A DNA stretch of 64,000 nt from Phormidium ambiguum IAM M-71 (GTDB lineage: Bacteria > Cyanobacteriota > Cyanobacteriia > Cyanobacteriales > Aerosakkonemataceae), in contig NZ_MRCE01000007.1 of the NCBI RefSeq assembly GCF_001904725.1, positions 186,001 to 250,000 on the forward strand, written 5' to 3'. Each line of letters opens with the position of its first letter. The first letter of the stretch is position 1. Positions 1-64,000 of the stretch are shown in pieces. The translations under genes were made by a program, and so were the position numbers. Below the pieces are notes generated by a model that worked only from the letters and a program-made list of their open reading frames with translations, was not told the origin of the DNA and made no database searches.

Positions 1-511
1 CATGCACGCTTCCTTCGTAGTGTAATAAAGAACCATCAGAATTATAAATCGCTCGCACATTTTCTGAAATCCACATTTTTGTCCGATCTTTGCGATAAAT
101 TTCTGACTCAAATCCGGTAACAGAATCATACCCTTTTAAATAAGCGATCAGTTCATCCCATCGTTGAGGTTGGACATATAATTGTTCGCCGAGATTAGTG
201 ATTGTTGTCCTTAGTTCCGAAACGGATTCATAACCATACATTTTGGCTAAGGCAATGTTAGCATCTAAATATTTACCTTCAGGTGAAATGATAAAAATGC
301 CTTCGACGGCATTTTCAAATATACTGCGATATTTCTCTTCGGTTTGACGGAGTTGGTTTTCTATTGAATCTCCATGTTCAATAGCTGTGGATAAGGAAAT
401 TTCTAAATCAAGATTTTTTTGTTTTAGTTCAGCATTTTCTTGGCGAAGTCTTTCTATCTCCGCCAAGAGAGAAGATTCTTGATGATTAGCGATCGCTTGT
501 TCATCTCCCAT
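1..511 (-). CDS. PAS-domain sensory protein (N-terminal part, cut by window edge)
   Basis: An open frame runs from an ATG at 511 to the left edge without a stop, so only about 170 residues are visible. Residues 1-55 form a predicted coiled coil rich in E, L, Q and K. A PAS domain follows, with the typical opening KYRSIFENAVEGIFIISPEG and the ending GSLLHYEGSV. The output domain lies outside the window, so whether it is a cyclase, phosphatase, kinase or GGDEF protein cannot be said. The start lies only 6 bases after the stop of the SiaC-like gene on the same strand, which indicates translational coupling in one operon. By analogy with Sia systems it may be the switch's input or output protein; that is inference. 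Confidence 0.75.
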   Translation of the reverse strand, partial: MGDEQAIANHQESSLLAEIERLRQENAELKQKNLDLEISLSTAIEHGDSIENQLRQTEEKYRSIFENAVEGIFIISPEGKYLDANIALAKMYGYESVSELRTTITNLGEQLYVQPQRWDELIAYLKGYDSVTGFESEIYRKDRTKMWISENVRAIYNSDGSLLHYEGSVH

Positions 512-517
512 TTTTCA

Positions 518-877
518 TCAAGCAAATTCTAACTTTATTTCTTGCATTAACCGTTTTAAATTCTTTAAAGATTTGGTCTGCCAAAGAATTTGTTCTGAAC
601 CTTTTAAACTTAAATTAACATTACCTTTTTCTCGCACTTTAATGACAAACATCGAAAGCATACTAATTCCTGAACTATTGAGAAATTCCAATTCTCGTAA
701 GTCAATTGTCACAGATGGATTTTCTTCAACCACAGCCATTAATAATTCCATTACAGGTCTATATTCTTCCATTCCAGCTAATCGCAGAAAACCCTGGAAA
801 AACACAGTTGATGTTTCTGGATCGTGCCAGATTTGATAGTCATCTGTTTTTATTTTTAGCAATTTCTTACTCCTCAC
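518..877 (-). CDS. SiaC/Slr1659-like regulatory protein
   Basis: This 119-residue protein resembles the small partner-switch proteins of the SiaC (DUF1987) and cyanobacterial Slr1659 type. It opens with a short beta-rich stretch, DPETSTVFFQGFLRL, then EEYRPVMELL. A central segment, VTIDLRELEFLNSSGISML, looks like the STAS phosphorylation-site region, with the LNSSG serines as candidates. Such proteins are phosphorylated by a SiaB-type kinase, and their phosphorylation state controls a partner enzyme. It is the middle gene of a minus-strand set, 77 bases downstream of the SiaB-like kinase gene and 6 bases before a PAS protein. The family call rests on remembered sequence features, so it is moderate in confidence. 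The existence of the gene is not in doubt. Confidence 0.7.
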   Translation of the reverse strand: MRSKKLLKIKTDDYQIWHDPETSTVFFQGFLRLAGMEEYRPVMELLMAVVEENPSVTIDLRELEFLNSSGISMLSMFVIKVREKGNVNLSLKGSEQILWQTKSLKNLKRLMQEIKLEFA

Positions 878-954
878 CCAGTTAATAGTATTTATTTCTC
901 ATTTCTCTATCCTCACATTTTTTTTCATGTGAAATTATATATTATTAGCTTAGC

Positions 955-1545
955 TTAGATATCAAAACGTGCCATCACACTAACATGAACGATTTCGGAA
1001 TCATGGTGCAGGTGGTCAAATTTCCAACCCAAGTGGGCAGAATAGTCATTAACCATAGTTAATAAACCCAGCTGGGATTCTCCGTTTCCCAGTGCGGTTT
1101 TTTCCATTTGGCGGGTGTAAAATTCATCGGGATCGGAATCTAATAATTCAGTTATAAATTTTTGATATTTTTTGATGGTTGTTTCATGGGCATAATTAGT
1201 TACAAAAAAAATCAATTCTTCCTCATACAAATATAAAGTAATAGAAATGGGTAAGTTAGCAGTGCGATCGCTATATTTAACAGCATTTTCTAAAAGTTCA
1301 TTAGCGATATAACTAACTATGCTTTTAACTGTATTTTTGCGATTAATTTTGTTTTTTGCAGTGGGATCGCCGGGAAAAAAAGCAGCAAAGTAATCGCCTA
1401 AAAAGTCTGCTGATATACCATTATGTTCCCAACAACGCTTTCTAGTTTCGGAAGTCGGGGAAAAATTTAGGGTGAGGTAGTCATGACTAACTGGAATTTC
1501 TGCTAAGAATTCCCCAAATATTTGAATGTTATGAGATGGAGTCAT
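955..1545 (-). CDS. SiaB/Slr1658-like GHKL ATPase, probable protein kinase
   Basis: This 196-residue soluble protein has a GHKL-type ATP-binding fold. The N-box-like ANELLENAVKYSD is at about residues 87-99, and a later GNGESQLGLLTMVNDYS segment could form the lid and G region. There is no dimerisation/His-phosphotransfer domain, so it is not a classical sensor kinase. The size and motifs fit the DUF6272/SiaB family, which phosphorylates a small SiaC-like protein on Ser or Thr. Here the gene for such a partner follows directly. It is the first gene of the operon and a 371-base gap lies upstream. An anti-sigma RsbW-type kinase is the main alternative, but no sigma factor is nearby. Confidence 0.7.
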   Translation of the reverse strand: MTPSHNIQIFGEFLAEIPVSHDYLTLNFSPTSETRKRCWEHNGISADFLGDYFAAFFPGDPTAKNKINRKNTVKSIVSYIANELLENAVKYSDRTANLPISITLYLYEEELIFFVTNYAHETTIKKYQKFITELLDSDPDEFYTRQMEKTALGNGESQLGLLTMVNDYSAHLGWKFDHLHHDSEIVHVSVMARFDI

Positions 1546-1916
1546 ATTTCATCAGAACTTACTGGCTTAGGAAAAGCATTACACCTTATGTTATGATTTT
1601 ACTCATTTTTTCCCAAGTTTAATAACGCAATTTGCTAGTTATCAGGTTGAAACTGGTAGTAGGTAGTGGATAATCAGATTCCTACTACCAATTACCAATT
1701 CATACCAAATCCGGCTTTAATACCCCCGTTATTTTTCAGTCCGCGAAGGCGGACTTAGTTTGTGTAGATGCGGTTTTAACTGCCGAGTCTTATCAGAGGT
1801 TTTTAACCCAGATTTAGTATCACGAAATGAATTATAAATATCTGTTAGATGCGGGTTTTGTTGAAGATTTGATGGTGAAATTCCCAGATATTTACTAAAC
1901 ATACCCTGACAAATTA
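1546..1916. other. Intergenic gap with short repeat and a possible coding remnant
   Basis: This gap separates era from the Sia-like operon. It carries a short GC-rich element at about 1740-1767 (CCGCGAAGGCGGACTTAG), of a kind scattered in cyanobacterial genomes. A plus-strand stretch at 1827-1898 reads as a 23-codon frame (MNYKYLLDAG through to a stop). It has no ribosome site and may be a relic of a longer gene. I see no RNA gene. Confidence 0.4.
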
Positions 1917-2891
1917 TTATTCTTCGACTTTGTAACCAAATTCAGCCAAACGTAGGCGAGATTGTCGCCATTTTGGTTGCACTTTAACAAATAATTCTAA
2001 ATAGATTTTGCCAGCAATTAACTTTTGCATTTGTTCTCTAGCGGCACTACCAATTGCTTTAAGCATTGCGCCACCTTTGCCAATTAAAATTCCTTTTTGG
2101 GAATCTCTTTCGACGTGAATAGTTCCCCAAACGCGAGTAATTGTTTCTGCTTCTTCGACTCGATCGATCGTCACTGCTACTGAATGAGGAACTTCTTCAC
2201 GAGTTAGTAACAAAATTTGCTCGCGGATTAATTCGCCCATGATAAAACGTTCTGGTTGATCGGTAACTAAATCAGGGGGATAATAATAAGGGCCTGATTC
2301 TAAGTTACTAATTAGTAGTTCTTGGAGTGTGTCTACTCCTTCGCTAGTGAGGGCAGAAATTTTCGCAAAAGGCCAATTAAAAGTGTTCGCTATTTGAATG
2401 TAACTTTCATCTATTGACTGATAATTTGTTGGTTGTAAGTCTGATTTATTTAACCCTAAAATTACTGGGGTTTTCGTATTTTCTAATAATTCGACAATAA
2501 AGCGATCGCCTCCTCCCGCTTCTTGGGAAGCATCGACTAAAAATAGCAAGACATCTACTGATTGAATAGCAGATTGGGCATTTTTAACCAGAACTTCTCC
2601 TAAGCGGTGATGGGGTTTATGAATACCGGGAGTATCCACAAAAATTATTTGGGCTTTTTCTGTGGTCAAAATTCCTCGCAAACGATTGCGGGTAGTTTGC
2701 GCCACTGGAGAAGTAATGGCAATTTTTTGCCCTACTAACAGATTCATTAAAGTCGATTTGCCGACATTAGGGCGGCCAATAATGCCGATAAAACCTGATT
2801 TATATCCCTGGGGTGCAGTCGGGATAGTCAACAGTTCTGATGGAAAAATTTTTTCTTCTCGATCGCTCATTTGATCGTCAACCTTTATCAC
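1917..2891 (-). CDS. era: GTPase Era
   Basis: Era is an essential GTPase that binds the 3' end of 16S rRNA during 30S ribosome assembly. The G1 motif GRPNVGKS is at about residues 39-46, followed by the switch segment with TTRNRL, the G3 DTPG and the G4 NKSD. The C-terminal half is a KH domain with the GKGG signature before MLKAIG. The 324-residue length is slightly long because of an N-terminal extension before YKSGFIGIIG. The given start is a GTG with AGGA 8 bases upstream. An in-frame ATG at 2870 is a good alternative, because TATTAT just before the GTG could be a -10 box. Confidence 0.96.
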   Translation of the reverse strand: MIKVDDQMSDREEKIFPSELLTIPTAPQGYKSGFIGIIGRPNVGKSTLMNLLVGQKIAITSPVAQTTRNRLRGILTTEKAQIIFVDTPGIHKPHHRLGEVLVKNAQSAIQSVDVLLFLVDASQEAGGGDRFIVELLENTKTPVILGLNKSDLQPTNYQSIDESYIQIANTFNWPFAKISALTSEGVDTLQELLISNLESGPYYYPPDLVTDQPERFIMGELIREQILLLTREEVPHSVAVTIDRVEEAETITRVWGTIHVERDSQKGILIGKGGAMLKAIGSAAREQMQKLIAGKIYLELFVKVQPKWRQSRLRLAEFGYKVEE

Positions 2892-2915
2892 TATGTTTTT
2901 CCTATAATAGGTTTA

Positions 2916-5645
2916 TTAAGACAAAGTATTATGTGGCAAGTAATCTAACTTGAGTAGGGTTTTATTTGGATTATTGAGTAGTTCTGTCGCTGCGGCAACA
3001 TTGATGGGAGGACTAAACAAATAACCTTGGATACCGTCACAATTAATGGAACGTAAAAATTGTAATTGTTCTGCTGTTTCTACTCCTTCTGCGATTAATT
3101 TTAAGTTGAGTGCGTGTCCTAAATCAATGATAGCGGTAATAATGGCAGTATCTTTCGGGTTGCAGATAAAATCATGAATAAATGAGCGATCGATCTTCAG
3201 CTTATCTATGGGAAATCTTTTCAGCGACCACAAAGAAGAGTAACCTATGCCAAAATCATCCATAGAAATATGAATTCCCATACTCCTTAAAGAATGCAAC
3301 ACGGCAATTGTAAAATCTACATCTTGAATAGCAATACTCTCAGTAATTTCAATTTCTAAATACTCTGGGTCTAAACCTGTTTCATTAAGTACTTTAGCAA
3401 TAGTTTTTACTAAGTCTTGTTGCTGAAATTGTCTGGCTGAAAGATTGACGGCAATGCGAATTGGTGGTATACCAGCTTGTTGCCAAAGTTTGTTTTGTTG
3501 ACAAGCCGTTTTTAATACCCATTCGCCAATTTGAAAGATTAATCCAGTTTCTTCAGCTACAGGAATAAATTGATCTGGACGGATTAATCCTTTTTCCCCT
3601 GATTGCCACCGAATTAATGCTTCCATCCCCACAATTTTACCTGTAATTATGTCTAATTGGGGTTGGTAATATAATAAAAATTCTTCTCTTTGCAAAGCTT
3701 TGTATAAATTGTTTTCTAAGATCATGCGTTCTAGGGCTTTATTACCGATCGCAGGAGTGTAAATTTGATAGTTATTCCGCCCTTTTTGTTTGGCTTTATA
3801 CATAGCAGCATCGGCATTTTTTAGCAACGTTTCTGCATCTTCTCCATCATAAGGAGCAAAAGCAATTCCAATACTAGCTTTGACATAAAATTCTTGACCA
3901 TTAAAGTTAAACGGCGCACTAATTACGTGCAGAATTCGCTCTAAAATATGAATGGCATTTTCTGTACTCTGAACTCCTGGTAGTAAGATTGTAAATTCAT
4001 CTCCGCCCCAGCGAGCGACCAAATCCCCTTCTCGTAAACAACCTTGCAATCTTTTCGCAACTTTTTGTAATAATTTATCCCCTGTGGCGTGACCAAGTGT
4101 ATCATTAATGTTTTTAAAATAATCTAAATCCAGAAATACCACTGCTAGCATTTTGCCACCTTGATGCAGGTGGGCTAATTCTAGCGAAAGGCGATTGTTA
4201 AATAGTAATCTATTGGGTAAACCTGTTAGTAAATCATGGGACGCTTGATGTTGAATTGTATCTTCAACTCGCTTTTGTAACACAGCCATGTAAAGATGTA
4301 ATCCCAAGGATTGTGCTAGCTTTATTTCATCGGAATTCCAATGTTTTGTTTGCCCTTTTTTAATGTCTCGCCAAGCAGCAAAAGATTTGCGTGGACGAGC
4401 ATTTCTTTGGTCTTTTCTAAATCTTCCCGCCCATAATGTTTCGGTTTCAATTTCATTGCGAAATATTGTGAGACAACCAACACATTGTTGATGATATCGC
4501 AGCGGTACAATTAATAATGAACGAATGCCTGTGGATTTAAAAGCCGGAATTAATTTTTTAAATTGCGGTTCTTGATAAATATCCGTAATAATGTAAATTT
4601 GCGAAACCGGATGTTTATTATCTGATTCATCTCCGTTCGTAATTTCTGGAAATTTGCTTGTATCTTTGGGAAAAAAATTAGTTTTTAGGGCTGGTTTCAT
4701 GACTGCCCAATTTTGGGGAATAATGGAAAAGTTCAGATACTTTCCTTGGTTATTTTGGTCGAATCCAATAATTGTTTGCCAAAATTCGGTTTCTTCTAAG
4801 TCTGAAATTTTTGGTTGTTCTCCACACAGAAAAATTTGTGCAGACTCCCCCATCCCATCAGGTGTTATATATAATCTACCTCCAGAAGCATTGAGAACTT
4901 TCGTTGCTTGTTCTAAAACAGTTTGACGAATTTTTAGACTGTTCAGAGGAGAGTGTAAAATTTGACTGATTTTATTAATTGTTGCTTCGTGTTCTGCTTG
5001 ATTTCTCGCCCGAAAAAGTAGGTTGGATTGAGCAATTGCGATCGATAATTGATCTACTAACAATTGCACAATTTTCAACTCTCTTTCCGAATAACGGCGT
5101 GCTTGTGCATGGTGCGAAACTAACAATCCCCAGAGTTGATTTTGATGCAAAATAGGTACAGTTAAGGAAGACCCTACCCCCATTGCCGACAGATATTCTA
5201 TATGACATTCATCGACTGAAGCGTAACAAATATCTTCAGAAATTAAGCTTTCTCCTGTATGCGGACAATCTAATTGACTGAGAATTTTTCGCCCCGCTGC
5301 TACATCTACAATTACCCTTTGACGTGCTTTTAAAAACATTTGACGTGCGTACAAGGGAATGTCATCTGCCGGAAAATGTAGCCCTAATAAAGAAGGTAGA
5401 CGATGATTATCAATGGATTCTGCTATTACTTCCCCACTGCCATCATCGTGAAATGAATAAATTTTTACTCTATCTGTATTTAAAAAAGAACGAATTTCCT
5501 CAGCCGTCGTTGTCAAAATTTCTGGCAACTCTAAAGAACGACGAATTCTAGTAGTAATTCGATTTAGTAAGCTCTCCTCTGCGCTCAGTGAAGCAGCCTC
5601 CTCTTCTGGTGTTTGAGATGTTGATTTACTTTCTTCTTGAGCCAT
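2916..5645 (-). CDS. GAF-GAF-GGDEF-EAL protein with phytochrome-like first GAF
   Basis: This 909-residue cytoplasmic protein is built to make and/or break cyclic di-GMP in response to a signal. GAF1 (about 40-210) has the phytochrome DIP motif (FPADDIP, 91-97) and a Cys147-His148 pair in DECHIEYLSAMGV. These are the positions where phytochromes and cyanobacteriochromes bind a bilin. A second GAF spans about 220-460. The GGDEF domain has an intact GGDEF near 547 and the inhibitory RxxD site (REGD) five residues before it. The EAL domain has EALIRW near 676, DDFGIGYSS and AEGVE, so both enzymatic domains look active. It reads away from the FAD oxidase gene. Light sensing is inferred from the residues and not proven. 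Confidence 0.92.
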   Translation of the reverse strand: MAQEESKSTSQTPEEEAASLSAEESLLNRITTRIRRSLELPEILTTTAEEIRSFLNTDRVKIYSFHDDGSGEVIAESIDNHRLPSLLGLHFPADDIPLYARQMFLKARQRVIVDVAAGRKILSQLDCPHTGESLISEDICYASVDECHIEYLSAMGVGSSLTVPILHQNQLWGLLVSHHAQARRYSERELKIVQLLVDQLSIAIAQSNLLFRARNQAEHEATINKISQILHSPLNSLKIRQTVLEQATKVLNASGGRLYITPDGMGESAQIFLCGEQPKISDLEETEFWQTIIGFDQNNQGKYLNFSIIPQNWAVMKPALKTNFFPKDTSKFPEITNGDESDNKHPVSQIYIITDIYQEPQFKKLIPAFKSTGIRSLLIVPLRYHQQCVGCLTIFRNEIETETLWAGRFRKDQRNARPRKSFAAWRDIKKGQTKHWNSDEIKLAQSLGLHLYMAVLQKRVEDTIQHQASHDLLTGLPNRLLFNNRLSLELAHLHQGGKMLAVVFLDLDYFKNINDTLGHATGDKLLQKVAKRLQGCLREGDLVARWGGDEFTILLPGVQSTENAIHILERILHVISAPFNFNGQEFYVKASIGIAFAPYDGEDAETLLKNADAAMYKAKQKGRNNYQIYTPAIGNKALERMILENNLYKALQREEFLLYYQPQLDIITGKIVGMEALIRWQSGEKGLIRPDQFIPVAEETGLIFQIGEWVLKTACQQNKLWQQAGIPPIRIAVNLSARQFQQQDLVKTIAKVLNETGLDPEYLEIEITESIAIQDVDFTIAVLHSLRSMGIHISMDDFGIGYSSLWSLKRFPIDKLKIDRSFIHDFICNPKDTAIITAIIDLGHALNLKLIAEGVETAEQLQFLRSINCDGIQGYLFSPPINVAAATELLNNPNKTLLKLDYLPHNTLS

Positions 5646-5976
5646 GCTCTTAAACTAATCACTCCGATAAGCTGTTATACCACTCTTATCTTTATTTAAG
5701 TATTTTCCTCTATCGTGTATCATTAAAAATTTTAGTATATATCTTTGTATCTAATTTTACTTTATTTTTCTTATGTATTGAGCAAATTACATTTACTTTA
5801 TTTAAATTTACATTAATTAAATAAATTCTTTAACAAATTTATGCTATTGGCCTAATTTTGTCGTTTGTTGTAAAATAAAGCTAATTTTTCATCCTCAGTC
5901 TGATTAATTGCCAATCAAAACACAATTTTTGTTGTATAAGACATTTTAAATGTTGGTAAAAGACTAATCAACAGCA
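5646..5976. other. AT-rich divergent promoter region
   Basis: This gap lies between two divergent genes, the GGDEF-EAL gene and the FAD oxidase, so promoters for both should lie here. It is very AT-rich, with runs such as TTTACATTAATTAAATAAATT around 5810-5830. I could not pick out a convincing -35/-10 pair or operator. Confidence 0.35.
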
Positions 5977-7332
5977 ATGACCTTAACTCCAAACACATCA
6001 ACTAATTGGGATGCGTCCTCTTTGTTTTCTGGCATTGAAACAATCACTGATTCAGTACAGGTAATAAAGCTTTCCCAGGATTATCATACTTTTAGTCCTA
6101 TATTGCAACCAAAGCTAGCAGGAAAAAAGGCAGATGTAGTAGTTCGTCCAGCAAACGAAGCTGAAGTTCTCCAAGTAGCTGCTACTTGCGTCAAGTATAA
6201 AATACCACTAACAGTTCGTGGTGCGGGAACCGGAAATTATGGGCAATGCGTACCGCTGCATGGTGGCGTGATTCTAGATATGACACGAATGCAGGAAATT
6301 TTATGGGTGAAGCCAGGGGTAGCTAGGGTAGAAGCCGGAGTAAAACTAGCGCAGTTAGATAAAAAAGCCAGAGAAATTGGCTGGGAAATGCGAATGGCAC
6401 CTTCTACATATCGAATTGCCACAATAGGAGGTTTTATTGCTGGAGGAAGTGGAGGAATTGGTTCGATTAATTATGGTTTACTTGCCGATCGCGGTAATCT
6501 TTTAGCATTAAAAGTTGTCACAATGGAAAATGAACCCCGTGTAATTGAATTGCGGGGAGATGATGTGCAAAAAGTGAATCATGCTTGGGGTGTTAATGGC
6601 ATTATTACAGAATTAGAAATTCCTTTAGCACCTGCATATCCTTGGACGGAAATAATTGTTACTTTTGATGATTTTATGACTGCGGCCAAATTTGGCCAAG
6701 CTTTAGCGGATGCTGATGGGATAATTAAAAAGTCAATTTGTATTACTGCATGGCCGATACCTAGTTATTTTACAGCTTTGCGATCGTACTTGCCAGACAA
6801 TACCCACGCCGCCCTGTTAATGGTATCAGAAACTAGTTTGGAACCTTTGCAAGATTTAATTAAAGAATATAACGGCAAAATTACATATCAAAAATTAGCC
6901 CAAGATACAGGTAAAGGTTTTCAACTTGCCGAATTTACCTGGAATCACACAACCTTACACGCCCGTAATGTTGATACTTCATTAACATATTTACAAAGCG
7001 TTTTTCCCCCTGACAAAAATCTCTCACTAGTTGAAGAGTTGTATCATCATTTTGGTGACGAAGTAATGATGCACTTGGAATTTTTGCGGATTGGTGGTGT
7101 AGCAGTTCCTGCTGGTTTACAAGTAGTTCGCTTCACCACAGAAGAACGCTTAAATGAAATTATTCACTATCACGAAGAACGGGGAATTTTCATTCCTAAC
7201 CCTCACGTTTATATTTTAGAAGATGGAGGCAGAAAAGTTGTTGATGTCGCCCAAGTCAAATTTAAAGAAATGGTCGATCCTTACGGTTTAATGAATCCTG
7301 GTAAAATGCGCGGTTGGATGGAACGCAGTTAA
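5977..7332 (+). CDS. FAD-binding oxidase, GlcD/PCMH type
   Basis: This 451-residue FAD-linked oxidoreductase has the PCMH fold. The FAD-binding region includes VVVRPANEAEVLQVAATC, then RGAGTGNYGQCVPLHGGVILD at about 82-102, then a TIGGFIAGGSGGIGSINYG segment. The C-terminus, VDPYGLMNPGKMRGW, is the usual end of GlcD-like oxidases. Family members oxidise 2-hydroxyacids and other small substrates, and the substrate here is not evident. The gene is followed after 55 bases by uraD, so a role in purine or ureide breakdown is possible. That would be new for this fold and is inference. There is no signal peptide. The start is an ATG preceded by a long AT-rich promoter region. Confidence 0.85.
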   Translation: MTLTPNTSTNWDASSLFSGIETITDSVQVIKLSQDYHTFSPILQPKLAGKKADVVVRPANEAEVLQVAATCVKYKIPLTVRGAGTGNYGQCVPLHGGVILDMTRMQEILWVKPGVARVEAGVKLAQLDKKAREIGWEMRMAPSTYRIATIGGFIAGGSGGIGSINYGLLADRGNLLALKVVTMENEPRVIELRGDDVQKVNHAWGVNGIITELEIPLAPAYPWTEIIVTFDDFMTAAKFGQALADADGIIKKSICITAWPIPSYFTALRSYLPDNTHAALLMVSETSLEPLQDLIKEYNGKITYQKLAQDTGKGFQLAEFTWNHTTLHARNVDTSLTYLQSVFPPDKNLSLVEELYHHFGDEVMMHLEFLRIGGVAVPAGLQVVRFTTEERLNEIIHYHEERGIFIPNPHVYILEDGGRKVVDVAQVKFKEMVDPYGLMNPGKMRGWMERS

Positions 7333-7387
7333 CATATATCACACAATATCCCGACTTCTTCAATAAGCAAAAAATCACAAATTAATT

Positions 7388-7888
7388 ATGCAATATACAA
7401 TTTCTCAATTCAATGAAATGAACCAAGAAGCTTTTACCGAAGCTTTAGCAACAATCTTTGAACATTCACCTTGGATACCGGAAAATGCTTGGCAAAAACG
7501 CCCTTTTGCTGACTTATCTAGCCTGCATCAAAGCTTAGTAGAAGTTGTGCAAACCGCTAGTAAAGAACAACAATTAAACTTAATTTGCGCTCACCCAGAT
7601 TTAGGAACTAAAGCAAAAATGGCGGAAGCTTCGGTAAAAGAACAAGCGGGTGTAGGTTTAGATAAATTAACGCCGGAAGAGTATCAAAGATTTCATTCTC
7701 TCAACGAAACTTATAAAGAACAATTTGGTTTTCCCTTTATTATAGCTGTGAAAAATCACAGTAAAGATAGCATTTTAACAGCTTTTGAACAGCGACTTAA
7801 AAATTCACCAGAAGTAGAATTGAATCAGGCATTAAGCGAAATTTTCCAAATTGCTAGATTTCGTTTAAATGATTTAATGAGTGTTTAA
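7388..7888 (+). CDS. uraD: OHCU decarboxylase (UraD)
   Basis: This 166-residue protein matches 2-oxo-4-hydroxy-4-carboxy-5-ureidoimidazoline decarboxylase, which makes S-allantoin in the last step of urate oxidation. The family marks are AHPDLG near residue 68 with the catalytic His, EQAGVGLD near 86, and FGFPFIIAVK near 116. The N-terminal ISQFNEMNQEAFTEAL is also typical. It lies 55 bases after a FAD-linked oxidase on the same strand and is probably co-transcribed. No urate oxidase, HIU hydrolase or xanthine dehydrogenase gene is in the window, so the rest of the pathway must be elsewhere or be different. Confidence 0.93.
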   Translation: MQYTISQFNEMNQEAFTEALATIFEHSPWIPENAWQKRPFADLSSLHQSLVEVVQTASKEQQLNLICAHPDLGTKAKMAEASVKEQAGVGLDKLTPEEYQRFHSLNETYKEQFGFPFIIAVKNHSKDSILTAFEQRLKNSPEVELNQALSEIFQIARFRLNDLMSV

Positions 7889-7980
7889 AATGCTGATTAT
7901 TCAAATCAGATGAAATGCAGTGATTAATATCTGAAAAGAAGAGATTAAAATACACTTATCTCGATCGATGGGGAAACATA

Positions 7981-8394
7981 ATGAACCGAAAAATGCGGTT
8001 GTTGATAACTGGCATTGTCATCACTCTGGGTATTGTCACGAGTTTTCCCAGTGCAATAAAGGCAAAAAAACCAACACCTTCTGCTGAACAGTGTGCTGAG
8101 GTGGAAAAAGCAAAAAACCTCATACAACAAGCTTCTCAGCTTTACAAACAAGGTAAGTATGCAGAAGCGGTTCCTCTGGTGCAACGTGCGCTGGCGATGC
8201 AGGAGAAAGTTCTGGGTTCAGAGCATCCCGATGTTGCTCTCAGTCTCATCGCGTTGGGAGAACTGCACTTAAAATTGGGTAATCATGACCAAGCAGAAAG
8301 TTTGTTTCGACGCTCTCGGTCTACCCGATTATACTCTCTTGGTTCTCAGAATCCCGATCGAGAAGTTTGTCAAAATCAAAACTCACGTCCATGA
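7981..8394 (+). CDS. Small exported TPR protein
   Basis: This 137-residue protein has an N-terminal signal-like segment (MNRKMRLLITGIVITLG, with a likely cut near SAIKA). Two kinesin-light-chain-type tetratricopeptide repeats follow, with YAEAVPLVQRALAMQEKVLG and the HPDVALSLIALGELHLKLGN stretch. The second repeat ends in an odd tail, RRSRSTRLYSLGSQNPD, and the protein stops soon after. It may be the shortened remnant of a longer TPR protein, although no clear frameshift is seen. The function is unknown and it is probably a periplasmic protein-interaction module. Confidence 0.7.
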   Translation: MNRKMRLLITGIVITLGIVTSFPSAIKAKKPTPSAEQCAEVEKAKNLIQQASQLYKQGKYAEAVPLVQRALAMQEKVLGSEHPDVALSLIALGELHLKLGNHDQAESLFRRSRSTRLYSLGSQNPDREVCQNQNSRP

Positions 8395-8508
8395 ATAGGC
8401 GATCGCGCATTTAAAAACCACAGGGAAGCAGAAGAGGTTGGGGGATGGGCGGAGTAGAAGAGGTATTTGGATTATTTTCCCCATCTCCCCCTTGCCCACC
8501 CTACTAAC

Positions 8509-10410
8509 TTATTTAATCACAGCAGAATGTCCCTCAATATTAGTTGCTGTTTCAAATCTACCGCCTAAATGTTTGGCGAGAAACTCTTCAGCAACGGCAT
8601 AGAAATGTAGACGATTTTCGGGACGGGCAAAACCGTGACCTTCATCAGTGTAAAGCACATATTCTACAGGTAAATTCGCCTGTTTCATTGCTTCTACAAT
8701 TTGGTCACTTTCTGATTGTTTTACTCTTGGATCGTGAGCACCTTGACCAATTAGTAAAGGTTTCTGAATGCGATCGATAAAAAACAAAGGCGATCGAGAT
8801 TTCAAAAACTCCGGTTCTGTCTCCAAATTCCCAATCCGATGATACATTTGTAGCTTCATTGGTTCCCAATAAGGGGGAATAGTTTGCAACAGAGTTATTA
8901 AATTACTAGGGCCAACAATATCCACTCCACAAGCAAATATTTCCGGCGTAAAAGTTAAGCCAACCAAAGTGGCATAACCACCATAAGAACCGCCCATAAT
9001 GGCAACTTTTTCCCGATCGGAAATGCCCTTTTCTACCAACCAATTTACAGCATCAATTAAATCATCGTGCATTTTGGCAGCCCACTCTCGATTAGCAGCA
9101 TTTACAAAGTCTTTGCCGTAACCAGTTGAACCGCGAAAATTAACTTGTAAAACTGCATAACCTCGGTTAGCTAACCATTGGGCTTCCGGGTCATAACCCC
9201 ATGTATCTCTAGCCCAAGGGCCACCATGAACTAATAAAATAGTGGGCAAATTCTCGGCAGCAATTCCGACCGGAGTAGTTAAGTAACCATGAATTGTTAA
9301 ACCATCTCTTGCTTGATAAGAAACTGGTTGCATTGCTGCTAACTGCAACCCCTCTAACTTTGGCTGGTTACTAAACAGAAAAGTGTTAGTTTTTGTGTCC
9401 CGATTATAAGCATAGTAGTAAACGGGGCCATCATCAGTCATGTAGGCAACTAACCAATTGCGATCGGCTAAATCCCGACTACTGATAAAAAATTCTCCCT
9501 CTCTAACTTGGGCAATTTCGGCAAAATCTGCGGCAATACTTTCGTCTAAAACTTGCCATTCTTGCTTATCTTTGTAAAAAGAAACTGCTTGAATAACTCG
9601 CGTTATCGGTTGCACCATTACACCCCCAACATCATATTGTGGGTCTTGGGCAATTACTATTTCCTGGCGATTCTCCAGATTCAGAGCGATTAAACGTTGA
9701 GCATTGGCATCATGATTGCCTTCAATATAAAGGGTTTTACCATCAACAGAAAAACCTACTGCGCCGCCTTCTTCATCAGGCCCCCAATGGCGTAAACTTT
9801 CCCAATTTTTATCACTTGTTTCTCGAAATAATAATTCCGAACCGCCATCGGGTGTACTGGCAGTAGCGGCACGGATTTGGAACTCTGCATCTGCTGTCCA
9901 ACTAAGAATAGTACCGGGATTTTTGGTGTCGAATTCTACTGCACCATTTTCTAAATTGATGCGAAAAACATCAAATGTTTGGGGGTCGTTTAAGTTCATT
10001 CCCACTAATACTAAATTAGGGAATTTGTGGTCAAGATCGATCGGTTCTGCCTTCACACCTTGAAACGGCGTTAAATCTCGAACAATTTTCGATTTGATAT
10101 TCACCAAATAAAGGTGGAAATTCTCATCGCCGTCCGAGTCCTGCATATACATTAACTGGTCGGGATTGTAAGTCCAAAAGAAAATCCGAATCCCCCGCTT
10201 TTTGTCAGCGGTAATGATTTGGTCGTCTTCCTCTCCCACTGTTCGTAACCAAACTTGCAAGATGTTGTTCTCGTCGGGGGCGATGTATGCTAAGTACTTG
10301 CCATCTGGTGAAAGTCTAGGACTAGTTTTTTCGGGATTTCCAAACAAAATTTCCCGAGGAATTAGTGGTGGCAGATTTGCCTGAGATTTTTCTACTGTTG
10401 CTGATTGCAT
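8509..10410 (-). CDS. S9 family prolyl oligopeptidase-type peptidase
   Basis: This 633-residue serine peptidase or aminopeptidase of the S9C type hydrolyses short peptides in the cytoplasm; no signal peptide is present. Residues 1-360 form a seven-bladed beta-propeller (SPDGKYLAYIAPDE, VDGKTLYIEGN and similar blades). The C-terminal alpha/beta hydrolase domain carries the nucleophile in GGSYGG at about 474, the acid in GAHDPRVK near 559 and the catalytic His in DEGHGFARPEN near 592. All three triad residues are present. It is transcribed alone, divergent from the TPR gene at 10633. Confidence 0.93.
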   Translation of the reverse strand: MQSATVEKSQANLPPLIPREILFGNPEKTSPRLSPDGKYLAYIAPDENNILQVWLRTVGEEDDQIITADKKRGIRIFFWTYNPDQLMYMQDSDGDENFHLYLVNIKSKIVRDLTPFQGVKAEPIDLDHKFPNLVLVGMNLNDPQTFDVFRINLENGAVEFDTKNPGTILSWTADAEFQIRAATASTPDGGSELLFRETSDKNWESLRHWGPDEEGGAVGFSVDGKTLYIEGNHDANAQRLIALNLENRQEIVIAQDPQYDVGGVMVQPITRVIQAVSFYKDKQEWQVLDESIAADFAEIAQVREGEFFISSRDLADRNWLVAYMTDDGPVYYYAYNRDTKTNTFLFSNQPKLEGLQLAAMQPVSYQARDGLTIHGYLTTPVGIAAENLPTILLVHGGPWARDTWGYDPEAQWLANRGYAVLQVNFRGSTGYGKDFVNAANREWAAKMHDDLIDAVNWLVEKGISDREKVAIMGGSYGGYATLVGLTFTPEIFACGVDIVGPSNLITLLQTIPPYWEPMKLQMYHRIGNLETEPEFLKSRSPLFFIDRIQKPLLIGQGAHDPRVKQSESDQIVEAMKQANLPVEYVLYTDEGHGFARPENRLHFYAVAEEFLAKHLGGRFETATNIEGHSAVIK

Positions 10411-10632
10411 TGTGATTTTGTCGCTTTGATAACCTTATTTTTATTTTGCACCCAACATGAGTAACTCATCCAATAGAGGGAACTATTTCCCCTTGGCTTA
10501 CTTGACTAATAAAAAGGAATATGTTAAAAGGCAATGCAGTGCAACAAGAAATTATCGGTTCTGGTGCAAGCTGACCTTCCTCAACTTAAACTGGAACTTA
10601 TTGTTAATCGTGGAGGAGTCAGCATTAGGCTT

Positions 10633-11385
10633 ATGAAAGTTAACAACTGTGTCAATAAGAGATTTAATCAGCCTTTAATTTGGCTGGCTTTTAGCATTTT
10701 AGCTGGCTGGGGAGCATCGGCTTTAATGTTAGCTCAACCCAGTTTTGCCCAAGCAGATAGTTTGCGACTGCAACCAGGTGCTTCACCAAGGCGAATTCAA
10801 CCAGGCACTTCCGCAACTCCAGGTGATTACGAAGTTAAGGAAGATAAGTTACAAAAATGTGTGGTTAACGCTACTGATAACAAAAAAAATTGCACGGATG
10901 TGGTTTCTGGTTATGGGCAAATTGTTAGTTATGGTACAGACATTTATAGCCAGGGAAACCTAGCTGATGCGGAAAAAATTTTCAGACAATTAATTAGTTC
11001 TTATCCCAAGGAACCAACTCCTTATTTAAGGTTAGGAGTGATTTTGGAGCGCCAAGGTAGAGGGGAAGAAGCGATCGCAGAATATCGCAAAGCCATAGAA
11101 ATTAATCCCAAACACGCTGTTGCTCGCAATTCTTTGGGCGTAGCCTTAGCCAAGCAAGGTCAATTATCAGACGCAATTGAACAATGGAACGAAGCTTTAA
11201 AAATTAATGCTGAATATCCCGACGCTTTGACTAATTTAGGACTAGCTTTTTTACAACAAGGTAATAAAGATGAAGGCGTTACTAATTTGAAAAAAGCCAG
11301 AGAGATATTTATTAAACGCAAGGAATTTTCTAAAGCCAAACAAGTTGAAGAAATTCTCCAACAAGTTGATTCTCGCGCTACTTAA
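10633..11385 (+). CDS. Exported TPR protein
   Basis: The frame is open from 10534, but I prefer the ATG at 10633. It gives a clean signal peptide (a hydrophobic stretch LIWLAFSILAGWGASALML ending at SFAQA) and has GGAGGAG upstream. The mature part has a linker with RRIQPG repeats and two Cys (KCVVN, NCTD). Four TPR units follow, including ADAEKIFRQLISSYP, GEEAIAEYRKAIEINP, LSDAIEQWNEALKINA and DEGVTNLKKAREIF. It is likely periplasmic or membrane-tethered, and the partner is unknown. Confidence 0.8.
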   Translation: MKVNNCVNKRFNQPLIWLAFSILAGWGASALMLAQPSFAQADSLRLQPGASPRRIQPGTSATPGDYEVKEDKLQKCVVNATDNKKNCTDVVSGYGQIVSYGTDIYSQGNLADAEKIFRQLISSYPKEPTPYLRLGVILERQGRGEEAIAEYRKAIEINPKHAVARNSLGVALAKQGQLSDAIEQWNEALKINAEYPDALTNLGLAFLQQGNKDEGVTNLKKAREIFIKRKEFSKAKQVEEILQQVDSRAT

Positions 11386-11424
11386 GCAAGAAGGCAGAGG
11401 AGCAGGGGGCAGGGGAGACAACTC

Positions 11425-11493
11425 TGTAAGGGCGGGTTTAGTACATAATCTTTGTGACTGACAAGCAATCTCTGGGCAAAACCCGCCCCTACA
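11425..11493. repeat. Hairpin repeat of the GTAAGGGCGGGTTT family
   Basis: An inverted repeat pairs TGTAAGGGCGGGTTT (11425-11439) with AAACCCGCCCCTACA (11479-11493). Related copies lie at 25309-25378 and 47922-47989. All are intergenic, with similar ends and different centres, as in short non-autonomous dispersed repeats. This copy may also help terminate the upstream TPR gene. Confidence 0.7.
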
Positions 11494-11576
11494 ATTCAAG
11501 ATTTTCCCCTTCGCTTCTTTTTTGTTACATTTATTTATAATTATTAAATAGCTACTGTTTTGGTAAATTTAAACTC

Positions 11577-12224
11577 ATGCTTCTTCGACCTAATCAACGC
11601 ACTAAGATAGATGACACAGATGATTCTCTGTTCTACTCCTTTCCTCGGTTTGTTACTCATGTCGATGATGGGTTTATTCAACAATTAACTGATTTGTATC
11701 GGGAACGCTTAAAACCTAATACTCGTATTTTTGATATGATGAGTAGTTGGGTTTCTCACCTGCCAGATGATGTAGAATTTGCTCATGTGGAAGGTCATGG
11801 AATGAATCAAGAGGAATTAGCGCGTAATTCTCAGCTGAATCATTATTTTGTGCAGAACCTCAATCAAAATCCAAAACTACCTTTGCCGGATCGAGATTTT
11901 GATGCAGTTCTGAACTGTGTTTCTGTGCAGTATTTACAATACCCAGATGCGATTTTTTCGGAAATTCATCGCATTCTTAAGCCTGGTGGAATTGCAATTA
12001 TCAGCTTTTCTAACCGAATGTTTTATCAAAAAGCTATTACTGCATGGCGTGATAATTCTGAAATTGGTCGAGTAGAATTAGTCAAACGCTATTTTACTTT
12101 AGTTCCCGGTTTTAGCGAACCCGAAGTCATTATTCGTGCTGCTACTGTTCCAAAAATTCTTCAATTAATGGGTGTTGGTGGTGGCGATCCTTTTTATGCG
12201 GTGATTGCTTCCCGTTCTCAATAA
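11577..12224 (+). CDS. SAM-dependent methyltransferase, class I
   Basis: This 215-residue protein is a type-11-like methyltransferase. The usual glycine-rich motif I is replaced by IFDMMSSWVSHLP at about 52-64, a variant I recall from a cyanobacterial and plant subfamily. The acidic loop appears as VEGHGMNQEEL. The post-I region LPDRDFDAVLNCVSVQYL and the motif HRILKPGGIAIISFSNR are canonical. The substrate is unknown. It starts at an ATG and stands alone between two repeat-bearing gaps. Confidence 0.82.
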   Translation: MLLRPNQRTKIDDTDDSLFYSFPRFVTHVDDGFIQQLTDLYRERLKPNTRIFDMMSSWVSHLPDDVEFAHVEGHGMNQEELARNSQLNHYFVQNLNQNPKLPLPDRDFDAVLNCVSVQYLQYPDAIFSEIHRILKPGGIAIISFSNRMFYQKAITAWRDNSEIGRVELVKRYFTLVPGFSEPEVIIRAATVPKILQLMGVGGGDPFYAVIASRSQ

Positions 12225-12249
12225 ATTGCTGCGATAATTCAGTAGAATT

Positions 12250-12293
12250 AATACCAATTTTCAGGGGCGATTATTAAGCGCAATTTTACAGAG
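12250..12293. repeat. Partial copy of the ATACCAATTTTC element
   Basis: ATACCAATTTTC at 12251-12262 is followed by ATTAAGCGCAATTTTACAGAGA, up to 12294. This matches the two ends of the longer element at 61050-61153, with the central GC hairpin missing. It abuts the start of a second repeat type at 12295, so the two elements are fused here. Confidence 0.6.
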
Positions 12294-12294
12294 A

Positions 12295-12365
12295 TAGGAC
12301 TTACGCAGAAAGTCTAGGTATAGGGGCAACGACAGGGGAATTGCCCCTACAAGCAGTGTTTATAA
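12295..12365. repeat. Dispersed repeat, GGACTTACGCAGA type
   Basis: About 70 bases starting TAGGACTTACGCAGA match the copy at 50143-50233 along most of their length (TCTAG, GGGGCAAC, ACAGGGG, ATTGC, CTACAAG, GTGTTTAT). An inner hairpin pairs GGGGCAA with TTGCCCC. The right-hand inverted end seen in the other copy is missing here. Confidence 0.65.
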
Positions 12366-12378
12366 ATTTATAAGGCTT

Positions 12379-13275
12379 TTAACTTTCTAACTTTCCTAAA
12401 ATTTCTTGAGTTTGTTGAAGTATTTCGTCGTGACAAAAACCATTACTAGCAATTAAACAACCCCATTGATTTACATCTCCGCGATTGTAATTTAAAGGAG
12501 AACCATCTAAATAAGTAAACTTACCTCCGGCTTCGGTAAGAATTAATTCTGGGGCAGCAATATCCCAGTCTTTAGGAGCAGATTTGCCGGAAAGGGAAAT
12601 GTAAACATCGGCTCTTTGTTCAATTATTGTGGCAATTTTACAACCAACACTGCCGACATATTGTTTATTTTTACATGGTAAATTTTCCAATAAATAGTTA
12701 AATTTTTCATCTCGATGAGTGCGACTTACAACTAATGATAAATCTGCCATATTTTGGCGTTGGGAAACTGCTACGGATGTGGTGTTTCCTTGGCGGTTTT
12801 CAACAAAAGTTCCACTACCTTTAATAGCGTAATATAATTTTTCTGCTTCCGGCCAAACTACTACAGCGGCTATGGGACGGTGTTGATAAACTAAAGCAAT
12901 TTGTACTGCATATTCTCCTGTTTGTTCAATAAAGTCTCTGGTGCCATCTAAGGGGTCAATAATCCAAATAAAGTCTTGAGATAATGGGGGAGACATGACT
13001 CCTTTAGATTGGAATTTATATGTTTCTTCTGTGAGATAACCAAATTCTTGAGTGCCAAAACTGGCTTGTAAATTGTCGAGAATATATTGGTTTGTTACTA
13101 TGTCTGCTGCGGTGACAGGCCCTTCTTTTTTCTCTTCGATGTTTAGTTCACCTCGTTCGGGTTCTCCACGATAATAGGAGCGCAAGATATCGGCTGCGCC
13201 CCAACCTACTGATTTGGCGATCGCCAATACTTCTTCTAAACCTTCAAATCGGTCTTTTCCTAAAGATTTTAACAC
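12379..13275 (-). CDS. cysQ: CysQ-like 3'(2'),5'-bisphosphate nucleotidase / inositol-phosphatase family
   Basis: This 298-residue member of the inositol monophosphatase superfamily probably hydrolyses 3'-phosphoadenosine 5'-phosphate in sulfate assimilation. Metal-binding motifs are visible: AADIVTNQYI, the EE of YLTEETYKF, DPLDGTRDF at about 107-115, and the C-terminal WDIAAPELILTEAGG. The spacing fits Mg-dependent CysQ proteins better than SuhB. Inositol-1-phosphatase activity remains possible. It lies 196 bases downstream of the PfkB kinase gene on the same strand and may share its transcript. Confidence 0.85.
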   Translation of the reverse strand: MLKSLGKDRFEGLEEVLAIAKSVGWGAADILRSYYRGEPERGELNIEEKKEGPVTAADIVTNQYILDNLQASFGTQEFGYLTEETYKFQSKGVMSPPLSQDFIWIIDPLDGTRDFIEQTGEYAVQIALVYQHRPIAAVVVWPEAEKLYYAIKGSGTFVENRQGNTTSVAVSQRQNMADLSLVVSRTHRDEKFNYLLENLPCKNKQYVGSVGCKIATIIEQRADVYISLSGKSAPKDWDIAAPELILTEAGGKFTYLDGSPLNYNRGDVNQWGCLIASNGFCHDEILQQTQEILGKLES

Positions 13276-13471
13276 TACTAAACTTCCTTCTTTTTTGGCA
13301 GTTGTTTATCGATCGTAGCCGTTACTTGATGATAAGTTGAACTTGAGTTTGTTTGATTAGATAGTATTTTACTAGATCGTAGAGCAAGTCGGGATTTATT
13401 TAACTGAGATTTTGTATTTTCCCTTTCCCTGAAAAAGAGGCCGACTTCCATGACTACCTTGAAAAAATTCT

Positions 13472-14326
13472 TTAAGACATCCACCGTCTTGTACCAAAAT
13501 ATTGACAAGATTCGGCAGCAACTTTCGCTGCATCTTGAAGAGCCGACGGAAACTCTTTGTGCAATATATAATGACAGAATGCTCCATGAAAAATATCCCC
13601 AGCACCTAAAGTATCTACTGGTTTAATTACCGGAACTTCTATGGTTCCTGCTATGCCTTTTGCCAAATATTGAATAGGTTTTTCTCCATGAGTAATCGCA
13701 ATATAAGGAATATTTAATGCCGCAAGATAAGCAATTACGTCTGCTGTTGTTTCACAACCTGGAGGATAAAAGTTAGCTGAACAAATGACATAATTGGCTA
13801 ATGGTAACAACTCTGCGAATCCAGGTTTCCAACTGCCTCCATCAATGACTATGGGAATGTTTTTGGCTTGAGCAAGTTCGGCAATTTTTTGGCTGATTGC
13901 CATTTGATGACCATCGAACAAAATAATGTTTACATTTTGTACTATGTCCAAAGATAGATTTTCTGCGATTATTTGGGATTTAGTAGCATTGAGTGAAATT
14001 ACGGCCCGATCGCCTGTAGAATTTGTAACTAAAATAGAAGATACAGGCGGAGGTTCTAATCGCTTCGGATCTAAGTCTTGAATTTCTACTCGATAACTTG
14101 CTAAATCTGAGCGAATTAAATGAGTTATTGGATGTTCTCCAACTACTCCTAAAATTTTTGCTGTGTTCCCCCAATAACTAAAAGTTATTGCTGCATTCGT
14201 AGCAGGGCCACCTGCGGTAACAGTATAATCCAAAGCAACCATTTTTTGATTAATACCAGGCAGACTAGACGTTAAATAAACAAAATCTAAAGTCACTAAT
14301 CCGACAAATATCCCATGTTTTCCCAT
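13472..14326 (-). CDS. PfkB-family sugar kinase
   Basis: This 284-residue ribokinase-family protein phosphorylates a sugar or nucleoside with ATP. The N-terminal substrate region includes AGGPATNAAITFSYWG, with the family's Gly-rich start. The C-terminal signature DTLGAGDIFHGAF (about 237-249) holds the catalytic Asp and anion hole. The substrate cannot be deduced. The gene lies upstream of the cysQ-like gene and divergent from the ethylene-receptor-like gene. Confidence 0.9.
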   Translation of the reverse strand: MGKHGIFVGLVTLDFVYLTSSLPGINQKMVALDYTVTAGGPATNAAITFSYWGNTAKILGVVGEHPITHLIRSDLASYRVEIQDLDPKRLEPPPVSSILVTNSTGDRAVISLNATKSQIIAENLSLDIVQNVNIILFDGHQMAISQKIAELAQAKNIPIVIDGGSWKPGFAELLPLANYVICSANFYPPGCETTADVIAYLAALNIPYIAITHGEKPIQYLAKGIAGTIEVPVIKPVDTLGAGDIFHGAFCHYILHKEFPSALQDAAKVAAESCQYFGTRRWMS

Positions 14327-14419
14327 TGCTTTACTTTTGACTCAGTGATTAGAATTTACCATTTATCTAAAAAATATTACTCTGGACTCAAAAAGAAAGC
14401 ATAATCAGGAAGAATACTT

Positions 14420-14446
14420 CATTACTTATTGATATAATAAGTAATG
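14420..14446. promoter_or_regulatory. Palindrome upstream of the ethylene-receptor-like gene
   Basis: CATTACTTAT (14420-14429) and ATAAGTAATG (14437-14446) form a perfect 10-base inverted repeat around a 7-base spacer. The site is 114 bases before the ATG at 14561 and 93 bases before the divergent kinase start. It could be an operator for either gene. A TATAAT lies inside the palindrome. No U-run follows, so a terminator is unlikely. Confidence 0.45.
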
Positions 14447-14560
14447 TTGAAATTGTTTAAATTTTAAGTTATTAAAACAAGTTTATAATAGTCGTCGATA
14501 TTATTTGTAAAATTGGTAAAAGAAGAAAAATTCAAAAAACTTTAAGCAGAGAAATTGTTT

Positions 14561-16840
14561 ATGCAAGAAATATTCAAAAGCTTGTTGTTTTCAGATAATT
14601 TTGTTCCTCATGGTCATTGCTATCTCTGGAATCCCGGCTTAGTTTGGCTGCACATACTATCAGATGGATTGATAGCGCTAGCATATTATTCTATTCCAAT
14701 GATGCTAGCTTACTTTGTTTACAAGCGAGATGACCTACCGTTTAAAAGCATTTTTTTCTTGTTTGGAGCTTTCATTATTACTTGTGGTACAACTCATATT
14801 TTAGAAGTTTGGACACTGTGGCATCCTGATTATTGGCTTTCTGGTAGTGTGAAGGCTGTGACAGCGTTAGTTTCGCTATATACAGCATTAGAATTATGGC
14901 CTTTAATTCCTAAAGCTTTGGCACTTCCTAGTCCGGTACAACTAGAAGTTGCTAACCAAAAATTGGCAGCAGAAATTACAGAAAAAAAACAAGCAGAAGC
15001 AGCATTAAAACAGCGAGAATCTCATTTTCGTTCGCTTTTTGAAGGTGCTAGCATTGGAATTGAAATTATTGATTTAGCAGGAAGAACGATCGCCATTAAT
15101 CCAGCCTTACAAAAAATGTTAGGTTACACCGAACAGGAATTAGCTAGCTTGAATTTTACCACAACAATTATTCCAGAAAACTTGTCTAAGGAAACCGATA
15201 ATCAAGAAAAAAACTCTACGGATAAACGTTATTTGTTAAGAAATAGACAGGCATTAAACGAGAGCGATCGTTATCAAAAAGAAAAGCGTTACTTGTGTAA
15301 AAATGGACAAATGATTTGGTGTCAAGTTAATGCTTATCTAGTCCGAGATGACCAAAATAGGCCACAATTCTATATTCGGATGGTAGAAAATATAACTGAA
15401 CGGAAACAAGCCTTACTGGAATTACAACAATATCAAGAACGCTTAGAAGATTTAATCGGAGAACGTACAGCTTTACTCACACAAGCCAATCAACAACTTT
15501 CTTGGGAAGCTAGTCATGATGCACTTACAGAATTGATTAATCGTCAAGAATTTAGAAAACGTTTAGAAGAAGGTTTGCGAACAGCTAAAACTCAAAATTA
15601 TCAACACGCAATGTGTTATTTAGACTTAGATAAATTTAAGATTGTTAATGATACTTGTGGTCATGCTGCGGGTGATGAACTATTGCGTCAAGTAAGTAAT
15701 TTACTGCAAAAGCAAGTACGTCAAACAGATGTTCTCGCCAGACTTGGTGGTGATGAATTTGGCTTACTACTTCATAATTGTTCGATTCAACAAGGACAAG
15801 CTGTTGCTCAATCACTTTTAGAAAGTATCCGGGAATTTCGTTTTATTTGGGAAAACCAAACTTTTATTATTGGTGTAAGTATTGGTTTAGTGAGTATTGA
15901 TGCTAATAGTAAAAGTGTAGAAAATGTAATGAATATGGCTGATGCTGCTTGTTATCAAGCTAAGAATAATGGACGTAATTGCATCTATACTCATGAAGAA
16001 AATAAAGTAGAAACAGCACAAACAACTTTAGCTGAACAATGGTTACGGAAGATTAATCAAGCAATTTCTGCTAAAAGAACAGATAAGTTAGCTAATAATC
16101 AATTCCGTTTATATAGTCAACAAATTTTTTCCCTAAATTTTCAACAATCGGAAGTCGAGTTTCAAGAAATTTTGCTGCGTTTGTTAGATGAAAATGGGGA
16201 AATAATTCCTCCAATGGCTTTTTTACCTGCGGCTGAACGTTATGATTTAATTACTCCGATCGATTGCTGGGTAATTGATACTGTTTTTGGGATACTGCAT
16301 GAGCAAAGTCGGGAGTCTCAAAGTCGTTATTTATATACAATTAACTTATCAGCTTCTAGCGTCAAAGATGAAAAATTAGTTGATTTTCTCAAAGCACAAT
16401 TAGATACATATCAAATACTACCACAGTCTATATGTTTTGAAATTGCAGAAAATGTAGTAATTTCCAATTTCAATGCGACAAATAAACTGGTGGAAATATT
16501 GAAAGAATTGGGCTTTAAATTAATAATAGATGATTTTGCTTGTGGAATTTCTTCTTTGAATTACCTCAAACAAATACCTGTTGATTACTGGAAAATTAGT
16601 GGTAATTTGATCAAAAAAGTAGCAGATGATGCGATCGCTTACGAAATGACAAAAATGATTAACCGAACTGCACATATTTTAGGCATAAAAACTATTGCCA
16701 AGTTTGTGACAGATAATAGTATCATGTTAAAAATTAAAGAAATAGGAGTAGATTATGGTCAAGGTTATGGCATAGCTAAACCACGTCCTTTACTAGCAAA
16801 TTTGCCATTAATATATGAAATTATAGGAATGGAAGAGTAG
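14561..16840 (+). CDS. Ethylene-receptor-like diguanylate cyclase (TM-PAS-GGDEF-degenerate EAL)
   Basis: The start is taken at ATG 14561, not the in-frame TTG at 14555. Residues 25-110 hold three membrane helices that align with the plant ETR1/Synechocystis Etr1 ethylene-binding domain. D35, Y42, I72, C75 and H79 have exactly the spacing of ETR1 D25, Y32, I62, C65 and H69. A coiled linker, a PAS domain (about 150-285) and a second coil precede the GGDEF domain, which has GGDEF intact and an RQTD inhibitory site five residues upstream. In the EAL domain, EAL reads EIL, the KID motif reads KIS, and the late AEGVE reads AKFVT. Phosphodiesterase activity is therefore doubtful. The predicted role is copper-dependent ethylene sensing coupled to cyclic di-GMP. 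Confidence 0.9.
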   Translation: MQEIFKSLLFSDNFVPHGHCYLWNPGLVWLHILSDGLIALAYYSIPMMLAYFVYKRDDLPFKSIFFLFGAFIITCGTTHILEVWTLWHPDYWLSGSVKAVTALVSLYTALELWPLIPKALALPSPVQLEVANQKLAAEITEKKQAEAALKQRESHFRSLFEGASIGIEIIDLAGRTIAINPALQKMLGYTEQELASLNFTTTIIPENLSKETDNQEKNSTDKRYLLRNRQALNESDRYQKEKRYLCKNGQMIWCQVNAYLVRDDQNRPQFYIRMVENITERKQALLELQQYQERLEDLIGERTALLTQANQQLSWEASHDALTELINRQEFRKRLEEGLRTAKTQNYQHAMCYLDLDKFKIVNDTCGHAAGDELLRQVSNLLQKQVRQTDVLARLGGDEFGLLLHNCSIQQGQAVAQSLLESIREFRFIWENQTFIIGVSIGLVSIDANSKSVENVMNMADAACYQAKNNGRNCIYTHEENKVETAQTTLAEQWLRKINQAISAKRTDKLANNQFRLYSQQIFSLNFQQSEVEFQEILLRLLDENGEIIPPMAFLPAAERYDLITPIDCWVIDTVFGILHEQSRESQSRYLYTINLSASSVKDEKLVDFLKAQLDTYQILPQSICFEIAENVVISNFNATNKLVEILKELGFKLIIDDFACGISSLNYLKQIPVDYWKISGNLIKKVADDAIAYEMTKMINRTAHILGIKTIAKFVTDNSIMLKIKEIGVDYGQGYGIAKPRPLLANLPLIYEIIGMEE

Positions 16841-16977
16841 TGGGTAAATGAAAATCTTGAGTTGTAAAATAGTTTTGCAAATAAATTTAGCAGACAAAAT
16901 CTACCTGGGAATAAATTTTCCTCGTCCTCTATACCCACCTGATAAATAAAAAAGCAAATTTAAAAGATTAATAATTT

Positions 16978-17826
16978 ATGGGAATTCTTTACTTAGTTGC
17001 AACTCCGATCGGTAATTTAGAAGATATGACTTTTCGAGCTATTAGAATTTTACAAACTGTAGATCTAATTGCGGCAGAAGATACGCGCCATACGGGAAAA
17101 TTGCTGCAACATTTTCAAATTAAAACTCCACAATTAAGTTATCATGAACATAATCGTCAGCAAAGAATTCCTGAATTACTATCACAATTAAGTCAAGGAA
17201 AAACGATCGCACTGGTTACAGATGCCGGAATGCCCTTAATTTCCGATCCGGGATATGAGTTAGTCAAAGCTTGTGTCGAACAAGGGATCTCTGTTGTTCC
17301 AATTCCCGGCGCAAATGCGGCGATTACTGCTTTGAGTGCAGCTGGATTAGCTACAGATAAATTTGTTTTTGAGGGTTTTTTACCAGCTAAAAGTAAAGAA
17401 CGTCGCGCTCATTTAGAAACGCTTAACAGCGAAACTCGCACGATGATTTTTTACGAATCTCCGCACCGTTTGCGGGAAACTCTACAAGATTTAAGCAAAA
17501 TTTTGGGGGAAGAAAGAGAGATTGTATTAGCCAGAGAGTTAACTAAAATGCACGAAGAATTTTGGCGGGGAACAATTAAAAATGCGATCGCACACTATAC
17601 AAACCGCGAACCACAAGGGGAATTTACCTTAGTAGTTGCTGGCGCTACCTTAGAAAAACCCCAACTTTCAGAAGTAGTAATTAAAGCGGAATTACAAAAC
17701 TTACTCAAGCAAGGAATATCTCGTTCTGAAGCTAGTCGCCAATTAGCTCAACAAACATCACTCCCCCGCCGCCAAATTTACCAACTGGCACTGACAATTC
17801 CCGAAGTTGAGGATTTTGATGTTTGA
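16978..17826 (+). CDS. rsmI: 16S rRNA (cytidine-1402 2'-O) methyltransferase RsmI
   Basis: This 282-residue protein of the tetrapyrrole-methylase superfamily methylates the 2'-OH of C1402 in 16S rRNA. Signature stretches are VATPIGNLEDMTFRA at the start, AAEDTRHTGKLL, GMPLISDPGYELV, PGANAAITALSAAG and FYESPHRLRETL. Length and order match RsmI across bacteria. A C-terminal HTH-like tail (KQGISRSEASRQLAQ) is also normal. It starts at an ATG with a weak ribosome site and stands alone on the plus strand. Confidence 0.96.
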   Translation: MGILYLVATPIGNLEDMTFRAIRILQTVDLIAAEDTRHTGKLLQHFQIKTPQLSYHEHNRQQRIPELLSQLSQGKTIALVTDAGMPLISDPGYELVKACVEQGISVVPIPGANAAITALSAAGLATDKFVFEGFLPAKSKERRAHLETLNSETRTMIFYESPHRLRETLQDLSKILGEEREIVLARELTKMHEEFWRGTIKNAIAHYTNREPQGEFTLVVAGATLEKPQLSEVVIKAELQNLLKQGISRSEASRQLAQQTSLPRRQIYQLALTIPEVEDFDV

Positions 17827-17827
17827 T

Positions 17828-17960
17828 ATGGCAGCAGGGGAGCAGGAGAGCAGGGGAGCAGGGGAGCAAAGAGAATTTTTACCTTTTACCTTTCTTACTT
17901 TCTGCCTTTCTTACCTTCTGCCTTCTGCCTTCTGCCTTCTGCCTTTCTTCCCTTCTGCCT
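17828..17960. repeat. Low-complexity tandem repeats (GGGGAGCA and CTTCTGC)
   Basis: Directly after rsmI come units of AGCAGGGG and AGGAGAGC. Repeats of CTTCTGC and related TTTCTTAC/TTTCTGCC units follow over about 80 bases. The second block is a polypyrimidine tract on the plus strand. Such simple repeats are common between convergent genes in cyanobacteria. No gene is supported here. Confidence 0.7.
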
Positions 17961-17970
17961 TTCCTCAAAT

Positions 17971-19017
17971 TCAATTATCTTGAAATACCTCTTGAGAGAA
18001 CATTTCTGATAAGGTGCGGAGATAAGGCAAGAATGGCGCTACACTATCGAGAGATAAGCGATCGTGCATTTCCCAAAGAATGTTGTTTAACATTTCCTGC
18101 ACCAAAGTCCAACTGACATTTAAGCGCGGATATAACATTACGCACAAGGGGAAAAGTTCTTGTTGTACAGAGTAAACATTTCCTTCTAAAACAGATAAAC
18201 ACATATAAACTTGGAACATTTCCACATCACGAATGCTGGAAATTCTCACAGTTTCAGAACGCAACGATCCAGAATAAGTTTCATAGCCGGGGTGCTGACG
18301 AATGACGCGATCGTAAACTGCATAAGCAATTCTGCTACTAATTGGTAAAAGATGCTGAACTGCTAATAATGCAGGAGAATCTTCTTCATGATTAGCCGCT
18401 GCTTCGTAAGCTGCTTGCAGAGGCATATACATGTGGTCGTCCATCACCTTTAAGTAAGGTGAAAATAGCGCTTGTTCCGCAGGTGAAAGCCACCCCAACA
18501 TTTTTTGCCCAGTATAGTGGAACTGCATACTAACAAAACCGATCGCACGCGGATCTTGACTAGTATATTTTTGCCGCACTCGACCGCAATCTTTACCTAC
18601 AAGCACCGACAGACGTTCCGGTGGCGCACCATTAGCATAAGCTTCCCAAGCTTTTTGAAACAAATTTCTAGTATCCGCAGCAATTTCCAAAGGATTTATT
18701 AATTCTGGATTAATTCCGTGACGGCGAATTTCTTCGGAAAGTAAAGTTTCCGTCAAAGACCAAGCTTGAGCACTAGCTAAGGTCAAATTCTGCATCAATT
18801 TATTTGCAGTTTTTTGGCGACCTATTACAGAATTTACTTCTTCTAAGCTCTCATGATTTGTCCGTTCCTGAGAATTGTCACGGGTAACAGAAAGGTAGTA
18901 TTTTTTTGCCCACAACACTGCCAGAGAATGGTAATTCGATTCTAATGATTGATGTTGCGTAGTAGGAACACTACTCGACTGAACTGAAATAGATGCAGAT
19001 GCCACAGGTTGAATCAT
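17971..19017 (-). CDS. Conserved cyanobacterial protein of unknown function
   Basis: I do not recognise a family for this 348-residue soluble protein. Residues 1-40 are low-complexity, Ser/Gln-rich and probably disordered. The rest is rich in predicted helix, with stretches such as ERLSVLVGKDCGRVRQKYTSQDPRAIGF, FHYTGQKMLGWLSPAEQALF and MDDHMYMPLQAAYEAAA. Many aromatic and Met residues occur. There are no membrane segments, signal peptide or evident catalytic motif. Codon use matches its neighbours. The divergent LapA-like gene starts 272 bases away. It could be a helical adaptor, but that is a guess. Confidence 0.6.
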   Translation of the reverse strand: MIQPVASASISVQSSSVPTTQHQSLESNYHSLAVLWAKKYYLSVTRDNSQERTNHESLEEVNSVIGRQKTANKLMQNLTLASAQAWSLTETLLSEEIRRHGINPELINPLEIAADTRNLFQKAWEAYANGAPPERLSVLVGKDCGRVRQKYTSQDPRAIGFVSMQFHYTGQKMLGWLSPAEQALFSPYLKVMDDHMYMPLQAAYEAAANHEEDSPALLAVQHLLPISSRIAYAVYDRVIRQHPGYETYSGSLRSETVRISSIRDVEMFQVYMCLSVLEGNVYSVQQELFPLCVMLYPRLNVSWTLVQEMLNNILWEMHDRLSLDSVAPFLPYLRTLSEMFSQEVFQDN

Positions 19018-19289
19018 GATTTTTTTGTTTAAATTTGTATTAAATGGTTTAAAACGACCCGATAACGAGTTTTTATGTCCGTTTTTCTCAATCAGACCTG
19101 ATTAGACTAAGTTTCACCCCTCTTTTCTAGAGCAGAGTGCTTCAGGCAAAAATCTAGAGAACAGCGTTCGGATTTTACTGAATCTGTTTACTTAGAAATG
19201 CTAAAGTTATGAGAAGTATGATGTATTTTTACGTAAAAGTAAAACGGTTTGTTTACGAAATTTAACTTTAGTCGAACGATCGCTGTTTA

Positions 19290-19613
19290 ATGAAATCTCT
19301 AACTACGTTAATTATTTCGGCAATACTGGCATTGTGGATAATGGCGATCGCCATTCTCTCCGTACAAAACGCCACTCCAGTCACCCTCAAGTTTTTAGCC
19401 TACGAATCAATACGGTTGCCAGTGGGTGTGGTACTGGCGTTTAGTGCCGCTGCGGGTGCGATCGTCGGTGCAGTTATTGCCCTCCCCCTGTTTAGTTCCC
19501 CCAGTTTTACATCCAATGACTTTTCCCCCGACGATGAGGAAACAGAAGATTACCAGCAAAAAACTTCATCTGGTGCAAATGATTGGATGGAAAAAGGCTC
19601 GAAAGATTGGTAA
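19290..19613 (+). CDS. LapA-domain (DUF1049) membrane protein
   Basis: This 107-residue inner-membrane protein has two hydrophobic helices (about 5-25 and 43-68). The family pattern between them is SVQNATPVTLKFLAYESIRLPVGVVL. An acidic cytoplasmic tail (DDEETEDYQQ) follows. LapA proteins accompany LPS-assembly factors in proteobacteria, and in cyanobacteria the role is not settled. It starts at an ATG right after a GATCGC motif and is monocistronic. Confidence 0.8.
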   Translation: MKSLTTLIISAILALWIMAIAILSVQNATPVTLKFLAYESIRLPVGVVLAFSAAAGAIVGAVIALPLFSSPSFTSNDFSPDDEETEDYQQKTSSGANDWMEKGSKDW

Positions 19614-19712
19614 TTGTGGAAAAGTTTTGGATTTTAGCTTTTTTCTTTTCTTAAATTATTAATAGAAGTAAGTTTTTGATTCTTACTTTGGGATAACTAA
19701 CACCTAGAGTTA

Positions 19713-20663
19713 TTACAAAGTACACAACCAGCGAGAAATTGATGCAACTTGGTTCTCCTGATTCAAATTTGCCGCGTTTGTAAGAATACCGTTTTCTAAT
19801 TGATGCCAAATTTCACCAGCCATTCTTCTTTCAATAGCCGCGCCAATAAAGAATGTACAAGGTGAATAATCAACTCTAGAAAATGCCTCACGTACACGAT
19901 CTAAAGCGGCTCGTGCGGTTTTCCAATGCTCGTCTGCACCTGCGGGATCTATACCTCCCTTAAGCTCACCAAGCGCCAGATAGGACTCAACCAAATTAAA
20001 TTTGCTAGCTACCAAATCTGAGGGTGCAAGATTAAACAAACACATATCTACATTACTTCTAAATAGTGGAACAGTTAAGTTGTAAATTAATGTCCGAATT
20101 CCGCTTTCACCTTCCCAACTTATTCCGCGCAAAGACAACTCAATCTCTGAATCATCATTTGTCATTGCTACCCATTTTTGACTTTTTAAATGTTGCCAAT
20201 GATAACTTATACCAGCAATTGTGAGAGTAGATAAAATTGCGCGAGTTAATTTTCTCTGTGCTAAGGCTCCCCCCACATTTCGCATTGAGCCTCCAAGGGT
20301 ATCACCACGAGTTAGCAAAAATCTGAAAATTAATTCTTCTACAAATTTTTCTCCTGCTGGCTCAAGAAAATTCTTGATCAGACCATTTATCGCTTCTAGT
20401 TTATCTTCTGGCATCAAGTATTTCTGAGATTTATCCGATAAACCAGATGCTGTTAGCAACCCCATTTCGATACCTTTGATATTGAGCAAGTCAGCAGGAT
20501 TTTCAGCTTGAGAAGCTGCTTCTTGAAGTACCCTTGCTTCTGCAATATATGGTGTAGCACGTCGATTTTTTTCCAGTGCAAGAGCAACAAAACCTGCACG
20601 AGTCGCTTGATATGTTGTAATCAGATCTTCGCTAGATTCAAGATGTTGGCGATAAGCAGACAT
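19713..20663 (-). CDS. AvaI/BsoBI-type restriction endonuclease
   Basis: This 316-residue protein matches the AvaI/BsoBI type II endonucleases, which cut C^YCGRG. The N-terminus [16 protein letters not shown] and the central [20 protein letters not shown] follow that family as I recall it. The PD-(D/E)xK residues can be placed at D206 (NVDMCLF), E233 and K235 (GELKGG), with His246 (DEHWK). The intervals nearly equal BsoBI D212, E240, K242 and H253. The gene follows its methyltransferase after 11 bases on the same strand, the normal order for this system. No control protein is seen. The length equals the family's (about 315). Confidence 0.88.
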
Positions 20664-20674
20664 AAGAAGTTAAA

Positions 20675-22108
20675 TTATGGTTTTTTCCAAACATAAACAC
20701 ATTTTCGTAAAGGCTCGCGTCCATGATTTCCCATCTGCTGACTACTATTGCCTTTATCACCAGGTAAAACCAAGATATTTTCAACAGTAAACCCAATTTT
20801 TTCTGCAAACTCAGAAAGAATCATATCTACTGAAATACTCACACCTGCATAACGCACATTATCATTAACCATAAATAAATGTGCTCCTGGCTGAAGAATT
20901 CGGAAGCATTCTTGGATCACACAAGCCATCTCATAAAAATATCCCCTAATCATTCTGGGTATACCTTTGTTGTTTAATTTATTTTGTTCTTTTTGAAAGT
21001 CTAAATAATGTAAAATTTCTTGCAATAAGTTTTGTTCATCAGCAATAGTTAATGCTGTTTTCCACGATGAATTAATTTTTAATAAATCCTTGGGTTTATT
21101 TTCAACTGTACAACTTAACATTTCTTGGCGCAGTTTGATTAACTCTTTTTCCGAAATCCCAAGTAGTGCTAATTCCAACGCATAAGTACGGGTATAATCA
21201 TATCGATTGCAATATGGTGGAGATGTAATAATTGCATTATATTCAGTTTTTGGTAGATGTAATAAACCCTGAATACAAGAACCTGTATAAAGATTGATTT
21301 TACCGCGAGGAATGTTGATTGGAAAAAGCTCTAATTGTTGTTGTGCTGGAGCTAAATCAGTGAGAATTTCTGCAAGTTTGTTTGCAATCGCTTGATTAAA
21401 TTCTAATATTTCACCTTTATCAAAACTTTTTTTGCCCAACCCACGCCCGGAGCGGTAATCCCAGCGAAGATATTGACCATCTTTGCGGGTGTAACTTATA
21501 GATTCTAAAATACAAAGCAAAGCAAACTGTAAAACTGTTTTGACTTTAATATTTTCTTGTTGACAAGCTCCTAGATATCTTTCTATCCAATCTTTAGTTG
21601 TTTCAGGATAAGCGCCTTTGGTAATATTTAATTCTTTTAAGGTTATTCTTTCTTCGCATTCTCGCCAAACTTGTAATTTATACCAAATTTTTAATCTTGC
21701 AAAATCCTCTGAAGTAAATTCAGTATCTAATAGCTTTTTTGTAGTAATAATTTGTTGTCCGATCGCTAATAATTCAATACCATCAGCACTGATCCCTAAC
21801 TCACTAGCAGCAAATAAAGCTGTACCACTACCTGCAAAAGGATCTAAAATTTTCCCTTGAGTAATTTTATATTTTTGCAATAAATACTCAACAAGTGATG
21901 CTGAGAAAGCTTCTTTATATTTGTACCATCGATAAATAGGTCTAATTTTGTTAGCTTGAAAGCTAACTAAAGGACGAGTAAGTGAGGGTTGAATTAGAAA
22001 TTTACTTTGAAAATGCTCAAATAACTGCCGATCGAGGTTGTCAATTTTTCCTAGATTTTGGTTTTCTATTTGGGAAAGGGAATCAGCAACACTTGCTAGG
22101 TTTGACAT
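20675..22108 (-). CDS. DNA cytosine-N4 methyltransferase, AvaI-type modification enzyme
   Basis: This 477-residue methyltransferase protects host DNA from the adjacent endonuclease. The AdoMet-binding motif [17 protein letters not shown] is at about 89-105. The catalytic SPPY motif is at about 296-299 ([16 protein letters not shown]), the form used by N4-cytosine and some N6-adenine enzymes. Motif I precedes the catalytic motif by about 200 residues, which could hold the target-recognition region. Length and partner both fit M.AvaI. The start at 22108 lies just downstream of a GGACTTACG-like sequence on the opposite strand at about 22111-22122. Confidence 0.88.
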
Positions 22109-22142
22109 TTACGTAAGTCCTATAAACTTATACTACAAGTTA

Positions 22143-23003
22143 CTAATTTTCTTGATTAGAAAACTGGTTTTTATTAACTAAATCATCTAATTCTTGTTGC
22201 ATTAAAAAAACTACTTTTTCATAGCAGAGATCGACGTATTGCCGATCGCTCGCTGCCTCTCTACCATAACGCTCAAAAATAATTGGCGCACAAACACGAG
22301 TTTGAATAGGTACTGGTAAAGGAATATGCGGTAAAGGGCCAATTCCAATTCCCCAAGGTAAGCCTAAATAAATCGGAAAAACCACCGGATCGATATTAAA
22401 TAACCAAGGCATTCCCCACTCATGTAATTGCTGCATTTGTTTGTAAATATCAGCCAAAACTATAAAGTTTTCGTGAGCACCATGAGAAATAACGGGAACG
22501 ATCGGTACTTCTTCACGCAACGCTACTTTAATAAATCCTTTGCGTCCAGCAAAATAAATTTTATTGCGTAAATTATAGGGTCGAAAAACATCTTCTGCAC
22601 CACCAGGGTAAACTAACACGCTGGCTCCTTGATGCAAAGCTGCGATCGCCATTTTGGGATGAGCCATCACTGCGCCAACTTTTTCTGCTAGCTGCGCTAT
22701 TGGCAAAGCAACTTCCCAAACGCGAGGGTGCATCAAACCATAAATAGGACGCGAAAAACCGAAGCGGCGAAACCAATCGTACATCATCATAAACATATCC
22801 GGTGCGGCTAATCCTCCATTATGAGAACCAACAAACAGCACTTTTCCCGGAGGAATTTGTTCCCAACCGCTAGTTTGGACGCGAAAATAATGATGATAAA
22901 GCCATCCCCAAATCGGCATAAAAGATTGAATTACTGCTTCATCTCGCCGTTCTAAAGACCATCCTGGTCGCGCTTCCGATCGATGATTTTGCGACTTTTT
23001 CAT
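22143..23003 (-). CDS. Lysophospholipid/DGAT2-like acyltransferase
   Basis: This 286-residue protein of the PlsC-like acyltransferase superfamily is probably a peripheral membrane enzyme. The catalytic block is SHNGGLAAPD (about 60-69), a variant of HxxxxD with longer spacing. The second block is VLVYPGGAEDVFRP and the third KVALREEVPIVPVIS. This pattern resembles cyanobacterial DGAT/phytyl-ester-synthase-like proteins, which make neutral lipids such as acylplastoquinol. A phosphatidate-forming role is the alternative. It starts 7 bases after the stop of the nuclease lipoprotein gene, so the two are coupled. Confidence 0.82.
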   Translation of the reverse strand: MKKSQNHRSEARPGWSLERRDEAVIQSFMPIWGWLYHHYFRVQTSGWEQIPPGKVLFVGSHNGGLAAPDMFMMMYDWFRRFGFSRPIYGLMHPRVWEVALPIAQLAEKVGAVMAHPKMAIAALHQGASVLVYPGGAEDVFRPYNLRNKIYFAGRKGFIKVALREEVPIVPVISHGAHENFIVLADIYKQMQQLHEWGMPWLFNIDPVVFPIYLGLPWGIGIGPLPHIPLPVPIQTRVCAPIIFERYGREAASDRQYVDLCYEKVVFLMQQELDDLVNKNQFSNQEN

Positions 23004-23009
23004 ACTTAT

Positions 23010-23555
23010 TTATTTAATCCTTCGATAATCCCAAGGTGCAACGAATTGGGGATCTTTCCAGACACCACGTAAATTCTTTTTCGCATCTAATTCTGCCTGT
23101 TCAATAATTTCTTTACTCGGACAATATCGGAGATAGGGACGATTGACTAACGCTAATCCTTCCCGAATTAAAATTTCTTGAATAAAAGTACCATTAGGTA
23201 AGCGAACTTCGGCAACTTGCCGCCCGTACTTATCAGTATCAGTAATATTCAAGACAACGCGATCGCCTCCCTGGTTGACTAATTGACGCACTCTTGATTG
23301 TGCTTTAATTCCCCAATTAAATTGGTTTTTGTCTACCAGCTTTCGGCTATTTCTTTCCTTACTGGAATGGGGAACTTCTGGCGCATCAATACAGGCAAAG
23401 CGGACGGTAACATTGCTTTTGTCACCTTGACTAACAGCGATCGTATCTCCATCACTCACCCGCTGCACCGTATAAGTATTTTGACCCCCAAATAACTGAC
23501 ATCCAGTTAAACTTAGAATCAGAAATATCGGAACTAATTTGTTAAAGTGAATCAT
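23010..23555 (-). CDS. Thermonuclease-like (SNase) lipoprotein
   Basis: This 181-residue protein has a lipoprotein signal (IFLILSLTGCQLFGG, lipobox Cys at about 19), which places it on the outer face of a membrane. The SNase fold is complete: VQRVSDGDTIAV, VRFACIDAPEVP with the catalytic Arg and Asp/Glu, and DKYGRQVAEV with the second Arg. It should cut DNA or RNA outside the cytoplasm in a calcium-dependent way. It is the first gene of a two-gene operon with the acyltransferase. The pairing has no obvious functional logic. Confidence 0.88.
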   Translation of the reverse strand: MIHFNKLVPIFLILSLTGCQLFGGQNTYTVQRVSDGDTIAVSQGDKSNVTVRFACIDAPEVPHSSKERNSRKLVDKNQFNWGIKAQSRVRQLVNQGGDRVVLNITDTDKYGRQVAEVRLPNGTFIQEILIREGLALVNRPYLRYCPSKEIIEQAELDAKKNLRGVWKDPQFVAPWDYRRIK

Positions 23556-23672
23556 GTATTTATATTTACCACAAAAATACCGCTAATTACACAGATATTT
23601 CTATTTTGACGAACTTTTCTAGATTTGATACATCAGCGATAATTAATTTTACTAGTGAATTGTGATGGTAAA

Positions 23673-24548
23673 ATGAAAAAACTTTTAGTTACTGGTGCGA
23701 GTGGTTTTTTAGGATGGAACCTTTGCCAAATTGCTCAAAAAGAATGGCAAGTTTACGGTACTTACTTTAGTAAAGCAGTAGAAATCAGCAATGTAAATTT
23801 AATTAAAGTTGACTTACGAGATTTCTCTCAACTAAAAACCCTATTTCAGCAAATTCAACCAGCAGCAGTTATTCACACCGCAGCACAATCTAACCCCAAC
23901 TTTTGCCAAACTCACCCGGAAGAATCGGCAATAATTAATGTGACAACTTCCAGCAATATTGCAGGTTTATGTGCTGATTATTCTATCCCTTGCGTTTTCA
24001 CTTCCACAGACTTAGTTTTTAATGGTTTAAATCCGCCTTACCAAGAAATAGATCCAGTTTCTCCCGTCAACATTTACGGCGAACAAAAAGTTTTAGCTGA
24101 ACAAGAAATGTTAGCTAAATATCCCCAAACAGCAGTTTGTCGAATGCCATTAATGTTTGGCATTGCGCCGGAAGGCGCAACTAGTTTTATTCAACCATTT
24201 ATCAAGACTATCAGAGCAGGAAAAGAATTAAGTTTATTCAGCGATGAATTTAGAACCCCTGTCAGTGGTACAACTGCTGCTAGCGGACTTTTATTAGCTT
24301 TAGAAAAAGTTAACGGAGTGATTCATCTAGGCGGAAAAGAAAGCATATCACGCTACGAATTTTGCCGATTGATGGCAGAAGTATTGGAACTTCCTCAAGA
24401 TAAATTAACTGCTTGTTTGCAAAAAGATGTCCCAATGTCAGCACCAAGACCTCAAGATGTTTCGTTAAATAGTGACAAAGCTTTTGCTTTAGGATATCAG
24501 CCTTTGAGTTTACGAGAAGAATTAATGCGATTACGAGGAAAAATATAA
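23673..24548 (+). CDS. RmlD-like NAD(P)-dependent sugar reductase
   Basis: I take the ATG at 23673, because the upstream GTG at 23655 would add six residues before the conserved MKKLLVTGASGFLGWNL. This is an extended short-chain reductase, about 291 residues, with the TGxxGxxG cofactor motif at the start. It has a catalytic YGEQK (Tyr and Lys) and VFTSTDLVFNG with the catalytic Ser/Thr. The C-terminal part fits dTDP-4-dehydrorhamnose reductases and relatives. No rml neighbours are present, so the substrate is open. It converges with the SGNH hydrolase gene, with 3 bases between them. Confidence 0.85.
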   Translation: MKKLLVTGASGFLGWNLCQIAQKEWQVYGTYFSKAVEISNVNLIKVDLRDFSQLKTLFQQIQPAAVIHTAAQSNPNFCQTHPEESAIINVTTSSNIAGLCADYSIPCVFTSTDLVFNGLNPPYQEIDPVSPVNIYGEQKVLAEQEMLAKYPQTAVCRMPLMFGIAPEGATSFIQPFIKTIRAGKELSLFSDEFRTPVSGTTAASGLLLALEKVNGVIHLGGKESISRYEFCRLMAEVLELPQDKLTACLQKDVPMSAPRPQDVSLNSDKAFALGYQPLSLREELMRLRGKI

Positions 24549-24551
24549 AAA

Positions 24552-25154
24552 TTAACTAAACCAATTTTGCCAAGCATCCCAATTTTGCACCAAATTAGCA
24601 AATTCCAAGTAACCTGCTGCATTGGGGTGGTAACTATCATTTGCGGCTACTTCTTTCAGCCAAATTTCTGATTTTTGCAAGGGAGTAAAAACATCGAGAT
24701 AAGGCACATTTAAATGTTCACAAATAACCGCTAATTCTTGAGATAAAATTTTCACTCTGCTGTTTTGTTCTACTTCTGCAATAGGAGGTGGACTGACCAT
24801 TAATACCGAAAACAAACTTTTGGCAACAGACAAGATTTGTAGAGTATTTTCTTTAGATTTAATCAATTCAACGCGAAGGTTGCCATTTTCAATAGTAGTA
24901 TCATTTACACCAAAAGAGAAAACAATTCTGCGATCGCAATCTGACGGCAACCTCCGCGACACCTCCTCTAACCAACGTCCCGCAATATCAGTACTAGTTT
25001 CTCTTCTAATTCCTAAATTATAGTAAGTAATATCATGGCCTTGTTTGATCGCTGTACGGCAAATTCTTCCCGTCCAACCGAGACATTCCGAATCACCAGT
25101 ACCATTAACAAACGAATCACCAACAAAGCAAATTCGGACATTAGATAACCCCAT
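24552..25154 (-). CDS. SGNH/GDSL-family hydrolase
   Basis: This 200-residue esterase-fold protein has all the blocks: block I FVGDSFVNGTGDS with the nucleophilic Ser, block III SFGVNDT, and block V DSYHPNAAGY with catalytic Asp and His. No signal peptide is evident, so it is probably cytoplasmic. The substrate is unknown; such proteins act on lipids, acetylated sugars or peptidoglycan. Its only close neighbour is the convergent RmlD-like gene. Confidence 0.9.
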   Translation of the reverse strand: MGLSNVRICFVGDSFVNGTGDSECLGWTGRICRTAIKQGHDITYYNLGIRRETSTDIAGRWLEEVSRRLPSDCDRRIVFSFGVNDTTIENGNLRVELIKSKENTLQILSVAKSLFSVLMVSPPPIAEVEQNSRVKILSQELAVICEHLNVPYLDVFTPLQKSEIWLKEVAANDSYHPNAAGYLEFANLVQNWDAWQNWFS

Positions 25155-25308
25155 ATTTTATTGCAGCAAATAAGTGAAATTAATTTTCTAATAAATTCAA
25201 AGCAAAATCATTAATACCATCTGTGTTTATCTGTGGTAAAAATAATCAAATTATAACTTTCGCCATAAGTCTAATATAACTTACGCAAAATCAAGAAAAA
25301 CCAAGAAT

Positions 25309-25378
25309 TGTAAGGGTGGATTTTGCAATAGGGTTATTTGTGAAAAGCTTAATTGATTCAGCTAAACCCACCCTTACA
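25309..25378. repeat. Hairpin repeat, GTAAGGGTGG variant
   Basis: GTAAGGGTGG (25310-25319) pairs with CCACCCTTAC (25368-25377). The sequence just before (AACTTACGCA) resembles the ends of the 12295 repeat type. It is one of three related copies in the window. This one sits just downstream of the small orphan gene at 25393 and may end its transcript. Confidence 0.6.
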
Positions 25379-25392
25379 CCGATAAAAAGAAA

Positions 25393-25788
25393 TTAACCAG
25401 CTATTGAAACCACTGGAGTAAATTCAGTAGCAGCAGCAGGTAAAATTTGAATGCTACAACGGATTTCATCAGCATCCCCTGCTGCGGGGTCTTCTTGTAG
25501 AAAAGCTCTACTTACTTTGCCTGTACGCTTGCGTGAAACCGTACCGCCTCCTGCTGGTACGGTGATATTTTGAACAGGCATGAATTTATCTAATAGAATT
25601 TGATCGATAATGCTTCCGGCATCAACACCCAAAATTTGGATAATTTCTTGAAATTTAAATCCAATAGACTGCAAAAACTCTTCGGTAGTGTTGAAAGTGA
25701 CATCGTATTTGATTTCAACTCGCACCATATTTACGCCATTTTCAACCATATCGCTGAGAGTTAATACTTGATTAGAAATAGTTGCCAT
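25393..25788 (-). CDS. Small acidic protein of unknown function
   Basis: This 131-residue soluble protein matches no family I recognise. The start is well supported, since the ATG has AAAGGAG at ideal spacing, one of the best ribosome sites in the window. The N-terminal half is acidic with amphipathic segments (VRVEIKYDVTFNTTEEFLQS, then FQEIIQILGVDAGSII). A central VPAGGGTVSRKRTGKV is followed by a C-terminal beta-like stretch, SIQILPAAATEFTPVVS. There is no signal peptide or membrane helix, and repeats flank both sides. It is probably well expressed and monocistronic. Confidence 0.65.
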   Translation of the reverse strand: MATISNQVLTLSDMVENGVNMVRVEIKYDVTFNTTEEFLQSIGFKFQEIIQILGVDAGSIIDQILLDKFMPVQNITVPAGGGTVSRKRTGKVSRAFLQEDPAAGDADEIRCSIQILPAAATEFTPVVSIAG

Positions 25789-26124
25789 GATTAATCTCCT
25801 TTGAATTGTTGTGTTTAGTAAATATTGAAATTAGACGAAAAATTTTGGAACGCTTAATTTTCAGCGAGCTTTATTAGAAAAAACCTTATAAAAAATAGGG
25901 TTTTTTCAGTAGGAAATTTTTAGCTTCGTCTTTTTCTAAATTAGTTGATGAAATTTTGTTCAGCTATTACCCCGAAGGGTACTTTAGCGGTTGCTATAAA
26001 GACTGTCGAACCCCACCCCCGCCAAAGCTACGCTTTGTCTCCCCTCCCCGTTTACGGGGAGGGGATTAAGGGGTGGGGTCACTAATTAATCAGACACGAT
26101 ATTATCTAAATAAACGCTCTATTT
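25789..26124. other. Intergenic gap with terminator-like hairpin and GC repeat
   Basis: On the minus strand a hairpin at 25878-25906 pairs AAAAAACCTTA with TAGGGTTTTTT and could terminate the WD40 transcript. At 26010-26080 lies a nested inverted repeat described separately. The leader of the 25788 gene occupies the left end. I see no gene. Confidence 0.45.
26010..26080. repeat. Nested GC-rich inverted repeat (CCCCTCCCCGT type)
   Basis: An outer pair, GAACCCCACCCC near 26008-26019 and GGGGTGGGGTC at 26070-26080, flanks an inner hairpin. The inner arms are CCCCTCCCCGT (26041-26051) and ACGGGGAGGGG (26054-26064). The same inner hairpin recurs at 61096-61118 and, with changes, at 59087-59110. 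All copies are intergenic. Confidence 0.7.
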
Positions 26125-27174
26125 TCACGAAACTTTTGTCCAAATAAATATTTCGCCGTTGCTACCTCCGGCGGCTAATTTGTTACCTTGGGGTTGCCAA
26201 GTAAGACAGGAAAAACTATCAGTTGCACCATCAAGAATTTGTACTATTTGTTCTGTTTGTTCCCAAATTCCAATTAACCCATCTGCGGCGGCGGAGGCGA
26301 GGAGAAATGTTTGGGGTTGAAAGGCGATCGCTTGTACAATTCCATCATGACTATCTAACAATTTACCTTGCCAACCTATTGATTCATCAGTCGCTTTTTC
26401 CCAAACTACAACACTTTGGGCACTAGCAACTGCTAAAAGTGGCGCACCAATTGATGTTAAAGCTTCTGACCAATTTAAAGCCCGAATTTTTCCCGGAAAA
26501 CCTCGCATTACCCAAGGTTCAGGGTTATCCCATTGCCAAACTACTAAGGTATTATCGAGATTTCCAGAGGCAATATATTTGCTATCAGCTGACCATGCTA
26601 TGTTTAAACTGGCAACCGGAATTTCTAAATTTATTGGGTCATTATCCCAATTTTTGCTATCCCAAACTTTTACACCCAAATGTCCGCTAATTGCCAAATT
26701 TTCCCCATTTGGTCGCCAAGCCATACTTAATACTGAAGAAGACTCAAAATTCAACGTTACTTCCACTTGTTGGCTGTCTGCATCCCAAATTTGCACGTAT
26801 TTTCCCATGCTAAATGCTAGCTGGTTAGACTGAGGATGCCATGCTAGTTTATCAACCCAATTCGGGGCATTTTCTAAAGTACTAATTAGTTGGGTTTCTT
26901 CTAGTTGTAATCGCCAAATTTTTACTTCTCCTTTTTGTCCTCCGGCTGCTAAGTATTGTCCATCTGATGAAAAGGCAAGGCAATTTACAGATTGGTCATT
27001 TGCTGTTTGTAAATAAGTAAAATTTCCTTCATTTTTTACTAAAACGATTTCCCCAGATGCGGAACTTGCAGCGAGAGTTTGACCATCGTTTGACCAAGCT
27101 ATAACAGTAACATAATCCGATAATGTTTCTTGCCAAGTTTGGTCGAGGATATTGTTAGTAACTAAACCAAACAC
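26125..27174 (-). CDS. WD40-repeat protein, partner of COG0523 GTPase
   Basis: This 349-residue protein consists of eight WD40-like repeats (for example FSSDGQYLAAGGQKGEVKIW, WSADSKYIASGNLDNTLVVW and WQPQGNKLAAGGSNGEIFIW), enough for a closed beta-propeller. There is no signal peptide. Its ATG lies inside the end of the GTPase gene (13 bases of overlap), so the two are translationally coupled and probably work together. It may be a scaffold or metal-client adaptor for the GTPase, which is inference from the coupling. Many Trp residues at blade edges are typical. Confidence 0.9.
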   Translation of the reverse strand: MFGLVTNNILDQTWQETLSDYVTVIAWSNDGQTLAASSASGEIVLVKNEGNFTYLQTANDQSVNCLAFSSDGQYLAAGGQKGEVKIWRLQLEETQLISTLENAPNWVDKLAWHPQSNQLAFSMGKYVQIWDADSQQVEVTLNFESSSVLSMAWRPNGENLAISGHLGVKVWDSKNWDNDPINLEIPVASLNIAWSADSKYIASGNLDNTLVVWQWDNPEPWVMRGFPGKIRALNWSEALTSIGAPLLAVASAQSVVVWEKATDESIGWQGKLLDSHDGIVQAIAFQPQTFLLASAAADGLIGIWEQTEQIVQILDGATDSFSCLTWQPQGNKLAAGGSNGEIFIWTKVS

Positions 27175-28130
27175 TTGCGAAAATCCTCTTTTAATTTTGC
27201 TTCATCTAAGTTGCGTCCGATAAAAACTAATTCGTTTTTTCGAGTTTCATGAGGTTTCCATTTGCGATCGGGTTTTCCTTCAAATATCATGTGTACGCCT
27301 TGGAATACAAAGCGTTGATCTTCTCCGGCTATGTTTAAAATGCCTTTCATACGGAAAATATCTGTACCTTGAGTTCGCAATAAATTAGAAATCCAGTTGT
27401 TGAGTTTTTCTTCGTCTAATTCGCCTGATTCAACAATTGCGATCGATCCAACTGTTTCATCATGTTCGTGAGCATTTTCATCGAGAAATTGTGGATCGAT
27501 TTCCAAAGCGCGATTCAAATCAAAGGCTTTTACGCCTAATAAAGCTTCCATTTCTAATTCGGAATTTTGGGTGCAATAAATTTTTGCCATTATATTCATC
27601 GCCCGAATTCGCTTTTCTAATTCTTCTAGTTCTTCAGTGGTAACTAAATCAGTTTTGTTTAATAAAATTACATCAGCAAAAGCGATTTGTTCCTGAGCTT
27701 CGTCGCTTTCCCAATGTTGCCAAATATGTTTGGCATCGACTACAGTTACTACAGCATCAAGCAAGATTTTATCTCGCATATCTTCATCGACAAAAAAGGT
27801 CTGAATTACCGGGGCTGGATCGGCTAATCCAGTAGTTTCAATTACTAAATGATCGAATTTATTGCGGCGTTTCATTAAGTTACCAATGATCCGAATTAAG
27901 TCGCCTCGAACTGTACAACAAATGCAGCCGTTGTTCATTTCAAATATTTCTTCGTCTGCGTCGATTACTAGTTGGTTATCGATGCCAACTTCGCCAAATT
28001 CGTTGACGATTACGGCTACTTTTTTGCCGTGTTCGTAAGTTAAAATTCGGTTGAGTAAGGTGGTTTTTCCTGCACCTAAGTAACCTGTTAGTACGGTGAC
28101 GGGGACGAAGTTTTCTGTTGTGTTTAGCAA
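27162..28130 (-). CDS. COG0523/CobW-family metallochaperone GTPase (first copy)
   Basis: This 322-residue GTPase of the COG0523 family inserts or supplies metals, often zinc. The P-loop GYLGAGKTTLL is at about 16-26. The metal motif GCICC (about 68-72) is followed by TVRGDL, and the G4 motif is NKTD. The C-terminal CobW_C domain includes RMKGILNIAGEDQRFVFQGVHMIFEG and ends with VFIGRNLD. A Fur/Zur-like half-palindrome lies about 225 bases upstream. The gene heads an operon with the overlapping WD40 gene. It shares the family with the product at 33674, but the two differ enough that their clients probably differ. Confidence 0.93.
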   Translation of the reverse strand: MLNTTENFVPVTVLTGYLGAGKTTLLNRILTYEHGKKVAVIVNEFGEVGIDNQLVIDADEEIFEMNNGCICCTVRGDLIRIIGNLMKRRNKFDHLVIETTGLADPAPVIQTFFVDEDMRDKILLDAVVTVVDAKHIWQHWESDEAQEQIAFADVILLNKTDLVTTEELEELEKRIRAMNIMAKIYCTQNSELEMEALLGVKAFDLNRALEIDPQFLDENAHEHDETVGSIAIVESGELDEEKLNNWISNLLRTQGTDIFRMKGILNIAGEDQRFVFQGVHMIFEGKPDRKWKPHETRKNELVFIGRNLDEAKLKEDFRKCLV

Positions 28131-28395
28131 AGTTATTGCCTCTCTTTTTTTAACCGCAAAGGACGCATTAGGCGAAGCCTTCCCGCAGGGTAGAATGCAA
28201 AGAAGAATAAAAAGATAATTTATAGCAGTCTTAATTGTTTGGTGATTTTTTCTTTTTTTAAACCGCAGAGACGCAGAGGGCGCAGAGGGGTTTAAAGAGG
28301 GGTTATTTCACAAGTTAATTATGGCTGCTATGGTTTAGACTTTTGAAGAATCTATAATCATTCTCATTCTACTTTATCTTTTTGTTTGGTAATGT
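28131..28395. other. Intergenic gap with two GC repeats and possible metal-regulator site
   Basis: The gap holds CGCAAAGGACGC with GGCGAAGCCTTCCCGCAGGGTA (about 28152-28192), a short element scattered in cyanobacteria. It also holds ACCGCAGAGACGCAGAGGGCGCAGAGG (about 28261-28287). At 28352-28368 on the minus strand the sequence AATGAGAATGATTATAG resembles the palindrome before hemB. Confidence 0.5.
28352..28368 (-). promoter_or_regulatory. Fur/Zur-like half site upstream of cobW-WD40
   Basis: The minus strand reads AATGAGAATGATTATAG. It shares GAGAATGATT with the perfect palindrome at 36119-36131. Only the left half is well kept. It lies about 225 bases before the GTPase start, which is far unless the promoter is also far. 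In Anabaena, Zur is known to control COG0523 genes. Assignment here is tentative. Confidence 0.35.
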
Positions 28396-29295
28396 TTAGT
28401 TTTGTAAAAACGGCAAGATTTCTGTGGCGATTTCTTTAGGGAATTCTTCGTGCATTCCTAGAGAACCAGGGAGGTTGCGGGTTTGAATGTTGGGTAGTTG
28501 GGCTAAGTTGTCCATTTCTTGTTTTGATTTTGGGGGACATTGTTCGCCAATTACTACCATTATTGGTAGGGAGATTGAGTTAAATAGACTGAGGAATTCG
28601 TTGCTTGTTTGTATGGGATCTAATGCGCCTGTGACGAAGGCGACGGGGGCAAATTTTCCGCCTGGTTTTTGGGTAATTTGCCATTTTCGATCCATAAAAT
28701 CAGAAGTAAGTATTTTTGGATCGGTGAAAACATGACTTTGATACATATAACTAAGAAAGGGTGACGCAGTGTTGAGACTGTAGAGGACATCGCCTAAAAT
28801 TGGCGATCGCACTGCTTCCCGAATTATACTAAACCAATCTTGCTGTTTTCCCATCATTGTTGGCAAAGGGCCGCGCCAAGTTGGGGCAGTTAAAACGATA
28901 TGCGAAAATAGTTCTGGCTGTTCATTGGCTAACTGCATCACGTAACCTGCGCTATGTCCGGCTGCAACGACGGCTACAGGTATTTTAAAGATATTTTTGA
29001 CGAAATTTGCCAAAAATTGCTGAAATATGGCTGGTTTGTAGTCTAAGGGTGGACGATCGGAATCGCCAAAACCAGGCCAATCTAATGTTACAGTTTGAAA
29101 ATGGGGCCCTAGTAAGTTCGCTAATCCCGCCATTTCGGAACGGCTGGAAACTGTGCTAAAAGCAGGTAACAGCAATACTGGAGTTCCTGTACCAGCAGTT
29201 TCATAAACCACCCACAATTGCTGACCTTGCCAGTTCCAAGCGTATTTCTGCAAAGTGCTACCAGTAGGGGAAGTTGCTTGAGATGTCGTGTTCAT
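28396..29295 (-). CDS. Alpha/beta hydrolase
   Basis: This 299-residue alpha/beta-fold hydrolase has VLLLPAFSTVSS as the oxyanion region, the nucleophile elbow GHSAG (AAGHSAGYVMQLA, Ser at about 118), and GFGDSDRPPLD near 75. A catalytic His is likely in GSLGMHEEFP near the C-terminus, and the acid in TGALDPIQ. Lipase-like and haloperoxidase-like members look similar, so the substrate is open. No signal peptide. It is transcribed alone. Confidence 0.88.
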   Translation of the reverse strand: MNTTSQATSPTGSTLQKYAWNWQGQQLWVVYETAGTGTPVLLLPAFSTVSSRSEMAGLANLLGPHFQTVTLDWPGFGDSDRPPLDYKPAIFQQFLANFVKNIFKIPVAVVAAGHSAGYVMQLANEQPELFSHIVLTAPTWRGPLPTMMGKQQDWFSIIREAVRSPILGDVLYSLNTASPFLSYMYQSHVFTDPKILTSDFMDRKWQITQKPGGKFAPVAFVTGALDPIQTSNEFLSLFNSISLPIMVVIGEQCPPKSKQEMDNLAQLPNIQTRNLPGSLGMHEEFPKEIATEILPFLQN

Positions 29296-29348
29296 GGCTA
29301 GAAGGGAAAAAAGTTTTCATTTGCATCCGTTCTAGCCTTTAATGTATG

Positions 29349-29702
29349 TCAGGTTGTCTGACCGCGCAACTGTCGCAACGAACGAATACAAGCGGGACAA
29401 TCGCAACCAAACAAAGCTACCGCAGACTCACTTTCTTCTTCCGTAAAATCTAGTATAGGCGTATTATCTTCCCCCGGCTGACCGTTGTTTGGTGTAACTA
29501 TTGCTATCGGTAAACTTGCTTTTTTAACACAAACTAATTTAGTTGTATGCACAGAAGGAGTACAGACTAAATCCTGTTGATTTGATGCAGAAGTTTGCGT
29601 AATTATTTCCGATGCTTGTGCCGGATTGATAGTCACAAACAACGACAGTATAGATCCTAAAAGTGTCGGTCTAGTCAGTAAAACCAGAAAAATTCTATTC
29701 AT
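29349..29702 (-). CDS. Small exported protein with C-terminal CxCxxC motif
   Basis: The start is taken at ATG 29702, because GAGGAAAG lies just before it; a longer frame from 29717 would place that site inside the gene. The roughly 117-residue product has a signal peptide (MNRIFLVLLTRPTLLGSILSL, cut near AQA). The mature part has isolated Cys residues, a short acidic linker with FTEEESESA, and a C-terminal FGCDCPACIRSLRQLRG. The CDCPAC cluster could bind metal or form redox disulfides. No family is recognised. Confidence 0.65.
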   Translation of the reverse strand: MNRIFLVLLTRPTLLGSILSLFVTINPAQASEIITQTSASNQQDLVCTPSVHTTKLVCVKKASLPIAIVTPNNGQPGEDNTPILDFTEEESESAVALFGCDCPACIRSLRQLRGQTT

Positions 29703-30086
29703 TGGCTTTCCTCGCATATACTCTCTATGTTGGCCAGATTATATCAATTACCTCCAACTAATCAAAGTGTCATCTTTAATAGTTGCATCATGCTGGTAAC
29801 TATGCTAATAAGATTGCATAATATCGCTAACATAAATGTATCAATCCAAATCAGTAGGAGTAGGTTCGGCTAAAGGATTTGTTTCTAAAAGATAACTTGG
29901 CAGCAACAATCCTCCTATCCCAGGCATTTATCCCAAAAATTTAGGTAATCGATATTAAATTATTGAGATAGAAAAATAAGTTGCTACCCATTCAGAGCGT
30001 AGTAAACTAAGCAAACTTGCCTATTCTTGAATAATGCTGAATATAATTGGTATATTTTACTAAGGGATAAACAAGGATAATGAATT
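29703..30086. other. Intergenic gap with a possible micro-ORF
   Basis: This gap lies between the small exported protein and the DUF928 gene. A 28-codon minus-strand frame at 29841-29927 (MPGIGGLLLPSYLLETNPLA then a Pro/Thr-rich end) has normal cyanobacterial codon use and a weak GGGAT upstream. It could be a microprotein or the tail of a decayed gene. I found no RNA signature. Confidence 0.35.
29841..29927 (-). CDS. Possible 28-residue microprotein
   Basis: A short minus-strand frame reads from ATG (29927) to TGA (29841): MPGIGGLLLPSYLLETNPLA plus eight more residues. A GGGAT lies close upstream. Its single hydrophobic patch is too short for a membrane helix. No homologue is known to me, and it may be a gene relic. 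Confidence 0.2.
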   Translation of the reverse strand: MPGIGGLLLPSYLLETNPLAEPTPTDLD

Positions 30087-30887
30087 ATGAATTGGCAAAT
30101 GTCCTTATGTAAAAAAACTGCTGTTTCTTTAGCAGTAATTATCGATTTATTATTTGTTAATAACCTAGCTACATTAGCACTTAAAGCTGAAAATCAAACA
30201 AAAGAAACTATAAATATTAACAAAGTAGCGCAATATGTGCCACCACGAGGAATGAGTGGGCCAAGAAGTACAGCCGGGGGAGGAACTCGCGGAAATAGTT
30301 GCAGCAATACTCAAGAAAGTTCTAACCCACAACTAAAAGCTTTAGTCCCCACTGTACCTGCCACCAATAACTGGGCAGTGACAGTAGCAGCTAATCCCCA
30401 ATTTTTTGTTTATGTCCCCAAAAGTTCGGCAAAAAAAGCAGAATTTGTCCTTAAAGATGCAGCACAAAATGATATTTATCGGGCAAATTTTCCCATTTCT
30501 GGTCAAGCGGAAATCATTGAATTAAGATTGCCAAAAAACACTTCTTTGCAAGTTGGCCAGCAGTATAGTTGGTACTTTACTTTATTTTGTAATTCTGTCG
30601 ATCGCAGTCAGAATGCCTTTACTAATTCTTGGAGTCTGAGAACCGAACTTAATTCAACATTAGCCGCTCAAATCAACCAAGCAGAACCAATAGAACGTTA
30701 TAAATTATATGCTCAAAATGGCATTTGGCATGAAGCAGTAGCAACTTTAGCCGAAGAACGCCGTAAAAATCCCAACGATCCAACATTAGCAACCGAGTGG
30801 AAAAAACTTTTAGAATCAGCAGGAATTAAAGATTTAGTTGAAGCTCCCTTTACTTTGATTCAGTTAGAAGAAGCTCAACGAAATTAG
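30087..30887 (+). CDS. DUF928 exported protein
   Basis: This 266-residue protein has a signal peptide (KTAVSLAVIIDLLFVNNLATLAL) and the DUF928 domain. Recognised stretches are PRSTAGGGTRGNSC, LKALVPTVPATNNWAVTVAANPQFFVYVP, the GQQYSWYFTLFCNS region, and a C-terminal helical part with YAQNGIWHEAVATLAEERR and NPNDPTLATEW. Such proteins are almost confined to cyanobacteria and often lie beside secreted CHAT proteins, as here, 113 bases upstream of one. The function is unknown. The two Cys could form a disulfide in the periplasm. Confidence 0.88.
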   Translation: MNWQMSLCKKTAVSLAVIIDLLFVNNLATLALKAENQTKETININKVAQYVPPRGMSGPRSTAGGGTRGNSCSNTQESSNPQLKALVPTVPATNNWAVTVAANPQFFVYVPKSSAKKAEFVLKDAAQNDIYRANFPISGQAEIIELRLPKNTSLQVGQQYSWYFTLFCNSVDRSQNAFTNSWSLRTELNSTLAAQINQAEPIERYKLYAQNGIWHEAVATLAEERRKNPNDPTLATEWKKLLESAGIKDLVEAPFTLIQLEEAQRN

Positions 30888-31000
30888 ATTTTATTTGGCA
30901 AGACTTCCACTACATCAAAAATCTTGAAAAGAACTCAAGTTTATAAACCAAACCCCAACGGTAACTCCTGCTAATTCTAAGTTTTTTATAGAGTATTGTC

Positions 31001-33658
31001 ATGATCCTTAATTTATTTTTTTCGATGAATTACCGTCAAGTGAAAAAGTTCGCTATTCGCATTGTTTTGATGGTTGTGGCGACGGTTTTTAGTATTGGTT
31101 TTTCTTGGGGTTTTCCCAATTTTATTGTTAAGGCTAATGTGGCGGATTCTTCCCAATTATCGGTTAGTAATTCTCAACAATTATTGTCTCAGGGAAGAGA
31201 TTTTTTTCAAGCTGGACAGTTTTATGAAGCTGCTAAGGTTTGGCGAGATGCTGTAGGGGTTTTTCAGCGTTCGGGTGATAAATTAAGTCAGGCTTTAGCT
31301 TTGAGTTATTTATCTTTGGCTTATCAACAACTTGGGGAATGGGAAGCGGCGACGGATGCGATTAATTCTAGTCTTGCTATTTTGCAAGGGAGGGAGATTA
31401 GTGATAATAAGGATCGATCGCTAATTCTAGCTCAAGCATTAAATACTCAAGGTCATTTGCAGTTGGCTTTAGGTAATTCAGAATCAGCTTTGAAAATTTG
31501 GGAAAAGGCTGCTGCTGAGTATACCAAATTAGGTGATGTTGAAGGAACTATTGGTAGTCAAATTAATCAAGCTCAAGCTTTGCAATCTTTGGGGATGTAT
31601 CGTCAAGCTAGGAAAATTTTAGAAGATGTAGAATTATCTTTGCAGAATCAATCCAATTCTTCAGTGAAAGCCACAGGTTTACTAAGTTTAGGTAATTCTT
31701 TACAAGCAATAGGGGAGTTGGAAAAGTCGCGGGAATTATTACAAAAAAGTTTGCAAATAGCTCAAGATTTAAATTCTAAATCGGCTATGAGTTCGGCTTT
31801 TTTAAGTTTGGGTAATACTAGCCGTAGTTTGGCAAAAAAAGCGGAAGAAACTGCGGAACTAGAGACGGCGCAGATTGAATTAGAAAAGGCTCGGAAAGCT
31901 TATCAAGAAGCGGTGGAATTGTCTAATTCATTGGGATTACGAACCAACGCGCAAATTAATCTATTTAGTTTGTTAGTAAGTCAAAAAGAGTTTGCGGAAG
32001 CGGAGAAATTACGATCGCAAATTCAGTTACCAGATTTACCCCCAAGTCGTCAAACAGTCTATGCTTTAATCAATTATTCTCAAAGTTTACTCCAATTAAC
32101 AAAGGAACAAGGGAAATCGGGCAATTATCAAGAAGTTGCCCAAATATTGGCGAAGGCTATTCAACAAGCAAAAAGTTTGAAAGATCCAAAAATGGAATCT
32201 TATGCTCTTGGTAATTTAGGAGAATTATACGAACAAAATCAACAATTTAATGAAGCACAAACTCTGACAAAAGAAGCTTTAGTTTTGGCTCAATCAATTA
32301 ATGCTGCTCATATTGCGTATCGTTGGCAATGGCAATTAGGAAGACTTTTTAAAGATTTAGGAAATAAACAGGAAGCGATCGCTACTTATACTATAGCAGT
32401 GGAGACGCTAAAATCTCTCCGTAATGATTTAGTTGCAATTAATCTGGATAACCCAGATATTCAGTTTTCATTTAGAGATAGTGTAGAACCTGTTTATCGA
32501 GAATTAGTTGATTTATTAATTACCACCGACACAGAAACTAGCCAAGAAAATCTCAGCAAAGCACGTTCTGTGATTGAGTCACTTCAATTAGCAGAACTTG
32601 ATAACTTTTTTCAGGAAGCTTGTTTAGATGCCAAACCGATACAAGTCGATCGAATAGATAAAAGTGCCGCTATAATTTACCCAATAATTTTAAACAATAA
32701 ATTAGCTATTATTGCTGCATTACCTGACTCTCCTCTCCGCCTTTATAATACTATTAAACCGCCAGGAAAAATTGAAAATGTTCTGAACGATTTACAACAA
32801 GATATTGGCAGAATTGCGGCAAATAATCAGCAAATTAAACAACTTTCTCAAGAAGTTTATAATTGGATTATTAGGCCACTGGAAGCAGAGTTAAATGCTA
32901 AAAAAATCCAAACTTTAGTATTTGTTTGCGATGGAATTTTACGCAAAATTCCGATGGCGGCATTGCACGATGGTAAACAATATTTAATAGAAAAATACAA
33001 TATTGCTTTCACTCCGGGATTACAATTACTACCTCCACAACCACTGAAAAGGGAGCAATTTATAGTGCTGGCGGCTGGTTTATCGGAAGCGCGTTCGGGA
33101 TTTTCTCCTCTCCCAAATGTGGAAAGAGAGTTAGATCAAATTAATTCCCAAGTTTCGACTAAACAACTTTTAAATCAACAGTTTACTAATGATAATTTGC
33201 AACAGGAACTTAATTTAGTTAGTTTTCCTGTTGTACATATTGCTACTCATGGTCAATTTAGTTCTCGCGCTGAAAAAACGTTTATTATTACTTGGGATAA
33301 TCAAATTAATGTCAAAAATTTAGATAGCTTACTGAGGGCGCGGGAACAAAAAGTTTCCCGTCCAATTGAGTTATTAGTATTTAGTGCTTGCGAAACTGCT
33401 AGAGGAGACGATCGCGCAGCGTTAGGATTAGCGGGTGTAGCATTAAGAGCGGGAGCACGCAGTACTTTAGCAACTTTGTGGCGAGTTAGTGATGATTCAA
33501 CTGCTACTTTAATGGCAAGATTTTACAAAGAATTAACTAACTCTAATGTTACCAAAGCTGAAGCACTAAGACGTGCTCAATTGAGTCTTTTGCAGGAAGA
33601 AGATTACAAGTTTCCTTATTTTTGGGCTCCTTATGTTTTGGTGGGAAATTGGCGTTAA
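31001..33658 (+). CDS. Exported TPR-CHAT protein (caspase-like fold)
   Basis: This 885-residue protein starts with a signal or anchor helix (VLMVVATVFSIGFSWGF). An ATG at 31025 is an equally good start. About ten TPR units fill residues 50-480. The C-terminal CHAT domain (about 600-885) carries the catalytic pair: His in IATHGQFSSRA near 750 and Cys in FSACETARGDDRAALGL near 796. The GVALRAGARSTLATLW stretch that ends CHAT domains follows. CHAT domains are cysteine proteases of the caspase/separase clan, and secreted cyanobacterial ones have no known substrate. The DUF928 gene directly upstream is the probable partner. Confidence 0.92.
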   Translation: MILNLFFSMNYRQVKKFAIRIVLMVVATVFSIGFSWGFPNFIVKANVADSSQLSVSNSQQLLSQGRDFFQAGQFYEAAKVWRDAVGVFQRSGDKLSQALALSYLSLAYQQLGEWEAATDAINSSLAILQGREISDNKDRSLILAQALNTQGHLQLALGNSESALKIWEKAAAEYTKLGDVEGTIGSQINQAQALQSLGMYRQARKILEDVELSLQNQSNSSVKATGLLSLGNSLQAIGELEKSRELLQKSLQIAQDLNSKSAMSSAFLSLGNTSRSLAKKAEETAELETAQIELEKARKAYQEAVELSNSLGLRTNAQINLFSLLVSQKEFAEAEKLRSQIQLPDLPPSRQTVYALINYSQSLLQLTKEQGKSGNYQEVAQILAKAIQQAKSLKDPKMESYALGNLGELYEQNQQFNEAQTLTKEALVLAQSINAAHIAYRWQWQLGRLFKDLGNKQEAIATYTIAVETLKSLRNDLVAINLDNPDIQFSFRDSVEPVYRELVDLLITTDTETSQENLSKARSVIESLQLAELDNFFQEACLDAKPIQVDRIDKSAAIIYPIILNNKLAIIAALPDSPLRLYNTIKPPGKIENVLNDLQQDIGRIAANNQQIKQLSQEVYNWIIRPLEAELNAKKIQTLVFVCDGILRKIPMAALHDGKQYLIEKYNIAFTPGLQLLPPQPLKREQFIVLAAGLSEARSGFSPLPNVERELDQINSQVSTKQLLNQQFTNDNLQQELNLVSFPVVHIATHGQFSSRAEKTFIITWDNQINVKNLDSLLRAREQKVSRPIELLVFSACETARGDDRAALGLAGVALRAGARSTLATLWRVSDDSTATLMARFYKELTNSNVTKAEALRRAQLSLLQEEDYKFPYFWAPYVLVGNWR

Positions 33659-33673
33659 TATTTATCTTTCCCA

Positions 33674-34663
33674 TCACCAAGTTAGGCAGTTATTAAGTTG
33701 CTGATTAATTTCTAGTGGGTTTAAAGAACGCCCAATAAATACTATTTGATTGTTAGGTTTTCCTTGCCAGTCTTCGTCTTTTAATTCGTAACGTTTACCG
33801 CTAAGTTGAAAGATATGTCTTCGGGGACTTTCTTTAAACCAAAGGATGCCTTTGGCGCGAAACACGCCAACTGGGAGTTTATCTTGTAAGAATACCTGGA
33901 ATTTTTTCACGGCGAAAGGGCGATCGCTACGAAAGGAAAAAGAAACAAATCCATCGTTGGCGATATGATTGGCATTATTAGGAATATTGGCTAAATCTAG
34001 ATTTTGGTAAAATTCGGTTTGCGAGAGATTGACATCTAAAATTAGGGGAAGAGGAACTTGTGCGTATTGCGATCGTAAAATTCGCGCCCCACCTTTGATA
34101 GTATCAATAAAGCCTTCTAATTCGGCTAATTTATTTTCTGGCACTAAATCCGTTTTATTGAGGATAATAACGTCACCATAAGCTACTTGATTAAGTGCAA
34201 TCTGACTCTCCAAATCATCGGGAGTAAAATTCTCCGCATCTACAACAGTTAAAACCGAATCCAAAGTGATAAATTCTCTTAATTCCGTACCAACTAAGGT
34301 GAGAATAATTGGCAAAGGATCTGCTAACCCTGTAGTTTCAATTACCAGATAATCAATGCGGTCTTGTCTTTCTAAAATTTTATAAACTGCATCGACTAAA
34401 CCAGTGTTCATAGTACAACAAATACAGCCATTACTCAATTCCACCATATCTTCTTCTAACGAGACTAGTAGCTGGCTGTCAATGTTAATATCACCAAATT
34501 CATTAACTAAAACTGCTACTTTTAAACTTTCCTGGTTTTTGAGTATTTGATTGAGTAAGGTAGTTTTGCCGCTACCTAAAAACCCTGTAATTATTGTTAC
34601 AGGCATTCCTCGCTTGGGAATTTCAGCAAGAAAACTTTGTTGTTGTACTATTAATTCTTTCAT
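33674..34663 (-). CDS. COG0523/CobW-family metallochaperone GTPase (second copy)
   Basis: This 329-residue GTPase has the P-loop GFLGSGKTTLL (about 26-36), the metal motif GCICC followed by TMNTGL, the G4 NKTD and a CobW_C domain with FRAKGILWFKESPRRHIFQLSGKRYEL. It ends VFIGRSLNP. Its ATG overlaps the sufE stop by four bases, and hemB is 5 bases upstream of sufE. The three genes form one operon behind a Fur/Zur-like palindrome. It probably handles a divalent metal under limitation, and the client is not known. Confidence 0.94.
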   Translation of the reverse strand: MKELIVQQQSFLAEIPKRGMPVTIITGFLGSGKTTLLNQILKNQESLKVAVLVNEFGDINIDSQLLVSLEEDMVELSNGCICCTMNTGLVDAVYKILERQDRIDYLVIETTGLADPLPIILTLVGTELREFITLDSVLTVVDAENFTPDDLESQIALNQVAYGDVIILNKTDLVPENKLAELEGFIDTIKGGARILRSQYAQVPLPLILDVNLSQTEFYQNLDLANIPNNANHIANDGFVSFSFRSDRPFAVKKFQVFLQDKLPVGVFRAKGILWFKESPRRHIFQLSGKRYELKDEDWQGKPNNQIVFIGRSLNPLEINQQLNNCLTW

Positions 34664-35091
34664 TGTTTAGAATTTGAGTTTTGATAAAGAAGCGCCTGTT
34701 TTCGCATAGCTTGAAAGATGTTGTAAAACCCATTGGCGCGGGAAGGAGTTAAACTAACATTCAAACCTGTATCTTTAATGAATTCTGGAGAAACTTCTAA
34801 AATTTCTCCTATTGTTAATCCGTTTAATCCAGTAATTAATAGCCCTAGCAAACCTTTAACTAACTGAGAATCAGAATCCCCTTGAAAATAAACTTTCTCT
34901 CCTTGTAACTGGCAAGTAATATAAACCTGAGAAACACACCCAGGAACTTGATTTTCAGGCAGTTTTGCCTCAGAGGGAAATTCTGGCAACTTCTTTGCAT
35001 ACCAGAGTAGTTGTTCGTAACGCAATTTGTTATTGGTTTGATGGGCAAAACGTTGCACTATTTTAGCTAAAGAATCTGGTAACTGTGGCAT
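34660..35091 (-). CDS. sufE: SufE family sulfur-transfer protein
   Basis: This 143-residue SufE protein accepts sulfur from the cysteine desulfurase SufS for iron-sulfur cluster assembly. The active Cys52 lies in NQVPGCVSQVYI, with VYFQGDSDSQLVKGLLGLLI downstream as in the family. It overlaps the GTPase start by four bases and follows hemB by 5 bases. The placement in a heme/metal operon, away from the suf genes, suggests a coordinated iron or zinc response. Confidence 0.94.
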   Translation of the reverse strand: MPQLPDSLAKIVQRFAHQTNNKLRYEQLLWYAKKLPEFPSEAKLPENQVPGCVSQVYITCQLQGEKVYFQGDSDSQLVKGLLGLLITGLNGLTIGEILEVSPEFIKDTGLNVSLTPSRANGFYNIFQAMRKQALLYQNSNSKQ

Positions 35092-35096
35092 TTTTC

Positions 35097-36107
<1,011 letters not shown>

Positions 36108-36118
36108 CTATTTATTTA

Positions 36119-36131
36119 GAGAATGATTCTC
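36119..36131. promoter_or_regulatory. Fur/Zur-like operator upstream of hemB
   Basis: GAGAATGATTCTC is a perfect 13-base palindrome around a central G, continued by ATTATATAATT. It sits 12 bases before the hemB start on the minus strand and overlaps an AT-rich promoter-like stretch. The core matches Fur-family boxes (GATAATGATAATCATTATC). Zur is more likely than Fur, given the COG0523 gene in the operon. Direct binding is inferred. Confidence 0.6.
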
Positions 36132-36205
36132 ATTATATAATTAATCGTACCAAACCAGAAATCACGTTTCGCTTTGTTAAGACTTACGCAACTAGCACAA
36201 TTATT

Positions 36206-36266
36206 AGGGTGCGTCAGACCTTCAATTTTTGATGCTTATTTTCAACTTTAATGTCTGACGCATCCT
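36206..36266. repeat. Hairpin repeat between hemB and the secreted protein gene
   Basis: AGGGTGCGTCAGACC (36206-36220) pairs with GTCTGACGCATCCT (36253-36266). GACTTACGCA just before it resembles the ends of the 50143 repeat. No T-run follows. It is probably a short dispersed element, not a simple terminator. Confidence 0.55.
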
Positions 36267-36300
36267 ACAACTTATGTTTTGGTTATAAATTGGTGTTAAT

Positions 36301-37686
36301 TCATTCTAAAATTACGTAATTTTCTAAGTCGATGATTTTGGGATCGGGAAAGCGATTAAGGATGCGCCAAAGCACTGTATAACTACCATCTGGATTTCGA
36401 GAAACTGGGCGAAAGGCAATTAATAAATCGCTGCTGGGTGTTGTTAGTAATAATTCCAGGTTGCGCCTTTGTCTTTTGCTAATTCTTTCATTATTTAAAA
36501 CTGCTTCTGGTAGTTGAAATTGCACTGTTCGCACTAAATAGGTGTGGTTTAAAACTGCTGGTGCTTGGGCAAAAAGTTTAATGCAGCAAACGTCGGCGAT
36601 TTTGCCTGTGATAAATAAACGGCGATCGATCTGCAATGCTTCTAATTTATCGGGTGGTTGATATTTAAAGAAAAATTCTTTGGTAGATTCAGTAACAGTT
36701 GATAGATTATTATCTAGATTTTCAATTGGAATGTCTCCTAAATCTTTAATGAATCCGTAATTTAATCCTCTTTGGACAATTTGAAATTCATTATTGTCAA
36801 GTTGAATTTCTAAACGAGGAAGAAATACACCGTCTTCTGCTAAAGGTGGATAAGGAAAACGTTCTAATCTACTAGCTAATAATCGACTGCGTAATTCTTT
36901 CGCGTCTTGGTGATAAAATTCAGCAGGTAAAATTTGTGCAATTCCTGTGTTGGGTAAGCTAAGAAATGGACTGTATAATTGATTAATTGCTTCGGAAATG
37001 TTGTAAGGATCTTCAATTAATGGATTGGGGAAATTAAACTTAGTTTCAAGGGGAAATAGTAAGGTTGCTTGAGAAAGTAATCTTTTAGTAGTTAAAAGTG
37101 GGTTGGTTGCTTCAATGGAAATGGCGATCGCAGGTAAAACTGGTGGTGAATAATCTGCGATCGGTTGTTTAGCTTCTCTACCAATTAAAGGTGGTTCTGG
37201 AGAAGGTAAAGGCACGATCTTTGGGGGAGAAATTGGTTGTACGTCACCCAATCTAACTAATCTTCCTTCAATGATTGGTTTGAGAGTTGCTAATGTGGAA
37301 GTGGAACTATAAAGGTAACAGTAAAGATTTAATTGTTCGGTTGTTAAATTAGTAAATGTTGGTGGGTTTATGGGAGTTCCTAAGCTAACCGATCGACAAA
37401 GATTCACTGGGTTAGCATAGTAGCTTCTGAGTAAGCGATCGACTGCTGAGGTGTGTAAAAAAAGTTGCGATCGCACTCCTCTAATGAAAGTAGGATCGGC
37501 ACTGGCGATCGCTTTTTCTAAGCGAGAAACTAAGTAAATTTGTTCTTGTACTAGTTGCTGTGCTGATTGCCAAAAAGCTGTTGACTGGCTTGATTGATAT
37601 GAAGGTGTAAAGGGATTTTCTTGTGCTTTGGCAATTTGGGGAGAAAATAATAAAAGTGGTAATAGCAAAGATAAAGGCTTTTTCAT
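36301..37686 (-). CDS. Exported protein of unknown function
   Basis: The start is taken at ATG 37686 (MKKPLSLLLPLLLF, signal peptide cut near AKAQE) in preference to a TTG 24 bases upstream. The mature protein, about 440 residues, has an N-terminal helical part (FWQSAQQLVQEQIYLVSRLEKAI), a Pro-rich linker (PPKIVPLPSPEPP) and a C-terminal part with beta-like stretches such as YTVLWRILNRFPDPK. Cys pairs (VCCIK) occur near residue 370. There is no catalytic motif I can name. It is likely periplasmic or outer-membrane associated and cyanobacterium-specific. Confidence 0.6.
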   Translation of the reverse strand: MKKPLSLLLPLLLFSPQIAKAQENPFTPSYQSSQSTAFWQSAQQLVQEQIYLVSRLEKAIASADPTFIRGVRSQLFLHTSAVDRLLRSYYANPVNLCRSVSLGTPINPPTFTNLTTEQLNLYCYLYSSTSTLATLKPIIEGRLVRLGDVQPISPPKIVPLPSPEPPLIGREAKQPIADYSPPVLPAIAISIEATNPLLTTKRLLSQATLLFPLETKFNFPNPLIEDPYNISEAINQLYSPFLSLPNTGIAQILPAEFYHQDAKELRSRLLASRLERFPYPPLAEDGVFLPRLEIQLDNNEFQIVQRGLNYGFIKDLGDIPIENLDNNLSTVTESTKEFFFKYQPPDKLEALQIDRRLFITGKIADVCCIKLFAQAPAVLNHTYLVRTVQFQLPEAVLNNERISKRQRRNLELLLTTPSSDLLIAFRPVSRNPDGSYTVLWRILNRFPDPKIIDLENYVILE

Positions 37687-37730
37687 GTTTTTATTTTTTA
37701 TAATTTCCAATCACCTTTTTACCACATATT

Positions 37731-38912
37731 TTATGTTTGCCGATCTCGATCTTGAGTATTTTGTTCATCTTCCTTTGGTTGAATATTTTCTGTTGCTAAT
37801 TCTTCTTTTGGTAACTCATTAGGCAATATTAAACCCTTGTGCCTCTGCGCTTCTTTCTTTTTCCCCCATTGATCTAACACATCTTTAATTAATACTTCAT
37901 TAATCCAAACTTTTGCTACTACTGTAATTGGCAAGGCTAACACCAATCCTAAAAATCCAAAAAATGTGGCAAAAATTACCTGAGATATTAAAGTAATGGC
38001 AGGTAACAGTGCTACTTGTTGTGCCATTATATAAGGTGTAATAAAATTACTTTCTAACTGTTGAATAACTATATAAAGAATTAATACAAATAAAGATTTC
38101 CAGGGATTATCTAATAGAGCAATCCCCATTGGTAAAACAACACTTAATGTGGGACCTATATTGGGAATAAAGTTGAGTAATCCGGCTAAAATCCCTTGTG
38201 CTAAAGCTAATCTAACGCCAATAATTGAAAGTCCAATAAAGCTTAGTAACGCAACTAAAGTCATGCTAATGATTGCGCCAATTACCCATTTTCCTAACGC
38301 CACTTCACATTCAGTTAAGATTTCTTCGGCTCGCCGTCGATAAAAAGAGGGAAACAACTGTACAAATGTTTGGCGATAAGCTAGAGGTTGAGCTAACATC
38401 ATTATGCTCAAAACTATTACTAGCAGAAAGCTCAAAAAATTTCCTAATGTGTTAGAAACAAATTCACCAGCACCCCCAACTAATGATTGAATTAAAGGTT
38501 GCAATTGTTGAATTAGTTGTTGGCTGGGTCTAAAAACTTTTGTATTGACATTTGGCCTGGGAATATATTGATTTAACCAAGGTGGTAAGTCATTAATAAA
38601 TTGTCTGAGTCTAGTACTCCAAATATCGATCGCTTTGGGAAATAAGTCAACAAGTTCTTGAGATTGAGCAATAAAAGGCGGAACAATTAAGAAGAAAAAC
38701 CCAATAGTAATAGCAAAAAATATCACCAAGGAAAGTAGTACTGACCAAAATCTAGGTATTTTTAATCTTCTGGTTAACCAGCGGACTAACTGATTTAAGG
38801 AAGTAGCAAATACAATAGCTGCAAATACTAGCAAAAGTAATTGCCGAATTTCCCAAAGGACATATAAACAAATAATTAGGACTAATAGGCCGATTAGTTG
38901 ACCCAACTTCAC
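37731..38912 (-). CDS. AI-2E family transporter (PerM-like)
   Basis: This 393-residue integral membrane protein of the PerM/AI-2E exporter family has about seven or eight hydrophobic helices, a large extracytoplasmic helical region after the third (IDIWSTRLRQFINDLPPW), and the family GLLNFIPNIGPTLSV motif near 260. A hydrophilic tail (residues 345-393) ends in a Gln/Asp-rich stretch. Members export signals, ions or metabolites, and the substrate is unknown. Its stop is 44 bases from the start of the next, same-strand exported-protein gene. Confidence 0.9.
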   Translation of the reverse strand: MKLGQLIGLLVLIICLYVLWEIRQLLLLVFAAIVFATSLNQLVRWLTRRLKIPRFWSVLLSLVIFFAITIGFFFLIVPPFIAQSQELVDLFPKAIDIWSTRLRQFINDLPPWLNQYIPRPNVNTKVFRPSQQLIQQLQPLIQSLVGGAGEFVSNTLGNFLSFLLVIVLSIMMLAQPLAYRQTFVQLFPSFYRRRAEEILTECEVALGKWVIGAIISMTLVALLSFIGLSIIGVRLALAQGILAGLLNFIPNIGPTLSVVLPMGIALLDNPWKSLFVLILYIVIQQLESNFITPYIMAQQVALLPAITLISQVIFATFFGFLGLVLALPITVVAKVWINEVLIKDVLDQWGKKKEAQRHKGLILPNELPKEELATENIQPKEDEQNTQDRDRQT

Positions 38913-38986
38913 AGTTTTTACTCCCTAATAGTTAGTTATTTAATGGGATAATTGTGATAATAACCTACTTGTCAGTTTTGGTAAAT

Positions 38987-39187
38987 TTACCCGTTGGCTG
39001 AATTTTGCTGTTGCTGGTATCGCCACCAAAGAGCGATCGCTAAAAATATAGTTGGTAGCAATACGATAATCAAGGCTATGTTTGATTGGGTGGGAATTTT
39101 AAGATAAGGCCCACCATATTTAATCATTCCTGACAAAACAGAGGAAAGAATAAATATTTTCAGAATAAATCCAGTTTTATTTTCCAT
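38987..39187 (-). CDS. Small two-helix membrane protein
   Basis: This 66-residue protein has two predicted membrane helices (FILKIFILSSVLSGMI and IALIIVLLPTIFLAIALWW) joined by a short loop with YGGPYLKIP. The tail is Gln-rich. I do not recognise a family, but the composition and the clean ATG argue for a real gene. It lies upstream of the AI-2E transporter gene on the same strand, 74 bases apart, so they may be co-transcribed. Confidence 0.6.
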   Translation of the reverse strand: MENKTGFILKIFILSSVLSGMIKYGGPYLKIPTQSNIALIIVLLPTIFLAIALWWRYQQQQNSANG

Positions 39188-39319
39188 AGTTTTATTTTCG
39201 TGAACAGATGGGAAATTTTAAATTAAATCTCTAAAATCTCCCTGTTATTTAGTAAAGTTGTTTGCTGCTTAAGTCAAACAGAAATTTTTACTTTCCTTTG
39301 AATTTTCTGTTTTCTTTAA

Positions 39320-40339
39320 CTAGCGACGATATTCATCACCACAATCACCAATATATTTAAACAAATCTTGGGATTGTTGGCTCACACTATTTATTTCTGT
39401 AATATCCTCTCGATCCAATGTTAAATTGAACACTTGAGCATTATTTGCAATATGTTCAGAGATTCCTAATCTTGCGCCAACAATTACACCTGCAACTGCT
39501 GGTTTATCAAGTATATAACGAACTGCGACATTGGGAATACTAACTTGGTGTTTCTTGGCAATTTTATCTAAGACTTTAAGCAATTCTTGAAATAAACTCC
39601 AGCCTCCCCAAGCATCAATCATATTCTTATATTTCCGTAAGGAAACTGTTTCTAAAGTCGTTGGATTTGGTTCTTTTTTATCAAGGTATTTTTCTGATAA
39701 AAAGCCGCCACAAACTGTTCCGTAAGTAAAAAGTTTCACATTATTTTGTTCGCATAATTGGATCATTTTCACTTCAGGACGGCGATCGACTAAAGAAAAT
39801 TGCACTTGATTAGAAACAATTTTTATCCCCTCCTCTAAAATAATTTGCAGATGTTCTGTATCAAAATTAGTCAAAGCTAAATGTTTAATTTTGCCTTCTT
39901 GTTGCAACTCTGCCATATATTTTAAGGCATCTAAGTAGTTAGAATCCCGATATTCCCACCAGTGGAATTGCATTAAATCCAGAGATTCTACTCCCATTCT
40001 ACGGCGCGATATATTAATATTATCTTCCACTATTTTTCGGGTCATTTTTCCTGGTCTTGGTACCCATTTAGTGAAAGCTTGTAAATTAGATAATGCGGTT
40101 TCTCCACGAGTAGCAACAAGTTGACGACGAAATTCGCCAATAAAGTCTTCTGCTGGCCCATAATGGTCGGCTAAATCCCAAGTTGTGAAGCCTGCATCGA
40201 CGTATTTAAACATAGTCTCGATCGCAGCATTTGGATTAATTCTTCCATGAGCGCCTGATACTTGCCACATTCCATTCAAGATGCGACAAATGTTTAAATC
40301 TGGTGTAAATTGCAGTCGGCTTGATACGGGCAAATTCAT
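39320..40339 (-). CDS. Aldo/keto reductase
   Basis: This 339-residue NADPH-dependent aldo/keto reductase has a TIM-barrel fold. The catalytic tetrad is visible as Asp and Tyr in DLADHYGPAEDF (about 56-67), Lys in FTKWVPR and His in MQFHWWEY. The C-terminal cofactor part contains PAVAGVIVGARLG. Plant and cyanobacterial members reduce small carbonyls, and the substrate here is unknown. It is monocistronic with a poor ribosome site. Confidence 0.92.
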   Translation of the reverse strand: MNLPVSSRLQFTPDLNICRILNGMWQVSGAHGRINPNAAIETMFKYVDAGFTTWDLADHYGPAEDFIGEFRRQLVATRGETALSNLQAFTKWVPRPGKMTRKIVEDNINISRRRMGVESLDLMQFHWWEYRDSNYLDALKYMAELQQEGKIKHLALTNFDTEHLQIILEEGIKIVSNQVQFSLVDRRPEVKMIQLCEQNNVKLFTYGTVCGGFLSEKYLDKKEPNPTTLETVSLRKYKNMIDAWGGWSLFQELLKVLDKIAKKHQVSIPNVAVRYILDKPAVAGVIVGARLGISEHIANNAQVFNLTLDREDITEINSVSQQSQDLFKYIGDCGDEYRR

Positions 40340-40440
40340 CTACTAGTTTATTCCTTAGTTAAAAGCAGCTGGAATAGATTTTAACACTATTACTCTATAT
40401 TCAGAATAGGGTAATTTGTTGCTGTTTTACACAAAGGATA

Positions 40441-41730
40441 TTAGTCTGTGCGATCGCTTTCCAAATCCCGAATTGCTTTTTCCCAATACCACTCTTCCGC
40501 CATTCCCGGATATTTATAGCGAGCAAGATTAACCAAACGTTCGGCAATATCTCTGTATCCACCAACCATTTTAATTAGTGTATTTTGTAATTCAGTTAAA
40601 GATGCTGATTTTCCTCGATCGGAAAAAGCAGCCGAATTTTTTCTTTGCCAAGGTTTGCGCCGAGATTGTACTTTTTTTATTTGATCTAATGCTACTCGGT
40701 ATTGTTGCCAATTCTCTCGATTAAAGTAAATATTAGCAGCTTGTTGATAGTCATCAATTGCCCCTTGTAAATCTTCAAAATCCAAACGAGCAGTTGCTCT
40801 TTGATAATATGCTTGTGGATCGTCTAGTCTTTCTTTAATTACGCGGGAATAATCTTCAATTGCTAAACGATGATTGCCAAATTTGTAATGAGCATTACCT
40901 CGATAAATATAAGCATCAATGTAATTAGGATCGATTTGTAATGATCGATCGCAATCATTAATAGCACCGCCATAATCACCCATTTCTATCCGCACCATTC
41001 CTCGGTAACAATAAGCCTGTAAATTTTGGGGATTAAGCTGTAATGCTTTGTTTAAATCAGTAATCGCTTGTTGATGATAACCAAGTTTACTTAACACCAT
41101 CCCTCTATAAGAATAAGCTTGAGCATCATTAGGATCGGTTTGAATAAACCAATTTAAATCTTCCCAAGCTTCTTTTAATTCGCCGCGTTGTACTTTTTGT
41201 AAAGTCTGATAATAAAAATTCGTATGTGTTGCTAATGCAGATTGAATCCGATTTTGTTCTGCTTGAATTTCTGTAATATTATCAATGCAACGTTGACAAT
41301 TTTGTTTATCTTTTTCGGTTAAATAAATGTTAGCAGCTTGCTTAAAACTAGCGATCGCTGCCGATAAATTTCCCAATCTACGGTAAGCTGTTCCTTGCAA
41401 ACTATAAGCAGCAGCTAAATTGTTATTTATTTTCAAACTTTGTTCCGCGTCAGCGAGTGCGCCTGCGGGATCTTTTAATGCTAACTTAGTCAATCCGCGA
41501 CTTAAATAAATTTCCGTTTTTTCTGGCTGTAATTGCAAAGCTTGGTTGTAATCAGCGATCGCGCCTGTGCGATCGCCTAATTCAAAACGACACCTTCCCC
41601 GTTTATAATACGCCTCGACACATTGGGGATTGATTCGCAAAACGCGATCGAATTCTCGCACCGCCCCTGCAAAATCCCCCGCTTGCGCCTTTTCTAAGCC
41701 ACGATTGTAAAAGTCTTGTTCTTGCTCCAT
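40441..41730 (-). CDS. TPR-repeat protein
   Basis: This 429-residue soluble protein consists almost wholly of tetratricopeptide repeats, about nine units. Examples are AGAVREFDRVLRINPQCVEAYYKRG, GAIADYNQALQLQPEKTEIYL, QAITDLNKALQLNPQNLQAYCYRG and GAINDCDRSLQIDPNYIDAYIYRG. No signal peptide is present. A basic linker (RRKPWQRKN) precedes a C-terminal helical tail with an EEWYWEKAI segment. It is likely a protein-interaction scaffold. The neighbour upstream on the same strand is the coiled-coil gene, 128 bases away. Confidence 0.9.
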   Translation of the reverse strand: MEQEQDFYNRGLEKAQAGDFAGAVREFDRVLRINPQCVEAYYKRGRCRFELGDRTGAIADYNQALQLQPEKTEIYLSRGLTKLALKDPAGALADAEQSLKINNNLAAAYSLQGTAYRRLGNLSAAIASFKQAANIYLTEKDKQNCQRCIDNITEIQAEQNRIQSALATHTNFYYQTLQKVQRGELKEAWEDLNWFIQTDPNDAQAYSYRGMVLSKLGYHQQAITDLNKALQLNPQNLQAYCYRGMVRIEMGDYGGAINDCDRSLQIDPNYIDAYIYRGNAHYKFGNHRLAIEDYSRVIKERLDDPQAYYQRATARLDFEDLQGAIDDYQQAANIYFNRENWQQYRVALDQIKKVQSRRKPWQRKNSAAFSDRGKSASLTELQNTLIKMVGGYRDIAERLVNLARYKYPGMAEEWYWEKAIRDLESDRTD

Positions 41731-41858
41731 GTTGCAAAATCCATTTACCCAACTCTTATTTATTAATTTAACTCATAGGAAAAATCCTGCGCCGTAAGGC
41801 GATACTTACTAGCAGCAGGATTTGGATGGCAAATATTTTTTACTTGAATGAGAATCGA

Positions 41859-43532
41859 TCAGCCAAGCAACTGATTCAAAGTAGCAACAAAGTTTTTTAC
41901 TTCAGCTTTACCCATTTCTCGCCAGCCCTCTTCACCAAAAATTAAAGAGAGATTATGCTTGTTTGTTGGGTAAAATTTAGCGATCGCATTTGGCGATAAC
42001 CACACTTTCAATTTTCCCTCATCAGACGGCTTTGCTGAAACTATAAACAAGCATTTTGAACAATTACTAGGTACAGATAGCATTCGAGTTTTTGGCGGAC
42101 TAATCATTAAATTAGTAGGCCAAGAAGCAAATGTCAATTGGTGCTTACTGGCGATTTTTAGTATTGATTGAAACTCTTCACCAATACCATTTTCCTCAGC
42201 TATTTGTAAAATTGACTCTAAACTCAATTTTCCGCTGTTATAATAAGTGGCAAAGTCCGTGAATCTGGAAATGACGAATTTTTCACTTTTTTTTTGCACA
42301 GATTCGGGTGGTTTACTTGGCGGAAACATAGGGATTTTCGGGCTTAGTTTCTCAGTTTTTTGCTGTAATTCCTGCAATTGTTGTTGCATTTGAGCAAAAT
42401 TTTCTAACAATTGAGGAATCATTGCTACTTGTTCATTGGAAGTAGTTAGCTGTTGTTTAAGAGATGCAATTTCTAACTTTAGTTGTTGATTTTCTTGCTC
42501 TAAGTAAGTAGGATCGAATTCAGGTTTTACTGTTTGCAATTCCGTTGTTCGATCTGCTAAATTTTGTTGCAACGACTCTATAATTTGCCTTATTTCTGCG
42601 ATTTGTTGTGACTCGGAACGTTCCTTAACCTCAACAGACAAACCAGCATAATAATCTTTTAATTGTTTGATATCTCTTTCTAAGTAACTTGCATCAAAAC
42701 TTGTAGTAGAAGTTAATGTAGCTATTTTTTCTTGTACTGTATCTGTAATTTGCCTTAACTCAGAAACTTGTTGTAGCTCTCGTTCCCTAAACTCAGAATT
42801 TAACTGCACTAAGTTTTGTTTTAGCTGGTTAATTTCTTGTTCTAAATAACTGCTATCAACACTAGTTGTTGTTGTCGGTAGTTCAGCTATTGTTTGTTGA
42901 ATGAAAGCAGTAATTTTTCTTAATTCTGTTATTTCTTGTAACTCTGTCCGTTCTTGGAAATCAGCACTTAATTTAGCAAAATCAGCTTGGATTTTGGCAA
43001 TTTTATCCTTTTCTTCATTTTGGTAAATAATGCCTTCTAATTTTACAATTGCTGCTTTCAATTCATAAATTTGTTGTTCAAGATAATTTGGGTCAAATGT
43101 CGCCAAATTTGGCGGAATTTCTGGGGTTTCTTTAGTTATTTTGGAAGTAACATTGCTCAATGCTTCTTCCAGACTAACAAATTGTCTTTGCAGGTCAGAA
43201 ATTTCCGTTTTAATAGGTTGAGAATCTAGATTTTTGCTCGAAAGTGATAAATCTTGAACTGAAGCTTGTAGCGATCGCATTTCCCCAGCAACTTCTTTAT
43301 CTACCTGTTGGATACGATTGTCGATTTCCGAAACGATCGCCGTAACATCATCTTCTAACTTTTGCTGAAATTTCCCTCTATTGATCAAATTCAGCGACAG
43401 AGCCAAAGTCAGAGGAGCCGCCGCGACAATCATCTGTTGTGACCAAACTGCCGCCAGCGTCCCAGCCACACTAGCACCAACTGAAATCTTTTCTGCAACC
43501 CTCAGACTGTTATTTTCGTTGCTAGCTTTCAT
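41859..43532 (-). CDS. Coiled-coil protein with tandem repeats and hydrophobic N-terminus
   Basis: This 557-residue protein has a hydrophobic stretch at about 15-50 (GASVAGTLAAVWSQQM, PLTLALSLNLINR) that could be a membrane hairpin. Residues 60-400 form a long coiled coil made of related units of about 55-60 residues. Each begins with a SYLEQ-like or TYLEQ-like motif and ends with an EIRQI-like motif. The C-terminal globular part (about 425-557) has FATYYNSGKLSLESILQIAEENG and FGEEGWREMGKAEVKNFVATL. The architecture suggests a membrane-tethered spacer carrying a binding domain. No family is recognised. Confidence 0.75.
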   Translation of the reverse strand: MKASNENNSLRVAEKISVGASVAGTLAAVWSQQMIVAAAPLTLALSLNLINRGKFQQKLEDDVTAIVSEIDNRIQQVDKEVAGEMRSLQASVQDLSLSSKNLDSQPIKTEISDLQRQFVSLEEALSNVTSKITKETPEIPPNLATFDPNYLEQQIYELKAAIVKLEGIIYQNEEKDKIAKIQADFAKLSADFQERTELQEITELRKITAFIQQTIAELPTTTTSVDSSYLEQEINQLKQNLVQLNSEFRERELQQVSELRQITDTVQEKIATLTSTTSFDASYLERDIKQLKDYYAGLSVEVKERSESQQIAEIRQIIESLQQNLADRTTELQTVKPEFDPTYLEQENQQLKLEIASLKQQLTTSNEQVAMIPQLLENFAQMQQQLQELQQKTEKLSPKIPMFPPSKPPESVQKKSEKFVISRFTDFATYYNSGKLSLESILQIAEENGIGEEFQSILKIASKHQLTFASWPTNLMISPPKTRMLSVPSNCSKCLFIVSAKPSDEGKLKVWLSPNAIAKFYPTNKHNLSLIFGEEGWREMGKAEVKNFVATLNQLLG

Positions 43533-43756
43533 TGAGTAGACCTAAAAATTGTAAATTTCTTCTGTTTGTTAGGCAGAATATATCATATAATTTATTGCGT
43601 TAATATTAGGTATATTTTATAGATTTCCTTAGTTTTAGTTTATAGTTAGTAGCCTAATGTTGGCTAAAAAATTAAGGACTGAGAAATTTTGGCTAACTAG
43701 ATTCAATCCCAAAATAAAAAACTCCCCAGTCCCTAATCCCCAATCACCAATCCCCA

Positions 43757-44164
43757 TTATTCCCAATTCCACGATTTTAGCCGAAACACCAACTTAGCTT
43801 GTTCAGGTTTTGGTTGCAATTCGGAAAATTGAGTTAAAAATATTGAATGTCCGTTTCTTAAGCTAACCAAATTTTCTGCTTCAATCCTTAATGTTTTCTT
43901 ATTACCAAAGTTACATTCAAAAGGTGCAACTCGATAAGCACTTAAGGGGCCAAATTGACTTCCCAACCTAACTCCAACACAAGTAATATCTGAGGGATTT
44001 TTACCTGCTTGGCGCAAAGCTGTGCTGACTTCAGTGTTAAGTTTGCTAGATTGCCGAACTAAAGGCATAATTTCATCCAAACCTAGAGTTCCTCCGGCTA
44101 AAGCTGTTTGAGAAATTAAACTGCTAGCGATCGCCAAAGGTAACATAAACTTAGTAATATTCAT
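43757..44164 (-). CDS. Small exported protein of unknown function
   Basis: This 135-residue protein has a clear signal peptide (MNITKFMLPLAIASSLISQTALA) and a mature part with two Cys (ITCVGVR and FECNFGN), probably disulfide-bonded. The end is basic (FRLKSWNWE). The stretch PSDITCVGVRLGSQFGPLSAYRVAPFECNF looks like a compact beta fold. It stands alone, divergent from the fasciclin gene. No family is named with confidence. Confidence 0.65.
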   Translation of the reverse strand: MNITKFMLPLAIASSLISQTALAGGTLGLDEIMPLVRQSSKLNTEVSTALRQAGKNPSDITCVGVRLGSQFGPLSAYRVAPFECNFGNKKTLRIEAENLVSLRNGHSIFLTQFSELQPKPEQAKLVFRLKSWNWE

Positions 44165-44380
44165 TTTTAATCTCGCTTTGACAAAACCTTACAATCATTA
44201 TGATAAATTGACTCATTAGGTAACGTTTTTGTTCCCTCTAGCAAAACATTTAGAATTATTTAACAAGAAGACTCAGTTCATGGTAATGTGACAAATTGAG
44301 CCAAGAATCCAACGCGCTTATTGCCGTAGGAATATCAATATGCTCAATAAGACATTTTTATAGTAGATAAGTTCAAACTC

Positions 44381-44782
44381 ATGGCTGACATAGTTGATAT
44401 TGCAGTTAGCGCAGGTTCATTCCAGACTTTAGTAACAGCTGTTCAAGTTGCTGGTTTAGTGGATGCGCTGAAAAGTCCTGGGCCTTTTACAGTTTTTGCA
44501 CCCAATGACGAAGCTTTTGCTAAACTACCACCTGGAACAGTAGAGTCTTTGGTGAAAAGTCCTCCTCAGTTAGGCCGGATTCTCAAATATCATGTGGTAG
44601 CAGGAAAATTAATGAAAGAAGACCTAGCTAAACTCAATTCTGTCACTTCTTTGGAAGGTTCCCCGATTTCGATCGATTGTTCTGATGGTTTTGAAGTGAA
44701 GAACTCAACAGTTATTGCCGCAGATATTGAAGCGGATAACGGTGTAATTCATGTGATCGATCGAGTAATATTGATGGGTTAA
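44381..44782 (+). CDS. Fasciclin (FAS1) domain protein
   Basis: This 133-residue protein is a single FAS1 domain, an adhesion fold. Box H1 is [15 protein letters not shown], the centre contains [10 protein letters not shown], and box H2 is [13 protein letters not shown]. There is no signal peptide, so export would need another route. Short cytosolic-looking FAS1 proteins of this kind are common in cyanobacteria. A perfect hairpin at 44793-44820 follows the stop. Confidence 0.93.
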
Positions 44783-44792
44783 TTTGCTGAGA

Positions 44793-44820
44793 GTAGAGAC
44801 GTTGTATAGAACGTCTCTAC
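44793..44820. terminator. Hairpin after fasciclin gene
   Basis: GTAGAGACGT (44793-44802) and ACGTCTCTAC (44811-44820) form a perfect inverted repeat with an 8-base loop. It lies 11 bases after the stop at 44782. No strong T-run follows, so it may be a dispersed element that also stops transcription. The same arms occur at 48034-48061. Confidence 0.5.
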
Positions 44821-44910
44821 AAGCCTAAAATATTAGTGTCTGGCGCAAGGTACAAAATCAAAATTGTATTTGAGAAATTAAGTACAGCGATCTTAGAGTA
44901 AAAAACTGAA

Positions 44911-46146
44911 ATGACAGGGAAAGAAACACAAGAAAACTCAGCTAATTTTAATATCAATCCTAAAGATATTTTCTGGGCTTTTTGGCCAATTTTACCACTT
45001 TATCCCTACAGCAAACGGCGGACTATTCGTAAAGAAATAGTTCCCGATACTATCTGGACTTTCGATCAGTTACAAGGCATTTTTTATGTAGCTGTACCAA
45101 TTAGAATGACGGTTATCAGACTGGAAACAGGCGGTTTGTTAATCTATGCACCAGTCGCCCCAACTATCGAATGTATTCGATTAGTTAAAGAATTAGTTGC
45201 CAAACACGGGGATGTAAAATATATTATTTTGCCGACTATTTCTGGTTTAGAACATAAAGTTTTTGTTGGGCCATTTGCCAGACGTTTTCCCCAAGCTCAA
45301 GTTTTCATTGCGCCTGGTCAATGGAGTTTTCCAATTTCCTTACCTTTGAGTTGGTTAGGTTTTCCAACAAAGCGCACGCAAATACTACCAGAAGATAGCA
45401 GTAAAACTCCCTTTGCTGATGAATTTGATTATGCAATTTTAGGGCCGATTGGATTAGGAATAGGTTCATTTGGTGAAGTAGCTTTTTTCCATAAAAGATC
45501 GCAAACTCTCCTAGTCACCGATTCAGTAGTTTCTGTCCCTGAAAATCCCCCAGAAATAGTCGAACTTGAACCTTATCCCTTGCTTTTCCATGCCAAAGAT
45601 GATGCTTTTTCTATTGTCGAAGATAACAAAGATAATCGTCAAAAAGGATGGCAACGTATCTCATTATTTGCCTTTTACTTCCGTCCTAGTGCAATGGAAA
45701 CAGTCAAATTAGGAGAAGCTTTTCGGACTGCTTTCCAAGTTAGCGATCGATCTAAAAAAGCGTACTATGGTATCTATCCCTTCAAATGGAAAAATGGCTG
45801 GCAACACTCATTTAACGCACTTCGCAGAGATGGAAATTTATTAGTAGCACCAATCCTGCAAGCTTTAATTTTAAATCGCGCCCCCCAAGAAACAATTAAT
45901 TGGGCAAATCAAGTTAGTCAATGGAACTTTCAACGAATTATTCCTTGTCATTTTGAAGCCCCCATTTCCGCAAAACCCCAACAATTTCGCCAAGCATTCA
46001 ATTTTTTAGAAAAAAATCCGGCTATTACCGACAATTTAATCAGTACTACAAAACCTCTACCAGAAGAAGATTTTCAGTTACTTAGAGAACTGGATGAAGC
46101 TTTAGGGAAACTTGGTATTGTACCACCCTCAAAGGAAAAAATTTAA
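44911..46146 (+). CDS. DUF4336 protein
   Basis: This 411-residue protein has a DUF4336 domain, a relative of the metallo-beta-lactamase fold. Marks are LYPYSKRRTIRKEIVPDTIWTFDQLQG at about 30-56, IRMTVIRLETGGLLIYAPVAPT, LPTISGLEHKVFVGPFARRFP, and FHKRSQTLLVTDSV. His and Asp ligands are present, but the classic HxHxDH is not, so hydrolase activity is uncertain. No signal peptide. It lies downstream of the fasciclin gene on the same strand, 128 bases apart, with a hairpin between. Confidence 0.82.
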   Translation: MTGKETQENSANFNINPKDIFWAFWPILPLYPYSKRRTIRKEIVPDTIWTFDQLQGIFYVAVPIRMTVIRLETGGLLIYAPVAPTIECIRLVKELVAKHGDVKYIILPTISGLEHKVFVGPFARRFPQAQVFIAPGQWSFPISLPLSWLGFPTKRTQILPEDSSKTPFADEFDYAILGPIGLGIGSFGEVAFFHKRSQTLLVTDSVVSVPENPPEIVELEPYPLLFHAKDDAFSIVEDNKDNRQKGWQRISLFAFYFRPSAMETVKLGEAFRTAFQVSDRSKKAYYGIYPFKWKNGWQHSFNALRRDGNLLVAPILQALILNRAPQETINWANQVSQWNFQRIIPCHFEAPISAKPQQFRQAFNFLEKNPAITDNLISTTKPLPEEDFQLLRELDEALGKLGIVPPSKEKI

Positions 46147-46557
46147 GATGAATAAATTCATCTTAAATAACTTCTCTTCAAGCATAAATTGTACGGAACA
46201 CTTAGTTAATTCCACTAGGAATCACTCAATAATTAGCCATTAACTCAAAATCATTTTAGTAATGATAACAATTTTAATTAACTCAGTTATTGCTAATTAT
46301 TCCCAAATACAAATTAAAATTAAAACATGATAAAAACGGTATCCAAATAACCTAAATAACTTAAGTATATTTACTCAAATAATTAGTAAAACTATCATGA
46401 AATCAAAACTAAGTAAGTGCAAAAGTTTATCATAAACATTTTTGGAATCAATATTAAGTAACTTTACAAAATTAACTATTTTCCCCACTTAGTTATATGC
46501 TGATATATCTTGCTAATCAGACAAAATCTAGCAAAAAGTTTTTTGGAAACAGTAATT
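46147..46557. other. Long AT-rich leader before the sulfide:quinone reductase gene
   Basis: This is AT-rich DNA with many short ATTA runs. It probably carries the reductase promoter. I could not identify a binding site for a sulfide-responsive ArsR-type repressor or any RNA structure. Confidence 0.35.
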
Positions 46558-47871
46558 ATGGTCACATTACCTGAAAAACAATCTCAATTTATCACTTCGG
46601 AAAGCCAAATATCAGGGAAAAAAATTCACCATCAAATAGTAATAATTGGTGGAGGTGCAGCAGGTGTTACTTCTGCTTCGCTGTTATTAATCCAAAATCC
46701 ATCTCTTGATATTGCCATCATTGAACCAGCAGAAAAACATTATTATCAACCTGGCTGGACAATGGTAGGTGGTGGAGTGTTTCAACTTCAAGACACGGTA
46801 AGAAATGAACAAGACTTGATTCCTCAAGATGTGAAATGGATTAAAGATTATGCAGTTAAATTAGATCCTGACAACAACAGAGTTTTAACCAAAGAAGGTT
46901 TGCAAGTTGAATACGATTATTTAATTGTTTGTCCGGGAATTCAAATTAACTGGCATCTAATTAAAGGATTGAAAGAAGCGATCGGTAAAAATGGCGTTAC
47001 CAGCAATTATTCCTCTATTTATGCACCTTATACTTGGGAACTTATTAAAAACTTTCAAGGTGGAAACGCTATATTTACCTATCCTAATACACCTATTAAA
47101 TGTGGCGGAGCACCGCAAAAAATAATGTACATGGCGGATGATATGTTCCGCAAATCAGGTGTAAGAGAGCGAACTAACGTTATCTATTGCACAACTACTA
47201 CTAAAATGTTTTTTGTTCCTGAATATTCAGACGTTTTAGATGGAGTAGTCGCCAAACGCAACATTCAAGTTAAATTCCGTTGCAACTTAAAAGAAATCAA
47301 AGCTGATAGCAAAGAAGCGATTTTCGACCTCACCAAGGATGATGAAACAGTAGAAGAAATCACCTTGAAATATGACATGATTCACGTTGCACCACCGCAA
47401 AGTGCACCCGACTTTATTAAAGAAAGTCCCCTGGCAATTCCCAATAATCCTTTTGGTTGGGTAGATGTGAATAAAGACACATTGCAACATAACCGATATT
47501 CCAATGTCTTTGCCTTGGGTGATGCTTCTTCTTTACCAACTTCTAAAACTGCGGCTGCTATTCGCAGACAAGCACCAGTTTTGGTAGAAAACTTGTTAGC
47601 TTTAATAACATCTCAACCTCTAAATAATCGTTATAACGGTTATACTTGTTGTCCCTTAATTACTGGCTACAACAAGTTAGTAATGGCAGAATTTGATGGT
47701 TATACTTTCACACCAATGTCCAGTTTTCCCTTCAATCCAGCTAAAGAACGTTGGAGTATGTGGGTAATGAAGAAAAATATTTTACCTTGGGTTTATTGGA
47801 ATCGGATGTTGAAAGGTCAACAGTTTGAAGGAGATTACATCAAGTTCATGCAGTGGAAAAAGCAGAAATAG
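46558..47871 (+). CDS. Sulfide:quinone oxidoreductase (type II-like)
   Basis: The start is placed at ATG 46558; the longer frame from TTG-like codons adds 16 unlikely residues. This 437-residue flavoprotein oxidises sulfide and passes electrons to plastoquinone. The FAD motif is IVIIGGGAAGVTSA at about residue 26. Redox Cys residues are seen in PIKCGGAPQKIMY and in GYTCCPLITGY. The Cys found near the start of type I enzymes is not obvious, which fits type II (SqrB). A VFALGDASSLPTSKTAAAIRRQ stretch binds the second flavin half. It confers sulfide tolerance or detoxification and is monocistronic. Confidence 0.9.
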   Translation: MVTLPEKQSQFITSESQISGKKIHHQIVIIGGGAAGVTSASLLLIQNPSLDIAIIEPAEKHYYQPGWTMVGGGVFQLQDTVRNEQDLIPQDVKWIKDYAVKLDPDNNRVLTKEGLQVEYDYLIVCPGIQINWHLIKGLKEAIGKNGVTSNYSSIYAPYTWELIKNFQGGNAIFTYPNTPIKCGGAPQKIMYMADDMFRKSGVRERTNVIYCTTTTKMFFVPEYSDVLDGVVAKRNIQVKFRCNLKEIKADSKEAIFDLTKDDETVEEITLKYDMIHVAPPQSAPDFIKESPLAIPNNPFGWVDVNKDTLQHNRYSNVFALGDASSLPTSKTAAAIRRQAPVLVENLLALITSQPLNNRYNGYTCCPLITGYNKLVMAEFDGYTFTPMSSFPFNPAKERWSMWVMKKNILPWVYWNRMLKGQQFEGDYIKFMQWKKQK

Positions 47872-47921
47872 GAAAGGATAACTGTAAAACAATTTCACGT
47901 TAATTTTGATATCAATCAATT

Positions 47922-47989
47922 TGTAAGGACGGGTTTAGCCAATATATTGGGCAAGCCACCATCAAAATTTTCCCAAAACCCGCCCCTAC
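47922..47989. repeat. Hairpin repeat, GTAAGGACGGGTTT copy
   Basis: TGTAAGGACGGGTTT (47922-47936) pairs with AAACCCGCCCCTAC (47976-47989), with a single mismatch. It belongs to the family at 11425-11493. It follows the sulfide reductase gene. Confidence 0.65.
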
Positions 47990-48033
47990 TAGATATGAAT
48001 CATTCATTTCGTGAATTGGTATAAGCTAAAAAA

Positions 48034-48069
48034 GTAGAGACGTTGTATGCAACATCTCTACTTTTTTTT
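48034..48069. terminator. Bidirectional terminator between sqr and the precursor genes
   Basis: GTAGAGACGTTG (48034-48045) and CAACATCTCTAC (48050-48061) form a strong stem with one mismatch. A run of T follows on the plus strand and AAAAA precedes on the left (about 48028-48033), which serves the minus strand. It ends both the sqr transcript and the minus-strand precursor transcript. The arms are related to 44793-44820. Confidence 0.75.
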
Positions 48070-48088
48070 AAATTCCGCACCAAGCATT

Positions 48089-48718
48089 TTAAAGAAGAAT
48101 GTTTGTTAAACTACCAGAAGAATAATTAGACCAAGTATTTTGATCGGATGTATTTCGTAACAAAGCTAAAGCTAATCCATCATAAGCAATATTAGTTAAC
48201 TTGTAAGAGCCATATTTTCCATCAAGATCGACTAGTGATACGGTGTTGTTACCTTCGTATATCCATAATTCCATTGTTGACAGTGCTTCTTCTATTTGAA
48301 GGCGTGCTTCAGTAGATTGATCGAGTAAATGAAAACATTGTTGGTTAACTAAAATACCAGTTCCATGCCAATAACTATTGACGGTAGCGGCTCTGCGACC
48401 CGCTGTTCCACCTGCTACTGCTTCTAACTCTTCTTCATCCAGTTCATAGTCATCTAATTCATCAAAATTAGGCTCAGTTTTTTGACTAGCCCAACATAGA
48501 GCAAACTGCAAATCTAAGATAGTAAAGTCGTAGCCAAATTCAGCAGCTATTTCCTGAAAATTTTCGGGATTTTTAGCATTTTCTAAAGCAGATTTTAATG
48601 TAGGATTCTGTTCGATATTTTGACATAGCTCATAAATGCTTTGTTGCGCTTTGACAAAAGCATATTCTGTAGTAGGTAAGTTTTCTGCATTAATCGGCCC
48701 GATCGCATTTGTCAACAT
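48089..48718 (-). CDS. Nif11-leader RiPP precursor with very long core (first paralogue)
   Basis: This 209-residue precursor-like protein has residues 1-104 as a Nif11-type leader. ALENAKNPENFQEIAAEFGYDFTILDLQFAL carries the helix and FGYDFT mark, and DDYELDEEELEAVAGG is a textbook double-Gly cleavage signal (GG at 103-104). The remaining 105 residues are far longer than a normal lanthipeptide core and look like a folded domain (NSYWHGTGI, CFHLLDQS, EGNNTVSLVDLDG). They end in a Ser/Thr/Asn-rich tail (NTSDQNTWSNYSSGS). Only Cys128 lies in the core. AGAGGAAAC sits at good spacing before the ATG. A LanM gene lies upstream on the same strand. Confidence 0.88.
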   Translation of the reverse strand: MLTNAIGPINAENLPTTEYAFVKAQQSIYELCQNIEQNPTLKSALENAKNPENFQEIAAEFGYDFTILDLQFALCWASQKTEPNFDELDDYELDEEELEAVAGGTAGRRAATVNSYWHGTGILVNQQCFHLLDQSTEARLQIEEALSTMELWIYEGNNTVSLVDLDGKYGSYKLTNIAYDGLALALLRNTSDQNTWSNYSSGSLTNILL

Positions 48719-48923
48719 TAGTAGTTTCCTCTAAATTTCAAGATCAACACTCCTCATAAACAGGAGTAACTATAACTTGCTAAATCGATCTGGTTTTCTG
48801 TATTTTGGCAGACATAATAAACATTTAGAAATATGTGTTTAGAAAATTACAAAAGTTGAGAATTGGGTGATTTTCTAAACTTTTAGCAACAATTCATACT
48901 ATGGGTTACTTGTTTCACAACAG

Positions 48924-49517
48924 CTAAAAAATTATTTCCCAATATGAAGAAGAGAAAATACTGTCACTTCGCGCAAATTTACCGTTCTGTGTGATATTAC
49001 TTATTAAAAATGAACCCTTTTGTCCATCCTTATCAGTTACTTTAACGGTATTATTACCCATCCATGTCCATTCCTCCATGTATTGCAGTGCTTCGACTAT
49101 TACTTTTCGCTGATCGAGAGATTCCTGCAATAAGTAAAAACAGTCATCTTCTACTTGAATCCCTGTTTCATGCCAATAGCTATTCCGAAATGCACCTCGT
49201 CTGGTACCACCTGCTACTGCTTCCAATTCTTCTTCATCTAATTCGTAATCATCAAATTCATCAGAAATGGAATAGTTGTTGGCTAATTCCAAATTGATAG
49301 CAATTTGTAAATCTGAAACTGTGAATTCATAGCCATTCTCAGCTGCAATTTCGAGGAAAGAATCAATATCTTTTGTTTGCTCTATTTGAGATTTAAGATC
49401 GCCACTATTCTCTATGGCTTTAAACAAATTGTAGATAGCTTGTTGAGTTTTAACAAAGTGGCACTCTTCAGCAGGTAATTCTTCTACATTAATTGATTGA
49501 ACTGGAAGATCTGACAT
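48924..49517 (-). CDS. Nif11-leader RiPP precursor with very long core (second paralogue)
   Basis: This 197-residue paralogue of the neighbouring precursor also has a leader of exactly 104 residues. The NGYEFTVSDLQIAI stretch matches the Nif11 helix, and DDYELDEEELEAVAGG is identical at the cleavage site. The 93-residue core shares NSYWHETGI, DDCFYLLQES, EALQYMEEW and MGNNTVKVTDKDGQKGS with the other copy. It also has a single Cys (126), at the equivalent position. Its tail is short and Ser-rich (SDSIFSSSYWEIIF). The gene is 205 bases upstream of the other copy and about 800 bases downstream of the LanM gene, all on one strand. The ribosome site is weak. Confidence 0.88.
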   Translation of the reverse strand: MSDLPVQSINVEELPAEECHFVKTQQAIYNLFKAIENSGDLKSQIEQTKDIDSFLEIAAENGYEFTVSDLQIAINLELANNYSISDEFDDYELDEEELEAVAGGTRRGAFRNSYWHETGIQVEDDCFYLLQESLDQRKVIVEALQYMEEWTWMGNNTVKVTDKDGQKGSFLISNITQNGKFARSDSIFSSSYWEIIF

Positions 49518-50316
49518 GATAACTTCGATCGCTAAATGGTATTGTAAACACTGGTAATCAATTGGCTAAAATCAATTAGCACATCTGCCTTGATTTACAT
49601 AATTTTTATTTTTTGCAACCAGTTATAATTTTTGTTTAATCTATATAAAGTTTAATTGGATAAATTTTAAATAGGGATAAATTAACGATGAAGTTATAAA
49701 GAAGATTTCAAGAGTTTCTTCTAGAAAAAGTACAGAAATACACGGTTAAAACCCGGAGCAAAAGTTTTTTCAATTTTAATTCTTAGCACATTACAATTTG
49801 TTGTTTTGGCTACAAAATTTATCCGTATTTTTATGGATGAAATTTTAGTTAATTTAGTGACTTAAATCATATTCGTTTGATTTCAAACCTTGTAAAGACT
49901 TTACATATAGCGCCTCCACAGGGTTTAGAATTATGAGATTATGGTTTAACCATACAAACACAGCGCACGTCGTCTCAGCAGAATCAAGAATACAAAGGGT
50001 ATTTAATACTACTCAGTTTCAAGGTAAATTCTTCCTTTAACCCAAAAAATACTGACTCAAGTAAATGGAACTGGACTTACGCACTGAGACTAAACAAAGA
50101 GTTATAGCGCCTTACATCCGTACTTTAGCGTAGATTGAGATCTAGGACTTACGCAGATACTCTAGATACAGGGGCAACCACAGGGGGATTGCTTCTACAA
50201 GTTGTGTTTATTCTCATAATTTGCGGAAGTCCTGAGTAGTACAGCGAAACACGCTAACGTTTTAGACGCGAAGAGAACAGGAAAAATATAAAGGGGTAGC
50301 AAACTTAGATTTGGTA
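49518..50316. other. 800-base gap between LanM and the precursor genes
   Basis: No frame with a Nif11 leader or double-Gly signal was found on either strand. The gap probably carries a separate promoter for the precursor genes. It contains the GGACTTACGCA repeat (50143-50233) and a second isolated GGACTTACGCA at about 50083. The rest is AT-rich and apparently non-coding. Confidence 0.55.
50143..50233. repeat. Full-length GGACTTACGCA dispersed repeat with inverted ends
   Basis: The left end AGGACTTACGCAGA and the right end TTTGCGGAAGTCCT are imperfect inverted repeats. The interior matches the 12295-12365 copy. The size (about 90 bases) and inverted ends fit a MITE-like element. It lies between the lanthipeptide synthetase and its precursors. 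Confidence 0.65.
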
Positions 50317-53300
50317 TTAATCCCAAAGTAGAACGGAAGGTAACAGTTCTGGGTATGCTAACCGAAGTAATTCGTAGCCAATTCCCGAAGTTCCTTGAAA
50401 AAAGCTGGGACTAAATACAGAATTAGGTAAATTCGGTAACTTATATCCTCCAGATTTTTCTGCCCAATTAACTGCCCAAGTGGTTCTTTGTTCCGCAATT
50501 AATTTTAAGTTAGGACGGGATAGTTTTTCCGCAGCCACTTGTAATAGTTCTATGCGACCAAAATTACCACAACAAACGCAATCTACATCTTGTAAACTAT
50601 ATTTTTGCGTTGTTTGTAAAGCAATTTCTATATCCTGTTCAATTTCATTTGTGTTTAAAATTGACCAGCTACCCAATCTAGCTAATCCAATTCCAGTTGC
50701 ACCATGACACCAACTGACTGCAAAACTAGGTTGACCATTTTGTTGAGCAAATGCTCGAAAATCAGGCCAATTTGCCGCAGTCGGGGAAAATACGCTACGC
50801 TCATAATTAATACCGTCAATTGCTGCGGTTAAAAAAGCTTCATTTTGTGTAACTGCATAAAGTTGTAATAGAGCATAAGCAATCCCTGCGGCACCATGAG
50901 AAAAGCCTGTATAATGTTTTTGTCCTAAAATCTGCCAAGCTTTGCCTGATTTATAATTTTGAGTGGAAAGATTTGGATAGATAATTTGTTTTTTTGGTTC
51001 TGTTTGATGGGCAAGTAAATGTTGGCCGCAATTAACAGCTATTGCTAGTACATTTCGATCTTTTGTGACTTTGTATAAAGCTAATAATCCTAATATTGCT
51101 CCGGCTGCGCCGCCAATAATATCAAATTGTTTGTCAGTATTTATGAGTTCGGGAGTAATTAATCGAGCAACAGCTAAAGCATCTTCTAAAAGTGTTGGTT
51201 CTTGGAGAAATTGACTGGCTTTCACTAAGGAATAAATAATGGAACCTAAACCTGTACCTCCGCCAATTCCTACGCGCACAAATTTGCGAATAGATTCAAA
51301 ATCAGCTGTTTGAATAATTTTTTGAATTGGTTGAAAAGCAGCTAAACTTAGTTGATGAAATTGTTGTGTGCCTCTGACATAATCTAATGCTGATAAAAAT
51401 AATGCAATTCCGCCATTGCCGTTGTACAAATCTTCAGGTAAAGGCATTAGTTGAAAAATTTCGACGTTAGGAATATAGGCAAAACTAATCCACTTTACAC
51501 TGCCATCTTTTCCCCAAATTACTCGTTGTTCTATTTCTGTAGCAATGCGATTTGCTTCTTGAAGTAACTGCTTTTTACTTAAAGGTTGTAAATGAGACAA
51601 ATCTTGGGGAATTAAGTTGTTTAAGCTGGGAGTTAGGGGATGATTAATAAAGTTATTTCGCACTACTCTGGCATAAAAGGAACCTTGTATTATCTCTATT
51701 TGTTGAGCTAAATTTGTTTCGTTTAAATCTTGTATTTGGCAGATAACTGCCTGATAACTCGAATCTTTAAAGTATTGTTCTATGGGTTGTTCTACTCCTA
51801 TTGTTAGGTCTTGACTGTCGGTATAAGCGCCAAAGTAGGGAATATCCATTTGTTCCATTGCTTTTAGTTCAGCATGAAAGATTGACCAAGCATTTGGTTT
51901 TTGGTCAGTAAGCAAAAAAGCACGGGAGAGAATGTCTAATTCAATGCTGCGATCGATCCCATTAAGAAAAAATTGTGGTGCAAAAGTTTTCTGTAGAATT
52001 GTCCAATAAATTCTAGTGGCGCGAAAAATAAACCGCACGCGCTGATTTTTCATTAATAATAAAGGGGTGTTGGATGCTAGCAAAATTTCTCGTTTTTCCA
52101 TTAAAAACTGATACATTTGCTCAAATCCACTGACTATCTCGGCTAAATAATCATTGGGAGACAGGGGAAATTTATTTAAAACTGGAACATTAGGAGGAAT
52201 GGAAAATTGTAAATCTTTTGTCCCTCCTCCTTCTTCTGGTGGTGCGGTTACTTGGGCTTCAACACTACCTAAAGCGCTAGTATCATAAGCTAACCGCTTG
52301 TTTTTTCCAAATTCCCAACGGGGTAATAAACCTGTGCGTAAAACTGAGTCAGCGAAGTGGGAATTTACCGTAATTTCTGCTTCAGTTTCTGATTGTAATT
52401 CTGCTAATGGATTGACTTCTTGGTGCATGATAGTTTCCATATCAATTAACACCAAATGTTCTCCATGTGCGATTAAGTTTTCCCGGTGACAGTCAACTAC
52501 TCGTAGTGCATAAAGCAGACATAATAACATTCCAGAACGTTGATAAAAACGCTTGGCTGCGGCTTCGTCTTCACAAGGTAAATGTTCTACATATTCTACC
52601 CAGCCGTGTGTTTGGTAATCGCAAACTTTTAAAATTTTGAATTTTAAAGGTATTCCTTGCTGATTGCACCATTCTAAAAACTGTGTATAAGCTACTTCTG
52701 CTCCTAAACCTTTGGGTTTATATACTAGTTGCAATCCTGATTCAAAAGAGAGTGCAATTACTGTTTTACCGCCATTATGAGGATCGGAAAGTGCTGGATT
52801 TATTTTAATAACTTTTCCTAACTTATAACTGGCATTTTGTTTTGGTTGGAATACTTGGGTAATATCATTTAAGTTAGCTTGCAAACGCTGTAAAAAGTTC
52901 GCTGTTGCTTCTACCCAGAAGTCAACTGCTGTTGCCATTAATCTGCCTAGTACAGGATAATTCTGGAAAAAATTTATTAGTCCATCTTGCAAAATTTTTT
53001 GGACAAAAGCATCATACTGTACTTTAATTTGCGCTCGATCGCCTGTAGATTGGCGCAATAAATTAAGTAAATTTTGACCTAAAGGACGAGAACGTGCAAA
53101 TTCATATTCTAAAGTTTTTCCACTTAAATTTAAAAGTTGATTTAGTAAATTACGTTCTAATGTAAAATAAGCAGAACTTGAAAGTAAATCTAAAAGCAAT
53201 GATGCTGGAAAATTTAGCGAATTGAATAATTTTCTTCTGGCTATATAGATAGCTGGTAGTAATATTTCTTTAAAGGGCAATTTAATTCCGGGATCTAGAG

Positions 53301-53727
53301 GTAATCGATCGATATGATTAATTATTGGATGATTAGATTCATCATCAGAAATAAAATAATGCTGATCTTTGAGTTCACAAGCAAAAATTTCTGCTCTTTT
53401 TTCTGGATCGTTAAATAATAACCAAGCAGCCTCGATAATTTCGCTTAAAGTATCTGCCCAAGTTGGCAAAATTTCAGGATTTACAGTGGGAAGCGATCGC
53501 ACAATTTGATTGGCTTGTTCTAAATTCAAATTATCCCAGATCAAGCGTTTGGCAAACTTTTCTCTGTTTCCTTGGGCTACCACTTGACACCAACGTTCCC
53601 AACGCGGATGATTTTGTGATTCACTAGTATCTGTATCATTAACTGCAAATGGTGGCATTGAAAGGCGCTCTGACAGAGAGGTAGCTTGGGCTACAATTTT
53701 TGCTAAGTCGGATTTGGCGATTTTCAT
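50317..53727 (-). CDS. Class II lanthipeptide synthetase LanM (CCG / ProcM-like)
   Basis: This 1136-residue LanM has an N-terminal dehydratase (DUF4135) and a C-terminal LanC-like cyclase. The dehydratase shows VYKPKGLGAE with the kinase-like Lys, VVDCHRENLIAHG near 405-415, VLIDMETI, and FRATRIYW with the Arg/Thr pair. The cyclase (about 780-1136) has GFSHGAAGIAY near 940, a zinc-ligand Cys in SWCHGATGIG near 1005 and a Cys-Cys-Gly (VCCGNFGR) near 1050. That is the three-Cys zinc site of the substrate-tolerant ProcM clade. Precursor genes with Nif11 leaders lie downstream. No lantibiotic transporter or immunity gene is nearby. It is expected to phosphorylate and eliminate Ser/Thr, then add Cys to form thioether rings. 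Confidence 0.95.
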   Translation of the reverse strand: MKIAKSDLAKIVAQATSLSERLSMPPFAVNDTDTSESQNHPRWERWCQVVAQGNREKFAKRLIWDNLNLEQANQIVRSLPTVNPEILPTWADTLSEIIEAAWLLFNDPEKRAEIFACELKDQHYFISDDESNHPIINHIDRLPLDPGIKLPFKEILLPAIYIARRKLFNSLNFPASLLLDLLSSSAYFTLERNLLNQLLNLSGKTLEYEFARSRPLGQNLLNLLRQSTGDRAQIKVQYDAFVQKILQDGLINFFQNYPVLGRLMATAVDFWVEATANFLQRLQANLNDITQVFQPKQNASYKLGKVIKINPALSDPHNGGKTVIALSFESGLQLVYKPKGLGAEVAYTQFLEWCNQQGIPLKFKILKVCDYQTHGWVEYVEHLPCEDEAAAKRFYQRSGMLLCLLYALRVVDCHRENLIAHGEHLVLIDMETIMHQEVNPLAELQSETEAEITVNSHFADSVLRTGLLPRWEFGKNKRLAYDTSALGSVEAQVTAPPEEGGGTKDLQFSIPPNVPVLNKFPLSPNDYLAEIVSGFEQMYQFLMEKREILLASNTPLLLMKNQRVRFIFRATRIYWTILQKTFAPQFFLNGIDRSIELDILSRAFLLTDQKPNAWSIFHAELKAMEQMDIPYFGAYTDSQDLTIGVEQPIEQYFKDSSYQAVICQIQDLNETNLAQQIEIIQGSFYARVVRNNFINHPLTPSLNNLIPQDLSHLQPLSKKQLLQEANRIATEIEQRVIWGKDGSVKWISFAYIPNVEIFQLMPLPEDLYNGNGGIALFLSALDYVRGTQQFHQLSLAAFQPIQKIIQTADFESIRKFVRVGIGGGTGLGSIIYSLVKASQFLQEPTLLEDALAVARLITPELINTDKQFDIIGGAAGAILGLLALYKVTKDRNVLAIAVNCGQHLLAHQTEPKKQIIYPNLSTQNYKSGKAWQILGQKHYTGFSHGAAGIAYALLQLYAVTQNEAFLTAAIDGINYERSVFSPTAANWPDFRAFAQQNGQPSFAVSWCHGATGIGLARLGSWSILNTNEIEQDIEIALQTTQKYSLQDVDCVCCGNFGRIELLQVAAEKLSRPNLKLIAEQRTTWAVNWAEKSGGYKLPNLPNSVFSPSFFQGTSGIGYELLRLAYPELLPSVLLWD

Positions 53728-54010
53728 AGTATTACATTACGGTTATTAATAATCAGTAGCTGGTAGTTGGTAATAAGTTTGAATAGAAAAGTAAATTACC
53801 GACTATTGAAACAGAGCCAAGAGCAAGAGCGTAAGCGGATCATAAGTTTTGCTGCAAATATCGTCAGTCTTATTATTCCCAAGTTAGCAATAAATGTCCC
53901 TTTTGTATTTAAGTAATTTTTCCAGATTGTTAAAGATTGTCATTGTATCTGCTTCCTGTTGTTACATTCACAAAGCTTAAACTGATAACTTTGCGCTCTC
54001 TTAAACCTAG

Positions 54011-55096
54011 TTAGCAATCATAATCTTCATGGGGAGCAATTTCATTCCAATTATATGCCATATAATCAACTAATTGTGTTAATTCTCTTGTCCATTTTCG
54101 GCGCAAAGCGACATATAAATCGGCTCCTTCTTCTAAATTACTGACAGTTTTAATGTTTTGTGCATTGAGTCTTTCCACTGCGAGATAATATCGTTTTCTC
54201 CAGTTCTCTTCCTCTTGTTCGCTAATGAATAAATGCCGTTTTGGTAACAGAGACTTCGATAAGATGTTGAGTAGGTGCATTCCACCTCCCCATAATTCTG
54301 CAACTGCGGCAGAATTGATTAGCGATCGATATTTTTTTTCATGTAAAGCAGTTTTGATTAATGTACTAGTATCCATTACTAAAAATAGAATTCTTGGTAA
54401 GGCGTAGTAAGCTTGCGGTAGATTGATGTAAATTAACACTGGATAAGCTTTTTGTGATTCCAGTAAATCAATTAAATCTCTAGCTATATTAGAAATATCC
54501 TGCTGGGCATTATTAGAATTATTATGTGATATAAGTTTAGCTAAAAGTTCTGTGGCATCTGCTGTACCTCCAGAACGATGATACATACTGAGAGCAAAAG
54601 TATTGCGTTTAATAATTGAAGTATATACTGACAGGATATAGGTGATTGTTAATGTAAAAATAGAAAAACCGATCGCCGCTTGGAGTACCATCAACAATCT
54701 ATGAAAATCTGTTTTAGGCACCAAATCTCCTGTACCTAGTGTAGTTAAAGAATATCCACTATAGTAAAGTGCTGCGGCAAAATCCATTTCTGTACCGCCA
54801 TTATCGGACTGAATCTCAAATCCTAAATTAGGCCAAACAATAAAAGTAAAACCAAAAAGTAGTAATAATAACCAAGTAGTAACAATGATAATAATCATCA
54901 TCGAGCCACTATGGGAAAATATTTGCTTTTTAAATCTCGGAAAAAGTTTAGCAACAAATCGAAAGAGAAGCCAGATTAATTTAGAGAGTGGCACACTGAT
55001 GAGACTGCTATCAATTCGGGGATGCAAAACAGTGAGGTAAATGTCTATTAAAGCAATAATTACTAACCCTAAACCTGCGATAGTGAACAAATACAT
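54011..55096 (-). CDS. Two-TM potassium-channel-like protein with soluble C-terminus
   Basis: This 361-residue membrane protein has an N-terminal helix, a second helix (MMIIIIVTTWLLLLLFGFTFIVW), and a pore-loop region with the filter TLGTGDLVP near 117-125, instead of the TVGYG of K+ channels. A final helix (LQAAIGFSIFTLTITYILSVY) and a roughly 190-residue cytoplasmic domain follow. The filter change makes K+ selectivity uncertain. It starts 14 bases after the stop of the PAS histidine-kinase gene, so both form one operon, which suggests that the kinase controls or senses ion flow. Confidence 0.85.
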   Translation of the reverse strand: MYLFTIAGLGLVIIALIDIYLTVLHPRIDSSLISVPLSKLIWLLFRFVAKLFPRFKKQIFSHSGSMMIIIIVTTWLLLLLFGFTFIVWPNLGFEIQSDNGGTEMDFAAALYYSGYSLTTLGTGDLVPKTDFHRLLMVLQAAIGFSIFTLTITYILSVYTSIIKRNTFALSMYHRSGGTADATELLAKLISHNNSNNAQQDISNIARDLIDLLESQKAYPVLIYINLPQAYYALPRILFLVMDTSTLIKTALHEKKYRSLINSAAVAELWGGGMHLLNILSKSLLPKRHLFISEQEEENWRKRYYLAVERLNAQNIKTVSNLEEGADLYVALRRKWTRELTQLVDYMAYNWNEIAPHEDYDC

Positions 55097-55110
55097 AAGC
55101 TGATTTTTAA

Positions 55111-58100
55111 TTAGATTTCCGTTGTTGCATTTATGAGCAATTTAACAATTACTTGAGCTAATCGCTCTATTTCTAAAGGTTTAGGAATATGTAATTCAAA
55201 TCCGGCGAGAATTGCCTGTTTTTGGTCTTCTTCACTAGCATAAGCAGTTAAAGCAATGGCAGGAATTTGTTTATTTAGATTTAGCGATCGCACTTGACGC
55301 ATTAAACTGTAACCATCTATATCTGGCATCCCAATATCACTAATTAATAAATTTGGGGTAAACTTTTCTAGCAAATTTAATGCTTCTACTGCCGATGCTG
55401 CGGTGAATACTTTTGCCCCCCATTCTTGCAAAACAAAAGCGATTAATTCTCGCGTGTCAGCTTCATCATCTACAACTAAAATTTGCTGATTTTGCAAATT
55501 TAAATTGTGAGTTAATGGTATATGATTTTGATGATTTTGTTTAGTTGCTACTATTAGGGGTAATCTCACTGTAAAAGTTGCTCCAAAACCTTCTCCTTGG
55601 CTTTCTACTGCGATCGTTCCACCGTGAAGCTCTACAATTTGTTTAGCGATCGCCAAACCTAAACCCAAACCCCCAAATTTGCGTGTAATTGAACTATCTG
55701 CTTGCCGAAAATATTCAAATACATAAGGAATAAATTCTGAGCTAATTCCCTTACCAGTATCTTTAAATGTGATTTGAGCATAACTACCAATTGATTCCAG
55801 TTTAACATCAATTAAGCCACCAGTTGGCGTAAATTTAACCGCATTACTGAGTAAATTCCAAACTACTTGTTGTAGTCGATTAGCATCACCCATGACACAA
55901 ATTGCTAATTTTAAATCTGTGCGAATTTCAATCATTTTCGCTTCCGCAGCTAGCCGTACTGTTTCCTTCGCAGCTTCAATAGTTATTGCTAAATCCACTG
56001 GATTTACATTCAGTGTCAATTTGCCTTGTAAAATCCGCGAAATATCTAATAAATCTTCAATTAATTGAGTTTGTAACTTAGTATTACGTTCGATTGTTGC
56101 TAACGCCAAAGCAGTTTTCTGTTGGTCTAATTTACCAGTTTGTAATAATCTCGTCCAACCAAGGATCGGATTTAAGGGAGTTCGCAATTCATGGGAAAGC
56201 ACTGCTAAAAATTCATCTTTAACGCGGTTAGCAGCTTCCGCTTGTTCTCTAGCAATTTTTTCTCTTTCTAATAATTGTTCTCGTTCAGCTTCAGCGCGTT
56301 TGCGATCGCTAATATCCACAAATGCTCCTACTGCACCTCTGGGTTTACCTGCTTCATCCAACAAAGGAGAAGTATAACCATATAAATTAAACAAGGTTCC
56401 GTCACCGCGCAAAATATCAACTTCTATTCCTTGCAAATTGACATTATGAATTGCAGCATAACGTAAAGGTATTTCGTCTGGAGCGAGTTCTTTGCCATTA
56501 CTAAGAACTTTGTAACCAGGGTGAGGACTACTTGCTGGTGGTGTAAAAGAAGCATTACCATTGGCAGAAGTTCCCAGAATTTTTGCAAAAGCAGGGTTAG
56601 CTCTAATATACTTAAATTCAATATCGTCGCTAATTAAAATGCCGATCGGAATTACCTCAAATAAAGTTTGTAACTCGTTAATTCGGTTTTGTAAATTGCG
56701 GTTCAAACTAGCAATTTCAGCTTCAGTTTTTTTGCGGTCATTAATGTTGCGAAAATACAAAGAAAGTCCAGCATCAGAAGGATAAACTCGCACTGCAAAC
56801 CAAGTATTCAAAGGTGGGTAATAATCTTCTAATTCTAATGGTAATCCTTCAATCATTGCTTTTTTAAACAAACGACCAAAAATAGATTCTGCTAGTTCCG
56901 GTAACTCCTCACAAAAATTTTTACCTAACAATTCTTGAGCAGATTTGCCTAAAGTTCTAGTACCTTCATGGTTAATGTATGTAAAGCGCCAATGGCGATC
57001 GAAAGCTACAAAGCCATCAGTAATACTTTCCAAAATTTTACTAATTTGTTCTTTAGCTGTTTCCGCCTCCACCCTAGCGACTTGTTCTCGTAATAATAAT
57101 TCTTCTTTTTCTGCTTCTACTTGCTTGCGAGAAGTGATATCTTGCAACACACCCAACATTCCTAAAACTTCCCCGCACGCATTGTATTGCGCCCTTCCCT
57201 TAACCGCCACCCACCGCATTTCTCCACTAGAATGAATTACCCGATATTCAATGTCATAATCACTGTTTTCGATAATTGCTTGTTCTACTGCTAATTTTGC
57301 GCGATCGCGGTCTTCAGAATGCAATAAATTTTGCATTTGTGTCCAACTCATGTAACTTCCGGCTGGAATACCAAATATTTCCGCCGCCCTGGGGGAAAAC
57401 GTCACCATATCTGTTGTTGCATCCCAACTCCAGTCACCCATTTTGGCAGCTGATAACGCCAAGCTTAAGCGTTCTGCACTAGTACGTAATTCCTCTTCCA
57501 CTTTTTTGCGATCGGTGATATCCATATTTACACCAATCAAGCGGTAGGGTTTTCCTGAAGAATCATTGAATACTTGGGCTTTTCCCACCACCCAGCGCAC
57601 GCTCCCATCAGGAAGTAAAATCCGAAACTCCGTATCAAAATCAATCCCCAAATTTACCGTATTTTGGGCAGCCATATCAGCACTAGCTCGATCTTCTGGA
57701 TGTACCCGTTTTAACCAATGTTCATAACTACCTTCAAAACTCCCTGGAGGTAAATGAAATAAAGCTTCCATTTCCTCTGACCAAGTTAATTTTCCGGTAG
57801 CAAAATCCCATTCACAACTACCAATTTTTCCTACCTGATTTGCTAATATTAAACGTTCCTGACTGGCGCGGAGTGTTTGTTCAGCTTTTTTGCGCTTAGT
57901 AATATCACGACAAATAGCTTGAATTGTCGGTAAATTATTGAGAGTAAATAAAGTAGCGCTAACTTCTACAGGAATTAATTCACCTGTTTTAGTACGGTGA
58001 ATTGACTCGACAACAATATGTTTAAGTGTTTGCAATCTTTCAATATGAATTTGTGGAATTACAGTTGAGGAATCAATAATATCTGCAACAGACATAGTGA

Positions 58101-58812
58101 ATAGTTCTTCTCTGCTGTAACCTAAACGTTTACAAGCTTGTTCATTAACTTCAATTAATTTTCCCGGTTGGTAGTCAGGTGCAATATGATAAACTAATAC
58201 CCAATCTTCCATGCCGTTGAACAAAGTCGTAAAGCGTTGTTCTCTTTCCCGAAGCTCTGCTTCTACTTGTTTGCGTTCTGTAATATCAAGAGAAATTCCA
58301 ATTAAGCGTTCTGCTTTTCCTTTTGCATCGAAATATACAGTTCCCTGACTATGAAGCCAGCGCAACTTTCCATCGGCACTAATCACTCGATATTGTTGAT
58401 TATAGTCAGTTTGACTAGTGAGAGCTTGTTCATAAGCTTGAATTAAGTTTGATCGATCGTCTGGATGTACGAGTGCGAAAAATTCATCGGCTGTACCTGT
58501 TTGCATTCCCCAAACTTTTGTGGCATTCTCACAACAAACTACTTGATTTGTCTTTAAATTCATCTCCCAGACAATCATCTCAGCCGAGTTGAGCGCTAAC
58601 TGTAACCTTTCTTCCGTTTGACGAAGACTATCTTCAACTTTTTCTAATTGACTTAAGCGATCGTTTTTTCCTTTAATTTCTGCTAATTCTTCTTGCAATG
58701 ACTCCTTTTCTTGCTTACACCTACTTTCTAAGTTCTCTAGCTGTTGAACTCGCTGTTCTAGTGCGGCAATTTTATCGATCAGGGTTTGATTCATCTCTTT
58801 TTCTTGTTCCAT
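55111..58812 (-). CDS. Multi-PAS hybrid histidine kinase
   Basis: The ATG at 58812 is preferred over a GTG at 58821; GGTGAGAG lies just before it. The roughly 1230-residue protein starts with a coiled coil and six PAS/PAC units, each ending with an ITERK/ITDRK-like motif (the last ISDRKRA). Residues from about 870 form a HisKA-HATPase core with the phospho-acceptor in FLAVLSHELRTPLN near 877, NLLSNAVKF, DTGKGIS and GGLGLGLAIAKQIVELHGG. A receiver domain at the end has its Asp in LLISDIGMPDIDG near 1163. No membrane helix is visible, so it senses a cytoplasmic cue. It is first in the operon with the channel gene. Confidence 0.95.
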   Translation of the reverse strand: MEQEKEMNQTLIDKIAALEQRVQQLENLESRCKQEKESLQEELAEIKGKNDRLSQLEKVEDSLRQTEERLQLALNSAEMIVWEMNLKTNQVVCCENATKVWGMQTGTADEFFALVHPDDRSNLIQAYEQALTSQTDYNQQYRVISADGKLRWLHSQGTVYFDAKGKAERLIGISLDITERKQVEAELREREQRFTTLFNGMEDWVLVYHIAPDYQPGKLIEVNEQACKRLGYSREELFTMSVADIIDSSTVIPQIHIERLQTLKHIVVESIHRTKTGELIPVEVSATLFTLNNLPTIQAICRDITKRKKAEQTLRASQERLILANQVGKIGSCEWDFATGKLTWSEEMEALFHLPPGSFEGSYEHWLKRVHPEDRASADMAAQNTVNLGIDFDTEFRILLPDGSVRWVVGKAQVFNDSSGKPYRLIGVNMDITDRKKVEEELRTSAERLSLALSAAKMGDWSWDATTDMVTFSPRAAEIFGIPAGSYMSWTQMQNLLHSEDRDRAKLAVEQAIIENSDYDIEYRVIHSSGEMRWVAVKGRAQYNACGEVLGMLGVLQDITSRKQVEAEKEELLLREQVARVEAETAKEQISKILESITDGFVAFDRHWRFTYINHEGTRTLGKSAQELLGKNFCEELPELAESIFGRLFKKAMIEGLPLELEDYYPPLNTWFAVRVYPSDAGLSLYFRNINDRKKTEAEIASLNRNLQNRINELQTLFEVIPIGILISDDIEFKYIRANPAFAKILGTSANGNASFTPPASSPHPGYKVLSNGKELAPDEIPLRYAAIHNVNLQGIEVDILRGDGTLFNLYGYTSPLLDEAGKPRGAVGAFVDISDRKRAEAEREQLLEREKIAREQAEAANRVKDEFLAVLSHELRTPLNPILGWTRLLQTGKLDQQKTALALATIERNTKLQTQLIEDLLDISRILQGKLTLNVNPVDLAITIEAAKETVRLAAEAKMIEIRTDLKLAICVMGDANRLQQVVWNLLSNAVKFTPTGGLIDVKLESIGSYAQITFKDTGKGISSEFIPYVFEYFRQADSSITRKFGGLGLGLAIAKQIVELHGGTIAVESQGEGFGATFTVRLPLIVATKQNHQNHIPLTHNLNLQNQQILVVDDEADTRELIAFVLQEWGAKVFTAASAVEALNLLEKFTPNLLISDIGMPDIDGYSLMRQVRSLNLNKQIPAIALTAYASEEDQKQAILAGFELHIPKPLEIERLAQVIVKLLINATTEI

Positions 58813-59159
58813 TGCTCTCACCCAAATGGCAATTGCTGCACAACTAATAATCTTGTGTTAGCACAGCAAAATTCACTGAGACCTAAATTGAGTCTAAAGA
58901 TATACATTATATTAATTTTCCGTTAATACAGTCGAAATCCTGCTCTGTCTTTTGGCAGATTACCCAGGCTTATTTCTCTTTTTTGTTACTAAAACTTATC
59001 AAATTATCGCTATAAATTAATTCTTTAATTTTATTGAATTTTAAATAATAAATGTTGAAATTTAATAACAAATAAATCAAAAATTTCCCCTTCCCGTAAA
59101 CGGGAAGAGGATTAAGGAATGGGGTGTAATAACTCTTTTTATGAAATGAGATGTTTCAA
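58813..59159. other. Intergenic gap with GC repeat before the kinase operon
   Basis: Its left part holds the presumed promoter of the kinase operon. Its right part has the CCCCTTCCCGT/ACGGGAAGAGG inverted repeat (59087-59110), related to 26041-26064 and followed by a G-rich GGATTAAGGAATGGGGTG. I see no gene. Confidence 0.45.
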
Positions 59160-60770
59160 TTATGAGGATAAACCCTTACGTTTCAATCCTAATAAACTAA
59201 AACTGCTCAAAACTAACAAACCTAATACTGCTGAAGGTTCGGGAACAGAAGCAGAATAAATAGTAGTTGAACCACTGATTTCATTAGTTATTACTAACAA
59301 AGGATTACCTGTAGGACTGTTTTTTGCTGTAATAAATAACAATCCTTCAGGGCCTAAATCTCCTGCGGTTCCTAATTCAGGAATACCCAAGAAGTTGCGA
59401 GTACTATTTACATAATCAATGAAAATTGGTTGTACCGGATCGGAAATATCATAAACCATCACACCACCAATACGTTCTAACCCGATCAAAGCGTAAGTGC
59501 GACCATTTAATTCGGCAACAGTAAGTCCTTCTGGTTCAGGGCCTTTGTTATCACTGCGACTGTCAAATTGCTGGTCGTCATTACTAGCATTAAAAAATTG
59601 AGGAAAGCGTTCTGCGGTAATTTTTTCAAAAGCATTGCCACTATCAAAAACTAGATTGCCAGTTTCATCCCAAATGGCGAAGGAACGTCCACCGAAAACG
59701 TAAAGCTCATCAAAGTCGCCATCTCCGTCAGTGTCGCCTAACGTATTTGTAACTTGCAAACGTCCTAATTGTGGATTTTTTTGCAGTTCCGCAGCATTAG
59801 GAAATGCGGTGGGATCGAGTACTAAACTGCTAATTCTAGCTTCTTCTGCAAAAGCATCATAGTCACGAGCATCGCCTTCGTTAGCTGTGACTAAATAGGT
59901 TTTGCCTTTGACGTTGTAAGATGCGATCGCATCTGGTTGATACATCCCAAACAAATTAGGATAAGTTGCGAAATTAATCTGATTATCTCGATCGCTAGCA
60001 TCCAAGGAATTTTTCGCTAAACTGTGGTCTTTAAAACCAAGACCGACAATTTTTTCAAACTTCCCTGTCGCAATATCAAGAATACCCAAAGCATTACTTT
60101 CTTGTAGTGTTACCCAAGCTTTTTTGCCATCAGCGGAAACAGCAATATATTCCGGTTCTAAATCTTGAGCCAGTGTAGCATTCGGGCCAAATTGACGCAC
60201 AAAACCAGTTACCGGAACCCCATTGAATCCAGCAGTTTTTACACTAAAATCAAACAGATCGATAATGCTTACTGAACCTTCAGGATCGACGGTATAATCT
60301 GCATTTGGTTCGCCTTCATTAGCCACTAATACCTTTTTCCCATCGGGTGTAAAGGTGAGCATATCGGGCATTGCCCCAACTGTAACTGAGTTTAAAAAAT
60401 CACCATTAGCATTGAAGAAAACTACGTTTCCTGGGTCTTGCGCGATCGCACTTTCCACCGCTACAGCAAACATATTATTGCTATAAGCAACACTATTTAC
60501 CCCACCACCATAAGGGTTAAGGTTGATATTAAATAACAACGAAGGATTTGTCGGATCGCTAATACTTAAAACATCTATTGTGTTTGCATTAGCATTAGTA
60601 ACAAATAATCTCTGAGTTATTGGATCGTAGGCAGAAATTTCTGATGCACCTTCATCAAAAATCCCACTATTATAAGTACCTATCGGTTTGAGATTTAAAG
60701 CATTTGCTGGGGCATTTATTAAACCTAGTAATAATGTAGATTGAATTGTTGCACTGATGAATTTTTGCAT
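59160..60770 (-). CDS. Choice-of-anchor I beta-propeller protein with PEP-CTERM anchor
   Basis: The start is set at ATG 60770 (MQKFISATIQSTLLLGLINA, signal peptide cut near ANA). A GTG 21 bases upstream (60791) is possible. The mature part is a YVTN/choice-of-anchor I beta-propeller, with marks FTPDGKKVLVANEGEPNADY, YIAVSADGKKAWVTLQE and KGKTYLVTANEGDARDY. The end is a PEP-CTERM anchor (SVPEPSAVLGLLVLSSFSLLG then basic LKRKG). The protein is exported and probably held at the surface by exosortase. The enzyme activity, if any, is unknown, though some relatives are annotated as alkaline-phosphatase-like. Confidence 0.9.
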   Translation of the reverse strand: MQKFISATIQSTLLLGLINAPANALNLKPIGTYNSGIFDEGASEISAYDPITQRLFVTNANANTIDVLSISDPTNPSLLFNINLNPYGGGVNSVAYSNNMFAVAVESAIAQDPGNVVFFNANGDFLNSVTVGAMPDMLTFTPDGKKVLVANEGEPNADYTVDPEGSVSIIDLFDFSVKTAGFNGVPVTGFVRQFGPNATLAQDLEPEYIAVSADGKKAWVTLQESNALGILDIATGKFEKIVGLGFKDHSLAKNSLDASDRDNQINFATYPNLFGMYQPDAIASYNVKGKTYLVTANEGDARDYDAFAEEARISSLVLDPTAFPNAAELQKNPQLGRLQVTNTLGDTDGDGDFDELYVFGGRSFAIWDETGNLVFDSGNAFEKITAERFPQFFNASNDDQQFDSRSDNKGPEPEGLTVAELNGRTYALIGLERIGGVMVYDISDPVQPIFIDYVNSTRNFLGIPELGTAGDLGPEGLLFITAKNSPTGNPLLVITNEISGSTTIYSASVPEPSAVLGLLVLSSFSLLGLKRKGLSS

Positions 60771-61225
60771 TCTTCCGAAAACGTTTGCCACGACAAGACC
60801 TCTGAATAATTATTGATTGCAGGTAGAGATAATTACTGACTTATTCCTTGCCATTTTTTCGTTTAATTGAGGAATAAGCGTAAATCTGCTGTACTTGCTG
60901 TGGCTGAGAATATCAACGTTAGTTTAAGAGAAGTTAAGCTTTTAGTATTTTCCGGTAAAATTTACTAAATCTTTAAAATTTATACTGAAAATTTTCGGAA
61001 AAACTTTAGTATTAATGCAAGTGCCGCTATATTTAGAATTTTCTAGGTAATACCAATTTTCTATGAAGATGCGCTCAATGAACCCCACCCCAAACCCCTC
61101 CCCGTAAACGGGGAGGGGCTATGATTAAGCGCAATTTTACAGAGAATTGGTATAAGTTGTTGCGCTTTAATGCCAAAGAAAGGCGCTAAAGCACAACAAC
61201 TTACTTTTTCAATAATCTTCAGAAT
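60771..61225. other. Intergenic gap with a MITE-like element
   Basis: The region between the beta-propeller gene and the SucD-like gene. The element at 61050-61153 fills much of its right half. The remainder is AT-rich with no gene. Another short inverted repeat (TTGTTGCGCTTTA with AAAGCACAACAA, about 61157-61200) may terminate the minus-strand SucD-like transcript. Confidence 0.5.
61050..61153. repeat. MITE-like element with inverted ends and GC hairpin
   Basis: ATACCAATTTTCT (61050-61062) and AGAGAATTGGTAT (61141-61153) are terminal inverted repeats differing at one base. Inside are ACCCCACCCC and a hairpin of CCCCTCCCCGT with ACGGGGAGGGG (61096-61118), then ATTAAGCGCAATTTTAC. A partial copy is at 12250-12293. 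It carries no transposase, so any mobility would need help in trans. Confidence 0.7.
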
Positions 61226-62119
61226 TTAAGCTTTAATTTTGAGTACTTTTTTCACTAATTCAGGAATTTGGGAGGGCCGATCGGCAATGGGAATCTTTGC
61301 TTGTCTCAAAGTAGCAATAATACTCTCTGTACTATCAGAATCAGTACCTAAAATTGGCAAGGAAACTATTAAATCGCTGGCGTGAAGTTGGCGTTTGCGT
61401 GGCGGGCCTAAGCGTCCAGCAACGTATGCAACTACAGGTTTTTGAATTTTTTCCGTAATATATTGAGCGGCTGTTTCTTCAATGCCATCATTTATTTGAC
61501 TGACTAAAACGATCGCCTTTGTATTTTTATCTTCATTCAGGATTTTTAGCCATTCCAATAAGGAAGAACCGATAATACTATCACTACCAATACTGACGCA
61601 AATTGATTGACCTAATTCGGCTTTTGTTAATTCTAATGCCACTTCGGAAGTTAAAGTTCCACTGCGGCTAATCATCCCCACTGAACCATGAGAATAAAAT
61701 GTTACTGGGTAAGTTCCCAATAAGATTTTTTCTGGTACTATGATACCGAGAGAATTCGGCCCCACAACTAAAGTATTTGTCGCTTCTGCTTTTCGCAGCA
61801 GACAAACCATATCTAAGGGGGGAACTCCCTGCGTCACAATAATAATTTGATGAATATTCGCTGCGATCGCTTCGAGTGCAGCATCTAACGCTAAATAAGG
61901 CGGAACAAAAATAATTGTAGTGTCGATCGCGCCAACTTCTGACACCGCTTGTTCTACCAAATCAAAAATCGGAATCCCATCCAATGCTTGTCCACCCTCG
62001 CCAGGGCTAACTCCAGCCACTACATTGGTACCATAAGCTTTCATCCGCACAGCATGAATAGCAGCAAGTGGTTCGTTAATACCTTGAATTAAAACTTTAT
62101 CTTCTGGGCTGAGCTTCAT
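61226..62119 (-). CDS. Orphan succinyl-CoA synthetase alpha-subunit-like protein
   Basis: This 297-residue protein is homologous to the SucD subunit. It has an N-terminal CoA-binding Rossmann part (VLIQGINEPLAAIHA), VVGPNSLGIIVPEKILLGTYP near 120, and a VGMISRSGTLTSEVALEL stretch. The phosphohistidine loop of SucD (MGHAGA) here reads QLHASDL; the His is kept but the flanking Gly residues are lost. No sucC gene is in the window, so the partner is elsewhere or the role has changed. It starts at an ATG, and a methyltransferase gene lies 91 bases upstream on the same strand. Confidence 0.85.
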   Translation of the reverse strand: MKLSPEDKVLIQGINEPLAAIHAVRMKAYGTNVVAGVSPGEGGQALDGIPIFDLVEQAVSEVGAIDTTIIFVPPYLALDAALEAIAANIHQIIIVTQGVPPLDMVCLLRKAEATNTLVVGPNSLGIIVPEKILLGTYPVTFYSHGSVGMISRSGTLTSEVALELTKAELGQSICVSIGSDSIIGSSLLEWLKILNEDKNTKAIVLVSQINDGIEETAAQYITEKIQKPVVAYVAGRLGPPRKRQLHASDLIVSLPILGTDSDSTESIIATLRQAKIPIADRPSQIPELVKKVLKIKA

Positions 62120-62210
62120 AAATTTAGGTGTTTAGCACCTTAAAAGTGCTGAATTATCAATCTGAACGATTTTAACTCTTACAGTTTAACAGTTGGTTAT
62201 TAATGAATTG

Positions 62211-62810
62211 TTAGGTCTTTTGAGCAATAATATAAACATGATTTTCAGGAAGTTGGTCATATTCCAGATGACGGCAAGTACACTGATGTTCAGAAAGAAT
62301 CCGCAAAAAAGCATCCACCCCCAAAGTGCTGTATTCAAAGTCCTGACCTTGAAATGAACCTGCAATTTCACCACTTTTATGTCCGCCACCGCAAGTAAAC
62401 ACTAATACTCCTTCAGGTTCAAGGGCATGACATAGTTTTTTCAATACAGGTTCTTGCAGATTTAAGGGTAAATGAAAAGTGCTATCCCAAGCCGAAATCA
62501 AGCTATAAAGTTTCCCTGGAATCCAAGAACAAATATCTTCCTGATAAAATGTAACGTTTGGATGCAATTGTTTGGCTAACTCGATCATTTCTCCAGAAAT
62601 ATCAAGTCCCTCAGCCAGAAATCCATGATTGGATAATATTTTAATAAAACGCCCGCTACTTCCACACCCGATGTCAATAGCTGTTTGTCTTTTGGAAGTA
62701 AATGCGATCGCTCTTTCTAGTTGTGCAATTCCATATTGTGAATTTTGATGCTTAACTTGCCACCATTGGGCAATTTGATTATAAGCAGCAGCAGTATTCT
62801 TTGGCTCCAT
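62211..62810 (-). CDS. Class I SAM-dependent methyltransferase
   Basis: This 199-residue methyltransferase has motif I in AIDIGCGSSGRFIKIL (about 44-59) and the acidic loop AEGLDISGEMIELAK. Motif IV is ISAWDSTFHLP, where the aspartate fits the binding pocket, and the post-II stretch is LEPEGVLVFTCGG. The substrate is unknown. It ends 91 bases before the SucD-like gene, and its start is 8 bases after the stop of the pentapeptide protein, so the latter two may be co-transcribed. Confidence 0.88.
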   Translation of the reverse strand: MEPKNTAAAYNQIAQWWQVKHQNSQYGIAQLERAIAFTSKRQTAIDIGCGSSGRFIKILSNHGFLAEGLDISGEMIELAKQLHPNVTFYQEDICSWIPGKLYSLISAWDSTFHLPLNLQEPVLKKLCHALEPEGVLVFTCGGGHKSGEIAGSFQGQDFEYSTLGVDAFLRILSEHQCTCRHLEYDQLPENHVYIIAQKT

Positions 62811-62818
62811 ATAGTTAA

Positions 62819-64000
62819 CTAACGCCCCAATAAATTGGGAATATCTTCACACCCGCCAGGAATCGTAGCTCTAGTTTTTTCTCCACCCCAAGCACAACAA
62901 TAGTAACGCTGTTCTTCTGATAATCTCTGCACATTAGTAAAGTCAGCATTTTCTATTACTGCTCCCGTATACGCACCTGTTTGAAAATCAGGAATTAATG
63001 TCCGACTGCGCGGAGAAGCTGTTTCTAATTTACCGTAAAAAAACTTGACTCCTTTCACATCTGCACCGGAAAGATTGGCTTCAAATAAAATACTTCGGGA
63101 AAAATTGGCATGAACTAAATCGCAACGACTCAGATTAGCTTTAACTAAGTTAGCATCACTTAAATCTGTCCAACGTAGGTCTGTGGCATAAAGGTCTGCT
63201 CCTGCTAACATCACGCCTAAATCTATTACCCGCAGTCCATAAGCGCGGTCTTCTTCATAACCACCCATCCCATCTAACATCGGACGACCTAGATGTTGAT
63301 CTCGGCGCAGTGGAGTCAGTAATCTCGATCGAGATAAAAACCGCAAAACTTTAGCTTTACCTGTACCATCTATACTGCTAAGTAGTGCCGCCGTGCGACC
63401 TTCTGCAAAGATTCTTTCTTGAGGCCAATCTTCTAATAAGCCTTCTTCTCCTAATGCTAAATCAGAAACTCCTTGAAAGTAAGCGTCAATTGTTTGTTGT
63501 TGAGTAATTAAGTTTTGTTGGTTGGTAAGGCGGTTTTGTTCGATCGTTAAGTCACGGGAAATGACATATTGTTGCCAAGCAACATAAACAGCGAGAACGG
63601 CGATCGAAATTTGTCCCAATGCACCAGACCATTCTGCTAATGCACCCGAAGCTTCCCAATCAACTGTTCTAAACCAAGCGTCAATAAAGCGATAAACTCC
63701 CAGAAAATGTAATAATCCGGCGATCGCTAATATGCCACATCCTCCCAAAAATAATATTGTTCTTTCTTTTATGGGCAGGAATTGATCTAACCAGTTGGTT
63801 AAAGGCAACCATAAAAGTCGCATTGACAATAGCAAGGTGACTATGGAACCGGAAATTCCCACCCAAAAATTATTAATAATTAATCCGACGATCATAAGTG
63901 CGATCGCCAATCCAATCAACCCTAATATAGAGTTAGGTGGAGGAGTCCAATCTGGTTTTTTTTCGATAACAGGTTCAGGATATATGTAAGGTTTGTACAA
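62819..64000 (-). CDS. Pentapeptide-repeat membrane protein (may be cut by right edge)
   Basis: The open frame reaches the right edge with only a TTG as possible start, so the N-terminus may be missing. At least 393 residues are visible. Four hydrophobic helices (about 24-140) are followed by a soluble part and, from about 275 to 330, pentapeptide repeats (ADLYATDLRWTDLSDANLVKANLSRC in short blocks of A(D/N)LXX). Such repeats make a right-handed beta-helix used for protein binding. A Cys-rich tail (YYCCAWGG) ends the protein. The function is unknown. Confidence 0.8.
   Translation of the reverse strand: MYKPYIYPEPVIEKKPDWTPPPNSILGLIGLAIALMIVGLIINNFWVGISGSIVTLLLSMRLLWLPLTNWLDQFLPIKERTILFLGGCGILAIAGLLHFLGVYRFIDAWFRTVDWEASGALAEWSGALGQISIAVLAVYVAWQQYVISRDLTIEQNRLTNQQNLITQQQTIDAYFQGVSDLALGEEGLLEDWPQERIFAEGRTAALLSSIDGTGKAKVLRFLSRSRLLTPLRRDQHLGRPMLDGMGGYEEDRAYGLRVIDLGVMLAGADLYATDLRWTDLSDANLVKANLSRCDLVHANFSRSILFEANLSGADVKGVKFFYGKLETASPRSRTLIPDFQTGAYTGAVIENADFTNVQRLSEEQRYYCCAWGGEKTRATIPGGCEDIPNLLGR

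Follow-up and report, generated by a model that had tools for sequence, protein, structure and literature searches.

A Putative Two-Component Class II Lanthipeptide System with Protein-Sized Cores Behind Nif11 Leaders in Phormidium ambiguum

Introduction

Haloduracin and lichenicidin are two-component class II lanthipeptides, with cores that are shorter than those described here and that contain several Cys residues. For NHLP precursors encoded next to a LanM, Haft et al. (2010) describe short and hypervariable cores, with an average of 26 residues (PMC2887384). Prochlorosins are presented as many short cores that are served by one LanM, and long SyncA cores are described in Synechococcus, in YcaO clusters (PMC10783134). 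For 'cyanotin' from Pseudanabaena galeata, a zinc-less LanM is described together with a Cys-free Nif11 precursor, consisting of a leader of 83 and a suffix of 29 residues (PMC11356792). A lanthipeptide survey restricted to ORFs of at most 100 aa in which the final third holds the last Cys inferred core lengths of 7 to 53 residues (PMC11251773). Long conserved Nif11 cores accompanied by a LanM were not recognized in the literature that we searched, closed journals being outside its scope.

The DNA analyzed here, referred to as the window, is a stretch of 64,000 nt from Phormidium ambiguum IAM M-71 (GCF_001904725.1, contig NZ_MRCE01000007.1, positions 186,001-250,000, forward strand). It contains a locus that probably encodes a class II lanthipeptide (RiPP) system with two protein-sized components that are exported.

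The LanM and Its Two Candidate Substrates

A first-pass annotation of the window placed a LanM gene upstream of two precursor genes on the same strand, and the ORFs bear this out:

50317..53727, minus strand: LanM, class II lanthipeptide synthetase, 1136 aa (ORF, family models, motifs)
48924..49517, minus strand: beta precursor, 197 aa (ORF, Nif11 models, core tree)
49206-49517, minus strand: beta leader, Nif11, 104 aa, ends AVAGG
48927-49205, minus strand: beta core, 93 aa
48089..48718, minus strand: alpha precursor, 209 aa (ORF, Nif11 models, core tree)
48407-48718, minus strand: alpha leader, Nif11, 104 aa, ends AVAGG
48092-48406, minus strand: alpha core, 105 aa, with a Ser-rich C-terminal tail

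The LanM scores 945.7 bits against TIGR03897 (cut-off 304), and a Pfam search identifies the domains PF13575 (DUF4135) and PF05147 (LanC-like). Its dehydratase motifs YKPK, DCHREN, LIDMET and RTGLLPRW are intact, as are CHG and CCGNFG, with the cyclase zinc motifs CHG and CCG. Judged by its sequence, the protein is an intact CCG-type class II lanthipeptide synthetase. A gap of 799 bp separates its gene from the first precursor gene and a single transcript is therefore not assured.

The paralogous leaders are exactly 104 residues long and both end in DDYELDEEELEAVAGG at residue 104, as noted in the first reading. They match Pfam Nif11 (33.0 and 36.1 bits, cut-off 23.8) as well as TIGR03798 (N11P; 36.6 and 35.2 bits, cut-off 32.3). 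The core lengths given there were confirmed too. The two cores are 47% identical and have one Cys each, in the same alignment column; with 105 and 93 aa, they do not fit the N11P-type core, which is short, hypervariable, of low complexity and rich in Cys, Gly and Ser. Comparison of the core with known families gave no match (best E 0.024 in Pfam and 0.022 in PHROGs, each in single members), and a sequence search against solved structures gave best E-values of only 0.15 and 0.41. The AF2 models have a mean pLDDT of 51 for the whole precursor and 55 for the core; with this weak core model, the best Foldseek E was 0.75 and the best VIA Z was 3.2, nothing being above noise.

Five Nif11 matches are present in the genome, and the combination of a GG leader with a Cys-containing core is found in the two window genes only. 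Two NHLP-like proteins lack this combination, one of which resembles nitrile hydratase alpha. The other is a protein of 125 aa with CC at its end and without a double Gly. A better-matching short precursor elsewhere in the genome, which the first-pass annotation had considered as evidence against its proposal, was thus looked for with two leader families, Nif11 and NHLP, and no short Cys-containing double-Gly precursor was found. Within the window, no other small ORF passed a scan with a GG pattern, an imperfect one that missed the G104 precursor discussed below.

Two Core Types Are Conserved as a Pair

Homologues of the core were sought in 388 genomes of the order by scoring at most 12 candidates per genome, and distant relatives may therefore be missed. 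Matches at E ≤0.01 occurred in 11 of these genomes, three of which were dropped. On reading their sequences, rather than by a family search, the matches in G158 and G225 are HisA- and ThiE-like, while the one in G307 has stops inside the matched stretch and was assessed on the search hit itself. A scan of genome contigs for the core gave one relative (L025), and the locus is present in Phormidium sp. LEGE 05292. A plasmid search with the alpha core as query gave no match.

In the core tree, the alpha and beta types lie on opposite sides of a branch with a support of 96/96. In five of the eight genomes that have this core, each type is represented by a single open copy. Only alpha is present in G032 and only beta in G108, and G241 has one precursor outside the alpha/beta assignment. 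Two distinct precursor types are thus kept as a pair, as in two-component systems. Pairwise Nei–Gojobori estimates, which are point values without a significance test, give dN/dS values of about 0.24 for the alpha core and 0.31 for the beta core between the window and G125, a genome of the same genus. Values of 0.21-0.33 were obtained for six of the seven orthologue pairs, and the Cys-less beta pair is near 1.2, on very few changes. The precursor pair is more than a product of chance, given 13 precursors in eight genomes, the window pair included, and a core dN/dS that stays far below 1 for most pairs.

Near the core start, SYWH is present in 12 of the 13 cores (SYFH in the remaining one), followed by Thr in 11. 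Ser11, M45, N53 and D60 are each found in all 13, and Cys24 in 11. The single Cys at a fixed position that was noted initially holds for both window cores and is not universal, as two of the 13 have no Cys and three have two. Cys is lacking only in the beta cores of G074 and G108, which are sister sequences; both also lack Thr16, and this joint loss of Thr16 and Cys24 represents one evolutionary event. Modification of the Ser/Thr-rich tail alone, also suggested at first, has become less plausible, because the Ser-rich tail is retained in the alpha type only, while SYWH and the next Thr are conserved.

The LanM Clade and the Length of Its Candidate Substrates

A quickly built LanM tree, with SH-aLRT support and no bootstrap, places the window LanM in a clade of 11 enzymes (SH-aLRT 100). 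Core length was surveyed at the LanM loci among the matches listed, with fragments left out (e.g., G162, G253, G283, G187, G179 and G378). At the loci or in the genomes of this clade, 11 precursors extend 87-110 aa beyond the double Gly; the window is excluded, and L052 and L053, where precursors are present and the LanM is absent, are included. The other LanM loci gave 170 ORFs, 17 of them without GG. The remaining 153, some of which count twice because a few loci overlap (e.g., L072/L080 and L168/L191), have a median of 26 aa after GG and a maximum of 57, none exceeding 60. L054 and L056 are in neither set. For the nearest LanMs outside the clade with a precursor found, cores reach 37 aa.

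The most conserved core segment, SYWH-x-TGI, is the only part that can be aligned with the G104 precursor. A profile of the leader end and SYWH-TGI matched 48 of the 388 genomes at E ≤0.01; outside the eight known genomes, it scored above 25 bits in G104 only, the sequence of which is itself a row of the profile. Near the G104 clade locus are two other GG precursors, extending 64 and 27 aa beyond GG, so that the pairing of LanM and precursor is ambiguous there. In two KYPSD-repeat precursors of L172, which look like substrates of the L172 ATP-grasp genes and are outside the count of 11, GG is followed by 64 and 27 aa.

Zinc motifs were scored across LanMs simply by whether the strings CHG and CCG occur, and the enzymes of L060 and L177, inside the clade, have lost them. 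It is a guess, made because of their position and their conservation in two genomes, that the long ORFs at these loci are precursors; they have no leader family match in Pfam or NCBIfam and are missed by the leader profile. A homology of their long cores with the window cores, seemingly visible by eye, was not supported; hhalign gave a probability of 0.4%, and only two of 26 pairs reached p <0.05 against shuffles.

Neighboring Genes and Export

A LanM is present in all eight genomes with a true core homologue, vs. at least 117 of the 388 in the order sample, and in five of the eight it is less than 800 bp away from a precursor (799 bp in the window, 422-576 bp in four relatives). Homologues found mostly without LanM would have spoken against the original proposal, which is not the case here. 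The LanM of G032, which is intact, is far from the precursors (39 kb), and that of G074, intact too, is on another contig. A single family accounts for seven of the eight genomes, and each of its 10 sampled genomes has a LanM, including three without the core; this co-occurrence is therefore not independent evidence. G108 has a LanM in pieces and an alpha gene that is cut short, and its CHAT, HlyD and C39 genes are fragments by appearance. It shows what reads as a joint decay of the LanM, alpha and, by appearance, the export and CHAT genes. Altogether, the homologues, the LanM tree and the absence of a better short precursor from the Nif11 and NHLP searches support the idea that the LanM is paired with long conserved cores.

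In six of the eight loci (six relatives), a TpsA gene directly follows the precursors. A gene for CHAT, a caspase-like domain, comes after TpsA in some relatives and also on contig C33 of the window genome, where an NHLM-type C39 export set lies behind both; contig C37 has a second set. The window genome thus has its exporter genes (TIGR03796 and TIGR03797) on contigs other than that of the precursors. Relatives have genes for a C39 peptidase ABC transporter and HlyD near the Nif11 precursors (Pfam-tested in L050). The position of TpsA and CHAT beside the precursors in relatives suggests a possible surface or cell-contact role.

Proposed Mechanism and Alternatives

In the preferred reading, the LanM (50317-53727) would bind the Nif11 leaders of both precursors, dehydrate a few conserved Ser/Thr near the N terminus of the core (SYWH-x-TGI) and then close one Thr16-Cys24 thioether ring in a conserved core of ~95-105 aa. 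The NHLM-type C39 ABC transporter of contig C33 would subsequently cut after the double Gly and export alpha and beta. We infer modification of the cores by the LanM, the ring position, export by the C39 transporter and the joint action of alpha and beta from the genes. Taken alone, the ring placement is tentative; it is the leading guess because both residues were lost together once:

48335..48361, minus strand: alpha Thr16 (48359-48361) to Cys24 (48335-48337), proposed methyllanthionine ring (inferred from co-loss)
49140..49166, minus strand: beta Thr14 (49164-49166) to Cys22 (49140-49142), proposed methyllanthionine ring (alpha Thr16/Cys24 columns)

Perhaps, although we would not count on it, the enzymes of this clade moved from short peptides to entire small domains of protein as substrates, installing a single thioether in each of two secreted partners of ~100 residues. 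This would involve two core types or more, the SYWH-TGI domain and the SSYYH type of G104, possibly with a third served by a dead cyclase (L060, L177), and the secreted products, dehydrated or thioether-stapled, would act beside a two-partner-secretion adhesin.

The cores may instead be unmodified proteins that, in the manner of class II bacteriocins, leave the cell by the double-Gly/C39 route and belong to a TpsA/CHAT cassette, with the LanM serving other substrates or none. That TpsA follows the precursors in six of eight loci while LanM adjoins them in five, that LanM stands apart in G032 and G074, and that two beta cores are without Cys would all fit. We nevertheless consider it unlikely, as the LanM clade tracks core size, the Nif11 and NHLP searches of the genome gave no further double-Gly precursor with a Cys, decay in G108 is joint, and the window precursors score 13.8 and 14.2 bits against the CTB family bacteriocin model NF038167, below its cut-off of 32. 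Rather unlikely, too, is a LanM activity limited to the dehydration (or phosphorylation) of Ser/Thr, for example Ser11, the Cys being structural or part of a disulfide and no ring being formed. Two points speak against it: the window LanM retains CHG and CCG, and every loss of Cys24 coincides with a loss of Thr16 (a single event). Ser11 is nonetheless more widely conserved than Cys24 (13 vs. 11 of 13 cores), and LanMs without zinc motifs occur in the same clade. Apart from the ring, this explanation overlaps with the preferred one.

Another view of the core is that of a follower or carrier, of which the first ~25 residues are modified and freed by a protease as a short ringed peptide, the rest being discarded. 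It would account for the strong conservation of SYWH-x-TGI and for its alignment with the G104 precursor, and a candidate protease is at hand because of the CHAT gene, found after TpsA in some relatives and on C33. The remainder of the core is conserved too, as illustrated by M45, N53 and D60, and we judge this view quite improbable.

If the LanM acts as in the preferred reading, thioether stapling would reach small conserved protein domains, about twice the core size in the survey mentioned above, and a natural enzyme that places a single ring in a protein would be at hand for tests. The size rule given in that survey would drop both window genes, with 209 and 197 aa (PMC11251773). Mining for short, Cys-rich precursors can thus miss candidate LanM substrates of ~100 residues, such as those seen here in a group of filamentous cyanobacteria.

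Comparison with Known Systems

The window locus shares with Nif11-derived LanM substrates and prochlorosins a Nif11 leader, a double-Gly site, a LanM nearby or in the genome and a CCG-type cyclase. It differs from the former, as described by Haft et al., in its cores of 93-105 aa, which are conserved, have one Cys and belong to two types (PMC2887384). Unlike a prochlorosin set, the window has two GG precursors with long cores and one Cys each. As in two-component class II lanthipeptides, roseocin being a described example (PMC10027976), there are two paralogous precursors per locus, one per type, from an old duplication. The window cores are, however, much longer and have one Cys instead of several, and their joint action is putative. 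The C39 ABC transporter and HlyD genes near Nif11 precursors in relatives resemble the NHLM export system (TIGR03796/TIGR03797), whereas the export genes of the window genome are on other contigs, one set behind TpsA and CHAT. Like cyanotin, as described, the locus combines a cyanobacterial LanM with a Nif11 precursor, but the window LanM retains its zinc motifs (PMC11356792).

The LanM gene and its candidate substrates

The LanM gene and both precursor genes lie on the minus strand in the order LanM, beta and alpha, with 799 bp between LanM and beta and 205 bp between beta and alpha.

LanM and precursor genes of the window
50317-53727, minus strand: LanM gene, identified by a TIGR03897 match and motifs
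48924-49517, minus strand: beta precursor, 197 aa, Nif11 leader and 93-aa core
48089-48718, minus strand: alpha precursor, 209 aa, Nif11 leader and 105-aa core

With 945.7 bits, the window LanM is well above the TIGR03897 cut-off of 304; it retains the kinase/lyase and zinc-binding motifs, CHG and CCGNFG among them. The two leaders, each of 104 aa, are above the Pfam Nif11 and TIGR03798 cut-offs and are identical over their final 16 residues, which close with a double Gly. The cores (105 aa in alpha, 93 aa in beta) share 47% identity, and each contains a single Cys in the same alignment column. A double-Gly pattern scan of the small ORFs of the window passed none besides these two precursors. 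A better LanM substrate was also sought in the genome via the Nif11 and NHLP leader families, and none was found. The five Nif11 matches comprise the two window genes, two short proteins without double Gly and a protein of 105 aa without Cys after its GG. None of the NHLP-like matches reaches the cut-off or has a double-Gly plus Cys core.

Distribution and evolution of the core

A profile of the two cores matched 11 of the 388 genomes of the order sample (G-numbers; G000 is this genome), of which eight were kept. The three discarded matches were HisA-like, ThiE-like and stop-containing, respectively. The core occurs in 7 of the 10 genomes of this genome's family, in 1 of the 20 of G241's family, and in the named relative Phormidium sp. 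LEGE 05292. In the phylum sample it was found in 1 of 386 genomes, namely this one; the other positive genomes are absent among that sample's matches.

An alignment of 13 precursors, including both window precursors, separates alpha from beta, with support values of 96/96 (core tree), 91/90 (tree of whole precursors) and 41/80 (leader tree). One open alpha and one open beta copy are present in five of the eight positive genomes. In the pairwise comparison of this genome with G125, dN/dS is ~0.24 (alpha) and ~0.31 (beta) for the cores and ~0.20 and ~0.22 for the leaders; cores are thus constrained, yet evolve somewhat faster than leaders in most pairs. For the Cys-less beta pair of G074 and G108, core dN/dS is near 1.2, with very few changes. 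Two genomes have a probable remnant of a third core copy close to beta (L052:8993-9229 and L056:15677-15847; L-numbers denote fetched loci, with coordinates within the locus).

All 13 cores have Ser11 and 12 have Ser31, while Thr16 and Cys24 each occur in 11. The same two cores lack Thr16 and Cys24, and since they are sister sequences, this co-loss counts as one event. This event makes Thr16-Cys24 just the first candidate for a putative thioether ring. AlphaFold2 models of four sequences reached a mean pLDDT of 51 for the whole precursor and 55 for the core. In the better-modelled middle of the core, the low-confidence model has the order beta-beta-alpha-beta-beta-beta; fold searches with the core model gave nothing above noise.

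Association of the long core with LanM

LanM is present in all eight core-positive genomes, versus 117 of 388 across the order sample. This co-occurrence alone is weak evidence, because seven of the eight positives belong to one family in which LanM is found in all ten genomes, including three that lack this core. In G000, G125, G055, G139 and G241, LanM is next to the precursors; it lies ~39 kb away in G032, on another contig in G074, and ~12 kb away, in pieces, in G108. In the latter genome (L056) the pathway is apparently decaying jointly, with LanM in three pieces, alpha shortened, beta still open, and fragments resembling CHAT, HlyD and C39.

From 136 loci, mostly surrounding LanM genes found in the order sample, a quick IQ-TREE phylogeny of 129 LanM sequences was built. 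The window LanM falls inside an 11-row clade (SH-aLRT 100), consisting of seven LanMs from core-carrying genomes, those of L172 (G104) and L173 (G150), and those of L060 and L177. At the clade loci, with L052 and L053 included as precursor loci of clade genomes, a leader-profile search found 11 precursors whose double Gly is followed by 87-110 aa. Among the 170 leader-like ORFs at 85 loci outside the clade, 153 contain a GG, followed by a median of 26 aa and a maximum of 57, none exceeding 60. Adjacency and this core-length comparison carry more weight for the LanM-core link than co-occurrence.

The G104 precursor and its LanM are 2.9 kb apart, on opposite strands, and the core of this precursor is alignable to the window family at its start only (SSYYH-x-TGI). 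No precursor was found on L173, where the contig ends nearby. The LanMs L060:508-3657 (the second LanM of this genome, on contig C67, with dehydratase motifs kept) and L177:5028-8171, from genomes of different families, have lost both zinc motifs. They adjoin conserved ORFs with a GA-type end followed by 101 and 91 aa, which matched no recognised leader family.

LanMs without CHG or CCG text motifs (L134, L135, L140, L163, L170, L171, L191) adjoin two to eight candidate precursors, all with Cys-free cores; a Pseudanabaena galeata LanM lacking zinc motifs, with a Cys-free precursor, has been published (PMC11356792). At L172:1707-4953, KYPSD-repeat double-Gly precursors adjoin two ATP-grasp-type genes and a LanM of the long-core clade. 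The ATP-grasp-type gene that was searched has an MvdD pre-ATP-grasp domain. A graspetide system and a LanM system are apparently neighbours here. In G032, L054:1715-2638 encodes a 307-aa protein with an N-terminal Nif11 domain beside a second, distant LanM; its remaining ~250 aa have no Pfam match.

Export genes and possible processing

A TpsA gene (PF05860) follows the precursors in six relatives (L050, L051, L052, L053, L055, L057). Downstream of it, L050 has CHAT-TPR, HlyD and C39 ABC transporter genes by Pfam, and L051 and L055, by appearance, have CHAT, a cNMP-binding gene and HlyD, with the start of a C39 gene in L055. In L057 there is a TpsB gene; L052 and L053 continue with other genes. 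The corresponding set of this genome is on contig C33 (TpsA 76% identical), where the C39 transporter passes TIGR03796 and the TIGR03797 gene behind it is truncated by the end of the sequence analysed. A further transporter pair, on C37, passes both TIGR03796 and TIGR03797, and the genome has seven C39 matches in total. We infer that the precursors are exported by one of its C39 transporters. TpsA-like proteins are numerous in this genome, as 55 stretches on 15 contigs match one TpsA query.

Alternatively, the core could be a follower or carrier, with a protease freeing a short ringed peptide from its modified N-terminal part. We consider this unlikely, albeit slightly less so because the CHAT gene offers a candidate protease.

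Comparison with known systems

With the enzyme assigned to LanM and the precursors to Nif11-leader proteins, and with modification of the long core itself as the preferred reading, the system resembles class II lanthipeptide pathways as regards leader, enzyme and exporter; the core modification is putative. Whereas Nif11/prochlorosin substrates have a short variable core, the window precursors have no such core.
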